Below are positions 1 through 64,000 of a stretch of 64,000 bases of DNA, piece by piece. This stretch comes from Oscillospiraceae bacterium (lineage in GTDB: Bacteria; Bacillota_A; Clostridia; Oscillospirales; Oscillospiraceae). Made by a program: the position numbers and the translations under genes. A model generated the notes under the pieces. The model was not told the DNA's origin and did no database searches. It was given only the letters and a program-made list of their open reading frames with translations. Position 1 is the first letter of the stretch. Each line of letters begins with the position of its first letter. The DNA is taken from positions 32,890-96,889 of the forward strand of contig CADADE010000005.1 of assembly GCA_902786615.1 (NCBI GenBank), written 5' to 3'.

Positions 1-1
1 G

Positions 2-2821
2 ATCGATCTGCCCCGCGGCGTGCTGCCTGTGATCGCCATGATCGGCGTATGGAAGGCCGGCGCGGCCTGGGCCCTGGTGGAAGATACCTATGCCCCCGAA
101 AGGATCGACTATATCCGCAGAGACTGCGGCTGCAAGGCGGAGATTTCCATGGAAAACTGGGAGGACATCATGCGCCTTGAGCCCCTTGCAGGCCACGAAA
201 GCCCCGACGCGCATGACGCGGCCTATGCCATCTACACCTCCGGCACGACCGGAAACCCCAAGGGCGTGCTGCACGAGTACGGCAATCTCCAGCGGGCGAT
301 CGACTCCATCAGCATCCACGGCGAGATCCCATTTACGGAGAAGGACCGGCTTGCAACGCTGGCCCCGATGAATTTCGTGGCGACCGTCATCGTGATCCTG
401 GCGGCGCTGAATGTCTATTGCGGCAAGAACTATATCGTCTCCTATGCGACGATCAAAAACCCCGCGGCGCTGGCAAAGTTCTTCCTTACCAAGCGCATCA
501 CCATTACCTTCCTGACGCCCTCGTATGTGCGCAAGATCGGGACGAATACCGGCCCATTCCTGCGTATGCTTTTTGTCGGCAGCGAGCCTGCAAACAACCT
601 TTACAACAAAAACCTTGAGCTCATCAACATCTACGCCGCAAGCGAAAGCGGCTTTGCGGTGGGCTTTTTCAAAATCGACAAGCCTTACGAGACCTGCCCC
701 ATCGGCAGACCCCAGGTGGAGACAAAAATCAAACTCCTGGACGAGGCGGGCAGGGAGGTCCCGGACGGGGAGACGGGTGAGCTCTGCTTTGTCAATCCCT
801 ATGTGCGCGGCTACATCAATCTGCCGGAGGAGACGGCAAACGCCTTCCGGGACGGCTGGTATCACACCGGGGATCTTGCGAGACGGGACGAGAACGGGAA
901 CTACGTCCTGCTCGGCCGCAGCGGTGACATGATCAAAATCAACGGCAACCGCATCGAGCCTGCCGAGATCGAGGCTGCCGTGAAGCAGGCCCTCGGCATC
1001 GACTGGTGCGCGGCCCGCGGCTTTGAGGACGGTGACAAGAGCTTTCTGTGCGCCTACTATACGGCGGATGTGCATTTTGACCCCGCCGCCCTGCGCGAGG
1101 AACTTCTCAAGCGCCTGCCCTATTATATGATCCCGGCCTATTTCATGAAGATCGACGCCGTGCCGCTAAAGCCGAACGGCAAGCTGGATCGCCGCGCCCT
1201 GCCCGAGCCGGACGCGAAAGACTTCCAGAGCAGCTATGTCGCGCCGACAAACGAGACCGAAAAAGCCATCTGCGAGACCATGGCAAAGGTGCTGGGCCTC
1301 GGCAGAGTGGGCATTCACGACGATTTCTATGAGCTGGGGGGCGATTCTCTCGGCTCCATCGACCTCGTGAGCGGCTGCGGCCTTGACGGTATAAGCGCGG
1401 CCATGATCTTTCGCGGGCGCACGCCGGAGAAGATCGCGGCGCTGTATCGGGAAAGTCTCGCCGCGGACGACGGGATTTCTCCCGTGACGAAGGAAGCGGA
1501 GGCCAGAGAAAGGGAACACCCCCTGACTGCCGAGCAGCTTTATATGGTGGACTATCAGCTCTATACGCCGAACTCCACCATGTATAACCTCTTCTCCATG
1601 ATGAAGCTGGACAAGGATATCATCGACATGGAGAAGATGGCCGAGACGATGAAAGCGGTCATCTCCCGGCATCCGGCCCTGCTCACGACCTTCTCCTGGA
1701 ACCGGGACCGGGAGCTGGCGCAGCAGTATCATCCCGAGCTTCTGCCGGACGTGCATGTGGAAAAGCTCTCGGAATTTGAGTTCCGCTTTGTCCGCAACGC
1801 CATGGTCTATCCCTTCAAAATCGTGGGGGGGCGGCTGTGCCGCTGCCGCGTTTTTGAAACCGAGAAGGCGGGCTATGTCTTCTTTGACGTGCACCACTCC
1901 GTCTTTGACGGCACCTCCTTAAAGGTGTTCATGGCGGACGTCGGCAAGACCTATATGGGCATGGAGCCGGACCCCGACTTCTATTACCTCATGCTTCAGC
2001 GGCGCGAGGAGATGGCCGGGACAGCCTTTTATGAGCAGAGCCGCCGCTACTTTGAGGAGCGCTACGACAACGTCGATTGGAGCCGTTATCCGAAGATCGA
2101 CCACGAATCCCGCGAGAACGAGATGGGCGAGCTGTTTGCGCCCCTCGGCATTCTGCAGCCCCAGATGAACGCCATGGAGAGGGCTTACAAGATCAGCCGC
2201 AATGAGTTTTTCATCACCGTCGCGGCCCTGGCCATTTCCGTTTACAACGACAACGCCCCGGATATCCGCATCTCCTGGATCTACAACGGCCGCGAGGATG
2301 CCCAGAGCCTCAGCACCGTGGGACTGCTGTTCCGCGATCTGCCGGTGGGAATCCGCTTTGCCGATTCCCAGACCCTGCGAAGCGTCTTCAACGACGTGCA
2401 TGAGCAGGTGCAGAAGGGTATCGAGCACAGCTGCTATCCCTATGTGGACAGCAGGACCCAGGTCAACGACGGCGAATGCGCGTATCTGCTCTATCAGCAG
2501 GATATTCGTGACATGGGCGGTATGGACGGCCTCGACGTGGAGATGGTGGATATCCGCCAGAACCAGGCGGCTTCGCAGACCATCCTCGACATGGAGATCC
2601 TGGACGGCTCCGGCGGCCTTACGCTGATGATCGACTTTGCCGCGAGCCGTTATACCAGAGAGAGCATGGAGCGCTTCAAGGACATCTTTGTGAAGCTCGC
2701 CCAGGCCCTTGTGACGCATAACTCCCAGGCGGACGTGACCATCGGCGAGATCCGTGAAAAGCTGGAGGACAAGAAGAACTTCTTCAAGACCATCGCCGGT
2801 ATCTTCAGCAGAAAGAAGTAA
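2..2821 (+). CDS. NRPS module, adenylation-carrier-condensation (5' partial)
   Basis: The reading frame is open to the left edge, so the N-terminus lies outside the window. Visible parts in order, numbering from position 20: an adenylation domain with the P-loop IYTSGTTGNPKG near residue 70, YHTGDLARRDENG, and the A10 motif PNGKLD near 385; a carrier domain with the phosphopantetheine site LGGDSLGS near 439; and a condensation domain (about 500-915) with HHSVFDG near 624. There is no thioesterase or reductase domain, and the protein ends in a short basic tail. The A4 motif, normally FDxS, reads FVAT, so the Asp that contacts the substrate alpha-amino group appears absent; the substrate may not be an ordinary alpha-amino acid (inference). 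A MATE exporter follows after 6 bp, as expected for a small secreted peptide or acyl product. The product is unknown. Confidence 0.9.
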   Translation: MDLPRGVLPVIAMIGVWKAGAAWALVEDTYAPERIDYIRRDCGCKAEISMENWEDIMRLEPLAGHESPDAHDAAYAIYTSGTTGNPKGVLHEYGNLQRAIDSISIHGEIPFTEKDRLATLAPMNFVATVIVILAALNVYCGKNYIVSYATIKNPAALAKFFLTKRITITFLTPSYVRKIGTNTGPFLRMLFVGSEPANNLYNKNLELINIYAASESGFAVGFFKIDKPYETCPIGRPQVETKIKLLDEAGREVPDGETGELCFVNPYVRGYINLPEETANAFRDGWYHTGDLARRDENGNYVLLGRSGDMIKINGNRIEPAEIEAAVKQALGIDWCAARGFEDGDKSFLCAYYTADVHFDPAALREELLKRLPYYMIPAYFMKIDAVPLKPNGKLDRRALPEPDAKDFQSSYVAPTNETEKAICETMAKVLGLGRVGIHDDFYELGGDSLGSIDLVSGCGLDGISAAMIFRGRTPEKIAALYRESLAADDGISPVTKEAEAREREHPLTAEQLYMVDYQLYTPNSTMYNLFSMMKLDKDIIDMEKMAETMKAVISRHPALLTTFSWNRDRELAQQYHPELLPDVHVEKLSEFEFRFVRNAMVYPFKIVGGRLCRCRVFETEKAGYVFFDVHHSVFDGTSLKVFMADVGKTYMGMEPDPDFYYLMLQRREEMAGTAFYEQSRRYFEERYDNVDWSRYPKIDHESRENEMGELFAPLGILQPQMNAMERAYKISRNEFFITVAALAISVYNDNAPDIRISWIYNGREDAQSLSTVGLLFRDLPVGIRFADSQTLRSVFNDVHEQVQKGIEHSCYPYVDSRTQVNDGECAYLLYQQDIRDMGGMDGLDVEMVDIRQNQAASQTILDMEILDGSGGLTLMIDFAASRYTRESMERFKDIFVKLAQALVTHNSQADVTIGEIREKLEDKKNFFKTIAGIFSRKK

Positions 2822-2827
2822 GCGGCC

Positions 2828-4165
2828 ATGGATCAGGAAAAAGAGCTTTCACAGGAATTTACCTTCTGGTCGCTGCTGAAATTTGTCGCGCCGAGCATCT
2901 TCACCTTTGTCTTCATCGGCGTCTATCAAATGGTGGACGGTCTGTTTATCGAGCGCTTTGTGGGGGAGCTTGCCATCAGCGCCGTGAACCTCTATTATCC
3001 CATCATCAGCCTTTTCATCGCCGTCGGCATCATGATCGGCAGCGGCGGCAACGCCGTGATCGTGAAAAAGGTCGGGGAAGGGAAGCGGAAGGAGGCTGGA
3101 GAGACTTTCTCCCGCGTCATGACCTTCACGGTGATCTGCGGCGTCGTTTTTACGGTGATCTGCCTCGCCTTTGCCGACCCCATCATGCGCCTGTGCGGCG
3201 CAACCGACGGCAACATCGAATACCTGCGCCCGTACTACATGACGCTCAGCAGCTTCGCCGTCGCCATTCTCCTCCAGTCGGAGCTCGGCATCCTCATCAT
3301 CGGCGAGGGCAAGACCGTGGTGGCCGCCGTGGTCATCATGGCGGGCGGGGTGCTCAACTGCGCACTGGACTATCTCTTCATGGCAAAGCTGCACATGGGC
3401 ATCCGGGGCGCCGCGCTCGCCACGGTGATCGGCTACTGCAGCACGATCGCTTATGCCGTCTGGTTTTACATCATCGCGAAAAAAAGCTCTTACCGCCTGG
3501 AGCTTGCAAAGCCCGACATGAAGGAGATCGGCGGCATCTGCTTCAACGGCTCCTCGGACATGATCTCGAACCTCGCCGAGGGGGTGACGGTTCTCTTCAT
3601 GAACCATCTGGCTTTCCGCTGCTATGGCGAGGTGGGCGTCAGCGCCCTCGCGGTCATCACCTATGTGCAGGTGCTCATTTCCATGGTGTTCATGGGCTTC
3701 ACCTCCGCGGTGGAGCCGGTGTTCTCCTTCCATTACGGCAGCGGCAATGTCGACATGCGAAAGCGCGTGTATAAGCTGAGCGTGATCTGGAATCTCGTGC
3801 TCGGAGCAGTCACGATGCTGGCACTGTTTGGGCTGCGCGGCAGAATCGTCGGGATCTTTTTTACCGAGGGAAGCGAGTTTTACAAAATCGCCGCCCAGGG
3901 CTATCAGATCATGCTGCCCGCCTGCCTCTTCGTCGGGATGAATATTTTCGGCTCCGGGCTCTTTACAGCCTTCGGAAACGGCCTGGTATCGGGCATGCTT
4001 TCGCTGATGCGCTCCTTCGTCGTGCTGACAGCCTGCCTTTACGGCCTTACGACCCTGTTCGGCGGCCCCGGCCTCTGGAGCGCCTGGCCGGCAGCGGAGC
4101 TTTTGAGCTTCGTGATCACAATGCTCACACTCAAAAAATACGCCGGGCGGTATCAGTATATTTAG
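2828..4165 (+). CDS. MATE family efflux transporter
   Basis: A 445-residue polytopic membrane protein with about 12 hydrophobic segments and the MATE fold. The N-terminal half holds typical motifs such as YQMVDGLFIERFVG and GIMIGSGGNAVIVKK. MATE proteins expel organic compounds using Na+ or H+ gradients. It begins 6 bp after the NRPS gene on the same strand, so export of the NRPS product is the simplest role. The substrate cannot be read from sequence. A second MATE gene in the window (43274-44659) is in a different operon and is not closely similar. Confidence 0.9.
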   Translation: MDQEKELSQEFTFWSLLKFVAPSIFTFVFIGVYQMVDGLFIERFVGELAISAVNLYYPIISLFIAVGIMIGSGGNAVIVKKVGEGKRKEAGETFSRVMTFTVICGVVFTVICLAFADPIMRLCGATDGNIEYLRPYYMTLSSFAVAILLQSELGILIIGEGKTVVAAVVIMAGGVLNCALDYLFMAKLHMGIRGAALATVIGYCSTIAYAVWFYIIAKKSSYRLELAKPDMKEIGGICFNGSSDMISNLAEGVTVLFMNHLAFRCYGEVGVSALAVITYVQVLISMVFMGFTSAVEPVFSFHYGSGNVDMRKRVYKLSVIWNLVLGAVTMLALFGLRGRIVGIFFTEGSEFYKIAAQGYQIMLPACLFVGMNIFGSGLFTAFGNGLVSGMLSLMRSFVVLTACLYGLTTLFGGPGLWSAWPAAELLSFVITMLTLKKYAGRYQYI

Positions 4166-4221
4166 GAAACGTTTTTTGAAAAATCGGAAAGAAACAAAAG
4201 CAGATGGATGGAGGGTTTATC

Positions 4222-4524
4222 ATGCTGAATTATACGAAGAAACAAGAGGGAAGCGTTTTGCGCGTGGACCTGGACGGCGCGCTTGACACTAATACCGCGC
4301 CCGGTTTCCTGGCGGATCTGCAGCCGCAGCTCGGCGGCCTTACCAAGCTGGTTTTAAACTGCGAGAAGCTGAGCTACATCTCCTCCGCGGGCCTTCGCGT
4401 TCTGCTCACCTTCCAGCAGGAGCTGGAGGAAGCGGACAAGACCATGGAATTGCACCATGTGAACGAACTCATCCGAGATGTGTTTGACGTCACGGGCTTT
4501 CTGGACATCCTGACCATTGTCTGA
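4222..4524 (+). CDS. STAS-domain anti-sigma factor antagonist (RsbV/SpoIIAA type)
   Basis: About 100 residues, entirely one STAS domain. The conserved phosphorylation segment YISSAGLRVLL is present with its serines. RsbV-like proteins bind an anti-sigma kinase when unphosphorylated and free the sigma factor. I chose ATG 4222 because GGAGGG lies 6 bases upstream (4210-4215); an upstream ATG at 4204 has no comparable site. The PP2C phosphatase gene follows 32 bp later and is the expected activator. The matching RsbW-type kinase is not in this window; it may lie to the left or elsewhere. Confidence 0.92.
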   Translation: MLNYTKKQEGSVLRVDLDGALDTNTAPGFLADLQPQLGGLTKLVLNCEKLSYISSAGLRVLLTFQQELEEADKTMELHHVNELIRDVFDVTGFLDILTIV

Positions 4525-4556
4525 GCGCGGGGCTGACGCTTGCATACAGGAGCTGA

Positions 4557-6305
4557 ATGATGAAATCGAAGCATCGCGGACTGTCCCTCGGCGCGAAGCT
4601 GCAGCTGCTCATCATGGCCGTCATTCTCGTAGTGGCGGCGGGACTGGTGGGAATCTCTTACTATGCCTTCTGCCGGCGCGTGGATAACGACTATTTTACC
4701 CGGACAAAACGCGCGGCTGTCTCGGGCACCTATTCCTTTGATCTCGAGGACTTGACCGAGTATCGGGATCTGATCCTCTCGGAAGAGTATCAGGAGCTGA
4801 GAAAAAAGGCGCTTGAGGCGAAAAGCCCGGAGATCCTGGAAAAATGGATGTCCGAAAAGCCCATCACCGGGTACGGGTATGATCAGAACGGCGAGCCTGT
4901 CTGGACGCTTCTGAATGAATATGAGTCGATGGACAATCTCCTCGCGGCAATTACGGATATGAGCGGGGTCGATACCACCTTCCTGCAGGTGGACGTGAAC
5001 GGGGTGACCTATAATCTGGCGGACCCCACCGAGGATATCTTCTATATCGGCTCAATAGAGAAGAGCATTGACGAATTTGAATATTACGAGGACAATGCCG
5101 CCGTTCCGCCGACGGTGTATCATTCGCAATACGGCTGGCTCTGCACGACGCTCGAGCCTGTCACGGACCCAGGGACCGGCAAGGTGATCTGCCTTTCCGG
5201 CGCGGATGTCGACATGACCGAGATCATGACGGAGCGGCATACGTTTTTCCTGAATACCATCCTTTTCGTGGCAGCCTTCACCGTCGCGGCGATTGTGATC
5301 AGCATGGTATTGCTGCGCCGTGTCGCGGTCGACCCGCTGAAGAAGCTCGCGGACGCGGCGACCGGCTTTGCAAGGGAGACGCACAGAAACTTCACCAAGG
5401 AAGACGTCATCAGGCTGGACATCAAATCGGAGGACGAGATCGGGGAGCTCTATCGGGAGATCCGTTCCATGCAGAGCCGCATTGTGGACTATACGGAAAA
5501 CCTCACCAGAGTCACCGCGGAGAAGGAGCGCGTCAATACCGAACTGCGCACCGCCTCTCAGATTCAGGAGGCCATGCTGCCCGACGTCTTTCCGGCCTTT
5601 CCGGAGCGCGGCGAATTCGACCTCTATGCCAGCATGACCCCGGCCAAGGAGGTGGGCGGCGACTTCTACGACTTCTTCCTGATCGACGAGGATCATCTGG
5701 CCCTCGTGATTGCCGACGTGTCCGACAAGGGCGTGCCGGCGGCGCTGTTCATGATGTCGTCCAAAATCCTGATCAATTACCGCACGCGGGAGGGCGGCAC
5801 GCCCGGCGAGATTCTGACCGCCGTGAACGCCCAGCTCAGCCGGGACAACAAATCCAAAATGTTTGTCACGGTCTGGCTCGGCATCCTGGAGCTGAGCAGC
5901 GGCCTGCTGCGCTGTTCCAGCGCAGGACATGAATACCCTGTCCTGCGGCAGAACGGCGTGTTCAGCCTTTTCCGGGACAGGCACGGCCTGGTGCTCGGCG
6001 CGCTTGCGAGATCGAAGTATCAGGACTATGAAATAAAGCTCCACCCGGGCGACGCTGTCTTCGTTTATACCGACGGTGTTCCGGAGGCGAGCAATGACAA
6101 GGGCGAGTTCTATGGCCTGGAGCGCATGAACGAGGCGCTCAACCGCGCGGCGGAGCGAAGCCCGCAGGGTATCCTGCAGAGCGTGCGGGAGGATGTTGAC
6201 GCCTTTACCGGCGAAGCCAAGCAGTTTGACGATCTGACCATGCTTTGCCTCGAATATAAAGGACTGCCGCAAAAATCAACAGAAAACGGAGGAGAGACAA
6301 AATGA
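4557..6305 (+). CDS. Membrane sensor PP2C/SpoIIE-type phosphatase with HAMP (RsbU-like)
   Basis: 582 residues. A first transmembrane segment lies near residues 12-38, then an extracytoplasmic sensor region of about 185 residues, a second segment near 225-250, a HAMP linker, and a C-terminal PP2C domain (about 350-570). Metal-binding motifs are visible: EVGGDFYDFF, VIADVSDKGVPAALF, VYTDGVPEASN and FDDLTMLCLEY. Proteins of this design dephosphorylate an RsbV-like STAS protein in response to an outside signal, and the STAS gene is the upstream neighbour. The stop overlaps the next start by 4 bp. It couples the NRPS/MATE operon to an envelope signal (inference). Confidence 0.92.
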   Translation: MMKSKHRGLSLGAKLQLLIMAVILVVAAGLVGISYYAFCRRVDNDYFTRTKRAAVSGTYSFDLEDLTEYRDLILSEEYQELRKKALEAKSPEILEKWMSEKPITGYGYDQNGEPVWTLLNEYESMDNLLAAITDMSGVDTTFLQVDVNGVTYNLADPTEDIFYIGSIEKSIDEFEYYEDNAAVPPTVYHSQYGWLCTTLEPVTDPGTGKVICLSGADVDMTEIMTERHTFFLNTILFVAAFTVAAIVISMVLLRRVAVDPLKKLADAATGFARETHRNFTKEDVIRLDIKSEDEIGELYREIRSMQSRIVDYTENLTRVTAEKERVNTELRTASQIQEAMLPDVFPAFPERGEFDLYASMTPAKEVGGDFYDFFLIDEDHLALVIADVSDKGVPAALFMMSSKILINYRTREGGTPGEILTAVNAQLSRDNKSKMFVTVWLGILELSSGLLRCSSAGHEYPVLRQNGVFSLFRDRHGLVLGALARSKYQDYEIKLHPGDAVFVYTDGVPEASNDKGEFYGLERMNEALNRAAERSPQGILQSVREDVDAFTGEAKQFDDLTMLCLEYKGLPQKSTENGGETK

Positions 6306-8056
6306 AAAAAACCGCACGGCTGATCAGTATGCTTTTGACCCTGTTCATGGCTTTCACCTGCGTTCTGCCGGCGCAGGCCGCGTTTGCCGATACCGGCGAA
6401 CACACCGTAGAAGAGCGCAGCTACAAGACCTATCTCGGAAAAACGTCGAATTACACGCTGGATCAGGAATTCCCTCTCTATTTTGTGGACGGCGTGGACG
6501 ATCTGCCCTATGTCGACATCGCGGAATGGACGGAGCTTGTGACCTTCCTTGTCACCGAGCTGAACGATGACCCCGACTACGCGTTGGAGGCCTCTTCAGA
6601 CGGCGACACGGTTACGCTCAAGCGCGAGAACGGCTATACCATGGAGATCGACTATGAAAACGATAAGGTCGTCTTTACGGACTACGACGCCTTCATGCAC
6701 GGCTCCGACGATACGACCCTCATTGATGTGGTCAGCGTGAACAACAAGGACGATTCCGGAAATCCCCTTCTCATCAAGCGCGACAAGCAGGCCTCCTTTG
6801 ACCGCTACGGCGACGAGCTGACCATTGATCTCGGCGCCTACGGCATCCATACGGTCGTGGCGAACAACAGACTCTATGTTCCCCTGCAGACGATGGTCGA
6901 TCTCATGCTCCTGCCCTATCAGGTCGGCTTCGTCTTTAACGGCGAAGCGCTCTTTCTCGCGAGTGACAATATCTTCTACGATTACGGCGAGGGCGCTTAT
7001 ACGGAGGTATTTGATCTCTATTACAAGCCGGAGCCCAGAGACCGCAGCGACGCGCTGGCCGAGTACAGCTACAATGAGCTGTGCATGGCTCTCGATCACT
7101 TCTACGGCCTGAAAAGCTCCCATGACATTGATTCCTTCCGCCAGCTCTTCTGGCAGATCGGCTATGACGAGGTGCTCAGCGGCCCGAGCGCCAAGGACGC
7201 CGACAATGCGCTCAAGTCCTTCATCGACTATTACCTGGACGATCTGCATTCCGGTTTCAACGAGTATTCCTGGATGTCCGGCATGGCGGACGTCCCTGTC
7301 AGCAACGGCATCGCAAACCGCAAGCTTCTGCAGCATCAGGACAACTTCTCCAAGGCCAGGGACAAGGCCTACCCGGACGGCTGGCTCAAGTATGAGGAGG
7401 TCGGCAACACGGCCTATATCACCTTTGACCACTTCACCGCAAACTACGACGGCAAAGCCTACTACGACGCAAAGGCCAACGGCGAGGAGCTGGACGATAC
7501 CATTGCCCAGATCATCGCGGCCCATGCGCAGATCACCCGCGAGGGCAGCCCCATCGAGAACGTGGTGCTGGATATGAGCTGCAATACCGGCGGCTCGGTC
7601 GATGCGGCCGTGTTTGTGCTCGGGTGGTTCCTGGGTGACGCTCCGTTTGCGATCCAGAACATGGGTACCGGCGCGATGACCAACGCCATCTACCGCGCCG
7701 ACGTCAATCTCGACGGCAGCTTCGACGAGAAGGACACCGTCTCGGACAAGAACCTCTACTGCCTCATCTCCCCGGTCAGCTTCTCCTGCGGCAATCTGGT
7801 TCCCGCAGCGTTGATGTCCTCCGAGATGGTCACGCTGATCGGCCGCACCTCCGGCGGCGGCAGCTGCGTCGTGCAGCCCATGACCACGGCCTACGGCAGC
7901 GTCTTCCAGATCTCCGGCGCCTCCCGCATGTCCTTCCTGAAAAACGGCTCGTTCTATGATATTGACCAGGGCATTGAGCCGGACGAGCATCTCACCCACC
8001 TCTCTACCTTCTATGACCGCCAGAAGCTGACCGACATCATCAACGGACTGAACTGA
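6302..8056 (+). CDS. Exported S41-like (tail-specific protease-like) protein
   Basis: 584 residues with an N-terminal signal peptide (KK, hydrophobic stretch, cut near AQAAFA). Residues about 150-225 resemble a copper-amine-oxidase-N-like stalk (NRLYVPLQTMVDLM). The C-terminal half has S41 features: VVLDMSCNTGG, a candidate nucleophile in SPVSFSCGNLVPA, then LIGRTSGGGSC. Where CtpA-type proteases carry the catalytic Lys (GKG), this protein has GGG, so it is either an S41 member using another base or inactive. It overlaps the phosphatase stop by 4 bp and is probably an output or envelope partner of that operon. Confidence 0.75.
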   Translation: MKKTARLISMLLTLFMAFTCVLPAQAAFADTGEHTVEERSYKTYLGKTSNYTLDQEFPLYFVDGVDDLPYVDIAEWTELVTFLVTELNDDPDYALEASSDGDTVTLKRENGYTMEIDYENDKVVFTDYDAFMHGSDDTTLIDVVSVNNKDDSGNPLLIKRDKQASFDRYGDELTIDLGAYGIHTVVANNRLYVPLQTMVDLMLLPYQVGFVFNGEALFLASDNIFYDYGEGAYTEVFDLYYKPEPRDRSDALAEYSYNELCMALDHFYGLKSSHDIDSFRQLFWQIGYDEVLSGPSAKDADNALKSFIDYYLDDLHSGFNEYSWMSGMADVPVSNGIANRKLLQHQDNFSKARDKAYPDGWLKYEEVGNTAYITFDHFTANYDGKAYYDAKANGEELDDTIAQIIAAHAQITREGSPIENVVLDMSCNTGGSVDAAVFVLGWFLGDAPFAIQNMGTGAMTNAIYRADVNLDGSFDEKDTVSDKNLYCLISPVSFSCGNLVPAALMSSEMVTLIGRTSGGGSCVVQPMTTAYGSVFQISGASRMSFLKNGSFYDIDQGIEPDEHLTHLSTFYDRQKLTDIINGLN

Positions 8057-8091
8057 TTTTCCGTCCAAGAGAAAACATGAGGGAAGAAAAC

Positions 8092-9063
8092 ATGAGAAAA
8101 AAACTGCTTATCGCGGCCTGTCTGGTTCTGGCGGTCGTGCTGCTGGCCGCCTGCGGCTCCCGCACGGCGCAGGGGACGCCTGTACAGACGGCGGCCCCGG
8201 GGCCTGCGACGCCGGACCCCTTCCTCCAGACAACGCCCGCGCCTCAGCAAATGCCGACATTTGCGCCTGTCGATCCGGCTCCCGCACTGCCGCAGACGCC
8301 CATGCCCACATTCATTCCGACACCGATCCCAACGCCCGTTCCGACGCCTGTACCGACGCCGGTTCCGACCCCGATCCCGACGCCGAGATCCAATCTGCCG
8401 CGCATCACCAAGAACCCGACCGACGAGACCGTGACGGCCTACGGCAAGTGCCAGTTCGTTACGCGCTATGAGAATGCCGATATCGCCGAGTGGCATTTCA
8501 TCAGCCCGGACGGTTCCCTGGATGTTACATATAAGGATGTGCAGAATCAGTTCCCGTCGCTGATCATCAAGGGCGGCAACACAAAGGACCTGACCCTTGA
8601 ACAGATCCCCGAACAGCTGAGCGGATGCCGGGTGTACTGCCGTTTCAGCAACTATGCCGGCTCGGTCGACTCCGGCTCCGCGCTCATCACGGTTCTGCCC
8701 GCGCAGAACGTCACCCCGCCGCCGGCGCAGACGCAGGGCTTTGCGGGCCGCTGGGCGGAGGAGACCGCGGGCCGCTGCCAGGCCACCTTTACCAGGCGAA
8801 ACGACGGAAGCATGGATGTGGAAATCTTCTGGTCAGGCTCCGCCTGGGAGCGGGCCTGCTGGCGGCTGACGGCCAACGAATCCGGACGCAATATGATGTC
8901 CTACGACGACGGCCACTACTGGATCGAAACCTATTCCGACGACAATACCTTCCGCATCTCGGACGAGAGCTTCTACGGCAGGGGAAGCTTCACCCTGTAC
9001 GAAGGGAAGCTCTACTGGTACAACCAGGACACGGGTGAGGAGACCGTCCTGATTCCAGCCTGA
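8092..9063 (+). CDS. Lipoprotein with Pro/Thr-rich linker
   Basis: A classic lipoprotein signal with lipobox LLAAC is followed by a spacer dominated by PTPIPTPVPTP repeats (roughly residues 65-95), which would hold the C-terminal domain away from the membrane. An Ig-like beta region around PRITKNPTDETVTAYGKCQF is suggested by pattern. I prefer ATG 8092, preceded by GAGGGA with 7 bases of spacing, over ATG 8077, which would add five residues. It is the last gene of the NRPS-phosphatase operon, and a hairpin follows at 9081-9108. No precise function can be assigned. Confidence 0.8.
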   Translation: MRKKLLIAACLVLAVVLLAACGSRTAQGTPVQTAAPGPATPDPFLQTTPAPQQMPTFAPVDPAPALPQTPMPTFIPTPIPTPVPTPVPTPVPTPIPTPRSNLPRITKNPTDETVTAYGKCQFVTRYENADIAEWHFISPDGSLDVTYKDVQNQFPSLIIKGGNTKDLTLEQIPEQLSGCRVYCRFSNYAGSVDSGSALITVLPAQNVTPPPAQTQGFAGRWAEETAGRCQATFTRRNDGSMDVEIFWSGSAWERACWRLTANESGRNMMSYDDGHYWIETYSDDNTFRISDESFYGRGSFTLYEGKLYWYNQDTGEETVLIPA

Positions 9064-9080
9064 GTTTCGGGACAAGGAGA

Positions 9081-9108
9081 CGCCGACCGGCAGGAAATCC
9101 GGTCGGCG
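9081..9108 (+). terminator. Hairpin terminator after the lipoprotein gene
   Basis: CGCCGACCGG and CCGGTCGGCG form a perfect 10-bp stem with an 8-base loop, followed by a weak T-containing tail (ctttcatattg). The position between two operons supports a terminator. Confidence 0.7.
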
Positions 9109-9177
9109 CTTTCATATTGTCTTGCATTTTTTCCCGCTTGCGGATAAAATGAAAATCGGTAAAGGAGCGTGATAAAC

Positions 9178-9942
9178 GTGACAAAAAACAAGATCCTGCT
9201 GATCGCCCAGACGCTTTTGTGCGTGACGCTGGTGATCATGTTGGCCGTGTCTGCCGTCGGGATCTACCGCAGCGGCATGGCGGAGAAAAACGACAATCCG
9301 CTGGCCTGGGTCTATACCCGAGAAAAGGTGGGCGCGGCGCTCAAGCCAGTGCTGCCGGTTTTCCTCGCGTCTTTGGCAGTGACGGCGGTTTGCGCCGTGA
9401 TGCAGGTGCGCGACGAGGATGCGGACAAGCCCGTCCAGGATATCGAGCTGAACCGCGATCTCATGCGCGCCCGGGTCGCGCAGCCGAGCGAGGAGATGAA
9501 AAAGGAGCAGGCTATCCAGAAAAAGCTCCTGTACGGCGGCTGGGGCGTCTTTGCCCTCTGCATGCTGCCGATCCTGCTCTATATGACAAACGCCGCGCAT
9601 TTCCCGAACGGCGATCTGGAGCAGGTGATCGGGGCGCTGGCGCTGCATGTGTTCCCGTGGATCATCCTGGGACTCGCGGCGCTGATGGTTTCCACCGTTT
9701 TGCAGGGAAAGAGCATCCGGCGCGAGTATGACGCCATCCTGGCACGCATCAGGGAAGAAAAGGCGGCCGGGATACAGGCAGAGCCGAAGAGCGCGGCTCC
9801 CGCGCGGAATGTGAACGCGGTGCGTATTGTCCTGCTGGTGCTTGCCGTGGTGTTCATCATCGTCGGCATCCGCAACGGCAGTATGATGGCGGTCGTCAAC
9901 AAGGCGATCAGAATTTGCACGGAGTGTGTTGGCCTTGGATAA
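9178..9942 (+). CDS. Membrane protein with C-terminal CD1871A-type CXXC domain
   Basis: About 254 residues with a GTG start at 9178, supported by AAGGAG at 9162-9167; the GTG at 9169 is too close to that site. Hydrophobic segments lie near residues 8-28, 55-75, 120-140 and 150-175. The last about 45 residues match the small CD1871A-family pattern (a transmembrane helix, then GIRNGSMMAVVNKAIRICTECVGLG-like sequence ending in C-T-E-C). In other Clostridia this CXXC protein is usually free-standing next to Fe-S and thioredoxin genes; here it is fused to a larger membrane protein. Its end overlaps the next gene, a Fe-S/TlpA protein, so the two probably pass electrons or thiols to each other. Confidence 0.75.
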   Translation: MTKNKILLIAQTLLCVTLVIMLAVSAVGIYRSGMAEKNDNPLAWVYTREKVGAALKPVLPVFLASLAVTAVCAVMQVRDEDADKPVQDIELNRDLMRARVAQPSEEMKKEQAIQKKLLYGGWGVFALCMLPILLYMTNAAHFPNGDLEQVIGALALHVFPWIILGLAALMVSTVLQGKSIRREYDAILARIREEKAAGIQAEPKSAAPARNVNAVRIVLLVLAVVFIIVGIRNGSMMAVVNKAIRICTECVGLG

Positions 9943-11971
9943 TATCAAAACCTCCTGGTGGGCTTCCCACCGTCCGTCCAAGAGACGGCTTGTGCAGCTC
10001 TATTGCGCACTGCTCTATAACGCCCATTTGAAGGGCTTTCTCGAAGGGGAAATCTACAAGAGCAAGACCCCGACCACCAAGGGGATCTGCGTGCCGGGCT
10101 TCAACTGCTACTCCTGCCCCGGCGCTGTCGGCGCGTGCCCTCTGGGCTCCCTGCAAAACGCCATCGGCACCACAAACAAGCAGATCGGCTTCTATGTTTT
10201 CGGCATTCTCATGCTCTACGGGCTGATTCTCGGCCGCACGATCTGCGGCTGGCTCTGCCCGCTGGGGCTGATTCAGGAGCTGCTGCACAAGATCCCCACG
10301 CCGAAGCTCAAAAAGAACCGCGTGACGCGCGCCCTTTCTTATCTCAAGTACATCATCCTCGCCGTTTTTGCCGTCGGCATTACGGCCTGGTACGGCATTG
10401 CCCACGGTGTGGCGGTGCCCGGCTTCTGCAAGTACATCTGCCCCGCCGGCACCTTTGAGGGGGCAATCTTCCTGCTCTCAAATCCCGCCCGCGCGGGAGA
10501 CTTCTCCATGCTGAACATCCTCTTCACGCGCAAGTTCGTGATCATGCTTGTCATCGGCCTTGCCTGCGTGTTCTGCTATCGCAGCTTCTGCCGCTTCCTG
10601 TGCCCTCTCGGCGCGATCTACGGCTTTTTCAGCAAGCTCGCCGTCGTCGGCGTGAAGGTGGACCCCACCCGCTGCAACCACTGCGGCGCGTGCGTGAGAA
10701 ACTGCGGCATGGATGTGCGCCATGTGGGCGATCATGAGTGCATCCACTGCGCCAAGTGCATGGATGTGTGCAATCAGAAAGCCATCAGCCTCAAGGCAGG
10801 CAGCTTCACGCTCAAGGCGCCCGCGGGCGGCTGCGCGGATGACAAGCCTGATTCCGAGGCCAAACGCAAAAAACTTGGCAAAATCGCCTGGGGCGTCGCC
10901 CTGGCGGTGCTGTGCGCAGCCCTTGTCTACTATAACTTCCTCGACCCGAACATCAAAAAGGCCGACACAAGCGAGCCTGCCGCGACGCAGACCGCCGCGG
11001 AGGAAGCGGCCCCGGCGGACTGGTCGAGCGACGCACCTGCCGGCAACCAGCCCGGGCAGCAGCTTGCCGACTTCACCATTACCTGCCTTGACGGCAGCGA
11101 GTTCCACCTGGCCGACCAGCGCGGCAAGCCCGTGTTCATTAACCTCTGGGCAACCTACTGCGGTCCCTGCGTGAAGGAGCTGCCGTATTTCAGCGAGCTC
11201 TACAAGAACCACGAGGACGATATCGCCATGCTGGCCCTGCACTCGGACATCGTGGACGACGATCCGCAGGAATATCTGAACGAGCACGGCAAGGACTGGG
11301 TCATGCCTTTCGCCGTGGAGAAAGACGACGAGGCGATCTGGAACATCGTGGGCGGCACGACCGCCATGCCGCAGACCATCGTCCTGAACCGCCATGGCGA
11401 GGTGATCTACAACCAGCGCGGCTCCGTGACGCCCGAGATGCTTGAGACCCTGTACGCCCAGGCGGCCGAGGGCGGGGCTGCGGATGCCTCCGCCTCGCAG
11501 ACAGCCCCGGCGGACTGGTCGAGCGACGCACCTGCCGGCAATCAGCCCGGGCAGCAGCTTGCCGACTTCACCATCACCTGTCTTGACGGCAGCGAGTTCC
11601 ACCTGGCCGACCAGCGCGGCAAGCCAGTATTTATCAATCTCTGGGCAACCTACTGCGGTCCCTGTGTGAAGGAGCTGCCGCATTTCAGCGAGCTCTACAA
11701 GAACCACGAGGGCGATATCGCCATGCTGGCCCTGCACTCGGACATTGTGGACGACGATCCGCAGGAGTACCTGAACGAGCACGGCAAGGACTGGGTCATG
11801 CCTTTCGCCGTGGAGAAAGACGACGAGGCGATCTGGAACATCGTGGGCGGCACGACAGCCATGCCGCAGACTATCGTCCTGAACCGCCATGGCGAGGTGA
11901 TCTACAACCAGCGCGGCTCTGTGACACCCGAGATGCTGGAGACCCTGTACGCCCAGGCGACAGAAAAGTAA
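9935..11971 (+). CDS. NapH-type 4Fe-4S membrane protein fused to two tandem TlpA thioredoxin domains
   Basis: About 678 residues. The N-terminal 300 residues have several membrane helices with cysteine motifs typical of NapH/CcoG-like proteins (CGWLCPLG, CKYICPAG, CRFLCPLG), then a ferredoxin pair CNHCGACVRNC and CIHCAKCMDVC. After another helix near residue 320 come two TlpA/ResA-like domains, each with WATYCGPCVKELP. The two are nearly identical, a recent 165-residue duplication. The expected role is moving electrons across the membrane to reduce extracytoplasmic disulfides. The start is TTG 9935 (GGAG 10 bases upstream), overlapping the previous gene; GTG 9926 is an alternative. Confidence 0.85.
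   Translation: MDNIKTSWWASHRPSKRRLVQLYCALLYNAHLKGFLEGEIYKSKTPTTKGICVPGFNCYSCPGAVGACPLGSLQNAIGTTNKQIGFYVFGILMLYGLILGRTICGWLCPLGLIQELLHKIPTPKLKKNRVTRALSYLKYIILAVFAVGITAWYGIAHGVAVPGFCKYICPAGTFEGAIFLLSNPARAGDFSMLNILFTRKFVIMLVIGLACVFCYRSFCRFLCPLGAIYGFFSKLAVVGVKVDPTRCNHCGACVRNCGMDVRHVGDHECIHCAKCMDVCNQKAISLKAGSFTLKAPAGGCADDKPDSEAKRKKLGKIAWGVALAVLCAALVYYNFLDPNIKKADTSEPAATQTAAEEAAPADWSSDAPAGNQPGQQLADFTITCLDGSEFHLADQRGKPVFINLWATYCGPCVKELPYFSELYKNHEDDIAMLALHSDIVDDDPQEYLNEHGKDWVMPFAVEKDDEAIWNIVGGTTAMPQTIVLNRHGEVIYNQRGSVTPEMLETLYAQAAEGGAADASASQTAPADWSSDAPAGNQPGQQLADFTITCLDGSEFHLADQRGKPVFINLWATYCGPCVKELPHFSELYKNHEGDIAMLALHSDIVDDDPQEYLNEHGKDWVMPFAVEKDDEAIWNIVGGTTAMPQTIVLNRHGEVIYNQRGSVTPEMLETLYAQATEK
11009..11960 (+). 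repeat. Two-copy direct repeat encoding duplicated TlpA domains, 495-bp period
   Basis: Copy 1 (about 11009-11465) and copy 2 (about 11504-11960) differ at only a few positions, mostly silent, and keep the reading frame because 495 is a multiple of three. Between them lies a short Ala/Ser-rich linker. The near identity indicates a recent duplication or ongoing gene conversion. Confidence 0.9.
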
Positions 11972-11983
11972 AAGGGGAGCGCA

Positions 11984-12583
11984 ATGAAGCTTGAAGAGCT
12001 CGAATGGACGCGGCAGCCGGCCTGCTGCGTGATCGGCCCGGACAGAATCGAGATCACGACCGCGCCGCATACGGATCTCTGGCAGAGAACGTATTATCAC
12101 TTTCGCAATGACAATGCCCCAGTGCTGCAAATGGAGACGGAGGAGAAGTATTTCTCCTTCGTCGTGAAAACGGATTTCTCCGGGAGCTGCCGCCGCTTTG
12201 ACCAGTGCGGGATCGCAGTATATCTGAATTCGGATAACTGGCTCAAGGGGTCGGTGGAATACGAGAACGAGTCCTTCCAGCACCTGGGCTCCGTCGTGAC
12301 CAACCACGGCTATTCCGACTGGGCGACGACGGCGATCCCGGCGGACGTGAAAACCATGTGGTACCGCCTCAGCCGCCGGGAGGATGACTATTGCATCGAA
12401 TGCTCACGGGACGGCGTCCGTTTCTCGCAGATGCGCGTGTGCCACCTGTGGGAGGGCGCGGGAAAAATCCGCTTCGGCATATACGCATGCAGCCCGGAGG
12501 ATTCCAGCTTCACGGCAGTGTTCACGGATTTCAAAATCACGGACTGCGCCTGGCCGGCGCATGACGGCCAGCAGCCTGATTGA
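11984..12583 (+). CDS. DUF1349 family protein (concanavalin A-like fold)
   Basis: 199 residues matching the DUF1349 pattern: WTRQPACCVIGPDRIEI, then DLWQRTYYHF, FDQCGIAVYL, NWLKGSVEYEN and MWYRLSRREDDY. Members have a jelly-roll lectin/glucanase-like fold and are often linked to carbohydrate recognition, but catalysis is unproven. There is no signal peptide, so it is probably cytoplasmic. It starts 12 bp after the Fe-S/TlpA gene and is likely a passenger at the operon end, followed by a strong terminator. Confidence 0.8.
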   Translation: MKLEELEWTRQPACCVIGPDRIEITTAPHTDLWQRTYYHFRNDNAPVLQMETEEKYFSFVVKTDFSGSCRRFDQCGIAVYLNSDNWLKGSVEYENESFQHLGSVVTNHGYSDWATTAIPADVKTMWYRLSRREDDYCIECSRDGVRFSQMRVCHLWEGAGKIRFGIYACSPEDSSFTAVFTDFKITDCAWPAHDGQQPD

Positions 12584-12594
12584 AAAAGAAGCAA

Positions 12595-12642
12595 AATATG
12601 GGGGGTACAGCAGGAAAAGCTGCACCCCCCATATTATTTTTT
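12595..12642 (+). terminator. Strong Rho-independent terminator
   Basis: AATATGGGGGGT pairs with ACCCCCCATATT, with an inner CAGC/GCTG stem, followed by a run of Ts. It sits between convergent genes and could act in both directions. Confidence 0.92.
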
Positions 12643-12660
12643 TCTTTCCGAGGGTCCCCC

Positions 12661-13656
12661 TTATGCTGCCTTGCGGTGCAGGGTGGACAGAATGCGGTCA
12701 GCCTGCCTCACAGCGATCTCGCCGTCGAGCCAGAACGATATCTCCATCAAGTCATTGCCGTTTTCAAAGAGATAGTTGGCAACCGAATACATCTGGCCCT
12801 CATCTTCCTCGTAAGAAACATAGGACGCCAGGAGAATGTCGTTGACCGTGCGGTAATCCACACGCTCGGCTTCGTAAAGCCGGGCTTCCCCGATCGCATA
12901 TTCCTCCAGCGTGTGGCCTTCTCTGTCCCACTGGTACACATCGAAATCAAGCGGGCTGCTCTCACTGTAATAGTAGCCGACCGCGCTTGCCTCGAGATCC
13001 TCTTCGCTCAGCTCCCCGGCCTTGTAGCCGACGGGAACCGACAGATAGAACGGGGAACTGCCAAGCTGCAGATCATAGCTTTCCACTGCAGACAGGGTGC
13101 TGAGGATCGTTGTCGCCTCCTGCTCGGCGTTTTCACCGTCGAGCCAGAACACGATCTCGATACACTCGCTGCCCTCCTCCATCAGCGCTGCCATCACATC
13201 GTACTCGATCCCGTCATAAACCTCCCGGGACTTATAGACTCCGACTTCAATGCCGTTGATTTTCCGCGTGCGCACACTGCCGCCGTTAAAGTCAGCGGCG
13301 GTCTTTTCCACGTATTCCTCGAAAGTCAATTCCGGGTGAGGTCTGGGGAACTGATAGATGTCAAAATCCATTTTGGAGTTGGGGCTGAAGAAATAGGCGA
13401 CCTGATTGGCCTGCACCTCCTCGATGGTGACGTCTCCATTGCGGTAGGAGTGCGGCACGCTGATGGCATAGCTGGAGGAGCCCAGCTGAAGCTGCATGAG
13501 CTCGTAATCGGCAGATGCCTGCGGTGCGTCAGCAACCGCCGTCTGCGCCGCGGGAGCGGCCTCTTCATCGGCAAAGGCGCTCCCGCCAAAGCACAGGGCC
13601 GCGAGCATAAGGAGTACGCAAAGCACCCCGAAACCGGCATTCAGCTTTTTTTTCAT
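12661..13656 (-). CDS. Exported protein with two tandem repeats, unknown function
   Basis: 331 residues with a signal peptide (KKK, hydrophobic core, cut near SAFA-DEEA). The mature part holds two homologous domains of about 135 residues. The first begins LQLGSSSYAISVPHSYRNGD, the second LQLGSSPFYLSVPVGYKAGE; both contain FDIYQF/FDVYQW and end in IVFWLDGE or ISFWLDGE and ILSTL. The Shine-Dalgarno is AAAAGGATGAG. It lies 54 bp downstream of the MscS-type channel gene on the same strand, so an envelope-stress role with the channel is possible. I do not recognise a named family. Confidence 0.8.
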   Translation of the reverse strand: MKKKLNAGFGVLCVLLMLAALCFGGSAFADEEAAPAAQTAVADAPQASADYELMQLQLGSSSYAISVPHSYRNGDVTIEEVQANQVAYFFSPNSKMDFDIYQFPRPHPELTFEEYVEKTAADFNGGSVRTRKINGIEVGVYKSREVYDGIEYDVMAALMEEGSECIEIVFWLDGENAEQEATTILSTLSAVESYDLQLGSSPFYLSVPVGYKAGELSEEDLEASAVGYYYSESSPLDFDVYQWDREGHTLEEYAIGEARLYEAERVDYRTVNDILLASYVSYEEDEGQMYSVANYLFENGNDLMEISFWLDGEIAVRQADRILSTLHRKAA

Positions 13657-13710
13657 TTTTTTCTCATCCTTTTCTCGTGCGTCGTCCAGGTTGTGTGAGC
13701 AGGCCTGCCG

Positions 13711-16602
13711 TTACAGGGGAAGCTGATCTCCGCCGATCGGCTTGATGTCATTTTCCGAGAGGATCTTATAGCTGAGCGATATGGACTCGAGCCGAACCAC
13801 TCCCCAATCGCTGACATCGCAGAACGAGGCAAACAACAGCTCATACTGGCCCCACCGGATCTTGTTTATTCCAAGACATACGGGGCCCTGGAGCAGCTTG
13901 TCGCCGAGCTCTTCCCGGAAGCGGCTGCCGCTGCCCACAATCAGAGACTTAGCCTTCTCCGCGTCCACATACTGCGGCAGACCGATCGTCCATTTGGCCT
14001 GTGTGGTTTCGCGGCTGAGATTGTAGAAGCCGACCATATTGGAGTTGCTGATAACCTTTGAGCGGTTATCATAGCTGGCCCGTGTTGTGCGCAGGCCGAT
14101 ATGCTCTACCTTTCCCAGAAAGCCGTCGATTTCAATGTACTCTCCGATGCGTACCTGATCCTCCATAATCAGAAAGACGCCGCTGACAAGATCGCTGACG
14201 ATGCTCTGCGATCCATAGCCTATGATCAAGGAAATAACGCCGGCGGATGTGAGGATCACGCTCGTGTTCACGCCAAGCTCATGCAGCGAGTAGATCACGA
14301 CGATAACCGTCAAAAGGAATTGGAAAATGCTGATGATCAGGTCACTGAAGGTTTCGGCACGGGAATCCATTTTGGAGGACAGCGTCTTCATGATCGACTT
14401 CAGGATCCGCATGCTGATGGCCAGGAACAATACGCTCAGAAGAATGGTTGTAAACGAGAAAATGCTGGGCTCCCGCTGCCACTGGTGCGAGAACAGATAA
14501 TCCGCCATCGGGTGTGGAGAGAAGAGCGCGTCGCCAAAGTAAAAGACGACCAGCAGCATACACAGAGACCACACCAGATCTGAGCTGTGCTTTCTAACCT
14601 CTATGCGAAGCTCCTGCTCTTCGGCGGATGGGAGGGCTTTGTCCTGCGAGAAAGCCCGGATCAGCGAGAACCGGGAGGGCGCTTTCGCAGTCTCCTCTTC
14701 TACCGGCGTGCCGTCGTACGGATAGATGCACGTGGCGCAGAAAATCAGCAGCGTGCAGAAAAGGATTTCCGGAATGATTACACGAAGGTCGTTCTTGATG
14801 GGCTCCGTGAAAACCTCAGGCTGTTCGGCGCTGATGAGGATGTGATTGTCATCCGTCATGGTGTTCAGGTAGTAGGAATAACCGCTGATGGTCTGCAAGC
14901 CGCAGTAGCGGTTCATCATCACGGTTTGAGGCAGGGTGTTCGCAATGGGCCGCGTGGTCTGGGACGTCGCGGTGGCCCAGAGAAGCGTCTCGGGCGTCGA
15001 GGTATAGGTATGCATTTTCGCATAGGTTTCGGTGTTGATCCTGAGAAGCGCGGTGTTGATGTCCGTCTGTTCCTTCATCGCTACCAGGCTGTCGTCCGGC
15101 AAGGTGACGTAAATCAGGCCGGGTTTATGGAACATGCGGCGCGATGCCGCGTAAAATCCGCTCTTGTCCGGTAATTCCCCCATCATGCCGGTGTCCGCCT
15201 GCCGGAGAAGATTCCAAAGAATGTACTCCTCGTCTTCCGGATTCTCACTGATCTTATACCCGACATATAAGTCCGTTGACATGGTGGAGACGCCATCTGC
15301 GCCATAGATCGTCACACTGCTCAGATTCATGCGCTGCGCCAGATCCATGAGGACCTCCTGCGTGAAGTCTTCTCCCATATAATCGGCGAACATGTCGATC
15401 ATATAGATGTGGCCCATGAGGACCTGCTTGTATAAAGACTCCATCTTTGCCCATTCCTCATCATTGAGCTCAAGCTCTTTGACAAAGGCGCTGAGCTTTT
15501 TCTCCATCCTGACATTATGATTGATGTAGTTCGTCAGCAATGGCAGATAGGAGGTGAACAGCAAGGCGGCCAGTATGCCCGTCAACAGCAGCGGCTGGAT
15601 CTGCCGCATCATGGGAAGATGGATACAGTGCTTCTTCCCGAGCCGCAGACGCGCTTTCGCATCCAGCAGGGCCAGCGCTTTTTTCCGGAGGCTGCGCGAG
15701 CGAAACCAGATAAAGGAAAAGATGATAATGATCAGAAGATGGATCGGTGTCGTTTTATCCAGCGTGTCATTAAAAACGGTACTGAACGGTACATATACGA
15801 ATACCGAATAGCGATCCAGCAGCCGGCTCTTCATAAAATAGACGCCGGAGAGCAGACCGCGTCCCCGGAGAAAGCCCGCCTGGATGCCGTCCGTCGCCTT
15901 GCTGTTGAGCTCCTCGTTATAGGTGATCTGGCTTTCGTCCAGAAAATTGTACGGCATCTCAGAGGACGAGATCATGATCTCACCCGTAGTGTTCTCGACA
16001 ATGTACAAAGAGCTCGGAACAGCATCCGCAATACGCGGAAAGTCCACGCTGTAAATATTGGGAAATTCTGTCCACTTGATGAACAACCAGCCATGCTTCA
16101 GACGGGTTGCATTATAGACCAACTCACCCTCAGACAGCATTCCGAGCGTTTTGAGCATACGCGTCTGGCTCTTGTTCAGGGAAAACGGCTCGGCCTTTTC
16201 TGTGGTGATGACATTGCCCTCGTCGGGGAAGTAGTAGAGGTCGTCGGCCTCCCAGTTGTATTTGCAGGCTTCGAGCGTCTCCGCGCTTACTCCGAGATAA
16301 TCGAAAAACGGCTGCGCCAGCTCTGCGTACATGACGGTTTCCGAGTCTCTGAGGTTTACAAAGGCATCTCCGAGACTGCCCTCAAAGGTGATGAGGCTTC
16401 GCAGCGAGTACATGGAGTTGCGCAGAGACGCGTAAGCGGAATCCCGCTCGATCCCATACTGCTTATAGGTGAAAAAGCCCATGGTCAGAACGAGGGTCAG
16501 GATCAGCAGGATGGCAAAGAATCTGGAGAAAGCTTTTTCCCGCCTGGTCATTTTACCGGATTCTTGTGTTTCGGGGGTCGCGTTCGCATTCTTTTTCTTC
16601 AT
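13711..16602 (-). CDS. Large MscS-type mechanosensitive channel with N-terminal sensor region
   Basis: About 963 residues from ATG 16602 (MKKKNANATPE). The open frame continues 78 codons upstream, but that part is AT-rich intergenic DNA with inverted repeats. A first transmembrane helix near residues 25-45 is followed by a large extracytoplasmic region and several more helices. The C-terminal 250 residues contain the MscS pore and beta domain: GVNTSVILTSAGVISLIIGY, SIVSDLVSGVFLIMEDQVRIG, then GKVEHIGLRTT. MscS channels release solutes on osmotic downshock; the long sensor-like N-terminus suggests gating or signalling by something else. Confidence 0.87.
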   Translation of the reverse strand: MKKKNANATPETQESGKMTRREKAFSRFFAILLILTLVLTMGFFTYKQYGIERDSAYASLRNSMYSLRSLITFEGSLGDAFVNLRDSETVMYAELAQPFFDYLGVSAETLEACKYNWEADDLYYFPDEGNVITTEKAEPFSLNKSQTRMLKTLGMLSEGELVYNATRLKHGWLFIKWTEFPNIYSVDFPRIADAVPSSLYIVENTTGEIMISSSEMPYNFLDESQITYNEELNSKATDGIQAGFLRGRGLLSGVYFMKSRLLDRYSVFVYVPFSTVFNDTLDKTTPIHLLIIIIFSFIWFRSRSLRKKALALLDAKARLRLGKKHCIHLPMMRQIQPLLLTGILAALLFTSYLPLLTNYINHNVRMEKKLSAFVKELELNDEEWAKMESLYKQVLMGHIYMIDMFADYMGEDFTQEVLMDLAQRMNLSSVTIYGADGVSTMSTDLYVGYKISENPEDEEYILWNLLRQADTGMMGELPDKSGFYAASRRMFHKPGLIYVTLPDDSLVAMKEQTDINTALLRINTETYAKMHTYTSTPETLLWATATSQTTRPIANTLPQTVMMNRYCGLQTISGYSYYLNTMTDDNHILISAEQPEVFTEPIKNDLRVIIPEILFCTLLIFCATCIYPYDGTPVEEETAKAPSRFSLIRAFSQDKALPSAEEQELRIEVRKHSSDLVWSLCMLLVVFYFGDALFSPHPMADYLFSHQWQREPSIFSFTTILLSVLFLAISMRILKSIMKTLSSKMDSRAETFSDLIISIFQFLLTVIVVIYSLHELGVNTSVILTSAGVISLIIGYGSQSIVSDLVSGVFLIMEDQVRIGEYIEIDGFLGKVEHIGLRTTRASYDNRSKVISNSNMVGFYNLSRETTQAKWTIGLPQYVDAEKAKSLIVGSGSRFREELGDKLLQGPVCLGINKIRWGQYELLFASFCDVSDWGVVRLESISLSYKILSENDIKPIGGDQLPL

Positions 16603-17123
16603 AAACTTTCCAGTCCTTATCAGAAAATGTAAGCCGCGGCAGTCAATTTCCATGTTATTAATTCGGCAATTAAATAACCGCAAATTTCTTACAGAAACAT
16701 AAGAAATTGCCGAATTAATAATTGCCACATTTTTCGGTTGCCCCGCCAGGGGCCTCCGGCCGTACAGCTCTATGATATGGGGATATCTAATTGCCGGAGT
16801 AATAATAAATATAGCAGGAGAAGCAGGGATATGCAATGCCGAAATTAACGATGGAGGTCAATGCGCGCTGCGGCTTGATGGGCAAAGAGCTGACATAATA
16901 TAAAACCTGTGATATTTTATCTATAGAATTTGGTGATATCTGCTTCGCAGCATTCTGTGGTTTTCGGCTGGTCGATCTGGGGATCGACCCCTTCAATTTT
17001 GCATGCATATACGTTTTGAGATAAGCTCTTTTTCGGTGCGCCCGCGGGGCACAGAAAAAACGCTGCTGGGATAAATCAAGCTTGTACCTTCAGAAAAAAA
17101 CTGCGCGACAAATCAAAACCCCT
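16603..17123. other. AT-rich intergenic region with nested inverted repeats
   Basis: No convincing gene. A perfect 17-bp inverted repeat (16655-16671 and 16705-16721, TTATTAATTCGGCAATT) has 33 bp between the arms. Inside, AATTTCTTA/TAAGAAATT (16683-16691 and 16700-16708) shares four bases with the right arm, so the two hairpins compete. Similar sequence recurs near 16789 and 16835. A separate GGTCGATC-TGGG-GATCGACC hairpin lies at 16970-16989. It may be a regulatory leader or the remains of a small mobile element. Confidence 0.6.
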
Positions 17124-17124
17124 C

Positions 17125-17153
17125 TTGACGAAAATCGAAAAAGGTAGGATTAT
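17125..17153 (+). promoter_or_regulatory. Sigma-A-like promoter for ppk1
   Basis: TTGACG (17125-17130), a 17-base spacer, then GATTAT (17148-17153). Its position argues against translation starting upstream of 17200. Confidence 0.55.
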
Positions 17154-17223
17154 TAGAGTCAGGAGAATACTGCGCATTTGCGCGCAATGCCGATATGATA
17201 TGGATAAAGGAATGGGTTCAAAT

Positions 17224-19713
17224 ATGGAAAACGAGCGAAAAGCCGACAAGACTGCAAAACTGGCAGAGACCGCCAAAAAGGACGAAAAGAAAATGGCGAA
17301 GAAATCCGCGGGCGTGAAGAGAAGCGCGGCGGTAAAGAAGGGCGCCTCCGAGAAGAAAGCCGTGGGCGAGAAAAAGGCCGCGGCGGAAAAAAAGCCGGCA
17401 CCGGCAGAAAAACAGTTTGAGGCCGAGCGCAGGGCTGCGGCGGAGAGCATCTATATCAACCGCGAGCTGAGCTGGCTTGCGTTTAACGAGCGCGTGCTGC
17501 TGGAGGCGGCGGATCGGAAGGTCCCGCTGCTGGAGCGGCTCAAATTCCTGATGATCTATCAGTCGAACCTTACGGAGTTTTACAGGGTGCGTATCGGCAT
17601 CCTGACGCACCGCGCCCTGCTGACGCCGGATAAGCCCGACCCGCTTTCCGGCATGCTGCCGGATACGACGATCCAGGAGACGCTGCGCGTCACACGCGAG
17701 CAGCAGACCCTGATGGAGAGCATATGGAAGAACATCCGCGAGGAGCTGCGGGAAAATGGCGTGGACGTGCTGGACTTCAAGAAGATCAGCAAGGTGGACG
17801 AGCTGATGAGCAAGAAGCTCTTCGGCGACATCAAGGATCTGCTTTTCCCGAAAATCATTGATCTGGATCAGCCGCTGCCCTTCCTTTGGAACGGGGAGAG
17901 CAACGTGATCGCTTTCCTGGGCCAGGGAGCGGTTCAGAAGCTCGCGGTGATCCCGCTGCACCGCGTGCCCGCCTACCTGAGCTTTGAGGTCAACGGCACC
18001 CAGAAAATCGTGCTCACGGCCCAGCTGATCCGCCGTTTCCTGCCCCTGCTGCTGAAGAAGGAGAATATCCAGCAGACCGCCATCGTGGAGGTCACCCGCA
18101 ATGCGGACGTTTTCCTCGCCGATGTGGCCGACCGGGCGGATGAGGATCTGCGCCTCAAAATGAGCTCCATGCTCTCCAAGCGCAAACGGGAGATGCCCGT
18201 GCGCGCCAGGATCTATGGCAAGCTCACAGACGCTAACCGCGCCCTGCTCGTGAAAAAGCTTCGGGTGCCGGAGCGCTGCGTCTTTACCCAGTCGGTGCCC
18301 TTCGACCTCTCCTTCCGCTCCTGTATCGGCGGACATGAGGGCTTTAAGTATGAGGAACGGCGTCCCGCCCGCGACATCGGTCTCAAGAAGGGCGAATACT
18401 TCTCCTACATAGAAAAGCACGATCTTTTGATGAGCTTCCCCTTCCAGAGCATGATGCCCTTCGTGGACCTGATCTACGAAGCGGCGGACGACCCGGAGGT
18501 TTTGTCCATCAAGATCACGCTTTATCGCATGTCCGGCAGCAGCAAGATCGCCGCAGCCCTGGCCTATGCCGCTGACAAGGGAAAGGACGTGCTGTGCCTG
18601 CTGGAGCTGCGCGCGCGCTTTGACGAGCAGAACAACATCGACTATTCCGAGATGCTGGAGGACGCCGGCTGCCGCGTGATTTACGGCCTGCCGAACCACA
18701 AGGTGCACTCCAAGCTCTGCGTCATCACCCGCCAGCACGACGGCAATCTCAGCCGCATCACCCAGGTGGGCACGGGCAACTACAACGAGGTCACGGGCGA
18801 GCAATATACCGACCTCTCTCTCATCACCGTCAAGGAGGAGGCGGGGCTTGACGCCGAGGCCGCCTTCGCGGCCCTGGTGGACGGAGAGCTGCCGCCGGAG
18901 GCGCACTGCCTCTGGATTGCGCCGAGAAGCTTCAAATCCCGCGTGCTGGAGTTCCTTGACCGTGAAATGGCGAAGGGCTCCGCGGGCCGCGTCGCCATTA
19001 AATGCAACGCGCTCAATAACGTCGACATTATGGAAAAGCTGATCGCCTGTTCGCAGGCGGGGGTGAAGATCGAGCTCTTTGTGCGCGGCATCTGCTGCCT
19101 GCGCCCCGGCGTGAAGGACATGACCGAAAACATCACGGTCAAGAGCGTGGTAGGCCGCTGGCTGGAGCATTCGCGCATTTACAGCTTCGGTGAAGGAAAA
19201 GATCAGCGCATGTTCATCGGTTCGGGCGACATGCTCAACCGCAATCTGGAACGGCGCGTGGAGGCCTTTATGGAGGTCGTGACCCCTGAAACCCGCGAGC
19301 AGATCAATACCGTGCTGGACGCCCTCAGAAACGACAGGGAGAAATCCCGCCGCATGCTGCCGGACGGAAGCTATGTGCGCGAAAAGGGCGGCAAGGGCAC
19401 CAGCTCTCAGGAGGCGCTGTACCGCTATTTCAGCGCCTACAAGGTGAAGCTGGACGAAGAGCCGGCTCCCGTTCCGGTAAAGGCGGCTCCGGCGGCTGCA
19501 CAGCCCGAGACTGCCGGAAAAGCTTCGGACAGCGTCTCGGTTCGCACAGCTTCTGCGCCTTCCATCATTCTCCAGTCACCCTCCGGCGGGGAGATCGCGC
19601 TTGACGCGCTTATTGCCAGGATCGGGGAAGTCGATACGGTCTACGTCCGCATCGACCGGAATAAAGCGTATTGGGTCAAGGGTAAAGAAAGCGGAGATAT
19701 CAATATCTGGTAA
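17224..19713 (+). CDS. ppk1: Polyphosphate kinase PPK1 with Lys/Ala-rich head and DUF6465-like tail
   Basis: About 829 residues from ATG 17224 (AAAGGA upstream). The PPK1 core runs about residues 75-720: it opens YINRELSWLAFNERVL, has the phosphohistidine region NHKVHSKLC with His 495, and the second His in LEHSRIYSF (His 649). PPK1 reversibly makes polyphosphate from ATP. Two parts are unusual. The first about 70 residues are histone-H1-like, rich in Lys, Ala and Glu. The last about 50 residues (ending KAYWVKGKESGDINIW) resemble the C-terminal domain of DUF6465, a small Clostridia family that itself has a Lys/Ala-rich head. It looks like PPK1 placed inside such a protein. A bidirectional terminator follows. 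Confidence 0.9.
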   Translation: MENERKADKTAKLAETAKKDEKKMAKKSAGVKRSAAVKKGASEKKAVGEKKAAAEKKPAPAEKQFEAERRAAAESIYINRELSWLAFNERVLLEAADRKVPLLERLKFLMIYQSNLTEFYRVRIGILTHRALLTPDKPDPLSGMLPDTTIQETLRVTREQQTLMESIWKNIREELRENGVDVLDFKKISKVDELMSKKLFGDIKDLLFPKIIDLDQPLPFLWNGESNVIAFLGQGAVQKLAVIPLHRVPAYLSFEVNGTQKIVLTAQLIRRFLPLLLKKENIQQTAIVEVTRNADVFLADVADRADEDLRLKMSSMLSKRKREMPVRARIYGKLTDANRALLVKKLRVPERCVFTQSVPFDLSFRSCIGGHEGFKYEERRPARDIGLKKGEYFSYIEKHDLLMSFPFQSMMPFVDLIYEAADDPEVLSIKITLYRMSGSSKIAAALAYAADKGKDVLCLLELRARFDEQNNIDYSEMLEDAGCRVIYGLPNHKVHSKLCVITRQHDGNLSRITQVGTGNYNEVTGEQYTDLSLITVKEEAGLDAEAAFAALVDGELPPEAHCLWIAPRSFKSRVLEFLDREMAKGSAGRVAIKCNALNNVDIMEKLIACSQAGVKIELFVRGICCLRPGVKDMTENITVKSVVGRWLEHSRIYSFGEGKDQRMFIGSGDMLNRNLERRVEAFMEVVTPETREQINTVLDALRNDREKSRRMLPDGSYVREKGGKGTSSQEALYRYFSAYKVKLDEEPAPVPVKAAPAAAQPETAGKASDSVSVRTASAPSIILQSPSGGEIALDALIARIGEVDTVYVRIDRNKAYWVKGKESGDINIW

Positions 19714-19715
19714 TC

Positions 19716-19769
19716 AAAAGGCTCCCTGAGCACAGGCCGATCAGACGGCTGCGCCCAGGGAGCCTTTTT
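19716..19769 (+). terminator. Terminator after ppk1, probably bidirectional
   Basis: AAAAGGCTCCCTG pairs with CAGGGAGCCTTTTT around a GC-containing loop. T-runs on both strands serve ppk1 and the convergent DUF937 gene. Confidence 0.9.
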
Positions 19770-19816
19770 GCTTATTTGGAGAGACGCAGGAAGCTGCTGC
19801 ACAGCATGAACCGGTG

Positions 19817-20416
19817 TTACAGGCCGAGCAGAGAGGAGAGCAGGGAGAGACCGCTGGAGGCGTCGTCCTTTTTGGATTTTTTGCCGCCGCCGAACAGACT
19901 GCCAAGCACGTCGCCCATATCGGGCGTATCGCCGCCGAGCATGGCGAGCACGTCGCTCAGATCCAGACCGTCGCTCAAATCGACCTTGGACTTCTTCCCG
20001 GACTTCTTGCCGCTCTTGGTAGCGGCGGAAAGCGCCGTCAGCAGGGAGGGGGCAATGGTGCTGAGCAGGCCGGAAACGGCGTTCTTGTCGAGACTGGACT
20101 CGTCGGAGAGCAGGGCCAGATCCTCGTCCTTCTTGCTGCCAAAAATATGGCCTATGATCTTGGCGCCATCGATCGTGTCGGCATTTTCGATCTGCTTGTC
20201 GATAGGCTCGGTGCCGGTGTGCTGAGTCAGCGCCTCAAGCAGGGAGCTTGCGCCTTCCTTGCTGGATGCATTATTCGTCAGCATCTTGATGAGAAAGGGA
20301 ACCGCCAGGGGCAGAAACGTTTTGATGGACTTGCTGTCGATGCCGGTTTTCTTTGCGAGGGCTTTGATAGCCTTGTCGGACAGAAAGGCTTTGAGCAGTA
20401 CGCTGAGAAGATCCAT
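19817..20416 (-). CDS. DUF937 domain protein
   Basis: 199 residues beginning MDLLSVLLKAFLSDKAIKAL. The start at 20416 is set by a strong AAGGAGG site; the frame open to 20464 is upstream leader. DUF937 features are repeated hydrophobic helices, the SKSIKTFLPLAVPFLIKML block, IENADTIDGAKIIGHIFG, and a Gly/Lys/Ser-rich C-terminus with several KKSGKKSK patches. Members are small helical proteins of unknown function; some are compared with YidB. No partner gene is evident. Confidence 0.85.
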   Translation of the reverse strand: MDLLSVLLKAFLSDKAIKALAKKTGIDSKSIKTFLPLAVPFLIKMLTNNASSKEGASSLLEALTQHTGTEPIDKQIENADTIDGAKIIGHIFGSKKDEDLALLSDESSLDKNAVSGLLSTIAPSLLTALSAATKSGKKSGKKSKVDLSDGLDLSDVLAMLGGDTPDMGDVLGSLFGGGKKSKKDDASSGLSLLSSLLGL

Positions 20417-20583
20417 GTTTGTTCCTCCTTGTGTGTTTTTCAGGACGAGATCATTATACACCATTCACCGGCATATTGCACGTTTTATTTTCCCCGAAGG
20501 CAGCGCGTTCCGGAAGGAACACCGTCTTGGCGTCACATTGCCGCAGCTTTGAAAATGAATGCAAAATGGATTGGAACCATCAC

Positions 20584-20612
20584 TTGACTCCTGCGGCAAA
20601 TAATACTAAAAT
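20584..20612 (+). promoter_or_regulatory. Sigma-A-like promoter for the esterase/CARF-HEPN operon
   Basis: TTGACT (20584-20589), a 17-base spacer, TAAAAT (20607-20612), 100 bases before ATG 20712. Gaps downstream are short (24, 15 and 75 bp), so the transcript could run through the P1 peptidase and even into the RiPP locus. Confidence 0.6.
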
Positions 20613-20711
20613 AAAATATATTTTGCCAATTGCGCCCGATACAGGAAGCATTTTCAACAACTTTTCAGACTGCCGAAAAGCGGGTAAAGCGCAATAAGTT
20701 GAGGTGAAGAG

Positions 20712-22694
20712 ATGAAAAAGCTGTTTACGATCGATGATTTTATGGTTGCCTTCGTTTCGGCGCTCGGCTATGGACTCGGCACGGAGATCCCGCGCCTTCT
20801 CGGTGTGTCGACCTGGCTGAGCAGTCTGATCGGCATGGGGGCCGGTATGCTCCTGGAAGGGTTCATAAGCAAGCTCGTCTTCAGCAAAGCCGTACAGAAA
20901 AAAACAGCGCATAAAGCCGCGGTGTTTGCCGGGGTCCTTCTCGTTTTTCTGCTTGGTCAGGCTTTCCTTTCCAGGTGGTCCAACGTGTCTCTTTTCACCT
21001 ATGTGAAGGAGGAGCATGCGTCCGTGATCCTTATGCCGCTCCTGGGCTTTGCCGTCAGCATGCTGCTGCGCTGGTACCAGACCAGGAAGATCCGGAAAAA
21101 GTACGGCGACGGCAGCAAGGGCTTTGTGTACGATGTGAAGCAGGAAGAGCTCGACGAGGTGAACAGAGAAAACCGCCCGCTCCCGGGCGAATATGACACT
21201 GCCTGCGCGGTCAGGACAAGAACCGGCGTCTATGTTGGGACGAAGGAAAAGGAAGTCACATACTTTTCAGGCATTCCCTATGCCAAGCCGCCTGTCGGGG
21301 AGCGCAGATGGAAAGCACCCGAGCCGCTTGATGAAACGGACACCGTGTTTGAGGCAAAATATCCCGGCGCCTCCGCGGTGCAGGTCGAGTTTGAGGGCTC
21401 GATCCTCAAGCTTCACAGGCAGAGCGAAGACTGCCTGACGCTGAATATCTGCTCCGGAAGCAAAGAGAATGGCGAGAAAAAACCGCGAAAGAAAAAACCG
21501 GTCATCGTGCTTTTCCACCACGGCGACTTCTCTTACGGCGGTTCTGCCGACCCGCTGATGTACGGCGGCAAGCTTGCCAGGGAGAACCCCAACATCGTAC
21601 TCGTGAGCTTCAACTACCGCCTCGGCCTTTTCGGCTTTATTGATTTTTCGGAGGTTCCCGGCGGCGAGGCTTATCCGGACGCTTTGAACCTCGGCCTGCT
21701 CGACCAGATCGCGGCGCTGAAATGGATCAGGGAAAACATAGCGGCCTTTGGCGGCGACCCCAATAAAATCACGCTGATCGGATTTGAAGCCGGTGCAAGC
21801 TCCATCAGCCTGCTGGCAGCCTGTGAAGAGGCGAAGGGACTGTTCCAGAGGGCCTTCGTGTTCTCCGGCAGCCCCGACGCTGCCTATTTAACGCCGGACG
21901 CCTCGAGGGCGCTTGCAAAGAAGCTGCTGGAGCTGACCAAAACAGCGACGATGCAGGAGCTGTGCCGGCTCCCGACAGACCGGCTCAAGGCAGCGGCGCA
22001 GGAGCTTTGGCTGAACATGGCCGCACCGACCTGCGACGGAAAGCTGATCCCGGCGGATGTGTACGCGGCTTATGAAAACGGCGCGGCCGCCGGCATCGAA
22101 TTCATCATCGGCATTCCGAGCAATGAAAGATCGGTTTACAAATCCGTCATCGGCAGAGAGAATTACGAAAAGCTTGTAAGCGCGGGCGTGGACGGAATTT
22201 TGAACGCACTTGATGACAAAGCGGCGGAGGCTGTCAGCGCTTATATCCGGCAACAGGCGGCGGATATGCCCAGACTTGAAGCAACGGCAAAGCTCTTCGA
22301 GCAGTGGAACGCAATGTGCCTGTACCGCAGTGCGCAGAAGCTGTCGGCAGGCGGAAGCAAGGTGCATCTGATGTGCTGGAACGGAAAGCCCCTGATCGAT
22401 AATCTGGGCTCCGGCACCGTCGATGTGGCTTCTGCCCTCTTCGGCAACAGCGAGGCCGCGCAGATGTACGGCAACGTGGTGGACAAGGATCTGTCTGAGA
22501 TACTCCAGCGCTTCCTGGTCAAATTCATCTGCGGAGAATCGCTGAGGCTTTATCATAACGAAATTCGAGGCATTGACGCCATCGACTGGAAGAAATATCC
22601 CGAAGCGCTCATAATCACGAACGACGAAATCCACTGCGAGCCGATCGACAAAAAACTGAACGAGCTCGGAGCTCTGCAAGATTTCATTTCATAA
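20712..22694 (+). CDS. Membrane-anchored type-B carboxylesterase homologue, catalytic residues lost
   Basis: 660 residues. Residues about 10-125 hold three or four transmembrane helices. From about 150 on the protein is a type-B carboxylesterase/cholinesterase fold: YFSGIPYAKPPVGERRWKAP, SEDCLTLNI, NYRLGLFGFID, LGLLDQIAALKWIRENIAAF. The nucleophile elbow, normally GESAG, reads GFEAG, with Glu 359 where the Ser should be. The His loop (normally GxxHxxE) reads GSGTVDVASALFG, so the His also seems missing. The oxyanion segment is HHGDF rather than HGGGF. It is therefore most likely a pseudoenzyme with binding or scaffold duty, like neuroligins among esterases. The CARF-HEPN gene follows 24 bp later. 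Confidence 0.82.
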   Translation: MKKLFTIDDFMVAFVSALGYGLGTEIPRLLGVSTWLSSLIGMGAGMLLEGFISKLVFSKAVQKKTAHKAAVFAGVLLVFLLGQAFLSRWSNVSLFTYVKEEHASVILMPLLGFAVSMLLRWYQTRKIRKKYGDGSKGFVYDVKQEELDEVNRENRPLPGEYDTACAVRTRTGVYVGTKEKEVTYFSGIPYAKPPVGERRWKAPEPLDETDTVFEAKYPGASAVQVEFEGSILKLHRQSEDCLTLNICSGSKENGEKKPRKKKPVIVLFHHGDFSYGGSADPLMYGGKLARENPNIVLVSFNYRLGLFGFIDFSEVPGGEAYPDALNLGLLDQIAALKWIRENIAAFGGDPNKITLIGFEAGASSISLLAACEEAKGLFQRAFVFSGSPDAAYLTPDASRALAKKLLELTKTATMQELCRLPTDRLKAAAQELWLNMAAPTCDGKLIPADVYAAYENGAAAGIEFIIGIPSNERSVYKSVIGRENYEKLVSAGVDGILNALDDKAAEAVSAYIRQQAADMPRLEATAKLFEQWNAMCLYRSAQKLSAGGSKVHLMCWNGKPLIDNLGSGTVDVASALFGNSEAAQMYGNVVDKDLSEILQRFLVKFICGESLRLYHNEIRGIDAIDWKKYPEALIITNDEIHCEPIDKKLNELGALQDFIS

Positions 22695-22718
22695 TCATAC
22701 TGTACGGAGGAAAAACCG

Positions 22719-24590
22719 ATGGCTAAAAGCGTCCTTTTGACATCCCTGAGCGCAATGAACAATGTGACACTGCGATATTATTTCGCAAAAAAAGAATTTG
22801 GCTATGACTACTGTGAGGCTTTCATGGACACGGAAGCCAGCACCAAATATCTCCTGGCTCACTACAAAATCGACGAAATCATCGTTATCGGCGGGGAGAG
22901 CGCCTGCGATACGAGAACCGATTTGGAGCCCGTCCCGCTGAAAAACGGAAGAAACTACTATTCCGCGGACAAGAGCGATCTCACGACCTATGCGTTGTTT
23001 CAATACCGGCTCGCACAGTATCTGGACGAGCTGACGACGGAGCAGGAGACCTGCAATGCGCTGCTTCCCGAGGAAACGCGGAAGAAGCTTGCAGACTTCA
23101 TCCAAAAGTATCAGCAGGAAGCCGACGAACTGGAGAGCAGGCGCCTCGACCGGCTGTTTGACGAGCTTTCATGCAGCGCGCAGAAGTATGAGAAGCTTGA
23201 GCAGGCGATCCTTGCGGCGTTTCCGGAGATGCAGGAGCTCTCCGCGCTCTATATGAGATGGGTGAAAAACTATCTTTACATGGCGCTGAAGCCCTCTGCC
23301 AAAATGGAGCTTTTGCAGACCAACGAGAACGCCTCCATCCGCTTCGTCCCGACGGATACCATGAGCGACCGCGCAAAACAGGTCAACAGCATGATGAGCA
23401 TGAACCAGTCCGTCACCGAAGGCGCAGACGACATCGACCTGTATGTTGCCTTCAACAGTGAAGACGCCGCCGACACCTTTGTGGCGATGAACCTGCTGGA
23501 CATTATGACGGCGCTGCCGCAGAGCAATGTCCGCTGCAAAAAAATCTTCACAGTATCAAGCCCTTACAAAAACCTGAACGCAGAGATCTGTGACTCCACG
23601 AATGTCTTTGACGTCTCGAAGCTTGCCGCCGGCATACACGCCTTCCTCAATTACGGCAAAGCAGACAAGATCGTGGAAATCTGGGAAAGAAGCGGGGGAC
23701 GGGACAAGCGCGTTTCCGGCATGATCTACGCGATACGCCGCGTGGATATGGGGCTTTCCATGTGCAATATGCAGGAGGTGGAAAAGGGGATCCTCCGCCT
23801 GCGGGAGCTCTTTAGAAGCGACAGCCGCTGGAATGAACTGAGCTATGAAGGGGCGCTTTTCAATGTGATCGCGGAGAGCATCAAAAAGGACTATGGCGTA
23901 CTGCTGGAAGGGGACGGCGAGATTCCGTTCATCGACCTGCTGAAATGGGCCTACCGCCACCAGTTTTATCAGCAGACATTGACGCTGATCGAATCCAAGG
24001 TGCCGGATCAGCTGGTGAATTCCGGTATCTTTTACTACTGCGGCGATGAGGGCGAGGCGGGCCATGTCACAGAGCTCTTTGCGCAGCAGCGCTTACTGCT
24101 CAAGCCCTTTGAGTCCCACAAGATGGATGACATCAATTATTATTTTATCAAATACTATGACCGGGGCAGAGTTGCACGCGGCAGGGACAAGGATATTCCG
24201 GAAGCGTATGCGGCCCTGCGGACAAAGTCTGTTGAAAACAAAAACCCGAATCTGATAAGCGGCCGCACCGCATGCGACAATATGCAGACCCTGCATAATC
24301 TTCTGTACGCCTACTACCACGTCTGCATCGTACGCAACAAGATCAATCATGCCGATGCCGCGGCCATGGCCGAACAGCGGCTGAGCGTATTGGAGAGCGA
24401 CGAAAGCTCGGCTCTGATCTGGCTGAAGGACAGCGTCAATTTCTTTATTAAGAGCTATGAAGCGGCCATGAAGGAGCTGGAGGGGAAAACGCCGCATGTC
24501 GTTTTGATTTCTTCCGACGAGGTGCGAAAAGCTGAGGACCGTATCAAATTCTCAAGGCCGAAACCTGGGACGCAGACGGAAAAAGCCTGA
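22719..24590 (+). CDS. CARF-HEPN protein, TM1812/Csx1-Csm6-like, outside any visible CRISPR locus
   Basis: 623 residues. The N-terminus reads like a Rossmann-type CARF domain (KSVLLTSLSAMNN, then DTEASTKYLLAHYKIDEIIVIGGE), and a second CARF-like segment appears at DIDLYVAFNSEDAADTF with NVFDVSKLAAGIHAFLNYG, the order seen in TM1812-family proteins. Near the C-terminus RNKINH (Arg 539 to His 544) matches the HEPN RNase motif R-x4-H in a helical context. Proteins of this design cut RNA after binding cyclic oligonucleotides in type III CRISPR systems. No repeats, cas genes or cyclase are visible here. The match is by motif and order, so divergence or another ligand is possible. It is in an operon with the pseudo-esterase. 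Confidence 0.62.
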   Translation: MAKSVLLTSLSAMNNVTLRYYFAKKEFGYDYCEAFMDTEASTKYLLAHYKIDEIIVIGGESACDTRTDLEPVPLKNGRNYYSADKSDLTTYALFQYRLAQYLDELTTEQETCNALLPEETRKKLADFIQKYQQEADELESRRLDRLFDELSCSAQKYEKLEQAILAAFPEMQELSALYMRWVKNYLYMALKPSAKMELLQTNENASIRFVPTDTMSDRAKQVNSMMSMNQSVTEGADDIDLYVAFNSEDAADTFVAMNLLDIMTALPQSNVRCKKIFTVSSPYKNLNAEICDSTNVFDVSKLAAGIHAFLNYGKADKIVEIWERSGGRDKRVSGMIYAIRRVDMGLSMCNMQEVEKGILRLRELFRSDSRWNELSYEGALFNVIAESIKKDYGVLLEGDGEIPFIDLLKWAYRHQFYQQTLTLIESKVPDQLVNSGIFYYCGDEGEAGHVTELFAQQRLLLKPFESHKMDDINYYFIKYYDRGRVARGRDKDIPEAYAALRTKSVENKNPNLISGRTACDNMQTLHNLLYAYYHVCIVRNKINHADAAAMAEQRLSVLESDESSALIWLKDSVNFFIKSYEAAMKELEGKTPHVVLISSDEVRKAEDRIKFSRPKPGTQTEKA

Positions 24591-24605
24591 AAGGAAGCAC
24601 CGCTT

Positions 24606-25586
24606 ATGGAAATGCGCGAAATACCGATCACGGATATCGGCATTAAAATAGGACAGACGGAGAATAAAGAGGGCGGCACCGGCTGCACGGTGTTCCTCTG
24701 TGAGCAGGGAATGCGCGCCGGACTCGACGTCAGGGGCGGCGGCCCCGCGTCTCGGGAAAGCGAGCTTTTACATCCGCTTGCCAACGCCCGTTTTATCCAC
24801 GCCATCGTTCTCGCCGGCGGCAGCGCCTTCGGCCTGGGGGCGGGAAACGGCGTCATGAGCTATTTGGAGCGGCGGGGCGTCGGCATTGACGTCGGCGTGA
24901 CCAAAGTGCCGCTCGTGGTGCAGTCCGATCTCTTTGATCTGACCGTGGGCGATCCGCTTGCGCGCCCGGACAGCGCCATGGGGTTCGAAGCGGCAAGACT
25001 TGCCGCGGAAGCACCGAACTACCGGGACGGAAACTACGGCGCAGGCTGCGGCGCGACGGTCGGAAAAGCCGCGGGAATGGACACCTGCATGAAGACCGGC
25101 ATCGGAAGCTATGCCGTGGAGCTTGGGCCGCTGAAGATCGGCGCGGTCGCTGCGGTGAACGCCTTCGGCGATATTTTCGACTGGAAGACGGGGCGCAAGG
25201 TCGCGGGGCTTCTGACGCCGGACAAGACTGCGTTTCGCAGCACAGCCGCGCTGATGCGGGAGAGGATCAGGCCGATTCAGAACAAATTTGTCGGCAATAC
25301 GACCCTCGGCGTCGTGATGACGAACGCGGCGATGAGCAAGGCGCAGCTCTGCAAAATCGCGGGCATGGCCCATGACGGGTATGCGCGGTCGATCAATCCC
25401 GTGCACGCCACAGTGGACGGAGACAGCATCTATGCCGTCTCGGTCGGGGACGTCGCCGCCGATCAGGATCTCGTCGGCACCCTCGCGGCGGAGCTCATGT
25501 CCGAGGCTATCCTCCGCGCGGCATACAGCGCTGAAAGCGCCTACGGCTATCTTGCTGCAAAGGATCTGACCTTCGGAACGAAATAA
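24606..25586 (+). CDS. P1 family peptidase (DmpA/NylC type, self-processing)
   Basis: 326 residues with the family hallmarks: GGTGCTVFLCEQG, VLAGGSAFGLGAGNGVMSYL, GAGCGATVGKAAG, and the autocleavage site GNTTLGVVMTN, where the Thr after Asn becomes the N-terminal nucleophile of the small subunit. P1 enzymes are Ntn hydrolases that release N-terminal residues (often D-amino acids or beta-peptides) from small peptides and amides. It lies 15 bp after the CARF-HEPN gene and just before the RiPP locus. A role in trimming or detoxifying a modified peptide with D-residues is worth considering but is inference. Confidence 0.88.
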   Translation: MEMREIPITDIGIKIGQTENKEGGTGCTVFLCEQGMRAGLDVRGGGPASRESELLHPLANARFIHAIVLAGGSAFGLGAGNGVMSYLERRGVGIDVGVTKVPLVVQSDLFDLTVGDPLARPDSAMGFEAARLAAEAPNYRDGNYGAGCGATVGKAAGMDTCMKTGIGSYAVELGPLKIGAVAAVNAFGDIFDWKTGRKVAGLLTPDKTAFRSTAALMRERIRPIQNKFVGNTTLGVVMTNAAMSKAQLCKIAGMAHDGYARSINPVHATVDGDSIYAVSVGDVAADQDLVGTLAAELMSEAILRAAYSAESAYGYLAAKDLTFGTK

Positions 25587-25664
25587 CAGAAGACGGATAT
25601 GTGGTGATTCTCAACAACAGCCAGGTCAGCAATGTAATCAATATGACAAAGAAGGAAAACAATG
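25587..25664 (+). pseudogene. Possible C-terminal gene remnant before the RiPP locus
   Basis: In a frame not used by the flanking genes the DNA reads DGYVVILNNSQVSNVINMTK and then a stop overlapping the next start. This resembles the end of a serine hydrolase or beta-lactamase-like protein with no body left. It could be chance. Confidence 0.2.
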
Positions 25665-27530
25665 GATAATCCCGAGGTAGTATTCCTGTCCGCGCCCTAT
25701 ACGTTTCCGCTGCGGGTCTCGCTTGCCCTTTCCATGTTTCAGGCCCGGCTCACGCAGGATGGCGTCTCCTCCTATGTGTACTATCCCATGTTCGCCATGA
25801 TGCGGCACATGGGCAGAGAGCTGACCGCGCGCTTTGCAAGGCTTCGGTCGCTTACGCTTTTTGAGGAGTTCATCTTCGCGCACTTGACGGGCATGGAGGA
25901 GAACGGAACGCCGGAGGAGTTTGCGGCGGTTTCTGCCGAGCGCGACCCCACGATCGACCCGGAAACCTTTGCCCGTATGCTGCGCCGCGCGCGGCAGGCG
26001 GCGGACAAGTGCACGGAGGAGGCTGCGCGCCGGATCGTTTCTCTTCATCCGCGCGTGCTCGCGGCGAGCAGCCTGTTCATGCAGAATAACGCGAGCCTCG
26101 CCATCCTCAAAAGGGTGCGCGAGCTCGAGCCGGGCATCCGCACCATGATGGGCGGCGTCAACTGCAGCGGGGAAGCGGGGGCTGCCATACTCCGCTTTTA
26201 TCCGCAGGTGGACGCCATCTTCTTCGGCGAGGGGGACATGGGCATCACCCGGGCGTGCCGGGCGCTGATGACCGGAGAGAAAGCGCTGCGGCCGGAGGGG
26301 CTTGTCATGCGGGGCGATGCGATTCCCAGGCCGCTGCCGCACCCCATGACCCACAATATGAACGACGCGCCGATCCCCGATTTCTCGGACTTTCTCCGGC
26401 AGATGCGGGAGGAATGCCCGGCGGATATGCTCACGGAGATCCTGGACGACGAGCAGGGGCTCATCCTGCTGGCGGAGGGCTCCCGCGGCTGCTGGTGGGG
26501 CGAAAAGCAGGCATGCAGCTTCTGCGGTCTGAACGGCGAAAAAAACATCTACAGAGCCAAAACGCCGGAGCGCCTTTTTGAAGAGATCCGGCAGCTTTCC
26601 GCACGCTATGACGCAAGCACTGTCGAACTGACCGATAATGTGCTGAGCCGGGAAACGGTGCGCGGTCTGCCGCCCCTGCTCAAGACGCTGGAGAGGGAGC
26701 TGTTTCTGATCGCGGAGGTGCGCACAAGTCTCACCGAGCGTGAGCTCAGAGAGCTGCGTGGGGCGGGATTTCGCATGATGCAGGCCGGGGTCGAGACGAT
26801 CCAGGACCATCTGCTTGCGCTGATGGGAAAGGGCGGCAGCGCCGTGGGCAACGTGGCTTTCATGAAATACTGCATGCGCAGCGATGTACAGCTGATGTGG
26901 AACCTGCTTTACGCCGTTCCCGGCGAGCGGGCGGAGGATTATGATCAGCTCACAGAGCTGATCCCGAAGCTTACCCATTTCAGACCGCCGCAGAACATGA
27001 GCCGTATCCTCTTTCAGAAATACAGCCGCTACCTATCGGATCCCGACAGCTTCGGACTCGTTCTGAAAGCAGGCGCGCTCTATCCCTTCCTCTATGGGGA
27101 CAGGCCGGAGCTGATCGAAGCGCTGGCGTTCTTCTATGATCTTGTCGGAGGGGAGACAGCTGCGCTGTTTGAAGCGCATAAGCCCCTGTATCGGAAAATG
27201 AAAGAGGCGGGCGGCGCCTGGCAGAGCCTTTGGATGGAGGGGCGCCCTCCCAGACTGACGATCTGTGACAGGGGCGCGTACACCGTGATCACAGACACGC
27301 GCCCCTGCAGAAAATCCGCCCTCAGCTTTCTTCAGGGGGCGGAGGCGGAGCTTTGCAGTATATGCGATGCGCCCGTGTCCTTTAAAACAATCATGGAAAA
27401 AACCGGCGGACGATATCCCGAACAGCGGGTACGCGAAGCGATCGACTGGCTGCTCGAGCGCAGCTTCCTGATTTGCCTCAGCGGGAGATATCTGTGCCTC
27501 GCGCTGCCGCAGGCGGCGGATGAAACATGA
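25662..27530 (+). CDS. RiPP maturation radical SAM protein 1 (B12-binding type)
   Basis: 622 residues. The N-terminal about 230 residues fit a cobalamin-binding-like fold (FLSAPYTFPLRVSLALSMF; later MMGGVNCSGEAG and DAIFFGEGD). The radical SAM core has SRGCWWGEKQACSFCGLN with Cys 277, 285 and 288 (C-x7-C-x2-C), the signature of the ribosomal peptide maturation radical SAM protein 1 family that travels with NHLP leader peptides. The C-terminus has the family's helical domain. Such enzymes methylate or otherwise rework core peptides; the exact reaction here is unknown. It is the first gene of a nine-kilobase operon ending in the precursor. B12 binding is inferred from family, as the classical DxHxxG motif is not evident. 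Confidence 0.88.
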   Translation: MDNPEVVFLSAPYTFPLRVSLALSMFQARLTQDGVSSYVYYPMFAMMRHMGRELTARFARLRSLTLFEEFIFAHLTGMEENGTPEEFAAVSAERDPTIDPETFARMLRRARQAADKCTEEAARRIVSLHPRVLAASSLFMQNNASLAILKRVRELEPGIRTMMGGVNCSGEAGAAILRFYPQVDAIFFGEGDMGITRACRALMTGEKALRPEGLVMRGDAIPRPLPHPMTHNMNDAPIPDFSDFLRQMREECPADMLTEILDDEQGLILLAEGSRGCWWGEKQACSFCGLNGEKNIYRAKTPERLFEEIRQLSARYDASTVELTDNVLSRETVRGLPPLLKTLERELFLIAEVRTSLTERELRELRGAGFRMMQAGVETIQDHLLALMGKGGSAVGNVAFMKYCMRSDVQLMWNLLYAVPGERAEDYDQLTELIPKLTHFRPPQNMSRILFQKYSRYLSDPDSFGLVLKAGALYPFLYGDRPELIEALAFFYDLVGGETAALFEAHKPLYRKMKEAGGAWQSLWMEGRPPRLTICDRGAYTVITDTRPCRKSALSFLQGAEAELCSICDAPVSFKTIMEKTGGRYPEQRVREAIDWLLERSFLICLSGRYLCLALPQAADET

Positions 27531-27546
27531 CAGGAGGGCGGAGATC

Positions 27547-28149
27547 ATGGCAGACGTCTATCGAAAGAATATATCCCCACAGCGCGGGAGCGACCGTACC
27601 AATCAGATCATGACTGTCCATACCCCGGCGCACTGGTTTTTGCTTGCGGGCCTTGTGCTGGTTTGCGTCGGCTTTACGCTGTGGGCGTTTTTCGGAAGCC
27701 TCAGCAAAACCGCCGCTGCGAGCGGCCTGTATCATCCGGGCAGCTCCAAATATGGCGAGATCCTGGCTTTCATGCCGCTTGCGACGGGGAAAACGGTAGA
27801 CGTCGGCATGGATGTGACGGTTACGCTCTCCGGCTACAGCATGCAGGAATTCGGGCATATGAAGGGAACTGTCACCTATGTGGATGACTTCGTCGCCTCT
27901 GCCGACGAGATCTACCAGCTCCTTGAGGATGAGATCCTCGCAAACAGCTATATCCAGAACGGCCCCAGCGTCGCGGTGGTCTGCAAGCTGCAGGAGGACA
28001 AAAGCGCCGAAAACGGCTTTTATTGGAGCAATGAGCGGGGCAAACGTCTCAAAATACATGACGGAACCGGAGCACAGCTCACCATTGTCGAGGAAACTAC
28101 GCATCCCATTCAACTGGGATTCCCGCAGCTGAGGGAGTATTTCCGATGA
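27547..28149 (+). CDS. NHLP system secretion protein, short HlyD-like
   Basis: 200 residues from ATG 27547 (AGGAGG 9 bases upstream; ATG 27520 overlaps the previous gene and lacks a good site). One membrane helix, WFLLAGLVLVCVGFTLWAFF, is followed by a compact beta-rich region. Position and ends match the membrane-fusion partner of NHLP export systems, but it is shorter than typical HlyD proteins and I see no long coiled coil. It probably bridges the ABC pair to the outside. It overlaps the C39 transporter gene by 4 bp (ATGA), indicating translational coupling. Confidence 0.78.
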   Translation: MADVYRKNISPQRGSDRTNQIMTVHTPAHWFLLAGLVLVCVGFTLWAFFGSLSKTAAASGLYHPGSSKYGEILAFMPLATGKTVDVGMDVTVTLSGYSMQEFGHMKGTVTYVDDFVASADEIYQLLEDEILANSYIQNGPSVAVVCKLQEDKSAENGFYWSNERGKRLKIHDGTGAQLTIVEETTHPIQLGFPQLREYFR

Positions 28150-30359
28150 AAGACGAAACAAAGAGCACGTCCGCGCAGCGCGTCGTTGTCCCCGGTGAGC
28201 GCAGGAAAAAGCGCGCGCGTACGCCGGAGGTCTTTCAGATGGAAGCGGCGGAGTGCGGGGCGGCCTGCCTCTCCATGATCCTGGGATACTACGGCTGCTA
28301 TCTGCCGATGGAGGAGCTTCGGCAGGTGTGCGGCGTGTCGCGCAACGGCTGCACGGCAAGCGGGATCCTTCGGGCGGGGCAGCACTATGGCCTTGTGGGC
28401 GGAGGCTTTCGCTGCGAGCCGGAAAAGCTCGCCAAAGCGCCCAAGCCCTGCATCCTGCACTGGAACTTTGACCACTTCGTGGTGCTGGAGGGCTTTCGGG
28501 ACGGCAGGGCCATCATCAACGACCCCGCCGCCGGACACCGCCGCGTCTCGGCAGAAGAGCTGGATCGCGCCTTTACGGGGGTCATGCTCTGCCTGGAACC
28601 GGGACCGGGCTTTCAGAAGCAGGGGAAAAGCCACCGGCTTTTTGAGATGGCCGGAGAGCGCCTGCGGGGAGAGGGCGGCGTATTCCGCTATCTGTTTATC
28701 CTGAATCTCGTGTTTTTGGTCTCGGGTGTTGCGCTGCCGATCCTCACGCAGATCCTGATGGACGAGGTGGTGGCGGCGGGCGACCCGGACTGGACCGTGT
28801 CCATCGTGCTTGCCATGGCGGTGGTCTACGCCTCAAACATGCTTATCAGCTTCCTGCAGTCCAGCATTCTGCTGCGGCTGCGCCTCAAGCTGAATACCGT
28901 GACAAGCTATCGGCTGATCCGCCACATCCTGCGCCTGCCCTTTGCCTTCTTTGAGCAGCGCTATACGGGCGAGCTTGCAAAGCGCGAGGAGAGCAACAGC
29001 GCGGTCAACGCCCATCTGGCTGGCAGCTATCTCGTTACCCTGGTGAGCCTCTCCAACTGCCTGCTGTATCTCGGACTCATGCTGCTGTACGATGTGCGCC
29101 TGACAGCTTGGGGGCTTCTGGGAATGGCGCTCTGCCTTTCGGTTTTGCTCCTTACGGCCGAGCCGTTGAAAAACCTTTCAATGAAAGCGCAGCAGGATGA
29201 AAACCAGATGAACGGCAGACTCTGCGCCGGGCTCTCCATATATCCTTCCCTCAAGGCGAGCGGCGTGGGAAACGACTTCGTGGCCGAGCTTTTGGGTTAC
29301 TATGTCAACACCACCCGCAGCGCCCAGAAAATGACCCAGCTCCACCATATTCTGACCTCCATCCCGCATGCGGTTTCCTCTATGTTCAATGTCCTGCTGC
29401 TGATCATCGGCAGCACCATGGTCATTGACGGACGGCTGACGGTCGGCGTGCTCACTGCCTTCTGCATGGTCTACGGGCAGTTCATGACGCCGATGATCGA
29501 CTTTATCTCCATGGCGCAGGAGACCCAGACCATGCGCGCAAATCTTGCCAATGTGCAGGATATCGAGCAGGCAAAAACAGACCCGCGCTTTGACCTTCCG
29601 CCGGAGAGCGCCGCAGAGCCGTCGGGAAACAGCCTGGAGCTCAAAAACGTGTCGTTCGGTTACGACCCCACCGGGACGCCGCTCATCCGGGATCTGTCGC
29701 TGACGGTCGAGGACGGCAGCCGGGTCGCCGTTGTGGGCCCCTCGGGCTGCGGGAAGAGCACCCTCCTGAAGCTGGCGGCAGGACTCCTGCCCGCCTGGGA
29801 GGGGGAAATCAACTGCGGCGGCGTCCCGCTGTCGGCACTGCCGGCGGAGAAGCTGACAAAGCGCCTCGCGGTGGTAAACCAGAAGGAGAGCTTCTTCTCC
29901 GATACGATTGAAAACAATCTCACGCTGTGGGATCGCGGCTTTGAGGAAAAGCAGCTTCTCAAAGCGCTGCAGGATGCCGAAGCGCTGGAGCTTGTGGGCG
30001 GGCTGCAAGGCGGTCTGGAGCATGAGCTCGGAGAGGGCGGAAGAAGCCTGTCCGGGGGGCAGCGCCAGCAGCTTGCCGTTGCCCGCGCGCTGATCCGCTC
30101 GCCGGGCCTGCTGTTTCTGGATGAAGCGACCAGCGCCATGGACCCGATCCTGGAGCAGAAGATCATGGAGAACCTGGCCGGAAGAAAATGCACCTGCCTG
30201 ATTGCGGCACACAGACTCTCGGCCGTGCGCGACTGCGATTTGATCGTCGTGATGGATCACGGCGCGATCGTGGAGGCGGGCACCCATGAGAGCCTCATGC
30301 GTCAGCAGGGTCTTTATGCCGCCATGTATGCCGCAGGTGGAAAGAAGGTGCAGCCATGA
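28146..30359 (+). CDS. NHLP-type peptidase/permease/ATPase ABC exporter (C39 protease)
   Basis: 737 residues. An N-terminal C39 peptidase domain has QMEAAECGAACLSM (catalytic Cys 37 with the oxyanion Gln before it), His 110 in DHFVVLEG and Asp 126 in NDPAAGH. Six membrane helices follow (about 180-450), then an ATPase with Walker A GPSGCGKST, signature SLSGGQRQQL and Walker B LLFLDEAT. It should cut the precursor after the GG of its leader and export the core. Start and stop overlap both neighbours by 4 bp. It may also serve other double-Gly peptides such as the LysM mini-protein at 55124. Confidence 0.95.
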   Translation: MKDETKSTSAQRVVVPGERRKKRARTPEVFQMEAAECGAACLSMILGYYGCYLPMEELRQVCGVSRNGCTASGILRAGQHYGLVGGGFRCEPEKLAKAPKPCILHWNFDHFVVLEGFRDGRAIINDPAAGHRRVSAEELDRAFTGVMLCLEPGPGFQKQGKSHRLFEMAGERLRGEGGVFRYLFILNLVFLVSGVALPILTQILMDEVVAAGDPDWTVSIVLAMAVVYASNMLISFLQSSILLRLRLKLNTVTSYRLIRHILRLPFAFFEQRYTGELAKREESNSAVNAHLAGSYLVTLVSLSNCLLYLGLMLLYDVRLTAWGLLGMALCLSVLLLTAEPLKNLSMKAQQDENQMNGRLCAGLSIYPSLKASGVGNDFVAELLGYYVNTTRSAQKMTQLHHILTSIPHAVSSMFNVLLLIIGSTMVIDGRLTVGVLTAFCMVYGQFMTPMIDFISMAQETQTMRANLANVQDIEQAKTDPRFDLPPESAAEPSGNSLELKNVSFGYDPTGTPLIRDLSLTVEDGSRVAVVGPSGCGKSTLLKLAAGLLPAWEGEINCGGVPLSALPAEKLTKRLAVVNQKESFFSDTIENNLTLWDRGFEEKQLLKALQDAEALELVGGLQGGLEHELGEGGRSLSGGQRQQLAVARALIRSPGLLFLDEATSAMDPILEQKIMENLAGRKCTCLIAAHRLSAVRDCDLIVVMDHGAIVEAGTHESLMRQQGLYAAMYAAGGKKVQP

Positions 30360-32656
30360 ACGCCAAAATACAGTCCGACCCTTTCTCTGCCGGCAGCATG
30401 GCAAAGACCGACGGCGGCGAAGCCCGACGGAAGATGCCGACGCAGGGGGAGCAGGCCAATGTTGCCGAGTGGCTGCACAGCGTTTTTGCATCCGACAGCA
30501 AAAGAACGCCGGAGCGGGAAGCGCTGACAGGCGATCTTCTGTATGACGCGGCGAGCTTTCTGTGCCTGCGCCGCGAGGTCAAAATCTGCAGCTTTGAGCG
30601 CCTGCGCAGGGCCTGCCCGAAGGAACGTGATTTCAGGGATATTGCCCGTCTGTCCGGCTTCCCCTGCCGCGAGGTAAATCTTCCGGAGCACTGGCCATCG
30701 GCCGACATTGAGCCGGTTCTGGCCTTTCTGCATGATTCCGGCGCGCCGGACGGAGAGATCCGGGTCCCCGTCGTCTGCTTTCCGGGGCGGCTCGGGAGAG
30801 GATATCTCTATGATCCGCGCACCGGCCAGATCAGGCGCATGACGAAGGACGATGTCAGCGGCGTGGAGAGAACAGCCTGGGTGCTGTGCAGACCGTTCCC
30901 CTCGCAGACGGTGGAGCTGCGGGACCTGATTCGCTTCTCGCTGCGTGAGCTTGCTGTTTCGGATGTCCTTCTCGTGGTGCTGGCCATGTGGCTCGTAACG
31001 CAGGTGGGGCTTGTCATCAGCGTGCTGAATAAGTCCATCTACGACTATCTGATCCCCATGGGAAACGAAACCGCGCTGTATCAGCTTGGCGGACTGTTCC
31101 TTGCGGTGATGGCGGCAAACGTGCTGTTCTCCATTTTGCAGAAGCTGGTGCAGTTTCGCCTGACCAGCCGCATGGGCTACAATCTGCAGTCGGCAATCTA
31201 TGACCGCCTCTTCCATTTATCGGAAAGCTATATTTCCGGGAAGGAGTGCGGCGTCCTGGCCTATCAGGCGAGCAATCTTTCCTCGACCTATGTCTCCGTG
31301 TTCCAGGGGGTCATGACCATCCTGATGCAGGGCTTCTTTTCCCTGTTTTATCTCAGAAAAATGCTCCGGCTGTCGCCGAAGCTCTTCTCGATTGGCCTTG
31401 GCGTCGTGGCGGCGGAGAGCATTGCGGTCATGGTGCTGAGCCTTGCCATGCGCCGGTTTTCGATGGCGCGCGCGAAACAGACGGGCAAAATCCAATCCTT
31501 CCTGTATCAGGTTTTCAGCGGCGTCGGCACCGTCCGTACAGCCGGGGCGGAGGATGAGGTTGTGCACCGTTATATGACGATGAAGACGGAGCTGTACCGC
31601 AACGACCGCAAAAACGACAGGACGCGGCACCTCAGCGCGCAGGCTCTCTCGCTGGGCAATGCGGCGGCCATGCTGACGTTTTACCACTACATCGGAAGCA
31701 ACGCCGCGGAAATAAGCCTCGGCACCTTCATGAGCTTTCTGGCCGCGTTCGGCTTCTTCGCCGCCGCGATGGTTCAGGTGGTCGCCGCCGGAACAGAGGT
31801 GTACGCCACCATGCCGATGCTGCGCTATTCCTCGGACATTCTCAAGCAAAAGCCGGAGCGAAGCCTCGGGGGAACCATCCTGGGGGAGATGAAGGGAGAT
31901 ATCATCATCTCCGGCGTTTCCTTCCGCTATGAGGGGCAGGAGAAGCCGGCGCTGAACAATGTTTCCCTCCATATAAAGCCCGGGGAGTACCTGGGCATCG
32001 TGGGCGAGTCGGGCAGCGGAAAATCGACGCTGCTGCGGCTGCTGCTGGGCTTTGAAAAGCCGGCTTCCGGAGAAATCTTTTACGACGGCGTCTCCCTGAA
32101 AAAGCTCAATCTGCCGGAGCTGCGCCGCAGCATCGGCACTGTGCTGCAGGACGGCTGCATCTTTTCCGGCAGTATTTATAAGAATGTCAGCATTTCCGCG
32201 CCGTCCATCACGCCCGAGCAGGTGCGGGAGCTTATGGATACCGTCTGCCTTTCGGAGGAAATCGGCGAGATGCCCATGGGTCTCATGACCCTGATCTCGG
32301 AAGAGGCGCAGACCATCTCCGGCGGACAAAAGCAGCGCATCCTGCTTGCCAGAGCCATTGCGAACAAGCCCAGGATCCTGTTTCTGGACGAGGCCACAAG
32401 CTCGCTGGACAATCTGACGCAGGAGAAAATTGCGAACAATCTGGCGCGGCTTGCGTCCACACGCATCGTCATTGCGCACAGACTCTCAACCGTGCGCGGC
32501 TGCGACAGGATCATCGTGCTCCATAACGGGCAGATTGCGGAGCAGGGAAGCTACGACGAACTGATGCGCAAGCGCGGGCGCTTCTTCCGCATGGCCTCGC
32601 GACAGATGGCGCACAGCGAAACAGAAATAAAAAGAAAGGACGGATGCAATGCATGA
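30356..32656 (+). CDS. NHLP-type ABC transporter permease/ATPase, second subunit
   Basis: 766 residues. The N-terminal about 190 residues are soluble and lack a C39 Cys; this matches the second ABC subunit of NHLP systems. Membrane helices span about 195-470, and the ATPase has GESGSGKSTLLRL, TISGGQKQRILLARA and RILFLDEATSSLD. It likely pairs with the peptidase-containing subunit as a heterodimer. The coding end overlaps the SPASM radical SAM start. Confidence 0.93.
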   Translation: MNAKIQSDPFSAGSMAKTDGGEARRKMPTQGEQANVAEWLHSVFASDSKRTPEREALTGDLLYDAASFLCLRREVKICSFERLRRACPKERDFRDIARLSGFPCREVNLPEHWPSADIEPVLAFLHDSGAPDGEIRVPVVCFPGRLGRGYLYDPRTGQIRRMTKDDVSGVERTAWVLCRPFPSQTVELRDLIRFSLRELAVSDVLLVVLAMWLVTQVGLVISVLNKSIYDYLIPMGNETALYQLGGLFLAVMAANVLFSILQKLVQFRLTSRMGYNLQSAIYDRLFHLSESYISGKECGVLAYQASNLSSTYVSVFQGVMTILMQGFFSLFYLRKMLRLSPKLFSIGLGVVAAESIAVMVLSLAMRRFSMARAKQTGKIQSFLYQVFSGVGTVRTAGAEDEVVHRYMTMKTELYRNDRKNDRTRHLSAQALSLGNAAAMLTFYHYIGSNAAEISLGTFMSFLAAFGFFAAAMVQVVAAGTEVYATMPMLRYSSDILKQKPERSLGGTILGEMKGDIIISGVSFRYEGQEKPALNNVSLHIKPGEYLGIVGESGSGKSTLLRLLLGFEKPASGEIFYDGVSLKKLNLPELRRSIGTVLQDGCIFSGSIYKNVSISAPSITPEQVRELMDTVCLSEEIGEMPMGLMTLISEEAQTISGGQKQRILLARAIANKPRILFLDEATSSLDNLTQEKIANNLARLASTRIVIAHRLSTVRGCDRIIVLHNGQIAEQGSYDELMRKRGRFFRMASRQMAHSETEIKRKDGCNA

Positions 32657-33984
32657 AGTGGTCAAGATACAGCACCCTCTTTGAGTCGAAAAGAAACGGA
32701 TGGCTGCTGTTCAATACGGTTTCCCGCTCCCTCCTGACCGTGGAGCCGGAGCAGCTTCCCACGATACGGGGCATTATGGCGGACCCGGAGGGATATGATT
32801 ATTCCAACGCGGTGAAGCTGTATATGCAGCTGCGCGCGATGGGCTTTCTGGTGGAGGACGGAAAGGACGACGAGTTTTACAACATCCACAAGATGCGCAC
32901 CCTCGCCTTTCTGTACGGCAACCGGAGCCTGACGCTCACCTTTGCCCTGTCCATGGCCTGCAACTTCGATTGCAGCTACTGCTATGAGAGCAGCCATGTT
33001 GGCCACGTCATGACCCAGGAGACGGAGGACAAGGTCATGCGCTTTATCCGCAAATTCCGCGCGGATAATCTGTACATCACCTGGTACGGCGGCGAGCCGC
33101 TGCTGGCCTTTGACCGCATCCTGAGCATCAACCGGCGGCTGCAGGACATGGGGAAAAGGTATGAGGCCTCCATGATCACAAACGGGTATCTTTTGACGCG
33201 GGACAAGGCGGAGCGGCTCAACGAGCTTCGCATCACCTTCCTTCAGATCACGCTCGACGGCAGCAGGGAGACGCACAATGCCCGGCGCTATCTCAAGGGC
33301 GGCGGCGAAACCTACGACCGCATCCTGGAGAATATCGACGGGGTGATGGCCTCGGACTTTCGCGGGATCGTTCATGTGCGCGTCAACGTGGACGGGCGCA
33401 ACGACGAGGAATTTGCCCAGGTGTACAAAATGATACGCGACAAATACCCGAAGGACTTCGGGCGGCGCATCACGGTCTATCCGGGCTTCGTCAAGGGGGA
33501 TGCGCACCCGGACCGCGGCTGCTTCTTCGACCCGGTGCAGCAGGGCGAATTCATCTCCCGCATGGTGGAAAAGTATGACATTGCCCCCTTCTCCCCGTTC
33601 CCGGAGCGGAAAATGCAGGGCTGCATCCTGACCCGCCGCAACGCCTATGTAATCGGGCCGGACGGGGAGATGTACAAGTGCTGGGACGACGTGGGGATCC
33701 CCGAAAAGGTGGTCGGTACGGTCGACAGCTTCAACGACTGGAACATGGGCCTGATCGCGGAGGGGATGACCGCCTGCAGCTATCTGGATTCCCGGGAGTG
33801 CCGGGAGTGCTTTTATTTCCCAATCTGTGACGGCGGCTGTCACAGGATCCGGCAGAACAATCTCCACACAGACCACCCGCAGAGCAGCTGTTCGTGGTTC
33901 CGCGGAAATCTGGAGAACCTGCTGGAGCTGCACTATGAGAGCCGCAAAAAGCAGGCGGCGCAAAAGAAGAAATCACAGGGGTGA
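32653..33984 (+). CDS. Radical SAM/SPASM peptide maturase
   Basis: About 443 residues. A radical SAM cluster motif SMACNFDCSYCYES (Cys 103, 107, 110) sits after an about 95-residue N-terminal region resembling a peptide-recognition (RRE/PqqD-like) domain. TWYGGEPLL and ITLDGSRETHNARR follow, and the C-terminus has SPASM cysteines (CILTRRNAYVIGPDGEMYKC, CRECFYFPICDGGC). SPASM maturases often link Cys sulfur to carbon atoms of a core peptide (sactipeptide/ranthipeptide chemistry), and the core here is full of Cys. ATG 32644 is also possible but sits only 3 bases from AAAGGA. Confidence 0.88.
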   Translation: MKWSRYSTLFESKRNGWLLFNTVSRSLLTVEPEQLPTIRGIMADPEGYDYSNAVKLYMQLRAMGFLVEDGKDDEFYNIHKMRTLAFLYGNRSLTLTFALSMACNFDCSYCYESSHVGHVMTQETEDKVMRFIRKFRADNLYITWYGGEPLLAFDRILSINRRLQDMGKRYEASMITNGYLLTRDKAERLNELRITFLQITLDGSRETHNARRYLKGGGETYDRILENIDGVMASDFRGIVHVRVNVDGRNDEEFAQVYKMIRDKYPKDFGRRITVYPGFVKGDAHPDRGCFFDPVQQGEFISRMVEKYDIAPFSPFPERKMQGCILTRRNAYVIGPDGEMYKCWDDVGIPEKVVGTVDSFNDWNMGLIAEGMTACSYLDSRECRECFYFPICDGGCHRIRQNNLHTDHPQSSCSWFRGNLENLLELHYESRKKQAAQKKKSQG

Positions 33985-33990
33985 GGCCGC

Positions 33991-35325
33991 TTGCAGGACG
34001 GAGAATACGCCCGCTTTAAGCGGGCTGCGGAGACCTTCGCCATCGACCCGGACTTTCGGCGGCTGGCCGCAGAGCATCCCGCCGCCGCGCTTTCGGCTGC
34101 TGGCCTTGCCCTGGAGGATCCGCCTGCGGCCGTGGAGGCCGCAGCCATGGTGAGCTGCGGCTGCGCCGTGGAAGCCGGAGAGAATCCGTATGCAAAAGAG
34201 TATGTAAGGAGAAACGGCGTCACGGGTGCCTATGTGGCAGAGACGCACGCAAGAGAAGCCTATGCGGATCGGGAACTCTACTTGTTCGCGGACGCCGTGC
34301 GAAACCGCTGCCGCATGGAAAACCGGCTTCTGCGCTTCCACAGCAATATCCGCTATTACCCTTTGTGCTTTGAATTGAGTCGGGGCTGCTCGGTCCAGTG
34401 CCCGTTTTGCGGCCTGGATGCGAAGCCCTGGATCGCGGACTTTCGCTATACGCCGGAGAACGCCCGCCTGTGGAGAGCGGTTTTGCAGGCCTCGCGGGAG
34501 CTTCTCGGGCCGGTCGCGGGGGCGTCCCCGTGCTATTTTGCCACGGAGCCGCTGGATAATCCGGATTACGAACGCTTCCTTGAGGACTTTGCCGAAGTCA
34601 TGGGCAGCGTTCCCCAGACCACGACGGCCGTTGCCGACAGGGAAGCGGAGCGGCTTCGGCGGCTGATGCGCCGGCTCGGCCCGGAGAGACTTGAAAGGCA
34701 GGCCGCCCTGCGCTTCACCGTGCGCACGCTGGCGCAGTTTCACCGTATCTTGGAGCTGTTTTCGCCGGAGGAGCTGATCGGCGTGGAGCTTCTTCCCAAC
34801 AACCCGGAATCCCTGAACCGCTATTCCGCGTCCGGGAGAACGAGAAGCGGAAGAACCGGGAAGAGCGATCCGCTCAGCTATTCGATCTGCTGCGTCGCCG
34901 GGCTCAGAGTCAATATGGTCGAGAAAAGCATAAGTTTTATCGAGCCGGAGATCCCGGACGAGCGCTGGCCGCTGGGCCTGCGCGTGCGGGAGGAGCGCTC
35001 CTTTTCCGACGCGGAAAGCTATAGGCGTGCCACAGCGGAGCTGACGGGAAAATGGTCGGTCGGCACTCTTCCGCCCCGGCGCGCGCTGGCCTGGAACCGC
35101 CATTGCCGGATCGAAAGGACGGCAGACGCCGTCTGCTTTCTGGGGGACGGCGTCGGCTATCGCATCCCGAAAAATCCGTTCACCGAAGCGATGCTGCCGC
35201 TCGTGGAGCAGGGACATGAGTTTGAGGAGATCCTGCGGGAGACGGGGCTTCCCGCAGCGTGGAGGGAGAGCTTCACGGCGATGATGAATCAGCTCTATCT
35301 CAGGGGATATCTGAGACTGCGCTGA
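33991..35325 (+). CDS. PoyD-like radical SAM RiPP amino acid epimerase
   Basis: 444 residues with a TTG start preceded by GGGGTGAGG. The cluster motif is ELSRGCSVQCPFCGLDA (Cys 133, 137, 140), typical of the radical SAM family that epimerises L- to D-residues in proteusins such as polytheonamide. Supporting features are FATEPLDNPDYE and the Arg-rich middle. Family members act on precursors with nitrile-hydratase-like leaders, as here, and need a Cys H-donor; ICCVAG near residue 306 is a candidate. Epimerase is the best assignment, yet whether it makes D-residues in this Ala/Gly/Cys core is untested. The precursor gene follows 52 bp later. Confidence 0.82.
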   Translation: MQDGEYARFKRAAETFAIDPDFRRLAAEHPAAALSAAGLALEDPPAAVEAAAMVSCGCAVEAGENPYAKEYVRRNGVTGAYVAETHAREAYADRELYLFADAVRNRCRMENRLLRFHSNIRYYPLCFELSRGCSVQCPFCGLDAKPWIADFRYTPENARLWRAVLQASRELLGPVAGASPCYFATEPLDNPDYERFLEDFAEVMGSVPQTTTAVADREAERLRRLMRRLGPERLERQAALRFTVRTLAQFHRILELFSPEELIGVELLPNNPESLNRYSASGRTRSGRTGKSDPLSYSICCVAGLRVNMVEKSISFIEPEIPDERWPLGLRVREERSFSDAESYRRATAELTGKWSVGTLPPRRALAWNRHCRIERTADAVCFLGDGVGYRIPKNPFTEAMLPLVEQGHEFEEILRETGLPAAWRESFTAMMNQLYLRGYLRLR

Positions 35326-35377
35326 ACCCCGGTTGTATTTGGAAGGTAAAAAGACTTAATAGAAAGGGTGAGTCTAA

Positions 35378-36421
35378 ATGAGCTGGACACAGAAAAAACT
35401 TGAGGAGCTTTACCAGGAAATCAATCGCAGGCTGAAAACCGACCCGGAATTTGCGGAAAAGCTCCGGAAGGATTCCAGGAAGACGCTGGAGGAGCTTGCC
35501 GGTCAGCCGCTTCCCGAGGGCTTCAGCCTCAAGTTCGTGGAGAAGGACGATAATTACGGGCAGACCTATGTGCTTCCGGACTTCGCGGGAGAGGAGATCG
35601 ACATCAGCGATCTGGACGATATCTCCGGCGGAAAGAACGGCCGGTACAGTTCGTCGGGAAATCAGTCCTGCCAGATCAAGAAAGGGCATAACGCCGTTTC
35701 CGTTCTCGGAATCGTTACGGCCTGCGCCGCGGCCGTCTCCTTCACGGCCTGCCCGGCGGACGCCTGCGGCGCGGCTGCCTGCCCGGCGGACGCCGGCTGC
35801 GGCGCCAAAGCCTGCGGCGGCAAGGCATGCGCCGGTAAGGTGGGCTGCGGCGGCGACGCCTGCGGAAGCGAGGCCTGCGGCGGCGCAGCGGGCTGCGCGG
35901 CCAAGGCCTGCGGCGGCCAGGGCTGCGGCGCGGCTACCGGCTGCGCGGCAGAAGCCTGCGGCGGCGACGCCTGCGGGGCCTATGGCGCGTGCAGCGCCAA
36001 GGCCTGCGCCGGAGAAGCCTGTGCCTCCAACGCGGCATGTATGAACCATGCCTGTGGCGGCGACGCCTGCGGCGGTCACGGCGGCTGCTTCGGAAAAGCC
36101 TGCGGCGGGGAAGCCTGCGGCGGCTATGGCGCCTGCGCCGCCAAGGGCTGCGGCCGCGACGCCTGCGCCGCTTTTGTCGGCTGTCTTGCGGAGGGGCACA
36201 TCAAGGAATCCTGCGCCGCGCATGCTATGCATGAGCATGAGGAGGAGCATACAAACGCATGCCAGGGCGTTTTCGAGATGTCCGAGAACGGAAGCTTCCT
36301 CGGGTGCGAGGCCTATGACCCCATCGCGGACGGCGTCGACCCCAGCGCATTGGAAAGCAGAGACGCGTTTGCCGAATATCTTTTCGGCGACGGCCAATTC
36401 GACGGCGACGGCGGACAGTGA
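35378..36421 (+). CDS. Proteusin-type RiPP precursor with 16-residue Cys repeats
   Basis: 347 residues. Residues 1-85 are a nitrile-hydratase-like (NHLP) leader, KKLEELYQEINRRLKTDPEF then LDDISGG with the double Gly at 84-85, where the C39 protease should cut. Residues 116-310 are mainly Ala, Gly and Cys. From Cys 125 to Cys 269 cysteines fall at 125, 130, 135, 141, 146, 151 and so on, a strict 5-5-6 spacing: nine units C-x4-C-x4-C-x5, common filling C-G-G-[DEK]-A. One charged residue (K, D or E) per five is typical. A tenth unit has His 274 for the middle Cys. The tail (about 280-347) is His-rich then acidic. Its length is far beyond a usual RiPP core. Confidence 0.93.
   Translation: MSWTQKKLEELYQEINRRLKTDPEFAEKLRKDSRKTLEELAGQPLPEGFSLKFVEKDDNYGQTYVLPDFAGEEIDISDLDDISGGKNGRYSSSGNQSCQIKKGHNAVSVLGIVTACAAAVSFTACPADACGAAACPADAGCGAKACGGKACAGKVGCGGDACGSEACGGAAGCAAKACGGQGCGAATGCAAEACGGDACGAYGACSAKACAGEACASNAACMNHACGGDACGGHGGCFGKACGGEACGGYGACAAKGCGRDACAAFVGCLAEGHIKESCAAHAMHEHEEEHTNACQGVFEMSENGSFLGCEAYDPIADGVDPSALESRDAFAEYLFGDGQFDGDGGQ
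35750..36184 (+). repeat. 48-bp in-frame tandem repeat region of the RiPP core
   Basis: Nine units of 48 bp, each encoding 16 residues, plus the first codon of a tenth. TGC appears at codon positions 1, 6 and 11 of every unit, while the other codons vary. The sequence differences between units show age rather than a fresh expansion. Confidence 0.9.
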
Positions 36422-36424
36422 ATA

Positions 36425-36466
36425 AAAAATCGAGGCTGCAGCAAACAGGCTGCGGCCTCGATTTTT
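36425..36466 (+). terminator. Terminator closing the RiPP locus
   Basis: AAAAATCGAGGCTGCAGC pairs with GCTGCGGCCTCGATTTTT. It lies just after the precursor stop and before a convergent gene, with T-runs usable on both strands. Confidence 0.9.
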
Positions 36467-36480
36467 GCTTATGATGTGCA

Positions 36481-37167
36481 TTATTTCACCCTGGGATACT
36501 CGGTGCAGAGCAGACGATAGGGCGGCTCGTCCTCCTCAATGGCGGGGAAGCGGCCCATCGGCGGGTTGAATCGGTTGTCGTTGGTGTCATCGTTGACCTG
36601 GCTGACCTCGCCGAGAAGCACCGCGCCGCTCCCTTTCTCCACTTCAAAGTCGTGGTAGAGAAAAGGCGTGATGCTGATGCTCTGCCCCGGGCGCAGCGCC
36701 ACCTGGAATCCTGCGGGAACGGTCATGGTGCGCCCGTCGACATGGACCGTGACGGGGCTTCCTTTATCCAACTGCTCGTCCGGCAGGGAATTGTAAACCC
36801 GGATCAGCGCCGTGCCGCCGCCGCGGTTGATGATATCTTCCATCTTGAACCAATGAAAGTGCATGGGGCTGTACTGTCCCTCTTTGAGGTACAGGAGCTT
36901 TTCCGCGTAGGGCTTGGGGTAGCGCTCCCTCAGCTTGAGGTTGCCGTTTCGGAGGGTGATGAGAGAGAAGCCTACCTTGTCAAATCTGCCGAGACCGTAG
37001 TCCGTAATATCCCAGCCCAGCATATTATCGCGTATCTCATCGTATTCATGGCCCTTGCTCTGCCAGTCCTCCGGGGTGAAGTGACAGAAATCCGGCAGGG
37101 AAATGCGGCAGGCACGGATCATCTGCTCCATCTCCCGGAGGGCGGCGTTGATTTCGCTGCGTTTCAT
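36481..37167 (-). CDS. D-lyxose/D-mannose isomerase family (cupin)
   Basis: 228 residues. The metal-binding cupin motif PMHFHWFKMEDIINRGGG supplies two His and one Glu, and a further His is in FLYHDFE. Members convert D-lyxose to D-xylulose and D-mannose to D-fructose. The start is fixed by AGGAGG. It follows a ROK-like kinase gene by 12 bp, so the pair would isomerise and phosphorylate a sugar. No transporter is nearby, so the source sugar is unknown. Confidence 0.88.
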   Translation of the reverse strand: MKRSEINAALREMEQMIRACRISLPDFCHFTPEDWQSKGHEYDEIRDNMLGWDITDYGLGRFDKVGFSLITLRNGNLKLRERYPKPYAEKLLYLKEGQYSPMHFHWFKMEDIINRGGGTALIRVYNSLPDEQLDKGSPVTVHVDGRTMTVPAGFQVALRPGQSISITPFLYHDFEVEKGSGAVLLGEVSQVNDDTNDNRFNPPMGRFPAIEEDEPPYRLLCTEYPRVK

Positions 37168-37179
37168 GGTTTGTCCTCC

Positions 37180-38922
37180 TTATGTCAAGGCAAAGTAAAT
37201 GGACCCCACGGCCTGCCCGAACTGTGCGACCGTAACATCCGGACTGTCGGCAAGCGCGCGCATGAGCGGCGTGTTGGCGAGTCCTTCGTCCGAGGGGATC
37301 AGGCGCAGCCACGCAGCCCCTGCCCGAAAACCCTCGTCCAGCAGGGCAAAGACAGCGGGCCGCTTGATAAAGCGCCCGAAGAGATAACGCGCCTGCGCCG
37401 CAGGATGCAGCAGATACTCCATCTCCCGGGAGACGATGGCGAGATTGCCCCCAATGCTCCGAAAAACCTCACAGGCGGCGGGGTCGCCCGCTTCGGCCTT
37501 ACGCATCAGGTGTTCCAGACAGGGCTTGCGCAGATCCTCCGGCGCGGTTTTGATGCACAGAAGCTCGCCCGCGTATTCGGTGAATCCGTCCAGCAGAGAG
37601 GGGTCCAGCTTCTGCGCCAGACGATAGGCCGCAGCCTGCCCCATGTAGCGTCTCGCCCCGGGAAGGCCCGAGTTTTCGTTCCGCGTGCTTCTCAGATCGT
37701 CCGGAGCGAAAGCGCGGGAACGGAAGCTGCCGAGGTCGAGGATCATATCGTACATCTCCAGCGGCAGGGCGGGGATCGTCCCGTCGGCCTGCAGCCAGCC
37801 GGTGCCGAGAGCGGTACCCAGGCTGTGGGCGACAACGCCGTCGCGCAGCATGTGCGCGTCTTCACTGTGCGCAATTTCCACGGCGGCGGTAAAGGCGGCC
37901 ATGTTGCCGTCATTCGTGATGTGCACGCGCCCGCCTGCGCGGCAGAGGGACAGAAGCTTTTCTTTCAGCCCGGAAATTTTGGCAAATTCGGCTTCATAAT
38001 CCAGCGCCTCATTGCAGCGCATGCCGTAGGTCTTGGGCGTCTCGCCGCCGAGAATGCAGTCGTCGATGACAATATCGGGAAAGCTCAGACCCACGCCGTC
38101 GAGCGCCCGGATCCCGCTGCCAAAATATGCCTCGGCGGCTTCCACCGCCTCACGCATCGCGGACAGCGGCGCCGCCTTGTCGAGCGCGGCCCGGAGGGCG
38201 GCGCGGACTGCCTCCGGGCATGCGCCGCGCTCAGCCGCGAGACAGCAGCGCATCAGCCGTGTGAGCAGCAGGATCGGTTCCGTGATCTCCTCCGCAGTCT
38301 GATACGCCTCGGGGTTCCAGTCATACTCCTTGGTGCACAGCAGCCGCTCCCCGTCGGAGAGAGCCAGCTTGATGTCCGTGCCGCCCACATCGACGCCGCA
38401 GAGGGCAAGCCCGGCTGCATTCCGGCACAAAGCGCGAAGCTTTTCGTCCAGCGGCGCGGGCGTTTCGGCGGGCGCACTGGGCAGCGGCGCATAATCGCGC
38501 AGATCCGAGCGGGTAAAGCGGAAGGCGGGACTGCCGCAGCGTCGGGCAATACGCCCGGCAATGTTGATCACCTTGCCGTAGCCGTGCCGCTTTGCCGCAT
38601 GGAACTGGAATGCTTCGTCGAGACTGTCCGCGAGGGCGCAGAGCTCCGCGTCGGCAGTATCAAAGAAGAGCCGCAGCTCCCGTCCGCTGGATGCGGCGAG
38701 AATGTTGTACACGCAGGCATGAAAATAGTCCGTGACAAAGCGCCGCTCCTCCTCCCCCTCCCAGTGGGGGACGGCGCAGGGGTAGTCCCGCTGTCCTCCG
38801 TCGTGCAGGGTGAGGCGCAGGGTCATCGGTTTTGACGCGGGATCATGAAGAAAAGCCGCACGGAGGTCCGGCAGCCAGAGGGGGCTGTCGGCGCGTGCGC
38901 GGGAAAGCAGAGTTTGGAGCAT
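37180..38922 (-). CDS. Sugar kinase-like protein, ROK/hexokinase fold with long N-terminal extension
   Basis: 580 residues, about twice a normal ROK kinase. The first about 175 residues are not recognised. Then GVDVGGTDIKLALSDG gives a phosphate-1 motif, SFPDIVIDD and HITNDGNMAAF follow, with GTALGTGW as an adenosine-type motif. The ROK zinc motif CxCGxxGCxE is absent. It likely phosphorylates a sugar made or used by the neighbouring isomerase. AAAGGAG supports the start, and a strong promoter lies at 38956-38984. Confidence 0.75.
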   Translation of the reverse strand: MLQTLLSRARADSPLWLPDLRAAFLHDPASKPMTLRLTLHDGGQRDYPCAVPHWEGEEERRFVTDYFHACVYNILAASSGRELRLFFDTADAELCALADSLDEAFQFHAAKRHGYGKVINIAGRIARRCGSPAFRFTRSDLRDYAPLPSAPAETPAPLDEKLRALCRNAAGLALCGVDVGGTDIKLALSDGERLLCTKEYDWNPEAYQTAEEITEPILLLTRLMRCCLAAERGACPEAVRAALRAALDKAAPLSAMREAVEAAEAYFGSGIRALDGVGLSFPDIVIDDCILGGETPKTYGMRCNEALDYEAEFAKISGLKEKLLSLCRAGGRVHITNDGNMAAFTAAVEIAHSEDAHMLRDGVVAHSLGTALGTGWLQADGTIPALPLEMYDMILDLGSFRSRAFAPDDLRSTRNENSGLPGARRYMGQAAAYRLAQKLDPSLLDGFTEYAGELLCIKTAPEDLRKPCLEHLMRKAEAGDPAACEVFRSIGGNLAIVSREMEYLLHPAAQARYLFGRFIKRPAVFALLDEGFRAGAAWLRLIPSDEGLANTPLMRALADSPDVTVAQFGQAVGSIYFALT

Positions 38923-38955
38923 GGCGGTGTCTCCTTTTCGTTTGTAATTTCCTTT

Positions 38956-38984
38956 ATTATATCCGCAAATGAGATGCTTGTAAA
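38956..38984 (-). promoter_or_regulatory. Sigma-A promoter for the kinase-isomerase pair
   Basis: On the minus strand TTTACA (38984-38979), 17-base spacer, TATAAT (38961-38956). Its -35 overlaps the -35 of the divergent promoter, so the two compete. Confidence 0.7.
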
Positions 38985-39005
38985 GCGGCGGCGATATGAT
39001 ATACT
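38978..39005 (+). promoter_or_regulatory. Extended -10 promoter for the hydroxyacid dehydrogenase
   Basis: TTGTAA (38978-38983), 16-base spacer, TGA-TATACT with the -10 at 39000-39005. It diverges from the kinase promoter. Confidence 0.6.
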
Positions 39006-39062
39006 GATGCAGAGAGAACGCATAACGCAGGATTATAGCGCGTTGGATAAGGAGGCATCAAC

Positions 39063-40022
39063 ATGAAAATCGTCATTCTGGACGGCTATACCGAAAACCC
39101 CGGCGACCTGAGCTGGAAGCCTTTGGAGCGCTTCGGCGATCTCAGCGTCTATGACCGCACCCCGTATGAGAATACCGAGATCATACGCCGCATCGGCGAT
39201 GCGGAAATTGTGGTCACCAACAAGACGCCCCTGAGCCGTGAGGTGCTGGAGGCATGCCCCGCCATCCGCTTTATTGCGGTGCTGGCTACGGGCTACAATG
39301 TGGTGGATGTGGCCTGCGCGCGGGAGAAGGGCATCCCCGTGTCCAACGTGCCCGCCTACGGTACCGCCGCGGTGGGCCAGTTTGCCATCGCGCTTCTGCT
39401 GGAGATCTGCTCCCATGTCGCCCACCACTCCGACGCCGTGCACGCCGGCCGCTGGCAGAGCGCGCCGGACTGGACCTTCTGGGACTATCCGCTCATCGAG
39501 CTTGCGGGCAAGACCATGGGAGTCATCGGCTTCGGCCGCATCGGGCAGACCACCGGGCGCATTGCCAAGGCTCTGGGTATGAGCGTCCTTGCCACCGGCA
39601 GCCGGGAGACCGAGGCTGGCCGCGCCATCGCGGAATATACGGATCTGGACACGCTGCTGCGCTCGTCGGACGTGATCTGCCTGCACTGCCCGCTCTTCCC
39701 GGAGACGGCGGGCATTATCAACAAGGAAAACATCGACAAAATGAAGGACGGGGTCATCCTCATCAACAACAGCCGCGGCGGACTCGTGGTCGAACAGGAT
39801 CTGGCGGACGCGCTCAATTCCGGCAAGGTCCTGGCAGCCGGGCTGGACGTGGTCTCCACGGAGCCTGTCCGGGCGGATAACCCCCTGCTCACGGCGAAAA
39901 ACTGCCTGATTACCCCACATATCTCCTGGGCGCCGAAGGAGGCCCGGCAGCGCATTCTTGACTGCACGGCGGAGAATCTGCGCGCTTTCCTTGACGGGAA
40001 GCCTGTCAATGTGGTAAATTAA
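39063..40022 (+). CDS. D-2-hydroxyacid dehydrogenase (glycerate dehydrogenase-like)
   Basis: 319 residues. The NAD-binding loop is VIGFGRIGQ. The catalytic trio is visible: Arg in NNSRGGLVVE, Glu in STEPVRADNPLL and His in TPHISWAP. Substrate-side motif VLATGYNVVDVACAREKGI is typical of hydroxypyruvate reductase/glycerate dehydrogenases. It reduces a 2-keto acid to the D-hydroxy acid with NAD(P)H; exact substrate uncertain. AAGGAGG precedes the start. A GC palindrome follows at 40034-40049. Confidence 0.88.
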   Translation: MKIVILDGYTENPGDLSWKPLERFGDLSVYDRTPYENTEIIRRIGDAEIVVTNKTPLSREVLEACPAIRFIAVLATGYNVVDVACAREKGIPVSNVPAYGTAAVGQFAIALLLEICSHVAHHSDAVHAGRWQSAPDWTFWDYPLIELAGKTMGVIGFGRIGQTTGRIAKALGMSVLATGSRETEAGRAIAEYTDLDTLLRSSDVICLHCPLFPETAGIINKENIDKMKDGVILINNSRGGLVVEQDLADALNSGKVLAAGLDVVSTEPVRADNPLLTAKNCLITPHISWAPKEARQRILDCTAENLRAFLDGKPVNVVN

Positions 40023-40033
40023 ACAGGAAGTAC

Positions 40034-40049
40034 AGGGGAGCATGCTCCC
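40034..40049. other. 16-bp perfect palindrome between the dehydrogenase and malQ
   Basis: GGGGAGCATGCTCCCC. Without a loop or T-run it is a poor terminator; it may be an operator or an mRNA end structure. Confidence 0.45.
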
Positions 40050-40073
40050 CGGGAAAGAAAAGAGTTGATTCGT

Positions 40074-41552
40074 ATGAACCGCAGCAGCGGTGTCCTCATG
40101 CCCATGACCTCTCTGCCGTCCCCGTATGGAATCGGCACCATGGGAAAAAGCGCCTATGAATTTGTCGACTTTTTGAAAGCGTCGGGCCAGCGCTACTGGC
40201 AGCTCCTGCCCCTTGTACCCGCAGGCGCGGGCGACAGTCCCTATTCCTCGTTCTCGACCTTCGCGGGCAACCCCGACCTCATCGACCTTGACCTGCTGAC
40301 GAAGTACAAGTTCCTCAAGGCCAAGGAAATCGACGAGACCGGCTGGGGCGACGATCCGCAGAACGTGGATTATGTGACGGTCAGGGCGAAGCGCGCCCCG
40401 CTTCTGCGCCTTGCCTTTAAGCGCGGCTGGGATTCGCTTGGCAATGAAATCGAGTCCTTCCGCAAAAATAACAGGTGGGTGGAGAATTACGCCCTATACA
40501 TGGCCATCAAGGAGCATTTCGACATGCTGCCTTGGATGGAGTGGCCGGAGGAGGATATCCGTCTGCACCGCGACAATGCCCTGCGCTACTGGGCGGACAG
40601 GCTGCGCGACGAGGTGAATTATCATATCTTCATTCAGTATGTATTCTACTTCCAGTGGGAGAAGCTGCAGGAATACGCCCACAAGCAGGGCGTCAAGTTT
40701 ATCGGGGATATCCCCATCTACGTCGCGCTGGATTCCGCCGACGTATGGAGTGAGCCGCACTTCTTCCAGCTTGACGAGAAAAATGTGCCCAAGGCTGTCG
40801 CCGGCGTGCCGCCTGATCCTTTCACTGCCGACGGGCAGCTCTGGGGCAACCCCCTCTATAACTGGGACGCAATGGAGCGGGACGGCTTTGGCTGGTGGAT
40901 CCGCCGCGTCGAAGGCGCGCAGAAGCTCTATGACGTGATCCGCATCGACCACTTCCGCGGCTTTGAGAGCTATTGGGCTGTCCCCTACGGGGAAACCACC
41001 GCCAAGAACGGCACCTGGCGTCCCGGCCCCGGCATGAAGCTGGTGGGAGTGCTGACCTCCTGGTTCCATAACCTGGACTTCATCGCGGAGGATCTTGGCT
41101 ATGTCACCGAAGGCGTGCGCCAGTTGGTGCGCGATTCCGGCATGCCCGGCATGAAGATCCTGGAATTTGCCTTCGACGCACATGGCGATTCCGATTACCT
41201 GCCCCACTGCATCTCCTATAACAGCGTCTGCTACATCGGCACCCACGACAACAACACGGTCATGGGCTGGGTCAAGGAGACGAAAAAGACCGATCGCGAA
41301 TTTGCCGCCCGCTACATGCACATCACCGAGGATGAGGGCTGGTGCTGGGGCATGATCCGCGCCGGCATGGCGACCTGCGCCGACCTCTTTGTCATACAGA
41401 TGCAGGATCTTCTGGAACTGGACGAAAAAGCCCGCATGAATACCCCCGGCGTGCCCCTCGGCAACTGGCGCTGGCGCATGCTGCCCGGCGCGGCGAACAA
41501 GGAGCTTGCCAAAAAGCTGCTGCTCTACACCCGCACCTTCCGCAGAGGATAA
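40074..41552 (+). CDS. malQ: 4-alpha-glucanotransferase (amylomaltase)
   Basis: About 492 residues from ATG 40074; TTG 40065 is a less likely start. Family motifs run the length: SPYGIGTMGKSAYEFVDFL, SPYSSFSTFAGNP, VIRIDHFRGFESYWAVP (nucleophile Asp), FIAEDLG (acid/base Glu), GTHDNNTVMGW (transition-state Asp). It transfers glucan segments between maltodextrins in glycogen or starch use. It stands alone and convergent with the L,D-transpeptidase gene. Confidence 0.95.
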   Translation: MNRSSGVLMPMTSLPSPYGIGTMGKSAYEFVDFLKASGQRYWQLLPLVPAGAGDSPYSSFSTFAGNPDLIDLDLLTKYKFLKAKEIDETGWGDDPQNVDYVTVRAKRAPLLRLAFKRGWDSLGNEIESFRKNNRWVENYALYMAIKEHFDMLPWMEWPEEDIRLHRDNALRYWADRLRDEVNYHIFIQYVFYFQWEKLQEYAHKQGVKFIGDIPIYVALDSADVWSEPHFFQLDEKNVPKAVAGVPPDPFTADGQLWGNPLYNWDAMERDGFGWWIRRVEGAQKLYDVIRIDHFRGFESYWAVPYGETTAKNGTWRPGPGMKLVGVLTSWFHNLDFIAEDLGYVTEGVRQLVRDSGMPGMKILEFAFDAHGDSDYLPHCISYNSVCYIGTHDNNTVMGWVKETKKTDREFAARYMHITEDEGWCWGMIRAGMATCADLFVIQMQDLLELDEKARMNTPGVPLGNWRWRMLPGAANKELAKKLLLYTRTFRRG

Positions 41553-41620
41553 GCCTCTGTCCAAACGAAAACTGAGTGTTCGACTGGGACTGAACGGAAA
41601 ATACATAAGCAAAAGAGAAT

Positions 41621-41658
41621 AAAAAAGTACAGCGGATCGAATGAAATCGACCCGCTGT
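41621..41658 (-). terminator. Terminator for the L,D-transpeptidase gene
   Basis: On the minus strand ACAGCGGGTCGA pairs with TCGATCCGCTGT (one mismatch pair), then ACTTTTTT. A second role for malQ on the plus strand is possible but lacks a T-run. Confidence 0.8.
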
Positions 41659-41673
41659 ATGTTTATGCCTTTA

Positions 41674-42813
41674 TCAGCCGTAGCCCCAGGTCAGTACTTC
41701 CCAGCCGCCGTCCGCGCTGCGGGCCAGCCACCACTGGTAGTCGGTGTATTCCTGATCGGCGTTCCAGGCGCCGACCTGCTCCATCGGGGAATGGAAGTCC
41801 ATGAGAAACTGTGCGACCTGCGTATAATGGCCGTCCGGGTTCAGCTCGTTCATCCACTTGAGGTTTTCCGCTGTGCTGCTCTCGTCCCCGGCATAGCGGA
41901 TGCTGTGCAGGACGCAGCCGTCAAAGCCGGCAAATTCCTCCATGATTTTGGAAACGGCGCGCTCCAGATCCGCCTGGGTATAGAGAGGGGAAGTGCCGAG
42001 CTCGATCTTAACGGTCTCCTTTGCGCTCGGCTCAAAGCCCCAGCTCTGCCAGGTGTCGGGACTCAGGCGCTCCAGCGTGTCGATCACGACCACACAGTCG
42101 GGCTTTACGCGCTGCATGACGAGCTTCATGATGTTCTCCGGCAGGCTCACGCAGCCGCCGGTATAGGGCTTGAGCGGGCCGAAGCAGTGCAGGAAGATGG
42201 CGGAGCCCCTGCCCGGGGTGCCGTCCTCGTTGAAGCTGATATTGAGGCAGTACTGGTATTGATACTCGTAATCCACAATATGCTCGCTGTCGTCCTTGGC
42301 AAGCTCGGGATGATCCTTGATATCTACCATTTCGTTATAGTGATACGCCGGATCGCCGGACCACCAGGTGTCGTCCGTCACCTGCACATAGGGGATCGCA
42401 CAGCCGGGATCGGGCGCGATGCCGAAGGCCTTGTTGAAGGAATAAACGCCGATGGGCGTCTGCCCGCAGCCCTCTTTATGGTTCTCGTCCAGGCACAGGC
42501 CGTTCTTTCCGACAAAGCCCGGGGTGGAAAGGAACTGCTTCCAGCTTCCGTTTTCGTCCCGTTCGTGCATGGAGACGCTTGCGGTGGTCTTGTCCATGCC
42601 GAGGCCCGCCACCACAAAGAGCTGCTTTGTGTTCTCATCCTTCGCGGCTTCAAGAGCCGTGACCCATTCTGGAGAATCCGTCTCGCGCTGAATGGAGGCG
42701 TGGAGCTGATCCTCAACCTGATCGGCAAGGCCGGGCTCGGCGGCAAACGCGCTCAGAGAGGCAGCGCTGAGCAGCAGCACCGCAATAAGCAGCATGGAAA
42801 TGGTTTTCTTCAT
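41674..42813 (-). CDS. Exported L,D-transpeptidase family protein
   Basis: 379 residues with a signal peptide cut near LSAFA. The YkuD-type active site is IFLHCFGPLKPYTGGCVSLP with His 209 and the catalytic Cys 221 in GGCVSLP. QTPIGVYSFNKAF is the upstream conserved strand. These enzymes make 3-3 cross-links in peptidoglycan or attach proteins. The C-terminal about 100 residues (APD-like, with the FEGFD-type block) are less conserved. The strong AGGGAGG site sets the start. No neighbouring cell-wall gene shares its operon. Confidence 0.87.
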   Translation of the reverse strand: MKKTISMLLIAVLLLSAASLSAFAAEPGLADQVEDQLHASIQRETDSPEWVTALEAAKDENTKQLFVVAGLGMDKTTASVSMHERDENGSWKQFLSTPGFVGKNGLCLDENHKEGCGQTPIGVYSFNKAFGIAPDPGCAIPYVQVTDDTWWSGDPAYHYNEMVDIKDHPELAKDDSEHIVDYEYQYQYCLNISFNEDGTPGRGSAIFLHCFGPLKPYTGGCVSLPENIMKLVMQRVKPDCVVVIDTLERLSPDTWQSWGFEPSAKETVKIELGTSPLYTQADLERAVSKIMEEFAGFDGCVLHSIRYAGDESSTAENLKWMNELNPDGHYTQVAQFLMDFHSPMEQVGAWNADQEYTDYQWWLARSADGGWEVLTWGYG

Positions 42814-43057
42814 TCTGTTGTCCTCCCTGTCAGTTCTTTCCGAAATTAGATTTATATTCAGGAATTCTCTTTCTTATTTTACAAGAAAACTGTTTTTTTT
42901 CAAGTATTATTTCAAGTGAGCATGGCGAAATGCCGCGCTTTTCAATTTGCTCTTGAGAATTTGCGGATGATTGGGTAATATAAAGGAAAACGCGGACAAG
43001 GACGGCATTCTTAAGAATCTCGACACCAATCATACAAAAAGAAAAGGAGAGAGCAAG

Positions 43058-43225
43058 ATGGAAACCAAATACTATACCCTTACCAGCATTGACGGAGACT
43101 ATGCCTGGCTCACCTGCACCAGCGCCCAGGAGGAACCGTACTTCATAGCCCGCGCCCTGCTGCCCATGGAGGCCGACGAGGGCAGCAAGCTGAAATTTGA
43201 AAACTTCCAGTTCGAGATCGTATAA
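43058..43225 (+). CDS. Small conserved-looking protein, 55 residues
   Basis: METKYYTLTSIDGDYAWL begins a compact, acidic, probably beta-rich protein. The start has AAAGGAGAG upstream; the in-frame extension to 42971 does not. It has a dedicated hairpin just after its stop. No domain name is recognised and no neighbour suggests a role. Confidence 0.65.
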   Translation: METKYYTLTSIDGDYAWLTCTSAQEEPYFIARALLPMEADEGSKLKFENFQFEIV

Positions 43226-43263
43226 TGACAACACCCAGCCAAAATCCCGGCTGGGTGTTGTCA
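43226..43263. terminator. Perfect 15-bp hairpin between convergent genes
   Basis: TGACAACACCCAGCC and its exact complement GGCTGGGTGTTGTCA surround an 8-base loop. There is no long T-run, but the place between two gene ends suits a two-way terminator. Confidence 0.75.
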
Positions 43264-43273
43264 TATACGCTGT

Positions 43274-44659
43274 TCAGCTTTCGGAATCCTGCGGAGTCGG
43301 TGGCTGCGGATGCCTGCGGTGCTTGATGTAGTAGTAGGTCAGCTCCACCGCGCAGCAGGCCATCCAGCCCACCGGATAGCCGAAGCCCACCAGACGCGGC
43401 GTGTTTGCAACAAAGTGTGTGACCCAGTAAAGATAGCACTGCCGCAAGGCCACAAAGGTGGAGAGCATGATCACCATGGGCCCGCGGGAATCGCCCCGTC
43501 CGCGCAGAGCGCCTGCCAGCACATGGTTGATGCAGTTGAAGAGCAGGAAAAAGACGTTGGTGCGGATAAACATCACGCCGTATCGGATCACCGCCTCGTC
43601 GGGGGAGAAGAGGCGCACCGCACCCGGGGCAAAGAGAAACAGCACCAGGGCGATCACGCCCGTCACGCCGCAGCTCATTTCCAGCGCGGTCACCGTGCCC
43701 CGGTCGCTGCGCCGCTCGTTGCCCGCGCCGGTGTTCTGGCTCACGAAAGTGGTGGAGGCCATGGCCATGCTCTGCATGGGCAGCATGATGAACTGGTCGA
43801 GCTTGTTGTAGCTGCTCCAGCCCGCCATCACATCCGAACCGAAGACGTTGATGTAGCCCTGCACGAAAATGTTGGAAAAGGCGGTGATGACCGACTGAAT
43901 AGCGGCGGGCATGCCCACGGCAAAAATCTTGCCGAGAATGGCGCGGTCGATATGGAGCTCCCGCCAGCTCATACGGTACACGTCCTTTGTCCGCGTCAGC
44001 AGCATCAGGATCAGCGCCGCCGAGAGAAACTGGGAAAGGATGGTCGCGATCGCGGCTCCGGCAATCCCGGCCTTGAGCGCGATGACAAAGAAGAGATCGA
44101 GCAGGATGTTCAGGATGCTCGTGAGGATCAGAAAATACAGGGGCCGCGTGGAGTCGCCCACGGCGCGGAGGATGCCGCTTCCCATGTTGTAGATCAGAAG
44201 CCCCGACATGCCGCCGAAGTAAATGCGCAGATACAGCGCCGCGTCCGCCATGACATCCTCCGGCGTGCGCATGATCTGCAGCATCGGCCTCACCAGCACG
44301 ACGCCCAGGATCGAAAACAGCAGGCTCAGCACAAAGGTCGCGGCCATGGTGGTCTCGATCGCGTCATGCAGCATGCGCATATTGCGCGCGCCGAAGTAGC
44401 GGCTGATCAGCACGGAGGCCCCGATGGAAAAGCCGTTGAAGAAGAACACCAGCATGTTCACGATCACGGTGGTGGAGCCGATGGCGGCGAGGGCCTGCTT
44501 GCTCACAAAGTTGCCCACGATGACGGAGTCCACCGTGTTGTAGAGCATTTGGAACACATTGCCCAGCATCAGCGGCAGGGCAAAGTAGATAAGCTGCTGC
44601 AGGATCGGCCCCTGCGTCATGTCCCGGGCCGTGCTTTTTCCGGTAGCGTTCAGGCTCAT
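43274..44659 (-). CDS. MATE family efflux transporter (FkbH operon)
   Basis: 461 residues, about 12 membrane segments. The start MTQGPILQQLIYFALPLMLG and NTVDSVIVGNFVSKQALAAI are typical of MATE. It is the last gene of a three-gene unit after a FkbH-like protein and a DUF2334 deacetylase, with only 3 bp between the FkbH stop and this start. It may export or flip the product assembled by these enzymes (inference). Confidence 0.9.
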   Translation of the reverse strand: MSLNATGKSTARDMTQGPILQQLIYFALPLMLGNVFQMLYNTVDSVIVGNFVSKQALAAIGSTTVIVNMLVFFFNGFSIGASVLISRYFGARNMRMLHDAIETTMAATFVLSLLFSILGVVLVRPMLQIMRTPEDVMADAALYLRIYFGGMSGLLIYNMGSGILRAVGDSTRPLYFLILTSILNILLDLFFVIALKAGIAGAAIATILSQFLSAALILMLLTRTKDVYRMSWRELHIDRAILGKIFAVGMPAAIQSVITAFSNIFVQGYINVFGSDVMAGWSSYNKLDQFIMLPMQSMAMASTTFVSQNTGAGNERRSDRGTVTALEMSCGVTGVIALVLFLFAPGAVRLFSPDEAVIRYGVMFIRTNVFFLLFNCINHVLAGALRGRGDSRGPMVIMLSTFVALRQCYLYWVTHFVANTPRLVGFGYPVGWMACCAVELTYYYIKHRRHPQPPTPQDSES

Positions 44660-44662
44660 GGC

Positions 44663-46465
44663 TCAGCCTCCAGGATGATCCGTCACCGTCGCCCAGTCGG
44701 CGTCCCGGATCGTTTCTTTCGTAAAGCGCATGCGCTCGTTTGCCTCGTCATATTCCGCGCCGATGGAGAGAAATTCGTCCTTCAGCACATGGTTACGCTC
44801 GGAAGGACGGTATATGATCTCCATGGGCGTACCGAAGCGCTCCATCAGGCGCAGGATCACAGCGCTCTCCACCTTCTTTTTCGCCACGCGGCAGGAGATC
44901 ACAAAGTCCGTGCACAAAAGCGTGTCCGTCCGCTTCTCCAGAATCAGGCAGCCCACCGTGCCGTATTCGCCGTACCTGTCGCGGCAGCTGACGCGCAGGA
45001 CAAGCTTTTCCGGAGCGGCGGCAATGGCCTGAAATTCCTCAAAGGGGATGCGGTTGGTGGAGGCGTTGAGCTGGTTTGTGCGCATCAGCAGCTCATGACA
45101 GCGCTTGATATCCTCACCTGTTTTGCAGGGGGAAAGGTCGATCTGAAACGCGCAGGAGCGGATGAAGGCCCGGTAGTCCCCGCTCTGCGATTCGGAAAAG
45201 GCGTCCTGTCGTTTGGCTTCGGCCATGTAAAAGCCGCGCCGCTTTTTGGAGTCGGCTGTCACCGGCACGTCAAACTCCGGGCGGGAGAGGAGCCCCGCGG
45301 CCTCGCTGTCCGCAAAGACGCGTACACAGCCGAGGGCGTTTGCCACCTCCGCCCGCTCAAAGGCGGAATCGTCCACAAAGGCAAAGGTATCGATGTTGAT
45401 ATTCAGGAGCCTGCTGATTTCCAGCAGGTTCCCGCTCTTGGGCAGCCAGTTGATTTTCGGATAGAGAAAATAATCCCGCAGACCGAATTTCTCAAGCCCT
45501 GCAAGGGCGGGCGCCTCGTCGTTCTTGCTGCATATCGTGTTGAGAATGCCGCGCTCGTCAAGCCTGCGGATCAGCTCCGCCATCTCAGGCCTGAGCGTCA
45601 CGCCGTCCGGCCCGTCCTCACCGATGACGCCGTCCCAGAGCGTGTTGTCCAGATCCCAGGCTACGCACTTGACCTTCTTCGCGGGCTTCTTCTGTATGTT
45701 CGCGGGGGCGGCAAAGGCGGAATCCGCTTTGAAGGTCACAAGGTCCGAAAACAGCATGTAGACCTCAAGCAACTCGTCGTCGGAGGGGAAGAGCTCCAGC
45801 ATGTAGATCGTCTCGCCCGCGCGGCTCAGCTTCTCCGTGGGGACGCGCCAGACATTCAGCCCCTCGCGCACGGAATATACATTGCGCGTGAGCAGCATCT
45901 CGTCAAAATCGTAGGAGTCGAGGATCAGGCGGCTGTCCTGCGCGGGGTTCACGGCCCAGAACACCAGACAGAGCTCCCTTGCCGCGGAGCGCTGCTTCGG
46001 GATGGGCCAGAACTGCTTGATATAGCGATGGTGCACCAGCCGCGACGCGGGGTAGCGATACGGCTTCGGCGCGGACAGGAAAGCGCTGTCGAGCCTTCGG
46101 GTCAGATTAAGTCTCTTTTCGTGGCGGAGGTTGTCCGCAAGAAAGCTCTCCGCATCCAATGCGGCGCTGCTGGTGCAGGGGCAAAGAAGTTTGGCCCATT
46201 TGCGAAAGCGCAGATGGGCGGCGGGGAAGTCATAGCCCGGAACCGTCCCGAGCGTCAGATCGTCAACACGCCGACAGCGCCCGATCTCGTTGGCCTCGAA
46301 CATGGCGCAGGAGGCATAGCAGGCCGGAGGGCTGCACTCGAGACAGTGATCGGCCCAGAAAAGGGGCGCGATCAGCTCAATATCATGAACGGTCGGAAGC
46401 TCGGCGACGCGCGCTTTCAAAGCGTCGGGCGCGGTGAGCGCTCCGTGACAAACATAATCAAACAT
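44663..46465 (-). CDS. FkbH-like HAD-IIIC protein with N-terminal domain
   Basis: 600 residues. Residues about 1-250 are not assigned and carry a Cys-rich stretch CLECSPPACYASC. The C-terminal part is FkbH-like: nucleophile motif VAWDLDNTLWDG, NTICSKNDE, SGNLLEIS, FVDDSAFERAEV, then a GNAT-like end with NQLNASTNR and DRYGEYGTVG. FkbH proteins load glyceryl units from 1,3-bisphosphoglycerate onto carrier proteins for natural products or activate acyl groups. A carrier is not visible in this operon. The AAAGGA site supports the start. Confidence 0.85.
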   Translation of the reverse strand: MFDYVCHGALTAPDALKARVAELPTVHDIELIAPLFWADHCLECSPPACYASCAMFEANEIGRCRRVDDLTLGTVPGYDFPAAHLRFRKWAKLLCPCTSSAALDAESFLADNLRHEKRLNLTRRLDSAFLSAPKPYRYPASRLVHHRYIKQFWPIPKQRSAARELCLVFWAVNPAQDSRLILDSYDFDEMLLTRNVYSVREGLNVWRVPTEKLSRAGETIYMLELFPSDDELLEVYMLFSDLVTFKADSAFAAPANIQKKPAKKVKCVAWDLDNTLWDGVIGEDGPDGVTLRPEMAELIRRLDERGILNTICSKNDEAPALAGLEKFGLRDYFLYPKINWLPKSGNLLEISRLLNINIDTFAFVDDSAFERAEVANALGCVRVFADSEAAGLLSRPEFDVPVTADSKKRRGFYMAEAKRQDAFSESQSGDYRAFIRSCAFQIDLSPCKTGEDIKRCHELLMRTNQLNASTNRIPFEEFQAIAAAPEKLVLRVSCRDRYGEYGTVGCLILEKRTDTLLCTDFVISCRVAKKKVESAVILRLMERFGTPMEIIYRPSERNHVLKDEFLSIGAEYDEANERMRFTKETIRDADWATVTDHPGG

Positions 46466-46481
46466 GGTTTCCTTTCCCGCC

Positions 46482-47195
46482 TCAGCGGCGGCTCCATTTG
46501 ATGAGATACAGGCGGCGCATCAGCCTGTCGTAAAGGCTGCGCTTCCTGTCGGTGGGACTCGCGTCAAAGTTTTGAAACTCTGCGGCGTTTTCCTTGAGAA
46601 AAGCCTCCAGACGTTCAAAGTCCTCCACCTGCATCAGGTTCGGGTGGTAGCAGAAGGTAAGGGTATGGAAGGGAAGCTTTCGCACCACGCCGGCCTGCAT
46701 GGGGATGAAGGTGAAGCCGTCCAGCGTATAGGGGCGGCTTGCAATCGTGTCGGAGATCACGCGGATCCTGCTGCACTCCCGCAGGGCGGTGAGCGTGTTC
46801 CGGTCAAAGGTATGGGAGGGCGCGAAGAAAACCTCCGGCTCAAAACCGTGCGCGCGGAAGATGTTTACGCCCTCCGTGATTTTCCGCTTCTGCTCCTCCA
46901 GCGGCACGCCCGCAAATTCCGAGCGCTTCTGCGCCGGGTTCAGCCCGCCGTCCTTCGTGATGTACAGATGCTCATACCCGTGCAGGGCGAGGACCCAGCC
47001 CTTTTCCTTCCAGCGGGCCGCGGTATCCCAGAAGCCTTCGTCCACAGGATAGCCGTCCATCTCGGGGTCCTTGCAGCAGGGGATGATCCCGACCAGCGGC
47101 GCGATGCGGTAACGGTCAAGGATGGCCTCCATGTGCGCCCACTTCTCCATATCTCGTTTTTCACAGGCGTCGTCCAGACGTATCATGCAGGGCAT
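46482..47195 (-). CDS. DUF2334 family polysaccharide deacetylase-like protein
   Basis: 237 residues. CMIRLDDACE gives the Asp-Asp metal pair, ALHGYEHLYI the His residues, and FFAPSHTFDRNTL a conserved substrate loop, as in DUF2334 (NodB-like fold). Members probably remove N-acetyl groups from sugars. GGAGG 9 bases upstream fixes the start. It opens the minus-strand operon with FkbH and MATE. Confidence 0.85.
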   Translation of the reverse strand: MPCMIRLDDACEKRDMEKWAHMEAILDRYRIAPLVGIIPCCKDPEMDGYPVDEGFWDTAARWKEKGWVLALHGYEHLYITKDGGLNPAQKRSEFAGVPLEEQKRKITEGVNIFRAHGFEPEVFFAPSHTFDRNTLTALRECSRIRVISDTIASRPYTLDGFTFIPMQAGVVRKLPFHTLTFCYHPNLMQVEDFERLEAFLKENAAEFQNFDASPTDRKRSLYDRLMRRLYLIKWSRR

Positions 47196-47228
47196 CCGCT
47201 GTTACCTCCAAATCATTGATTATATTAT

Positions 47229-47258
47229 ATTATACAACAGGGTGGACAAACTTTTCAA
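47229..47258 (-). promoter_or_regulatory. Sigma-A promoter for the deacetylase-FkbH-MATE operon
   Basis: On the minus strand TTGAAA (47258-47253), 18-base spacer, TATAAT (47234-47229), 34 bases before the start codon. Confidence 0.65.
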
Positions 47259-47283
47259 GCCGCCGCTTTCCTCAAAATATTTG

Positions 47284-47312
47284 TTGCAAACAAACGATAG
47301 TCGTTCTATACT
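47284..47312 (+). promoter_or_regulatory. Promoter with a dyad operator in the spacer
   Basis: TTGCAA (47284-47289), 17-base spacer, TATACT (47307-47312). The spacer holds AACGA-TAG-TCGTT (47293-47305), a perfect dyad placed where a TetR-like repressor would block polymerase; GTCGT/ACGAC also flank the -10. Confidence 0.65.
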
Positions 47313-47348
47313 TAGACGACACCAAAAAGAGTAAAAAGGGAGAAGATA

Positions 47349-48227
47349 ATGGAAAAGAGACCCAAAAAGAGAGGCGACCGCTTTGACGGTTACTGGCTGC
47401 GGGACGAAGCCCCGGCTCTCGGCCAGTTCATGGCCTATCTCATGCCGAACCGCGCCGACAACGAAGCGCACATCAATGTGGATGTCGACGCCCGCCCGCT
47501 GGACGCCTACCTTGCAAAAAAGAACGAAGGGCTGACGGAGGACAAATATACCTATTTCCACATTTTCCTTGCCGCCATGGTCAAGTGCTTTGTGCTGCGC
47601 CCGCGCATGAACCGCTTCATCTCCGGCAACCGCCTGTATATGCGTGACCACATTTCCGTCTCCTTCGTGGTCAAGAAGAAGTTTGAGGACAAGGCGGAGG
47701 AGGGCCTCGCGTATAAGAAGTACGACGAGAACGACACCATCGACACCCTGCACAGGTCCATCATGGAGGAGATCCACCAGTGCCGCCGCGAGGACGTGCT
47801 GGACAACTCCACCGACATGATGACAAAGCTCCTGAAGCTGCCGCGCTGGCTGCTGCACATCCTCGTGGACATCCTCTTCGAGCTTGACCGCAACGGCAAG
47901 GTGCCCTATGATCTCATCAAGGCCGATCCCAACTATTCCTCCATCTTCCTGACCAATCTCGGCTCCATCGGTCTGGACAGCGGCTACCACCATCTGAACA
48001 ACTGGGGCACCAATTCCTTCTTCGGCATGATCGGCAAGAAGCACCTCGCGCCCGAGTGGCATGAGGACGGCAGCCATATCGTGCGCCCGGTCATCTCTCT
48101 CGGCCTCACGCTGGACGAGCGCATTGGAGACGGCTTTTATTACGCCGGCACCGTCCGACTGCTGCACAAGATCCTGGAAAACCCGGAGATCCTGGAGCAG
48201 CCCTTCTCCACGCCGGTGGAATACTGA
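47349..48227 (+). CDS. 2-oxoacid dehydrogenase acyltransferase (E2/CAT-fold) homologue
   Basis: 292 residues without lipoyl or subunit-binding domains. The C-terminus VISLGLTLDERIGDGFYYAG aligns with the E2 active site, normally D-H-R-x-x-D-G, but Glu replaces the His. NLGSIGLDSGYHHLNNWGTN and the CAT-like N-terminus support the fold. Either another residue acts as base or it has lost catalysis. It is transcribed with an acyl-CoA ligase from a dyad-controlled promoter, so it may accept acyl-CoA or acyl-AMP. Confidence 0.78.
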   Translation: MEKRPKKRGDRFDGYWLRDEAPALGQFMAYLMPNRADNEAHINVDVDARPLDAYLAKKNEGLTEDKYTYFHIFLAAMVKCFVLRPRMNRFISGNRLYMRDHISVSFVVKKKFEDKAEEGLAYKKYDENDTIDTLHRSIMEEIHQCRREDVLDNSTDMMTKLLKLPRWLLHILVDILFELDRNGKVPYDLIKADPNYSSIFLTNLGSIGLDSGYHHLNNWGTNSFFGMIGKKHLAPEWHEDGSHIVRPVISLGLTLDERIGDGFYYAGTVRLLHKILENPEILEQPFSTPVEY

Positions 48228-48247
48228 AACAAACGAGGAACAAAAAT

Positions 48248-49969
48248 ATGGAAATCACCGCGAAGCGCCCGTGGCTGTCGAGCATGGGCGATGTGCCCGC
48301 CAATCTGGAATACTTCCAGGGCTCCATGGTGGAGATGCTGGAAAACAACGCGAAGCTCTATCCCAACAACGTTGCCTTTGACTTCATGGGCAAGTCCACC
48401 ACCTATAAGGACATGGTGGCGAACATCGAAAAATGCGCGAGGAGTCTGCGCACCATCGGCGTGCGGCAGAATGACCGCGTCACCATCGCCATGCCGAACT
48501 GCCCCCAGGCAATCTACATGTTCTACGCCGTGAATATGATCGGCGCCGTGGCCAACATGGTGCACCCCCTGTCCAGCGAGAAGGAGCTGGAATTTTACAT
48601 CAACGAGTCCGAGAGCGTCACGGTCGTGACCCTCGACCAGTTTTATCACAAGTTTGAGGCGATCCGAGAGAACACCTGCGTCGTGAACGTGGTCATCGCC
48701 CGCATTCGGGACGCCCTGTCCAAGCCCCTGCGCGTCGGCTATATGCTGACCGAGGGGCGCAAAATCAAAAAGATCCCGGAGGATGCGCCCGTCATCATGT
48801 GGGACGAGTTCATGCGCCTCGGCAAGGCCTGCTTTTGGAATTACAAGGTCAAGCGAGGGGCGGATGATCCCGCCGCCATCCTCTATTCCGGCGGCACTAC
48901 CGGCACCACCAAGGGCATCCTGCTCACAAACCTGAACTTCAACGCCCTCTCGGCCCAGATCATCGCTACCAATCCCATGTTCCGCCCGGGGGACAAGATG
49001 CTCTCCGCCATGCCGCTTTTCCACGGCTTCGGCCTCGGCGTCTGTATCCACTCGATGCTGGCTCAGGGCGGGCGCTGCATCCTGGTACCGCGCTTTACCG
49101 CCGAGAGCTATTCCAAGCTCATCACCAAGTACCGCTGCAATTTTATTGCCGGGGTACCCACGCTGTATGAGGCGCTGCTGCGCCTGCCGAACATGGAAAA
49201 GGCGGATCTGAGCTGCCTCAAGGGCGTCTTTTCCGGCGGTGATTCTCTCTCCGTGGAGCTCAAGAAGAAATTTGACAAATTCCTCTATGACCATAAGGCA
49301 GTGATCCAGGTGCGCGAGGGCTATGGGACAACCGAAACCGTCACGGCCTGCTGCCTCACTCCCATCACCAAGGCCAAGGAGGGGAGCATCGGCATTCCCT
49401 TCCCGGATACCTATATCAAGATCGTGACTCCCGACACGGAGGAGGAGCTGCCCTATGGCGAGGAGGGAGAGATCCTGCTGGCAGGCCCCACGGTCATGAA
49501 GGAGTACATCAAGCACCCCGAGGAGACCGCAAGGACGCTGCGCCGCCATGCCGATGGCCTGACCTGGGTATATACCGGAGATCTCGGCTATATGGATTCC
49601 GAGGGCTTTATTTACTTCCGCGGCCGCTCCAAGCGCATGATCATCTCCTCCGGCTACAACATTTACCCCGCCCAGCTGGAGAATGTCTTCGACTCCAACG
49701 AGCTTGTGCAGATGAGCTGCGTGATCGGCGTGCCCGATCCCTACCGCATGCACCGGCCCAAGGTTTTCGTGACCCTCAAGCCCGGCGTTCCGGCAAGCGA
49801 AGAGACGCGCCGGGCCATCATGGACTATGCAGCGAAACACATCGCCAAATACGCCATGCCCAAGGAACTGGAGTTCCGCGAGAGTCTGCCCAAGACTCTG
49901 GTCGGCAAGGTGGCCTATCGCGAGCTTGAAGAGGAAGAAGCCGCAAAACGCAAGGCGGCGGGAGAATAA
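48248..49969 (+). CDS. AMP-forming acyl-CoA synthetase/ligase
   Basis: 573 residues of the ANL superfamily. P-loop LYSGGTTGTTKGILLT, GYGTTETVTACC, YTGDLGYMDSEGFIYFRGR and the C-terminal Lys region LPKTLVGKVAYRELEE are present. It activates a carboxylic acid as acyl-AMP then usually CoA ester. It follows the E2-like gene by 20 bp. Substrate unknown; medium or branched acids are plausible. Confidence 0.9.
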   Translation: MEITAKRPWLSSMGDVPANLEYFQGSMVEMLENNAKLYPNNVAFDFMGKSTTYKDMVANIEKCARSLRTIGVRQNDRVTIAMPNCPQAIYMFYAVNMIGAVANMVHPLSSEKELEFYINESESVTVVTLDQFYHKFEAIRENTCVVNVVIARIRDALSKPLRVGYMLTEGRKIKKIPEDAPVIMWDEFMRLGKACFWNYKVKRGADDPAAILYSGGTTGTTKGILLTNLNFNALSAQIIATNPMFRPGDKMLSAMPLFHGFGLGVCIHSMLAQGGRCILVPRFTAESYSKLITKYRCNFIAGVPTLYEALLRLPNMEKADLSCLKGVFSGGDSLSVELKKKFDKFLYDHKAVIQVREGYGTTETVTACCLTPITKAKEGSIGIPFPDTYIKIVTPDTEEELPYGEEGEILLAGPTVMKEYIKHPEETARTLRRHADGLTWVYTGDLGYMDSEGFIYFRGRSKRMIISSGYNIYPAQLENVFDSNELVQMSCVIGVPDPYRMHRPKVFVTLKPGVPASEETRRAIMDYAAKHIAKYAMPKELEFRESLPKTLVGKVAYRELEEEEAAKRKAAGE

Positions 49970-50025
49970 CAGATACCCTCACATTCCGCTTTACAAAAGA
50001 ACATCAATAATAGGACGGTGGAAAA

Positions 50026-50646
50026 ATGAAGAGAATACTTAGTTTGGTTTTATTATTATCTTTATCGTTGACCACTGCCTCATGTATGCAGATCAATCCT
50101 GCTCCGTCACTTACACCTGCTTCTTCACCGGATACAACAGCTGCAACAGACGCTGAATCTTTAGAATCCCATATTCAATGTGAAGTAGAGACACTTCCTA
50201 CAGATATCACCGATGGTGCATCCGAGATTTATACCTCAATGCTTGATCAAGAATATGGTTATCTTCTGAAAAGAGGTTATCCAGCCGCAGGCCAAATGTT
50301 CAGCTTCCTATACCGCACAACGGATGGAAAGAATTGGAAACTTATACGAGAACTCCACGATGATGTACATAACTATCCAAAAAGTTTGCTCTTCTGGAGC
50401 AAAACCGACGGTGTTATATTGACAAATTATCATGGTTATGAAGATTGTGTCTATATAACGCACGACGGAGGTGATAGTTGGCACCCCGTGCCGATATTGG
50501 TTCCAGATGAAATCCGCAATTATTCTTATTATGAGGGAGAAAATGCCCGGGTTGAAACCGGCAAACTGCTTCTTGAACTTTCAGCACATTTTGAGGACAA
50601 AAATCCAGTTATTTTTACAGTATCCATAGACGCAAGTACTGAATAA
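50026..50646 (+). CDS. Lipoprotein of unknown function in an AT-rich insert
   Basis: 206 residues with a lipoprotein signal ending TTASC, then a Ser/Thr/Pro linker. The later part (YRTTDGKNWKLIRELHDD, ITHDGGDSWHPVPI) looks like BNR/Asp-box-type beta-propeller strands. Codon use is markedly more AT-rich than the genes to the left and right of this block, suggesting transfer. Confidence 0.75.
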   Translation: MKRILSLVLLLSLSLTTASCMQINPAPSLTPASSPDTTAATDAESLESHIQCEVETLPTDITDGASEIYTSMLDQEYGYLLKRGYPAAGQMFSFLYRTTDGKNWKLIRELHDDVHNYPKSLLFWSKTDGVILTNYHGYEDCVYITHDGGDSWHPVPILVPDEIRNYSYYEGENARVETGKLLLELSAHFEDKNPVIFTVSIDASTE

Positions 50647-50714
50647 CAGATAAACATAAATGGTTTATGTTAGTATAATGTACTCCGTAAATCCGGAATG
50701 AAGAAAACTAAATC

Positions 50715-50762
50715 GGTTTGCCCGGTATTCCAGTATTATTATAACAAGGGCAAACCTTTTTT
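50715..50762 (+). terminator. Rho-independent terminator after the lipoprotein gene
   Basis: GGTTTGCCC pairs with GGGCAAACC, then TTTTTT. This hairpin explains the DNA of a short open frame at 50698-50907, which I reject. The remainder of 50763-50961 shows no gene. Confidence 0.85.
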
Positions 50763-50961
50763 AATACGTCGTCGTTGCATTCCCATAGACGGAGGTAACC
50801 GCTCGATAATACGCCGCCTGTACAAAAGCAGATATCCCGTTGTTCATCTGCAAAAAATTAAAGATTATTTCTTGAGGAATACAAGGCACTGTGGTATGAT
50901 AAACTAAAGAGCAAGTATTCGAATTGAAATATCGCAGCGTGACGGGAAAGGGTGATTGTCT

Positions 50962-51198
50962 ATGCTGGCTGTACATGGATATTATGATGGCGTGGCCATT
51001 AAACCGTTGGAAAAGATTCCGGCAAAGCCCAACCAGCGCGTCATCATCACAATTATGGACGAATTTGTGGAGCCGATAAAGGAAACACAGAAAAAAGGCA
51101 TGCGCGGTATCCTTGCCGAATATGCCGATCCGAATCTGGCGCAGAAGGAAAAGAGCGCCTGGGAACAGGCCATGATAGAAAAGTATGGTAATTCTTGA
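50962..51198 (+). CDS. Antitoxin of a type II toxin-antitoxin pair
   Basis: 78 residues, starting MLAVHGYYDGVAIKPLEK, with AAAGGG nine bases upstream. The N-terminal strand block and NQRVIITIMDEF resemble small AbrB/DUF104-like antitoxins; the C-terminal helices would wrap the toxin. Its end overlaps the PIN toxin start by 14 bp, the usual coupling. Since the toxin is interrupted, it may now act only as an orphan antitoxin. Confidence 0.72.
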   Translation: MLAVHGYYDGVAIKPLEKIPAKPNQRVIITIMDEFVEPIKETQKKGMRGILAEYADPNLAQKEKSAWEQAMIEKYGNS

Positions 51199-51550
51199 TG
51201 CCAACATGATACTGAGGTATCTTCTGAATGACAATTAGGAGATGGCAGATCAAGCTGAGCAGTATCTGAACAGTGAAAATGCGTTTGTAACGATTGAAGT
51301 GATCGCAGAGGTCGTTTATGTGCTTAAAAGTGTTTATTCCCTGAAACGTAATGCAATTGCCGATACCGTCAAGGGTTTTCTGAATCTTGCCGACTGCCGG
51401 GAGATGGATGTGGTGAGAGTTGCCCTGGACACTTTTGCTGCGCACAATCTTGATTTTGTGGACTGTGTGTTATATGGATATAACCGCGTAAAGGGAATTC
51501 AAATTGCGACGTTCGATAAAAAACTGCTAAAGCTGATTGCTGAGCATTGA
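51185..51550 (+). pseudogene. PIN-domain toxin interrupted by an in-frame TAG
   Basis: The frame starts MVILDANMILRYLLNDN and stops at TAG (51236-51238). It resumes with the same frame as EMADQAEQYLNSENAFVTIE and runs to the end of a PIN domain, with acidic residues in VILDAN, IEVIAEVV, NLDFVDC and ATFDKK. One base change (GAG to TAG) would explain it. Apart from that codon, nothing is missing. A fragment starting at ATG 51242 would lack the first catalytic Asp. Confidence 0.8.
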
Positions 51551-51634
51551 TACTGCCCATATTGAAAACCGTGCCGTAAATTCGTACATCCGCGAATTTA
51601 TGGCACGGTTTTGGTTTGCAATGATTTGGGGTTT

Positions 51635-51811
51635 CTATTGTCTGCACGTCCCGCAGCCGTGGCAGGCGCCGCAGTCGGCGCAGCTTCCGCCGCAGGCGGA
51701 TTTCCTGGCCCGCCTGTCGCGGATCATGCCGCGCAGGATCAGCCCGACCACCCCGGCGACCACGAGGATCAGCACAATGTTGATAAGATTCGCCGCGAAC
51801 CACGCGAGCAT
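51635..51811 (-). CDS. FeoB-associated Cys-rich membrane protein
   Basis: 58 residues. A membrane helix (LINIVLILVVAGVVGLILRG) is followed by a basic patch and a Cys-rich tail CGGSCADCGACHGCGTC. This matches the small proteins usually coded right after feoB and thought to assist iron uptake. AAAGGA lies upstream of the start. It is separated from feoB by a MITE-like insert and hairpin, so it may no longer share the full operon transcript. Confidence 0.9.
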   Translation of the reverse strand: MLAWFAANLINIVLILVVAGVVGLILRGMIRDRRARKSACGGSCADCGACHGCGTCRQ

Positions 51812-51835
51812 AAAAACACATCCTTTCGGGAAGCT

Positions 51836-51866
51836 GCTCCGATACCGGGAAGCCCGGTATCGGAGC
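51836..51866. terminator. Perfect 14-bp inverted repeat beside the feo genes
   Basis: GCTCCGATACCGGG-aag-CCCGGTATCGGAGC. It lies between the MITE-like element and the Cys-rich protein gene. With no T-run it could be a processing or attenuation hairpin rather than a terminator. Confidence 0.5.
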
Positions 51867-51867
51867 T

Positions 51868-52030
51868 AAGGCAACACCGCACAATCCGCCTTCGGCATCT
51901 TTCGGAAAAATCGTGCTCTGATTTTGTCACTTTTTCTTGCAATACACAAAGTGTTCCTGCGAAAAACTGCCTTCATCAGAACCCAATTTTTCTCGAAATC
52001 TGCTCTTGCCGAATTATGCGGTATTGCCCT
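51868..52030. mobile_element. MITE-like element inside the feo operon
   Basis: The ends AAGGCAACACCGCACAATCC (51868-51887) and, reversed, AGGGCAATACCGCATAATTC (52030-52011) agree at 16 of 20 bases. The 163-bp body has no gene and is AT-richer than the flanks. This suits a non-autonomous transposon remnant inserted between feoB and its small partner. Confidence 0.6.
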
Positions 52031-52055
52031 AAGAAAAAGAGGAAAAGGGGTTGAC

Positions 52056-54338
52056 TTACGTAACGCTGAGCTTCTGGGACTCCTTATAGGGCTTGAAGAG
52101 CTGCCAGCAGATCGCGCCGAGCAGAACGAGGGCCGCGATCAGGCCGAGGATGTTCATGCTGCCGGCGAAGGCGCAGCCGAGCTGCCACACGATCAGCGCG
52201 ATCACATAGGCAAAGCAGCACTGGTAGCAGATGGCAAACCAGGTCCACTTGCGGCTGTTCATCTCGCGCTTGATGGCGCCGATGGCCGCAAAGCAGGGCG
52301 CGCACAGGAGGTTGAAGATCATGAAGGCATAGGCCGCAAGCTTTCCGTGACCGCCGGAGAAGTTGTTGAAGTCCTCTGCCACCTTATCCCAGATCTGGTC
52401 GCCGTTTTCTTCCAACTCATCCTCGCCGTTCTTATCGTCGTAATTGTACAGGACGCCGAAGGTGCCGACCACCTCCTCCTTGGCGACAAGGCCGGTAACG
52501 GTGGCGACGGTGGGCTTCCAGTCGCCGAAGCCCAGGGGTTTAAAGACGAAGGAAACAGGCTGGGCGACGCGGGCCAGAATGGAGTCGTCCATGGGCTCGA
52601 CCTCGTCCTCGGGGATGTTCATGCGCTTTGCCACCTGAGAGACATACTCTTTGGTGACGACGGTCTCGTCATTATACAGCTCCTTCACCATGCCGAAGCG
52701 GCCGTTGACCGTGCCGAAGCCGGAGAGGAACCAGATCACGATGGAGGCAACGACGATGACGGAGCCCGCGCGCTTGATGAAGGACCAGCCGCGCTCCCAG
52801 GTGCCGCGCAGGACGTTGCCGAGCGCGGGAACATGATAGGGGGGCAGTTCCATGACGAAGGGGGCGGGATCGCCGGCAAACATCTTCGTCTTCTTGAGCA
52901 TGATGCCGGAGATGATGATGGCGGCAATGCCGATAAAGTAGGCGGAGGTGGACACCAGCGTGCTGCCGCCGAAGAGCGCGCCCGCGATCAGGCCGACGAT
53001 GGGCATTTTCGCGCCGCAGGGGATGAAGGTCGTGGTCATGATGGTCATGCGGCGGTCGCGCTCGTTTTCAATGGTGCGCGAGGCCATAACGCCCGGAATG
53101 CCGCAGCCGGTGCCGACCAGCATGGGGATGAAGCTCTTGCCGCTGAGACCAAAGCGGCGGAAGATGCGGTCCATGATAAAGGCGATACGGGCCATATAGC
53201 CGCAGTCCTCGAGAATGCAGAGCATCAGAAACAGCACCAGCATCTGCGGCACAAAGCCGAGCACCGAGCCGACGCCTGCGAGGATGCCGTCGGAAATGAG
53301 GCCGACCAGCCAGGGAGCCGCGCCCCATTTTTCGAGCAGCGCGCGGGAGCCGTTGACCAGCCATTCGCCGCCCAGCACGTCGTTTGCCCAGTCGGTGAGG
53401 AAGGTGCCGATGGAGATGCCGCCGTCGGCGATAGAGGTGCCCATGGAGACGGCGTAGACCAGGTACATGACCACGGCGAAGATGGGCAGCGCGAGCCAGC
53501 GGTTGGTGACGATTTTGTCGATCTTATCGGAGACGGTAAGCGCTCCGACGTTTTTCTTCTTGTAGCAGGCCTTGATGACGGAGCCGATGTAGATGTAGCG
53601 CTCATTGGTGATGATGCTCTCAGCGTCGTCGTCCAGCTCCTTCTCGGCGGCCTGAATGTCCTGCTCGATATGTTCCAGCGTGGCGGCGGGCAGGTTCAGC
53701 TTCTGCTTTACTTTTTCGTCGCGCTCGAAGAGCTTGATGGCGTACCAGCGCTGCTGCTCCTCAGGGAGATTATGCACCGTGACCTCTTCGATGTGGGCCA
53801 AGGCATGCTCCACAACGCCGCTGAACTTGTGCTGGGGGATCGTGCGCGCGCCCTTGGCGGCCCGGACGGCAGCCTCGGCGGCATTCTGGATACCGTCGCC
53901 CTTCAGAGCGGAGATCTCCACGACCTCGCAGCCGAGCTGACGGGAGAGCTCTTTGATGTTGATCTGATCGCCCTTGCGGCGGACGATGTCCATCATGTTG
54001 ATAGCCACCACCACGGGGATGCCGAGCTCGGTGAGCTGGGTGGTGAGATAGAGGTTGCGCTCCAGGTTCGTGCCGTCCACAATGTTCAGGATGGCGTCGG
54101 GGCGCTCGTCAATAAGATAGTTTCTGGCAACCACTTCCTCCAAGGTGTAGGGGGAGAGGGAATAGATTCCGGGCAGGTCGGTGACGGTCACACCGTCGAA
54201 TTTCCTGAGCCTGCCTTCCTTCTTTTCCACGGTGACGCCGGGCCAGTTGCCGACGAACTGGGTTGAGCCGGTCAGGGCGTTAAACAGCGTTGTCTTGCCG
54301 CTGTTGGGGTTGCCGGCCAGGGCAATACGAATATTCAT
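52056..54338 (-). CDS. feoB: Ferrous iron transporter FeoB
   Basis: About 760 residues from ATG 54338. The N-terminal G domain has GNPNSGKTTLFNALTG, DLPGIYSLSPY, NMMD and EISALKG; the membrane part has CGYMARIAFIMDRIFRRFG, MLVGTGCGIPGVMASR and IPCGAKMPIV, the paired Gate motifs. It imports Fe2+ across the inner membrane under low iron. Upstream are two feoA genes and a DtxR-like box at 54364-54379 in the feoA-feoB gap, so feoB may be regulated separately. AAAGGA precedes the start; the frame open to 54437 overlaps feoA. Confidence 0.97.
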   Translation of the reverse strand: MNIRIALAGNPNSGKTTLFNALTGSTQFVGNWPGVTVEKKEGRLRKFDGVTVTDLPGIYSLSPYTLEEVVARNYLIDERPDAILNIVDGTNLERNLYLTTQLTELGIPVVVAINMMDIVRRKGDQINIKELSRQLGCEVVEISALKGDGIQNAAEAAVRAAKGARTIPQHKFSGVVEHALAHIEEVTVHNLPEEQQRWYAIKLFERDEKVKQKLNLPAATLEHIEQDIQAAEKELDDDAESIITNERYIYIGSVIKACYKKKNVGALTVSDKIDKIVTNRWLALPIFAVVMYLVYAVSMGTSIADGGISIGTFLTDWANDVLGGEWLVNGSRALLEKWGAAPWLVGLISDGILAGVGSVLGFVPQMLVLFLMLCILEDCGYMARIAFIMDRIFRRFGLSGKSFIPMLVGTGCGIPGVMASRTIENERDRRMTIMTTTFIPCGAKMPIVGLIAGALFGGSTLVSTSAYFIGIAAIIISGIMLKKTKMFAGDPAPFVMELPPYHVPALGNVLRGTWERGWSFIKRAGSVIVVASIVIWFLSGFGTVNGRFGMVKELYNDETVVTKEYVSQVAKRMNIPEDEVEPMDDSILARVAQPVSFVFKPLGFGDWKPTVATVTGLVAKEEVVGTFGVLYNYDDKNGEDELEENGDQIWDKVAEDFNNFSGGHGKLAAYAFMIFNLLCAPCFAAIGAIKREMNSRKWTWFAICYQCCFAYVIALIVWQLGCAFAGSMNILGLIAALVLLGAICWQLFKPYKESQKLSVT

Positions 54339-54363
54339 ATCCTGTAAATCCTTTCTTCCTGCG

Positions 54364-54379
54364 TTAGGTTTTGCTAACC
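54364..54379. promoter_or_regulatory. DtxR/IdeR-type iron box between feoA and feoB
   Basis: TTAGGTTTTGCTAACC closely matches the first 16 bases of the DtxR/IdeR consensus (two mismatches at the centre). Further GCTAAC half-sites are at 54913, 54945 and 54985. Confidence 0.5.
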
Positions 54380-54423
54380 ACAGGGCTTGAAGATACGGGG
54401 CCTCAGCCCCGGAAAAAACGTTC

Positions 54424-54645
54424 TTATTCGACCTCAACCATTTCGGCGTCGGCCTTGCGCAGGCTCAGCTCATAATTGCGCACGGTGACCTCCACCGGGT
54501 CGCCCAGCGGCGCCACCTTGCGCACATAGATCGACACCCCCTTGGTGATGCCCATGTCCATGATGCGGCGCTTCACCGCGCCCTCTCCATGGAGCTTGAC
54601 GACCTTGACGGTCTCGCCGATTTTGGCGTCTCTCAGCGTTTTCAT
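54424..54645 (-). CDS. feoA: FeoA-domain protein, second copy
   Basis: 73 residues with the SH3-like FeoA pattern: GETVKVVKLHGEGAVKRRIMDMG, then YVRKVAPLGDPVEVTVRNYELSLRK. FeoA helps FeoB, probably through its G domain. A good GGAGGAG-type site precedes the start. It follows the other feoA by 13 bp and leads to feoB after 85 bp. Confidence 0.93.
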   Translation of the reverse strand: MKTLRDAKIGETVKVVKLHGEGAVKRRIMDMGITKGVSIYVRKVAPLGDPVEVTVRNYELSLRKADAEMVEVE

Positions 54646-54658
54646 ACCTCTCTCCTCC

Positions 54659-54871
54659 TTAAATCATGATACGGCGGGCCATGTCCGCATCCAGGGCGAT
54701 CCGGGCTTGCTTGACGTTGACGATCACGTTTCCGTTCAGCACGGACACCAGCGTTACGCTTCCGCCCACTACGAAGCCGAGATCCTCCAGGTGCTTCTTT
54801 ACCTCGGGGCTGCCGCCGATTTTGCGGATGATGTTCTCCTCACCCGGCTCAGCCACATTCAATGGCATCAT
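54659..54871 (-). CDS. feoA: FeoA-domain protein, first copy
   Basis: 70 residues, MMPLNVAEPGEENIIRKIGG, then KKHLEDLGFVVGGSVTLVSV and NVKQARIALDADMARRI. It is a divergent FeoA and first gene of the operon. Two different feoA genes ahead of feoB is a common Clostridia layout. A strong promoter lies 60 bp upstream. Confidence 0.92.
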   Translation of the reverse strand: MMPLNVAEPGEENIIRKIGGSPEVKKHLEDLGFVVGGSVTLVSVLNGNVIVNVKQARIALDADMARRIMI

Positions 54872-54928
54872 TGCAGTATCCTCTCTTTGTATTCTCTATG
54901 AAGTTGCGTTCTGCTAACTTCATAGGCT

Positions 54929-54957
54929 ATAATAGTTAATCAAGGCTAACTTGTCAA
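54929..54957 (-). promoter_or_regulatory. Sigma-A promoter of the feo operon with overlapping operator
   Basis: Minus strand TTGACA (54957-54952), 17 bases, TATTAT (54934-54929). The spacer forms a dyad, AGTTA (54934-54938) and TAACT (54947-54951), with GTTAGCCT similar to the DtxR box, so a bound iron repressor would cover the promoter. Confidence 0.72.
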
Positions 54958-55033
54958 GGGGTTTTGCAAAAAAAGATAGCGGCAGCTAACGAAAAACGAT
55001 TCCTTAAGATTTCCTAAATTACACGCGCCGTGC

Positions 55034-55062
55034 TTGTAAAAAGTGTGCGCGGCGCTTATAAT
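55034..55062 (+). promoter_or_regulatory. Sigma-A promoter for the LysM mini-protein
   Basis: TTGTAA (55034-55039), 17-base spacer, TATAAT (55057-55062), 62 bases before ATG 55124. Confidence 0.7.
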
Positions 55063-55123
55063 TTCAGTATCGTTCAGGCTGGGCGGCTGTACCGTCCGGC
55101 AACGGAAAGAAGGAGGAACAAAT

Positions 55124-55357
55124 ATGAGCCAAAAGGAGATGCATCGCCTTGACGATGCCGGCCTGGGCGCGGTCAGCGGCGGCGCGCAGGAGGAGCCGAG
55201 ACGGCAGAAGATCGGCTACAACGTCAAGCGGGGCGACACCCTGCTCAAGATCGCGGCACAGTTCAATGTGTCGATCCTGGATCTGATCGCATGGAACGAC
55301 ATCCGCAATCCCGATCTCATCTACGAAGGACAGACCCTGATTATCTACAAGTCCTGA
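55124..55357 (+). CDS. LysM mini-protein with a double-glycine type leader
   Basis: 77 residues. The first 20 end LDDAGLGAVSGG, the form of leaders cut by C39 peptidase-ABC exporters (LxxxxLxxVxGG). The rest is one LysM domain: IGYNVKRGDTLLKIAAQFN, then LDLIAWNDI and LIYEGQTLIIYKS. A LysM domain binds peptidoglycan, so the cut product would be a small secreted wall-binding protein. There is no ordinary signal peptide. AAGGAGGAAC supports the start. No exporter is adjacent; the C39 transporter at 28146 is the only one in the window. Confidence 0.85.
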   Translation: MSQKEMHRLDDAGLGAVSGGAQEEPRRQKIGYNVKRGDTLLKIAAQFNVSILDLIAWNDIRNPDLIYEGQTLIIYKS

Positions 55358-55364
55358 AAAGGAG

Positions 55365-55402
55365 CGCGGCCCCGGAATCACCAGCGTGATTCCGGGGCCG
55401 CG
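55365..55402 (+). terminator. Strong GC hairpin after the LysM gene
   Basis: CGCGGCCCCGGAATCAC and GTGATTCCGGGGCCGCG pair perfectly over 17 bp with loop CAGC, followed by ATTT. Confidence 0.85.
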
Positions 55403-55408
55403 ATTTAA

Positions 55409-55470
55409 CCTGCCTCCCCGGCCGCTTGCGGCGAATGGGGGAGGGGGACCGCTTTAGCGGTGGAAGGGGT
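55409..55470. repeat. Possible dispersed REP-like sequence
   Basis: CCTCCCC... GGGGGAGG and ACCGCTTTAGCGGT form nested palindromes between convergent genes. It resembles short extragenic repeats common in gut Clostridia. Only one copy is seen here, so this is a tentative call. Confidence 0.35.
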
Positions 55471-56289
55471 TCACATTTTCAAAAACGCCTCAAAATTTTC
55501 GCTCAGGATCATCTCGTTCATGCGATCGTCGAGCCCGAGGGAGAAAAAGCGCTCCAGCTCTTCGCCCGGCTCCCACATGGGATAATCCGTACCGAAAAAG
55601 ATATGCGTCGGGTCAAATACTTCGAGGGCCTTGCGCGCCGCGTCATAGGCGTTGAAGGGGAGGGTGCTGCTCGTGTCGATGAAGACGTTCGGAAGCCTCA
55701 GGCACTCCCGCGCATCCTTCCATTCGCTCCAGCCGCCGCAGTGCGGGGCGACGCAGCGGAGCTTCGGAAAGCTCCTTGCCACGTGGGCCATGCGCCGGGG
55801 TGTGGAGTAGTCGTAGCGGTAATCGCCGGTGTGCGCGATGAGAAACAGGTTTTCCGCGCTCATGATCTCGTACAGGGGCAGGAGCCGTTCGTCATCCAGT
55901 TTGAAGCGCTGAATATCCGGGTGGAGCTTGATGCCCACGAGACCGCTCTCCTTCATGCGCTTTACCTCGCCCTCAAAGTCGGGGTAGTCGGGGTGCATGG
56001 TGCCCACGCCGATGAGCTGCGGGTTTTCCCGGCAGGTATCGCGGATAAAGCGGTTGATGATCTCCACCTGATGGGGCGCGGTGGCGGTGGAGAAGACCAC
56101 GGCGCGCTCGACGCCGTCCTTCTTCATGCGCGGCAGCAGATCTTCCACCGTTCCCGGCAGATGGCCGAGAGGGACGGGCGCGGGGATCTCGGCGTTGCAG
56201 GAGCCCTCATAGAAATTGTTGGTTGCCATCACGGCGGCGAGGGCGATGCGGGGCTGAAAGATGTGGACGTGCGAATCAATAATGTGCAT
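55471..56289 (-). CDS. Amidohydrolase-2 family metal-dependent hydrolase
   Basis: 272 residues from ATG 56289 (or ATG 56310). MHIIDSHVHIF provides the first two metal His; GIKLHPDIQRF, HTGDYRYDY, CVAPHCGGWSEW and FFGTDYPMWEP supply the others. The fold is an amidohydrolase/ACMSD-like TIM barrel. The substrate is unknown; many relatives act as decarboxylases or lactonases. It stands alone and runs away from the T-box operon. Confidence 0.87.
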   Translation of the reverse strand: MHIIDSHVHIFQPRIALAAVMATNNFYEGSCNAEIPAPVPLGHLPGTVEDLLPRMKKDGVERAVVFSTATAPHQVEIINRFIRDTCRENPQLIGVGTMHPDYPDFEGEVKRMKESGLVGIKLHPDIQRFKLDDERLLPLYEIMSAENLFLIAHTGDYRYDYSTPRRMAHVARSFPKLRCVAPHCGGWSEWKDARECLRLPNVFIDTSSTLPFNAYDAARKALEVFDPTHIFFGTDYPMWEPGEELERFFSLGLDDRMNEMILSENFEAFLKM

Positions 56290-56394
56290 GGGGGTCACCC
56301 GGTTTCTCATAATATACGCGCAAGTTTAACGATTCAAAGGCAGAATGTCAAGAATTATTTCAAATACAGATAGAAAAAATGGTAATTTATACAG

Positions 56395-56423
56395 TTGACG
56401 CTGGGGGTGCCCTGTGATAAAAT
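56395..56423 (+). promoter_or_regulatory. Sigma-A promoter for the Leu T-box operon
   Basis: TTGACG (56395-56400), 17-base spacer, TAAAAT (56418-56423), just before the T-box leader. Confidence 0.75.
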
Positions 56424-56429
56424 CCGCAT

Positions 56430-56700
56430 AGTAAAAAGGCTATGAAGGAAAATCGCTTCCGAAGGATCGCCACAGAGAGCCGGCGGCTGGTGTGAGTCGG
56501 CGCGGGAAACGGAAAGCGTCTCATTCCTGAGCGGGATCTGCGAAGTGCGCACAGCGGCATGGTAGCGGATCACGGGAGGCCCCGTTACAGGCCATGGGTT
56601 TATCGGAACCCGAGAGAGTCCGCCGTCGGCGGAAAAAACAGGGTGGTACCGCGAATACAAATTCGCCCCTGAAGCTCAGTGAGCTTCGGGGGTTTATCTA
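56430..56700 (+). ncRNA. T-box leader, probable Leu (CTC) specifier
   Basis: A stem I with CACAGAGAGCCGGCGGC and GGTGTGAG features leads to the T-box sequence AGGGTGGTACCGCG (56640-56653), then a terminator, CCCCTGAAGCTC with GAGCTTCGGGG and TTTAT. The specifier loop lies between the AAGGA and TTCCT strands; its right side reads TCTCA, giving codon CTC (Leu) followed by A. Uncharged tRNA-Leu would bind and let transcription continue into the LeuA-like gene. Confidence 0.92.
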
Positions 56701-56722
56701 TTTGCCAAAGGAAGTGCATACA

Positions 56723-58138
56723 ATGGACAAAATCCGCGTCAGCGACATAACGATGAAGCAGCTAGCGAAACAAGGGGACAACAGCCTGAGCTTCAAGGGA
56801 AAAATCGAGGTTGCAAAGCTTCTGGACAAGCTGGCGGTTTCCGTCATAGAGATCGAGGGCATCCGCTCCGCCAGGGCCGACGCCCTGCGCATCAAGTCCA
56901 TCGCCTCCGCCGTGAAAAACAGCGTCGTCGCCGTGCAGGTGGAGCTGGATCTGGAGAGCGTCGAGCAGACCTGGGAGGCGCTCAAGGGCGCAAAGCACCC
57001 GCGCCTGCAAGTCATGGCCCCGGTGAGCACCGTGCAGATGGAATATCTGTCCCGCAAGAAGCCTGACGCCATGATCGAGACCATCGACAGCATCGTGCGC
57101 GCCTGCGCCGCCAGGACACAGGACGTGGAATTTCTTGCCGAGGACGCTACCCGCAGCGACGAGAGCTTCCTGAAACGCGCCATTGAAACGGCGATCGCCG
57201 CGGGCGCGAAGACCGTTACGGTCTGCGACGCGACCGGGGCGCTGCTGCCGGAGGAACTGGCTGCGTTTCTGAATAACCTGCTTGACACGATCCCGGCCTT
57301 GCGGGATGTGACGCTCGGCGTCGCCTGCGCGGATACCATGGCCATGGCGGACGCCTGCTGTGTCGCTGCGGTGCGCAGCGGTGCGCGCGAGGTCAAGACG
57401 GCCTGCGCGGGGGAGACCACCTCTCTCCAGAATGTGGCGGGCATCCTCGCGGCGCGCGAGGAGCTTTTCGGTGTTGTCTGCCCCCTGCACACGGTGGAGC
57501 TCAAGCGCATCGTGCGCCAGATCGTCTGGATGGTGGAGACCAAGCGCAACAAGACCTCGCCCTTTGACGACGGGGTGCAGGACGCCGCGCGTGAGCTCTC
57601 CCTTGCCATCGGGGACGACGCCGTGAGCGTTGCCAATGCCGCGCGCGAGCTCGGCTATGACCTCAATAACGAGGATATCCAGGCCGTGTGGGAGGCCGTG
57701 CAGGAGCTTCTGAGCCACAAGGAGCAGGTAGGCTCGCGCGAGCTTGACGCCATCATCGCCTCCGTCGCCCTGCAGGTGCCCCAGAGCTACACGGTGGAAA
57801 GCTATGTCATCAACAGCGGCAGCAACATTTCCGCCATGGCGCACCTGAAGCTCAGCTACCAGGGCGAGATCCTGGAGGGCGTCACCCTGGGCGACGGCCC
57901 CATCGACGCCGCCTTCCTTGCGCTTGAGAAAATCGTCAATCGTCACTATGAGCTGGACGACTTCCAGATCCGCGCCGTCACCGAGGGGCGCGAGGCCATG
58001 GGCGAGACGGTGGTGCGCCTGGTGTCCAACGGCAAGCTCTATTCCGGGCGCGGCATCTCCACCGATATTGTGTATTCCAGCATCATGGCCTATGTGAACG
58101 CGCTCAACAAAATCGTATATGAGGAGGGCGAGGCATGA
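56723..58138 (+). CDS. LeuA (2-isopropylmalate synthase)-like protein lacking catalytic residues
   Basis: 471 residues. The N-terminal HMGL-like TIM barrel and C-terminal LeuA dimer/regulatory domain (about 335-465, with GDGPIDAAFLALEKI and GRGISTDIVYSS) are plain. The catalytic parts are not. The RDGEQ loop reads KQLAK, and the metal HxHND strand (SVHTHDD in E. coli) reads GVACADT, with Ala for both His. The final active-site His is also not evident. FLAEDATRS keeps the EDA core. It is therefore likely a pseudoenzyme that may sense leucine or act as scaffold. It sits under a Leu-type T-box and overlaps the next gene by 4 bp. ATG 56723 has AAAGGAAG upstream. Confidence 0.85.
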   Translation: MDKIRVSDITMKQLAKQGDNSLSFKGKIEVAKLLDKLAVSVIEIEGIRSARADALRIKSIASAVKNSVVAVQVELDLESVEQTWEALKGAKHPRLQVMAPVSTVQMEYLSRKKPDAMIETIDSIVRACAARTQDVEFLAEDATRSDESFLKRAIETAIAAGAKTVTVCDATGALLPEELAAFLNNLLDTIPALRDVTLGVACADTMAMADACCVAAVRSGAREVKTACAGETTSLQNVAGILAAREELFGVVCPLHTVELKRIVRQIVWMVETKRNKTSPFDDGVQDAARELSLAIGDDAVSVANAARELGYDLNNEDIQAVWEAVQELLSHKEQVGSRELDAIIASVALQVPQSYTVESYVINSGSNISAMAHLKLSYQGEILEGVTLGDGPIDAAFLALEKIVNRHYELDDFQIRAVTEGREAMGETVVRLVSNGKLYSGRGISTDIVYSSIMAYVNALNKIVYEEGEA

Positions 58139-60612
58139 AGCTTTCCTTTTCCACCCGCGGCTGGCAGTCCATGGACTGGGAGCAGCTTTTGGAATCCGCC
58201 AAAGAGAGCGGCATGAACGGCATCGAGCTCTATGATCTCTATAAGCGCCACGATCTCATCGACCGCGGCTGTCCCTTTGACCGCTACCGCGCCGCCGCCA
58301 CCGCAAGACAATTGAGGGAAAACGGCATGTCCGTGCCCTGCCTTGACAGCACTGTCGATCTCTCCGTCCCGGGGACGGAGCCGGACGGCCTTTATAAGCT
58401 CTTCGACATTGCCGGCGCTATCCGCGCCCCCTATGTCGCCGTCATTGCGCTGGAGGAGCGGGAAGAGCTTGTGCGCGAGCGCCTTGCGAAGATCCTGCCC
58501 AAGGCCGAAGCGGCGGACGTGACCCTACTTGTCAAGACCACCGGCATCTATGCCGACACGGGCAGGCTCCGCGCCCTGCTGGATGACTTTGCCAGCGACC
58601 GCCTGGCTGCCCTGTGGGACATTCACCACCCCTGCCACGACTTCGGCGAGGACGCCGACACCACCATCAAAAACCTCGGCGCGTATGTGCGCCATGTGCA
58701 TATCCGCGACTCGGACGAGTCGGGCGAATACAACATTATCGGCGAGGGGAGCCTGCCCGTCGACGAGATGATCCGCGCCCTCGGCTCCATCGACTACGAC
58801 GGCTTTATCTCCCTCGTCTGGAAGCCGGAGTGGATCGAGGACATGGACGATCCCGATATCATTTTCCCGCACTTTGTCAACTACATGAGCCGCTTCGAGA
58901 ACACCCGCGGCAAGAAAAAGCGCCTCTATCCCAACCACGACGGCACCGGCGAATACGTCTGGAAAAAGGACGAGCTGCTGGATCTCAACTTCTCCCAGGT
59001 GCTTGACCGTATGGTGGAGGAGTTCCCGGATCAGTACGCCTTCAAGTACACCACCCTCGACTATACCCGCACCTATGAGGAATTTCGTGAGGATGTGGAC
59101 CGCTTCGCCCGTGCCCTCGTGTATCTCGGCGTAAAGCCCGGCAGCAAGGTCGCCGTCTGGGCCACCAATATCCCGGCCTGGTACATCACCTTCTGGGCCA
59201 CGGTCAAGCTCGGCGCGGTGCTCGTCACGGTGAACACAGCCTACAAGAGCCATGAGGCCGAATACCTCCTGCGCCAGTCGGATACCCACACCCTCGTCAT
59301 GATCGAGTCGTGCCTGGACTCCAACTACCGCGCCATCATCAACGAGCTCTGCCCCGAGCTCAGGGGCCACGACAAGGACAAGCCTCTGCACTGCCGCAAG
59401 CTCCCGTTTCTTCGCAACGTCATCACCGTGGACTTTAAGCAGGAGGGCAGCCTCACCTTTGACGAGGCCATGTCCCGCGGCGATCTCGTCCCCCAGGAGA
59501 CGGTCAACGCCATGGCGGCGCAGGTAAAGCCCGACGACGTGTGCAACATGCAGTACACCTCCGGCACGACGGGCTTTCCCAAGGGCGTCATGCTCACGCA
59601 CTACAACGTGGTCAACAACGGCAAGTGCATCGGCGACCGCATGGGCCTTTCCACCGCCGACCGCATGATGATCCAGGTGCCCATGTTCCACTGCTTCGGC
59701 ATGGTGCTGTCCATGACCTCCTCCATGACCCACGGGGCCACGCTCTGCCCCATGCCCTACTTCTCCGCGAAAAGCTCGCTCGCCTGCATCCAGCAGGAGA
59801 AAATCACCTGCTTCAACGGCGTGCCCACCATGTTCATCGCCATGTTCAACCACCCGGACTACCGCAAAACGGACTTCTCCCACATGCGCACCGGCATCAT
59901 GGCGGGGGCCGGCTGCCCGCCTGAGCTGATGCGCCGCGCCGCGCAGCCGGACGAAATGAACATGCGCGGTATCGTCTCCGTCTACGGTCAGACCGAGTCC
60001 GCCCCCGGCAGCACCATGTCCGCCTGGACGGATTCCATCGACGTGCGCACCGATACCGTGGGCTATGCCTTCCCGCACGTCGAGTGCAAGATCATCGATC
60101 CGGAGACCGGGCTTGAGCTCGGCGACAACCAGACGGGTGAATTCTGCTCCCGCGGGTATAATACCATGAAGGGCTATTACAAAATGCCCCGCGCCACCGC
60201 CGAGACCGTGGACAGCGAAGGCTGGCTCCACTCCGGGGACCTTGCCGTGCGGGATGAAAACGGCAACTACCGCATCACCGGCAGACTCAAGGACATGATC
60301 ATCCGCGGCGGCGAGAACATCTACCCCAAGGAGATCGAGGAGTTTATCTACACCCATCCCAAGGTGCAGGACGTGCAGGTCATCGGCGTGCCGGACAAAA
60401 AGTACGGCGAGGAGGCCTATGCTGCCATCATCCTCAAAGAGGGGGAGAGCATGACCGAGGCGGAGATGCGCTCGTATATCACGGATCACATGGCCCGACA
60501 CAAGGTACCGCGCTATATCGCCTTTACCGACAGCTTCCCCATGAACGCGGCGGGTAAGATCCTGAAATACAAAATGCGCGAAGAGGCGGCAAAAAGACTG
60601 AATCTGGAGTAA
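58135..60612 (+). CDS. Fusion: xylose-isomerase-like TIM barrel plus acyl-CoA synthetase
   Basis: 825 residues. Residues 1-255 form an AP-endonuclease-2/sugar isomerase-like barrel (MKLSFSTRGWQSMDW, LWDIHHPCHDFGED, VRHVHIRDSD). The rest, from about 290, is an AMP-forming acyl-CoA synthetase: YTSGTTGFPKGVMLTH, VYGQTESAPG, WLHSGDLAVRDENGNY and NAAGKILKYKMREE. This joining is unusual. The ligase should activate a short or branched acid; the barrel may channel or trim a related compound. It overlaps the pseudo-LeuA stop (ATGA), so it shares the Leu T-box transcript. Confidence 0.9.
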   Translation: MKLSFSTRGWQSMDWEQLLESAKESGMNGIELYDLYKRHDLIDRGCPFDRYRAAATARQLRENGMSVPCLDSTVDLSVPGTEPDGLYKLFDIAGAIRAPYVAVIALEEREELVRERLAKILPKAEAADVTLLVKTTGIYADTGRLRALLDDFASDRLAALWDIHHPCHDFGEDADTTIKNLGAYVRHVHIRDSDESGEYNIIGEGSLPVDEMIRALGSIDYDGFISLVWKPEWIEDMDDPDIIFPHFVNYMSRFENTRGKKKRLYPNHDGTGEYVWKKDELLDLNFSQVLDRMVEEFPDQYAFKYTTLDYTRTYEEFREDVDRFARALVYLGVKPGSKVAVWATNIPAWYITFWATVKLGAVLVTVNTAYKSHEAEYLLRQSDTHTLVMIESCLDSNYRAIINELCPELRGHDKDKPLHCRKLPFLRNVITVDFKQEGSLTFDEAMSRGDLVPQETVNAMAAQVKPDDVCNMQYTSGTTGFPKGVMLTHYNVVNNGKCIGDRMGLSTADRMMIQVPMFHCFGMVLSMTSSMTHGATLCPMPYFSAKSSLACIQQEKITCFNGVPTMFIAMFNHPDYRKTDFSHMRTGIMAGAGCPPELMRRAAQPDEMNMRGIVSVYGQTESAPGSTMSAWTDSIDVRTDTVGYAFPHVECKIIDPETGLELGDNQTGEFCSRGYNTMKGYYKMPRATAETVDSEGWLHSGDLAVRDENGNYRITGRLKDMIIRGGENIYPKEIEEFIYTHPKVQDVQVIGVPDKKYGEEAYAAIILKEGESMTEAEMRSYITDHMARHKVPRYIAFTDSFPMNAAGKILKYKMREEAAKRLNLE

Positions 60613-60669
60613 ATCGACCAGCGCTTTTCGTCAAAAAGCCCAATCTCTTTAAATGGCGAAAGTTTCTCC

Positions 60670-60698
60670 TTGACAAATACAGAATTTGCGGTAATAAT
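60670..60698 (+). promoter_or_regulatory. Sigma-A promoter for the Ile T-box operon
   Basis: TTGACA (60670-60675), 17-base spacer, AATAAT (60693-60698). Confidence 0.65.
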
Positions 60699-60704
60699 TG
60701 AGGC

Positions 60705-60970
60705 AACATTCACAAAGGCTGTGACGAAGACGGCCGAAGGGAAGCGTTCTCAGAGATCCGACGGACGGTGTGAGTCGGAAACGCCAGCTTCAAGCGCCCA
60801 TCACTTCCGAGCCGGAGACCCGAAAGGCATGCCAAGTAGGCGTCTCACGTTCCGCCCGCGTTAAGGGATAGGGCCTGTTGGGGCCTGAAGCGGCAGCGTT
60901 TCGCTGCAATTTGAGTGGTACCGCGGGTTTATGACAGCTCGCCTCAAGTGTTCTTGGGGCGAGTTTTTTG
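60705..60970 (+). ncRNA. T-box leader, probable Ile (ATC) specifier
   Basis: Stem I shows CAGAGATCCGAC paired near GTCGG with GGTGTGAG. The T-box is TGAGTGGTACCGCGG (60912-60926). The terminator is CTCGCCTCAAG with CTTGGGGCGAG then TTTTTT (60938-60969). The right side of the specifier region reads CCCATCACTTCC; aligned with the canonical NNN-A-stem layout this gives ATC (Ile), less sure than the first T-box. It controls the XRE-cupin-ligase gene. Confidence 0.9.
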
Positions 60971-60999
60971 TTTGATTCAAGGGGAATAGGAGAAACTTT

Positions 61000-63297
61000 A
61001 TGAACGTACAAACCGCAGACAATCAGCTTATGCAGATCGCCCTCCGTATCCGGGAGCTGCGCGATATCGTGGGCTTTTCCACCGAGGAGATGGCGGCCCG
61101 CACCGGCATAACCGAGAAGCAGTACATTGAGTACGAATCGGGCCGGGTGGATCTGCCCTTCACCTTCCTGCACAAGGCCGCCATGGCCATGGGGGTCGAG
61201 CCGATCCAGCTTCTCGAGGGCCGCAGCGCAAGGCTGACCTCCTACGCCGTCAACCGCAAGGATCAGGGCCTTGTCACCGCCGTGGAGGACGGTATCGTCA
61301 TCCAGAACATGGCGGCTCTCTTCCGCAAGAAGATGGCCACGCCCTACTGGGTCACCTATCAGTATTCCGCCGAGCTGCAGAATGAGCCGATCCACACCAC
61401 CACCCACGCCGGGCAGGAGTTTGATCTGGTCGTCTCCGGCACCCTGCGCGTGCGCATCGGCGAGCATGAGGAGATTTTGCACGAGGGCGACAGCATCTAC
61501 TATGACAGCTCCACGCCCCACGGCATGATCGCCATCGACGGGCAGGACTGCACCTTCCTCGCCATGATCATGGCGGCGGACGAAACCGTCCAGAAGCCCG
61601 GCCTCATGCAGACAGAGGCCGAGGAAGAGCCGAAGCCCGCCCTCAAGCCCGAGAAGGAGCCGCTGCTGTGCGAGAAGTTCATCGAGGTCACCGAGGACGC
61701 CGCCGGCTGTCTGCGGGATATCCGCTTCAAGAACGAGGACAGCTTCAACTTCGCCTTTGACATTGTGGACGAAATCGCACGCAAGACGCCGGAAAAGCTC
61801 GCCATGCTGCATGTCGCAAACGATATGACCGAGCGGCGCTTCACCTTCAAGGACATCAAGGACGCCTCCTCCCAGGCAGCAAACTACTTTACCTCTCTCG
61901 GCATCAAGCGGGGCGACCGCGTGATGCTGGTGCTGAAAAGGCACTATCAGTTCTGGTTTGCCATCCTCGGCCTGCACAAGCTGGGCGCCATCGCCATTCC
62001 CGCGACGAACCAGCTTCTCTCCCACGATTATGAGTACCGCTTCAAGGCGGCGGGCGTGTCTGCCATCGTCTGCACTGCGGACGGGGATGTGGCCCATCAG
62101 GCGGAGCTCGGCGAGCAGAAAAACGGCATGCACCTCACCAAGATCCTGGTGGGCGGCAAGCGCGAGGGCTGGCACGACTTCGATTCCGAGTACGGCCTTT
62201 TCTCCCGCCGCTACCGCCGGAGCGAGGATTCCCCCTGCGGGGACGATCCCATGCTCATGTTCTTCACCTCCGGCACCACGGGCTATCCGAAGATGGCGCT
62301 GCACAGCTACAAATATGCGCTCGGCCACTTCGTCACGGCCCGCTACTGGCACCTGGTCGAGCGGGACGGCCTGCACTTCACCATCTCCGAAACCGGCTGG
62401 GGCAAGGCCCTCTGGGGCAAGCTCTACGGCCAGTGGCTGTGCGAGGGCGCGGTTTTCACCTATGACTTTGACCGCTTCGACGCGGAGAAGATCCTGCCCA
62501 TGTTCGCCAAATACAAGATCACGACCTTCTGTGCGCCGCCCACCATGTACCGCATGCTCATCAAGAGCGACATTTCCAAGTATGATCTCTCCTCCATCCG
62601 TCATGCCACCACGGCGGGCGAGGCGCTCAACCCCGAGGTCTTCTACCAGTTTGAAAAGCTCACCGGCCTGCGCGTCGCGGAGGGCTTCGGCCAGACTGAA
62701 ATGACCCTCGGCATCGCAAACCTTGTGGGCGAGAACATCAAGCCCGGCTCCATGGGCAAGCCCGTCCCCGCCTACGGCGTGGATATCCTCGATCACGAAG
62801 GGAATCCCGTCGAGGACGGTATCAGCGGCGAAATCGTCATCAAGGCCGACGAGAACGGCAAGCGCAAGTGCGGCCTCTTCCTCGGCTACTACCAGGACGA
62901 GGAGCGCACCCGCGAGGTCTGGCACGACGGGTATTACCACACCGGCGACGAAGCCTGGCGCGATGAGGACGGCTTCTTCTGGTATGTCGGCCGTGTGGAC
63001 GACGTTATCAAATCCTCCGGCTACCGCATCGGACCCTTCGAGATCGAGAATGTCATCATGGAGCTGCCCTATGTGCTCGAGTGCGGCGTCTCCGCCGCGC
63101 CGGATGAGATCCGCGGTCAGGTCGTCAAGGCCAGCATCGTCCTCATTCCCGGCAAGGAGGGCACGGACGAGCTCAAGAAGGAGATCCAGAACTACGTCAA
63201 GCAGAACACCGCGCCCTACAAGTATCCGCGTATCGTCGAGTTCAAGAAGGAGCTGCCCAAGACGATCAGCGGCAAGATCATGAGAAACAAGCTGTAA
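61000..63297 (+). CDS. Fusion: XRE HTH, cupin and acyl-CoA synthetase
   Basis: 765 residues. Residues about 8-68 are an XRE helix-turn-helix (IRELRDIVGFSTEEMAARTG), about 110-195 a cupin (THAGQEFDLVVSGTLRVRIG, STPHGMIAIDG), and about 225-765 an AMP-forming acyl-CoA synthetase (FTSGTTGYPKMALHS, FGQTEMTLG, YHTGDEAWRDEDGFFWYVGR, LPKTISGKIMRNKL). HTH-cupin proteins are usually free-standing repressors; joined to a ligase it could link substrate or product level to its own expression. AGGAG seven bases upstream sets the start. It stands behind an Ile-type T-box. Confidence 0.9.
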   Translation: MNVQTADNQLMQIALRIRELRDIVGFSTEEMAARTGITEKQYIEYESGRVDLPFTFLHKAAMAMGVEPIQLLEGRSARLTSYAVNRKDQGLVTAVEDGIVIQNMAALFRKKMATPYWVTYQYSAELQNEPIHTTTHAGQEFDLVVSGTLRVRIGEHEEILHEGDSIYYDSSTPHGMIAIDGQDCTFLAMIMAADETVQKPGLMQTEAEEEPKPALKPEKEPLLCEKFIEVTEDAAGCLRDIRFKNEDSFNFAFDIVDEIARKTPEKLAMLHVANDMTERRFTFKDIKDASSQAANYFTSLGIKRGDRVMLVLKRHYQFWFAILGLHKLGAIAIPATNQLLSHDYEYRFKAAGVSAIVCTADGDVAHQAELGEQKNGMHLTKILVGGKREGWHDFDSEYGLFSRRYRRSEDSPCGDDPMLMFFTSGTTGYPKMALHSYKYALGHFVTARYWHLVERDGLHFTISETGWGKALWGKLYGQWLCEGAVFTYDFDRFDAEKILPMFAKYKITTFCAPPTMYRMLIKSDISKYDLSSIRHATTAGEALNPEVFYQFEKLTGLRVAEGFGQTEMTLGIANLVGENIKPGSMGKPVPAYGVDILDHEGNPVEDGISGEIVIKADENGKRKCGLFLGYYQDEERTREVWHDGYYHTGDEAWRDEDGFFWYVGRVDDVIKSSGYRIGPFEIENVIMELPYVLECGVSAAPDEIRGQVVKASIVLIPGKEGTDELKKEIQNYVKQNTAPYKYPRIVEFKKELPKTISGKIMRNKL

Positions 63298-63298
63298 A

Positions 63299-64000
63299 AT
63301 GAACCATAAAAGACTGACCCTGTTTGCCGGACATTACGGCAGCGGAAAAACCAATATCGCCCTGAACTACGCCCTGTGGCTTAAACGGCAGGGGCTTTCG
63401 GTCACGATCGCGGATCTGGATATCGTAAACCCCTACTTCCGCACAAAGGACGGGGAGCGGCAGCTCAAAGAGGCGGGCGTGCGCCTCATTTCCTCAGACT
63501 ACGCAAACTCCAACGTCGACCTGCCCGCCCTGCCGGGGGAAGCCTACTCCCTGGTGGACGACCGCAGCGCCTGCGGCGTAATCGACGTGGGCGGCGACGA
63601 CCGGGGCGCGCTGGCGCTCGGCCGCTATGTCCCCGCCATCCGGGAGGAGGGGGACTATGAGATGCTCTTCGTCCTCAACAAGGCCCGCCCCCTGACGCGG
63701 ACGGTGGACGACGCGCTGGAGGTCTTCTATGAGATCGAGGCTGCGTGCAGCCTGCCCTTCACCGCCATCGTGAACAACACGAATCTCGGCCCTCTCACAA
63801 GGGCGGAGGACGTGATCGCGGGGGAGCGCTTCGCCGAAGAGTTCGCCGCGCGGGTCAAGCTTCCGGTCAAGATGAGCTGCGCGTCCGAAAAGCTCAGAGC
63901 GGAGCTTCAAAACAAAGTGAGCAATTTCTTTCCTATACAGATCATGCAACTATACTACATGGAGAAAGAAGGAACAAGCCTTGGCAAAATTAACCTTTAG
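63299..64000 (+). CDS. P-loop ATPase, ParA/MinD-like
   Basis: 233 residues ending at the last base of the window. Walker A is AGHYGSGKTNIALNYA, followed by ADLDIVNPYFRTKDGE and CGVIDVGGDDRGA, a SIMIBI-type ATPase. It starts one base after the ligase stop. Such ATPases in 2-oxoacid oxidoreductase operons may help insert Fe-S or other cofactors; this is inference. Confidence 0.85.
   Translation: MNHKRLTLFAGHYGSGKTNIALNYALWLKRQGLSVTIADLDIVNPYFRTKDGERQLKEAGVRLISSDYANSNVDLPALPGEAYSLVDDRSACGVIDVGGDDRGALALGRYVPAIREEGDYEMLFVLNKARPLTRTVDDALEVFYEIEAACSLPFTAIVNNTNLGPLTRAEDVIAGERFAEEFAARVKLPVKMSCASEKLRAELQNKVSNFFPIQIMQLYYMEKEGTSLGKINL
63980..64000 (+). CDS. Start of a further gene, perhaps a ferredoxin-like oxidoreductase subunit (3' partial)
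   Basis: A TTG start at 63980 reads MAKLTF after AAGGAACAAGCC and overlaps the ATPase end. MAK-[LIV]-TF is a usual beginning of the small 4Fe-4S subunit of 2-oxoacid:ferredoxin oxidoreductases. Only seven codons are visible, so this is weak. Confidence 0.3.
   Translation, partial: LGKINL

What the first reader, a model, noticed from the sequence alone, without database searches (positions are those of the whole stretch)
35378..36421. Proteusin-type precursor with a strict 16-residue, three-cysteine repeat
Seen directly: after a nitrile-hydratase-like leader ending at GG (84-85), cysteines from residue 125 to 269 follow 5-5-6 spacing without a single break, nine units of C-x4-C-x4-C-x5. Known proteusins have shorter cores without this regularity. 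The period suggests a solenoid with three faces per 16-residue turn, or regular thioether or metal linkage. The tenth unit has His for one Cys, and the His-rich then acidic tail is not repetitive. I know of no described RiPP class with this core.
Basis: partly seen in the sequence, partly recalled or inferred. Interest (0 to 1): 0.95.

Follow-up and report, generated by a model that had tools for sequence, protein, structure and literature searches.

The report
Cysteine-repeat proteusin with CxxX rule
This gene cluster, likely from a gut bacterium, encodes a peptide precursor with 28 evenly spaced cysteines, each followed three residues later by an amino acid that is never glycine, serine or threonine; its radical enzymes are predicted to bridge each such pair through sulfur, which would give a stiff, heavily modified rod.

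Summary
The ORF (347 aa) has an NHLP (proteusin-type) leader and 28 cysteines in strict 5-5-6 spacing (residues 125-269). It ends an operon with a B12 radical-SAM C-methyltransferase, an NHLM exporter with C39 peptidase, a SPASM radical-SAM enzyme and a PoyD-type epimerase. The uniqueness claim does not hold: NCBIfam has a 'Cys-every-fifth' model (CefA) that this core passes, 29 further proteins share leader and core, and siblings with the same leader and enzyme pair have short cores without the repeat.
The deeper invariant is different. Three residues after a core cysteine there is never Gly, Ser, Thr, Pro, Ile or Cys: 0 of 1008 positions in the first 52 precursors, and 1 of 379 in 78 precursors fetched afterwards, 76 of them without a long repeat. 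Neighbouring positions are rich in Gly/Ala. Where a cysteine is lost, the +3 residue changes with it (within-protein permutation, z about 45).
Best reading: the SPASM enzyme joins each Cys to residue +3, likely at its beta-carbon: Gly has none, and Ser/Thr would give unstable products. A C-x-x-X ring plus one or two linker residues gives the 5-5-6 period. No chemistry has been measured.

The parts
35378..36421 (+). Precursor: NHLP leader (residues 1-85), hydrophobic cap with invariant S108 and C116, core with 28 Cys in 5-5-6 register (125-269), His-rich then acidic tail
35378..35632 (+). Leader, residues 1-85, ending at GG (expected C39 cleavage site; inferred)
   Evidence: TIGR03793 E 7.6e-7, below cut-off; 9cjx DprE2 proteusin match
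35750..36184 (+). Core array, residues 125-269: nine 16-residue units plus C269; the residues at Cys+3 form a mostly basic (step 1), acidic (step 2) and neutral/aromatic (step 3) stripe from unit 4 on
33991..35325 (+). PoyD-type radical SAM peptide epimerase (TIGR04517, 330.1 bits, cut-off 325); CxxxCxxC at 133-140 and C301 in 17 of 17 aligned
32644..33984 (+). SPASM radical SAM maturase, proposed C-x-x-X thioether former; nearest models NF038107 CefB (206.2 bits, cut-off 600), TIGR04463, Clo7bot
30356..32656 (+). NHLM exporter ABC2 (TIGR03797, 618.1 bits, cut-off 709.4)
28146..30359 (+). NHLM exporter ABC1 with C39 peptidase domain (TIGR03796 769.6 bits, cut-off 853.3; PF03412 116.7 bits)
27520..28149 (+). 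Short HlyD-like NHLM secretion protein (matches the C-terminal part of TIGR03794, 108.9 bits, cut-off 156.2)
25662..27530 (+). B12-binding radical SAM RiPP C-methyltransferase (TIGR03975, 490.2 bits, cut-off 281.85)
24606..25586 (+). Peptidase family S58 protein; may or may not belong to the cluster
   Evidence: PF03576 108.4 bits; no tblastn hit in the 17 related loci, whose flanks are limited
36425..36466 (+). Intrinsic terminator closing the operon
   Evidence: fold of 36418-36475: -32.2 kcal/mol, z -7.75

Best explanation
The ORF encodes a precursor with a proteusin (NHLP) leader, and its SPASM radical-SAM neighbour is predicted to join each core cysteine to the residue three positions further on by a thioether, likely at that residue's beta-carbon. 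Shown: the leader type, the operon, the 5-5-6 register, the +3 rule and its coupling to cysteine. Inferred: each C-x-x-X closes a small ring; one linker residue (mostly Ala/Gly) separates rings and two follow every third ring, which gives 5-5-6 and a three-faced, 16-residue turn; the PoyD-type enzyme sets some residues to the D form; the B12 enzyme C-methylates; the C39 exporter cuts at GG and secretes the product. In the window's core this would be about 30 consecutive rings with basic, acidic and aromatic/neutral stripes. The biological role (envelope-active peptide, scaffold or signal) is untested.
For: (1) +3 rule: 38 repeat cores, 938 scorable Cys: G, S, T, P, I, C at +3 = 0, V = 8; G is 447 at +1, 386 at +2, 149 at +4. 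(2) It does not depend on the repeat: 14 sibling cores without it, 0 of 70 (V 1). (3) Prospective test: 108 hits, 99 new, 86 with a recognisable core and two or more Cys, 78 independent; at 379 positions one T, three V, no G/S/P/I/C; 1 of 78 proteins (P0181) breaks the rule and 76 of 78 have no long repeat. (4) Cys loss: 78 register positions without Cys in 23 proteins; +3 then shifts to S/E/G (chi2 295.6, permutation mean 16.4, z 44.6); +4 z 4.4, -1 z 2.7, +1 z 1.4. (5) Controls: at Cys+3, G/S/T/P/I are 24 of 73 in the cluster's seven other proteins and 23 of 66 in six other window proteins. (6) The acceptor is downstream: shortest tails after the last Cys are 4 in the first set (11 of 50) and 3 in the new one (2 of 78), apart from P0252 (0), probably a non-member. 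(7) SPASM and PoyD genes lie with the precursor in 16 of 17 loci; the 17th (L003) is cut at a contig end. (8) The SPASM enzyme is related to PapB (NF047865 E 1.4e-33, 116.6 bits, cut-off 340), which forms Cbeta thioethers in CX3D and accepts D-residues (PMC9413430, passages). (9) PoyD's essential Cys (PMC8326336, passages) may correspond to C301, invariant in 17 of 17.
Against: No mass or NMR data exist. The SPASM enzyme is far below the CefB cut-off (206.2 vs 600) and below the cut-off of every equivalog among the 25 of 74 families shown, so its chemistry is not assigned by family. +2 and -2 also couple to Cys loss (z 17.1 and 15.0). PapB uses Asp/Glu acceptors, whereas Ala is 212 of 938 here, which would need attack on an unactivated methyl. 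Val occurs at +3 (8 of 938, 1 of 70, 3 of 379). A 43%-identical SPASM enzyme beside an NHLP peptide, with no PoyD hit in 18 kb, has a core CSLS that breaks the rule (L030). The sequences are related, so raw counts overstate independence.
Confidence: 0.62

Rival explanations
1. Sactipeptide-type: the SPASM enzyme links each Cys to the alpha-carbon of residue +3.
For: The same C-x-x-X coupling; Ala, Asn and Lys are known sactipeptide acceptors (recalled).
Against: Alpha-linkage should tolerate Gly, Ser and Thr, and Ser/Thr are acceptors in thuricin CD (recalled); here G/S/T are 0 of 1008 and 1 of 379.
Confidence: 0.15
2. The +3 residue is constrained by the PoyD-type epimerase or another enzyme, and Cys is modified or used elsewhere (for example linked to another position).
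For: PoyD is present in 16 of 17 loci; L030, without a PoyD hit in 18 kb, breaks the rule.
Against: +3 composition depends on whether a Cys is there; an epimerase has no known need to avoid Ser or Thr (inference); the tails of two CefA-like proteins without NHLP leader also obey (43 core Cys, three of them with Val), though their gene context was not seen.
Confidence: 0.13
3. An unmodified three-sided beta-solenoid with Cys ladders (metal binding or disulfides); the radical enzymes act only on the cap.
For: 16-residue register kept even where Cys is lost; beta-strands in the full-length model.
Against: Core-only model has mean pLDDT 48; no convincing fold match; the +3 rule holds in mini-cores with two to four Cys that cannot be solenoids.
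Confidence: 0.07

Closest known systems
CefA/CefB 'Cys-every-fifth' RiPP system (NCBIfam NF038108, NF038107)
   Same: Core passes the CefA cut-off (40 vs 30 bits); the +3 rule also holds in the tails of two CefA-like proteins, one named CefA by NCBI; CefB is the best-scoring model for the SPASM enzyme
   Different: NHLP leader, 5-5-6 instead of 5-5-5 spacing, PoyD epimerase and NHLM exporter; SPASM enzyme at 206.2 bits against 600
Proteusins (polytheonamide, PoyA/PoyD)
   Same: NHLP leader, PoyD-type epimerase, B12 radical-SAM C-methyltransferase, hydrophobic start of the core (the last recalled for polytheonamide)
   Different: Cys-rich repeated core, SPASM maturase, 262 residues after GG; polytheonamide's core is near 48 residues (recalled)
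Ranthipeptide freyrasin (PapA/PapB)
   Same: Several successive Cys-to-downstream-residue rings (six in PapA; PMC9413430); related SPASM enzyme (E 1.4e-33)
   Different: PapB uses CX3D/E; here C-x-x-X with many acceptor types and far more proposed rings
NxxcA/NxxcB
   Same: Beta-thioether across two intervening residues (Cys23-Asn20; PMC8326336 passage)
   Different: Acceptor lies before the Cys and is Asn; here after it; -3 is Gly in 317 of 939, so a Cbeta acceptor there is excluded

Membership tests
Proteusin (NHLP-leader RiPP) | Nitrile-hydratase-like leader (TIGR03793) | tested here: met
   Window 28.9 bits, E 7.6e-7, below the 50.9 cut-off; relatives in L006, L012, L013 above it (57.6, 66.6, 58.9); 9cjx match
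Proteusin (NHLP-leader RiPP) | Dedicated maturation enzymes in the cluster | tested here: met
   TIGR04517 330.1 over 325; TIGR03975 490.2 over 281.85
CefA | Core scores over NF038108 cut-off | tested here: met
   40 vs 30 bits
CefA | Cys every fifth residue throughout | tested here: not met
   Every third step is six; some relatives are all fives or tens (P0012, P0031)
CefB | SPASM enzyme over NF038107 cut-off | tested here: not met
   206.2 vs 600 bits
Ranthipeptide | Non-alpha thioether shown chemically | not testable with these tools
   Acceptor spectrum points to Cbeta; no MS/NMR
Sactipeptide | S-to-Calpha thioether shown chemically | not testable with these tools
   Near-absence of Gly/Ser/Thr at +3 speaks against
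Pentapeptide-repeat protein | Pfam repeat match | tested here: not met
   No pentapeptide family listed for P0001, P0012, P0030, P0032, P0033 at E up to 10 (HMMER's filters drop most weak matches)

The most novel reading that the evidence does not exclude
A single SPASM enzyme with an almost side-chain-blind acceptor site writes about 30 consecutive C-x-x-X beta-thioether rings onto one proteusin, combined with D-residues, to make a genetically encoded, three-striped, sulfur-stapled rod; the same enzyme family makes few-ring mini-peptides from sibling precursors.
Probability: 0.42. Interest if true: 0.93.

Novelty: new variant of a known kind. Interest (0 to 1): 0.82.

Why it matters
It turns an unassigned family of gut and rumen peptides into a testable chemical rule: C-x-x-X with X almost never Gly, Ser, Thr, Pro or Ile. 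If right, the window's one SPASM enzyme would have to accept nine side chains at its 28 in-register sites, which would be broad for radical thioether formation and useful for stapling peptides, and the product would be a far longer thioether array than the six rings of PapA. It also couples ranthipeptide-like and proteusin (D-residue) chemistry in one cluster, which I did not find described in the held library.

Tried and rejected
Acceptor at +4 (PapB-like CX3X): considered after because 11 of 50 cores end 4 residues after the last Cys; rejected because +4 holds 149 Gly of 938, changes far less than +3 when Cys is lost, and 2 of 78 new cores (P0178, P0202) end at +3. Acceptor at -3 (NxxC-like): rejected, 317 Gly of 939. 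Pentapeptide-repeat fold: no Pfam match. Solenoid: strands in the full-length model only; no convincing fold hit for the core. Viral contigs: 6 pattern stretches, no relative. Genome surveys with the SPASM enzyme at E <= 1e-70: 1 of 394 and 2 of 392 genomes, the centre genome included each time, so the family is patchy. A first control (G/S/T/P/I/C at +3 in 212 of 546) counted related SPASM/PoyD copies and their CxxC cluster motifs, so I replaced it by the one.

Rows dropped before counts: 55 precursors to 52 as near-duplicates (L015_10001, P0006, P0018); P0002 (the window itself), P0014 and P0025 (look frame-broken or chimeric) left out earlier. P0025 has G/S/T/P/I/C at +3 only in and beyond its broken stretch; P0002, P0006, P0014 and P0018 have none. 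In one search, 12 of the 52 had too few gaps to be counted, and L001_6456 was classed 5-5-6 although its gaps are 6 and 7, which adds off-register values. In one search two truncated proteins (L009, P0024) were left out besides. In one search, 13 of 99 were left out for lack of a core start or two Cys, and 8 as copies or near-copies of known cores; P0252, probably not a member, supplies the two Cys without a +3 residue. AlphaFold2 on the core used 11 sequences, the full-length run 33.

Full report
WHAT IS THERE. The ORF at 35378-36421 (+) is a 347-residue protein. Residues 1-85 are an NHLP-type leader ending in GG (below the model's cut-off; solved relative DprE2 9cjx). From C125 to C269 the Cys spacing is 5-5-6 nine times; 26 Cys pairs lie at distance 16 where 20000 shuffles reach at most 13. 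It is the last gene of an operon with overlapping or closely spaced genes (coordinates): B12 radical-SAM C-methyltransferase, short HlyD, NHLM ABC1 with C39 peptidase, ABC2, SPASM radical-SAM enzyme, PoyD-type epimerase, precursor, closed by a strong terminator at 36425-36466. No genome is held for the window. The closest listed SPASM protein (92%) is from an Oscillospiraceae MAG, so the host is probably of that group.

THE FAMILY. A protein search gave 32 hits: the window's own protein, 29 relatives with this leader and core (P0014 and P0025 look frame-broken or chimeric) and two proteins with crystallin or lectin domains before a CefA-like tail. A scan of genome contigs gave 17 loci out of 178 pattern stretches, in MAGs titled Ruminococcaceae, Lachnospiraceae, Bacillota, Clostridia, Blautia and Treponema, some titled as from sheep or goat stomach compartments. 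The SPASM gene (50-81% identical) and the PoyD gene (39-60%) lie with the precursor in 16 of 17 loci; in the exception, L003, the precursor lies at a contig end. The C-methyltransferase was seen in 10 of 17, with several loci too short to judge. Of the 13 Cys of the SPASM enzyme, 11 are invariant in the alignment of 17 (three of them scorable in 16), C378 is kept in 14 of 17, and C3 is not conserved; the epimerase keeps CxxxCxxC and one further Cys, C301, in 17 of 17. PoyD needs a single conserved Cys for epimerisation (PMC8326336, passages); that C301 is its counterpart is my inference.

REGISTER. In the relatives the core often starts with fives and then turns to strict 5-5-6. Of 839 gaps after the cap, 828 are 5, 6, 10, 11, 15 or 16, and 153 of 160 distances between successive six-steps are 16 (40 of 52 proteins had enough gaps). 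Where a Cys is lost it is replaced mostly by Gly, Thr or Ser without change of register. So a 16-residue, three-step period is common in the family. Some members (P0012, P0031) show no six-step.

THE +3 RULE. In 38 repeat cores with 938 scorable Cys, residue +3 is D 256, A 212, N 181, E 81, H 53, K 42, Y 41, Q 34, F 21, V 8, L 6, R 3, and never G, S, T, P, I or C, although +1, +2 and +4 hold 447, 386 and 149 Gly. The same holds in 14 sibling cores that lack the repeat (0 of 70; one V), and in the tails of the two CefA-like proteins (43 core Cys, three V; the one Thr listed lies outside the tail). I then fetched new precursors with a different query alignment (108 hits, 99 new). Of these 86 had a recognisable core with two or more Cys and 78 were independent; at 379 positions there is one T, three V and no G, S, P, I or C. 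Only P0181 of the 78 breaks the rule, and 76 of the 78 have no run of six or more 5/6 gaps. In controls, G/S/T/P/I follow Cys at +3 in 24 of 73 cases in the cluster's seven other proteins and in 23 of 66 in six other window proteins. Within proteins, positions that keep register but have lost the Cys show mostly Ser, Glu and Gly at +3; the coupling is far stronger at +3 (z 44.6) than at +2 (17.1), -2 (15.0), +4 (4.4), -3 (2.9), -1 (2.7), +1 (1.4) or -4 (0.1). The shortest tails after the last Cys are 4 (11 of 50) and 3 (2 of 78), except in P0252 (0), probably a non-member.

READING. The simplest cause is that the SPASM enzyme forms a bond between Cys and residue +3. A thioether at Cbeta explains the excluded set: Gly has no Cbeta, Ser and Thr would give an unstable hemithioacetal, Ile and Val are branched, Pro is tied back (inference). 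PapB, a relative (E 1.4e-33, below its cut-off), makes Cbeta thioethers in CX3D motifs and accepts D-residues (PMC9413430, abstract and passages); NxxcA has a Cbeta thioether to an Asn three residues before the Cys (PMC8326336, passages). Against it, Ala as acceptor is unusual, Val occurs at low frequency, a more distant SPASM enzyme (43%) without a PoyD hit nearby has a peptide that breaks the rule (L030), and nothing has been measured. The ring C-x-x-X plus one small linker residue gives five; a second linker residue (Gly in 48% of third steps) every third ring gives six. In the window the +3 residues from unit 4 on run K/E/K/H/K/K at step 1, Q/D/E/D/E/D at step 2 and A/Y/N/H/Y/F at step 3, which would be three stripes on a rod. 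AlphaFold2 cannot model the bridges; the full-length model has strands at 165-279, the core-only model is of low confidence.

PRIOR KNOWLEDGE. NCBIfam has CefA/CefB, but the name 'Cys-every-fifth' is in no held paper, and nine searches listed no paper whose title or abstract describes a proteusin with a SPASM thioether enzyme and this motif (listings seen; passages read in PMC8326336, PMC9413430 and PMC13289728). The held library lacks most subscription journals. I file this as a new variant: proteusin by leader and epimerase, CefA-like by core, ranthipeptide-like by proposed chemistry.

Noticed in passing
P0028 (413 aa, contig of 83993 bases): A C39 peptidase domain is joined in one reading frame to an NHLP leader and a 5-5-6 core; either a real fusion of exporter peptidase and precursor or an assembly fault.
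   Followed up: no
L030:7516-9259: A 43%-identical SPASM enzyme sits beside an NHLP peptide with core GCSLSIFRMC; no PoyD hit in the 18 kb, and the +3 rule is broken. May mark the edge of the enzyme clade.
   Followed up: partly
P0032, P0033: CefA-like cysteine tails follow crystallin, lectin or fascin-like domains, one in a Methanosarcinales MAG; the +3 rule holds there without an NHLP leader.
   Followed up: partly
P0197-P0244 (mini-precursors): Many NHLP precursors of about 100-120 residues with a few C-x-x-X motifs, including one from the named species Luxibacter massiliensis (P0230); the easiest test substrates.
   Followed up: partly
window 24606-25586: Family S58 peptidase just upstream of the cluster; could act on D-residue or modified peptides.
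   Followed up: no
window 9926-11971: Protein joining NapH-like ferredoxin and ResA/TlpA-like thiol-disulfide domains.
   Followed up: no
window 56433-56673: T-box leader, 113 bits.
   Followed up: no
L014, L015: Two sets of NHLM ABC exporters flank the mini-precursor cluster.
   Followed up: no
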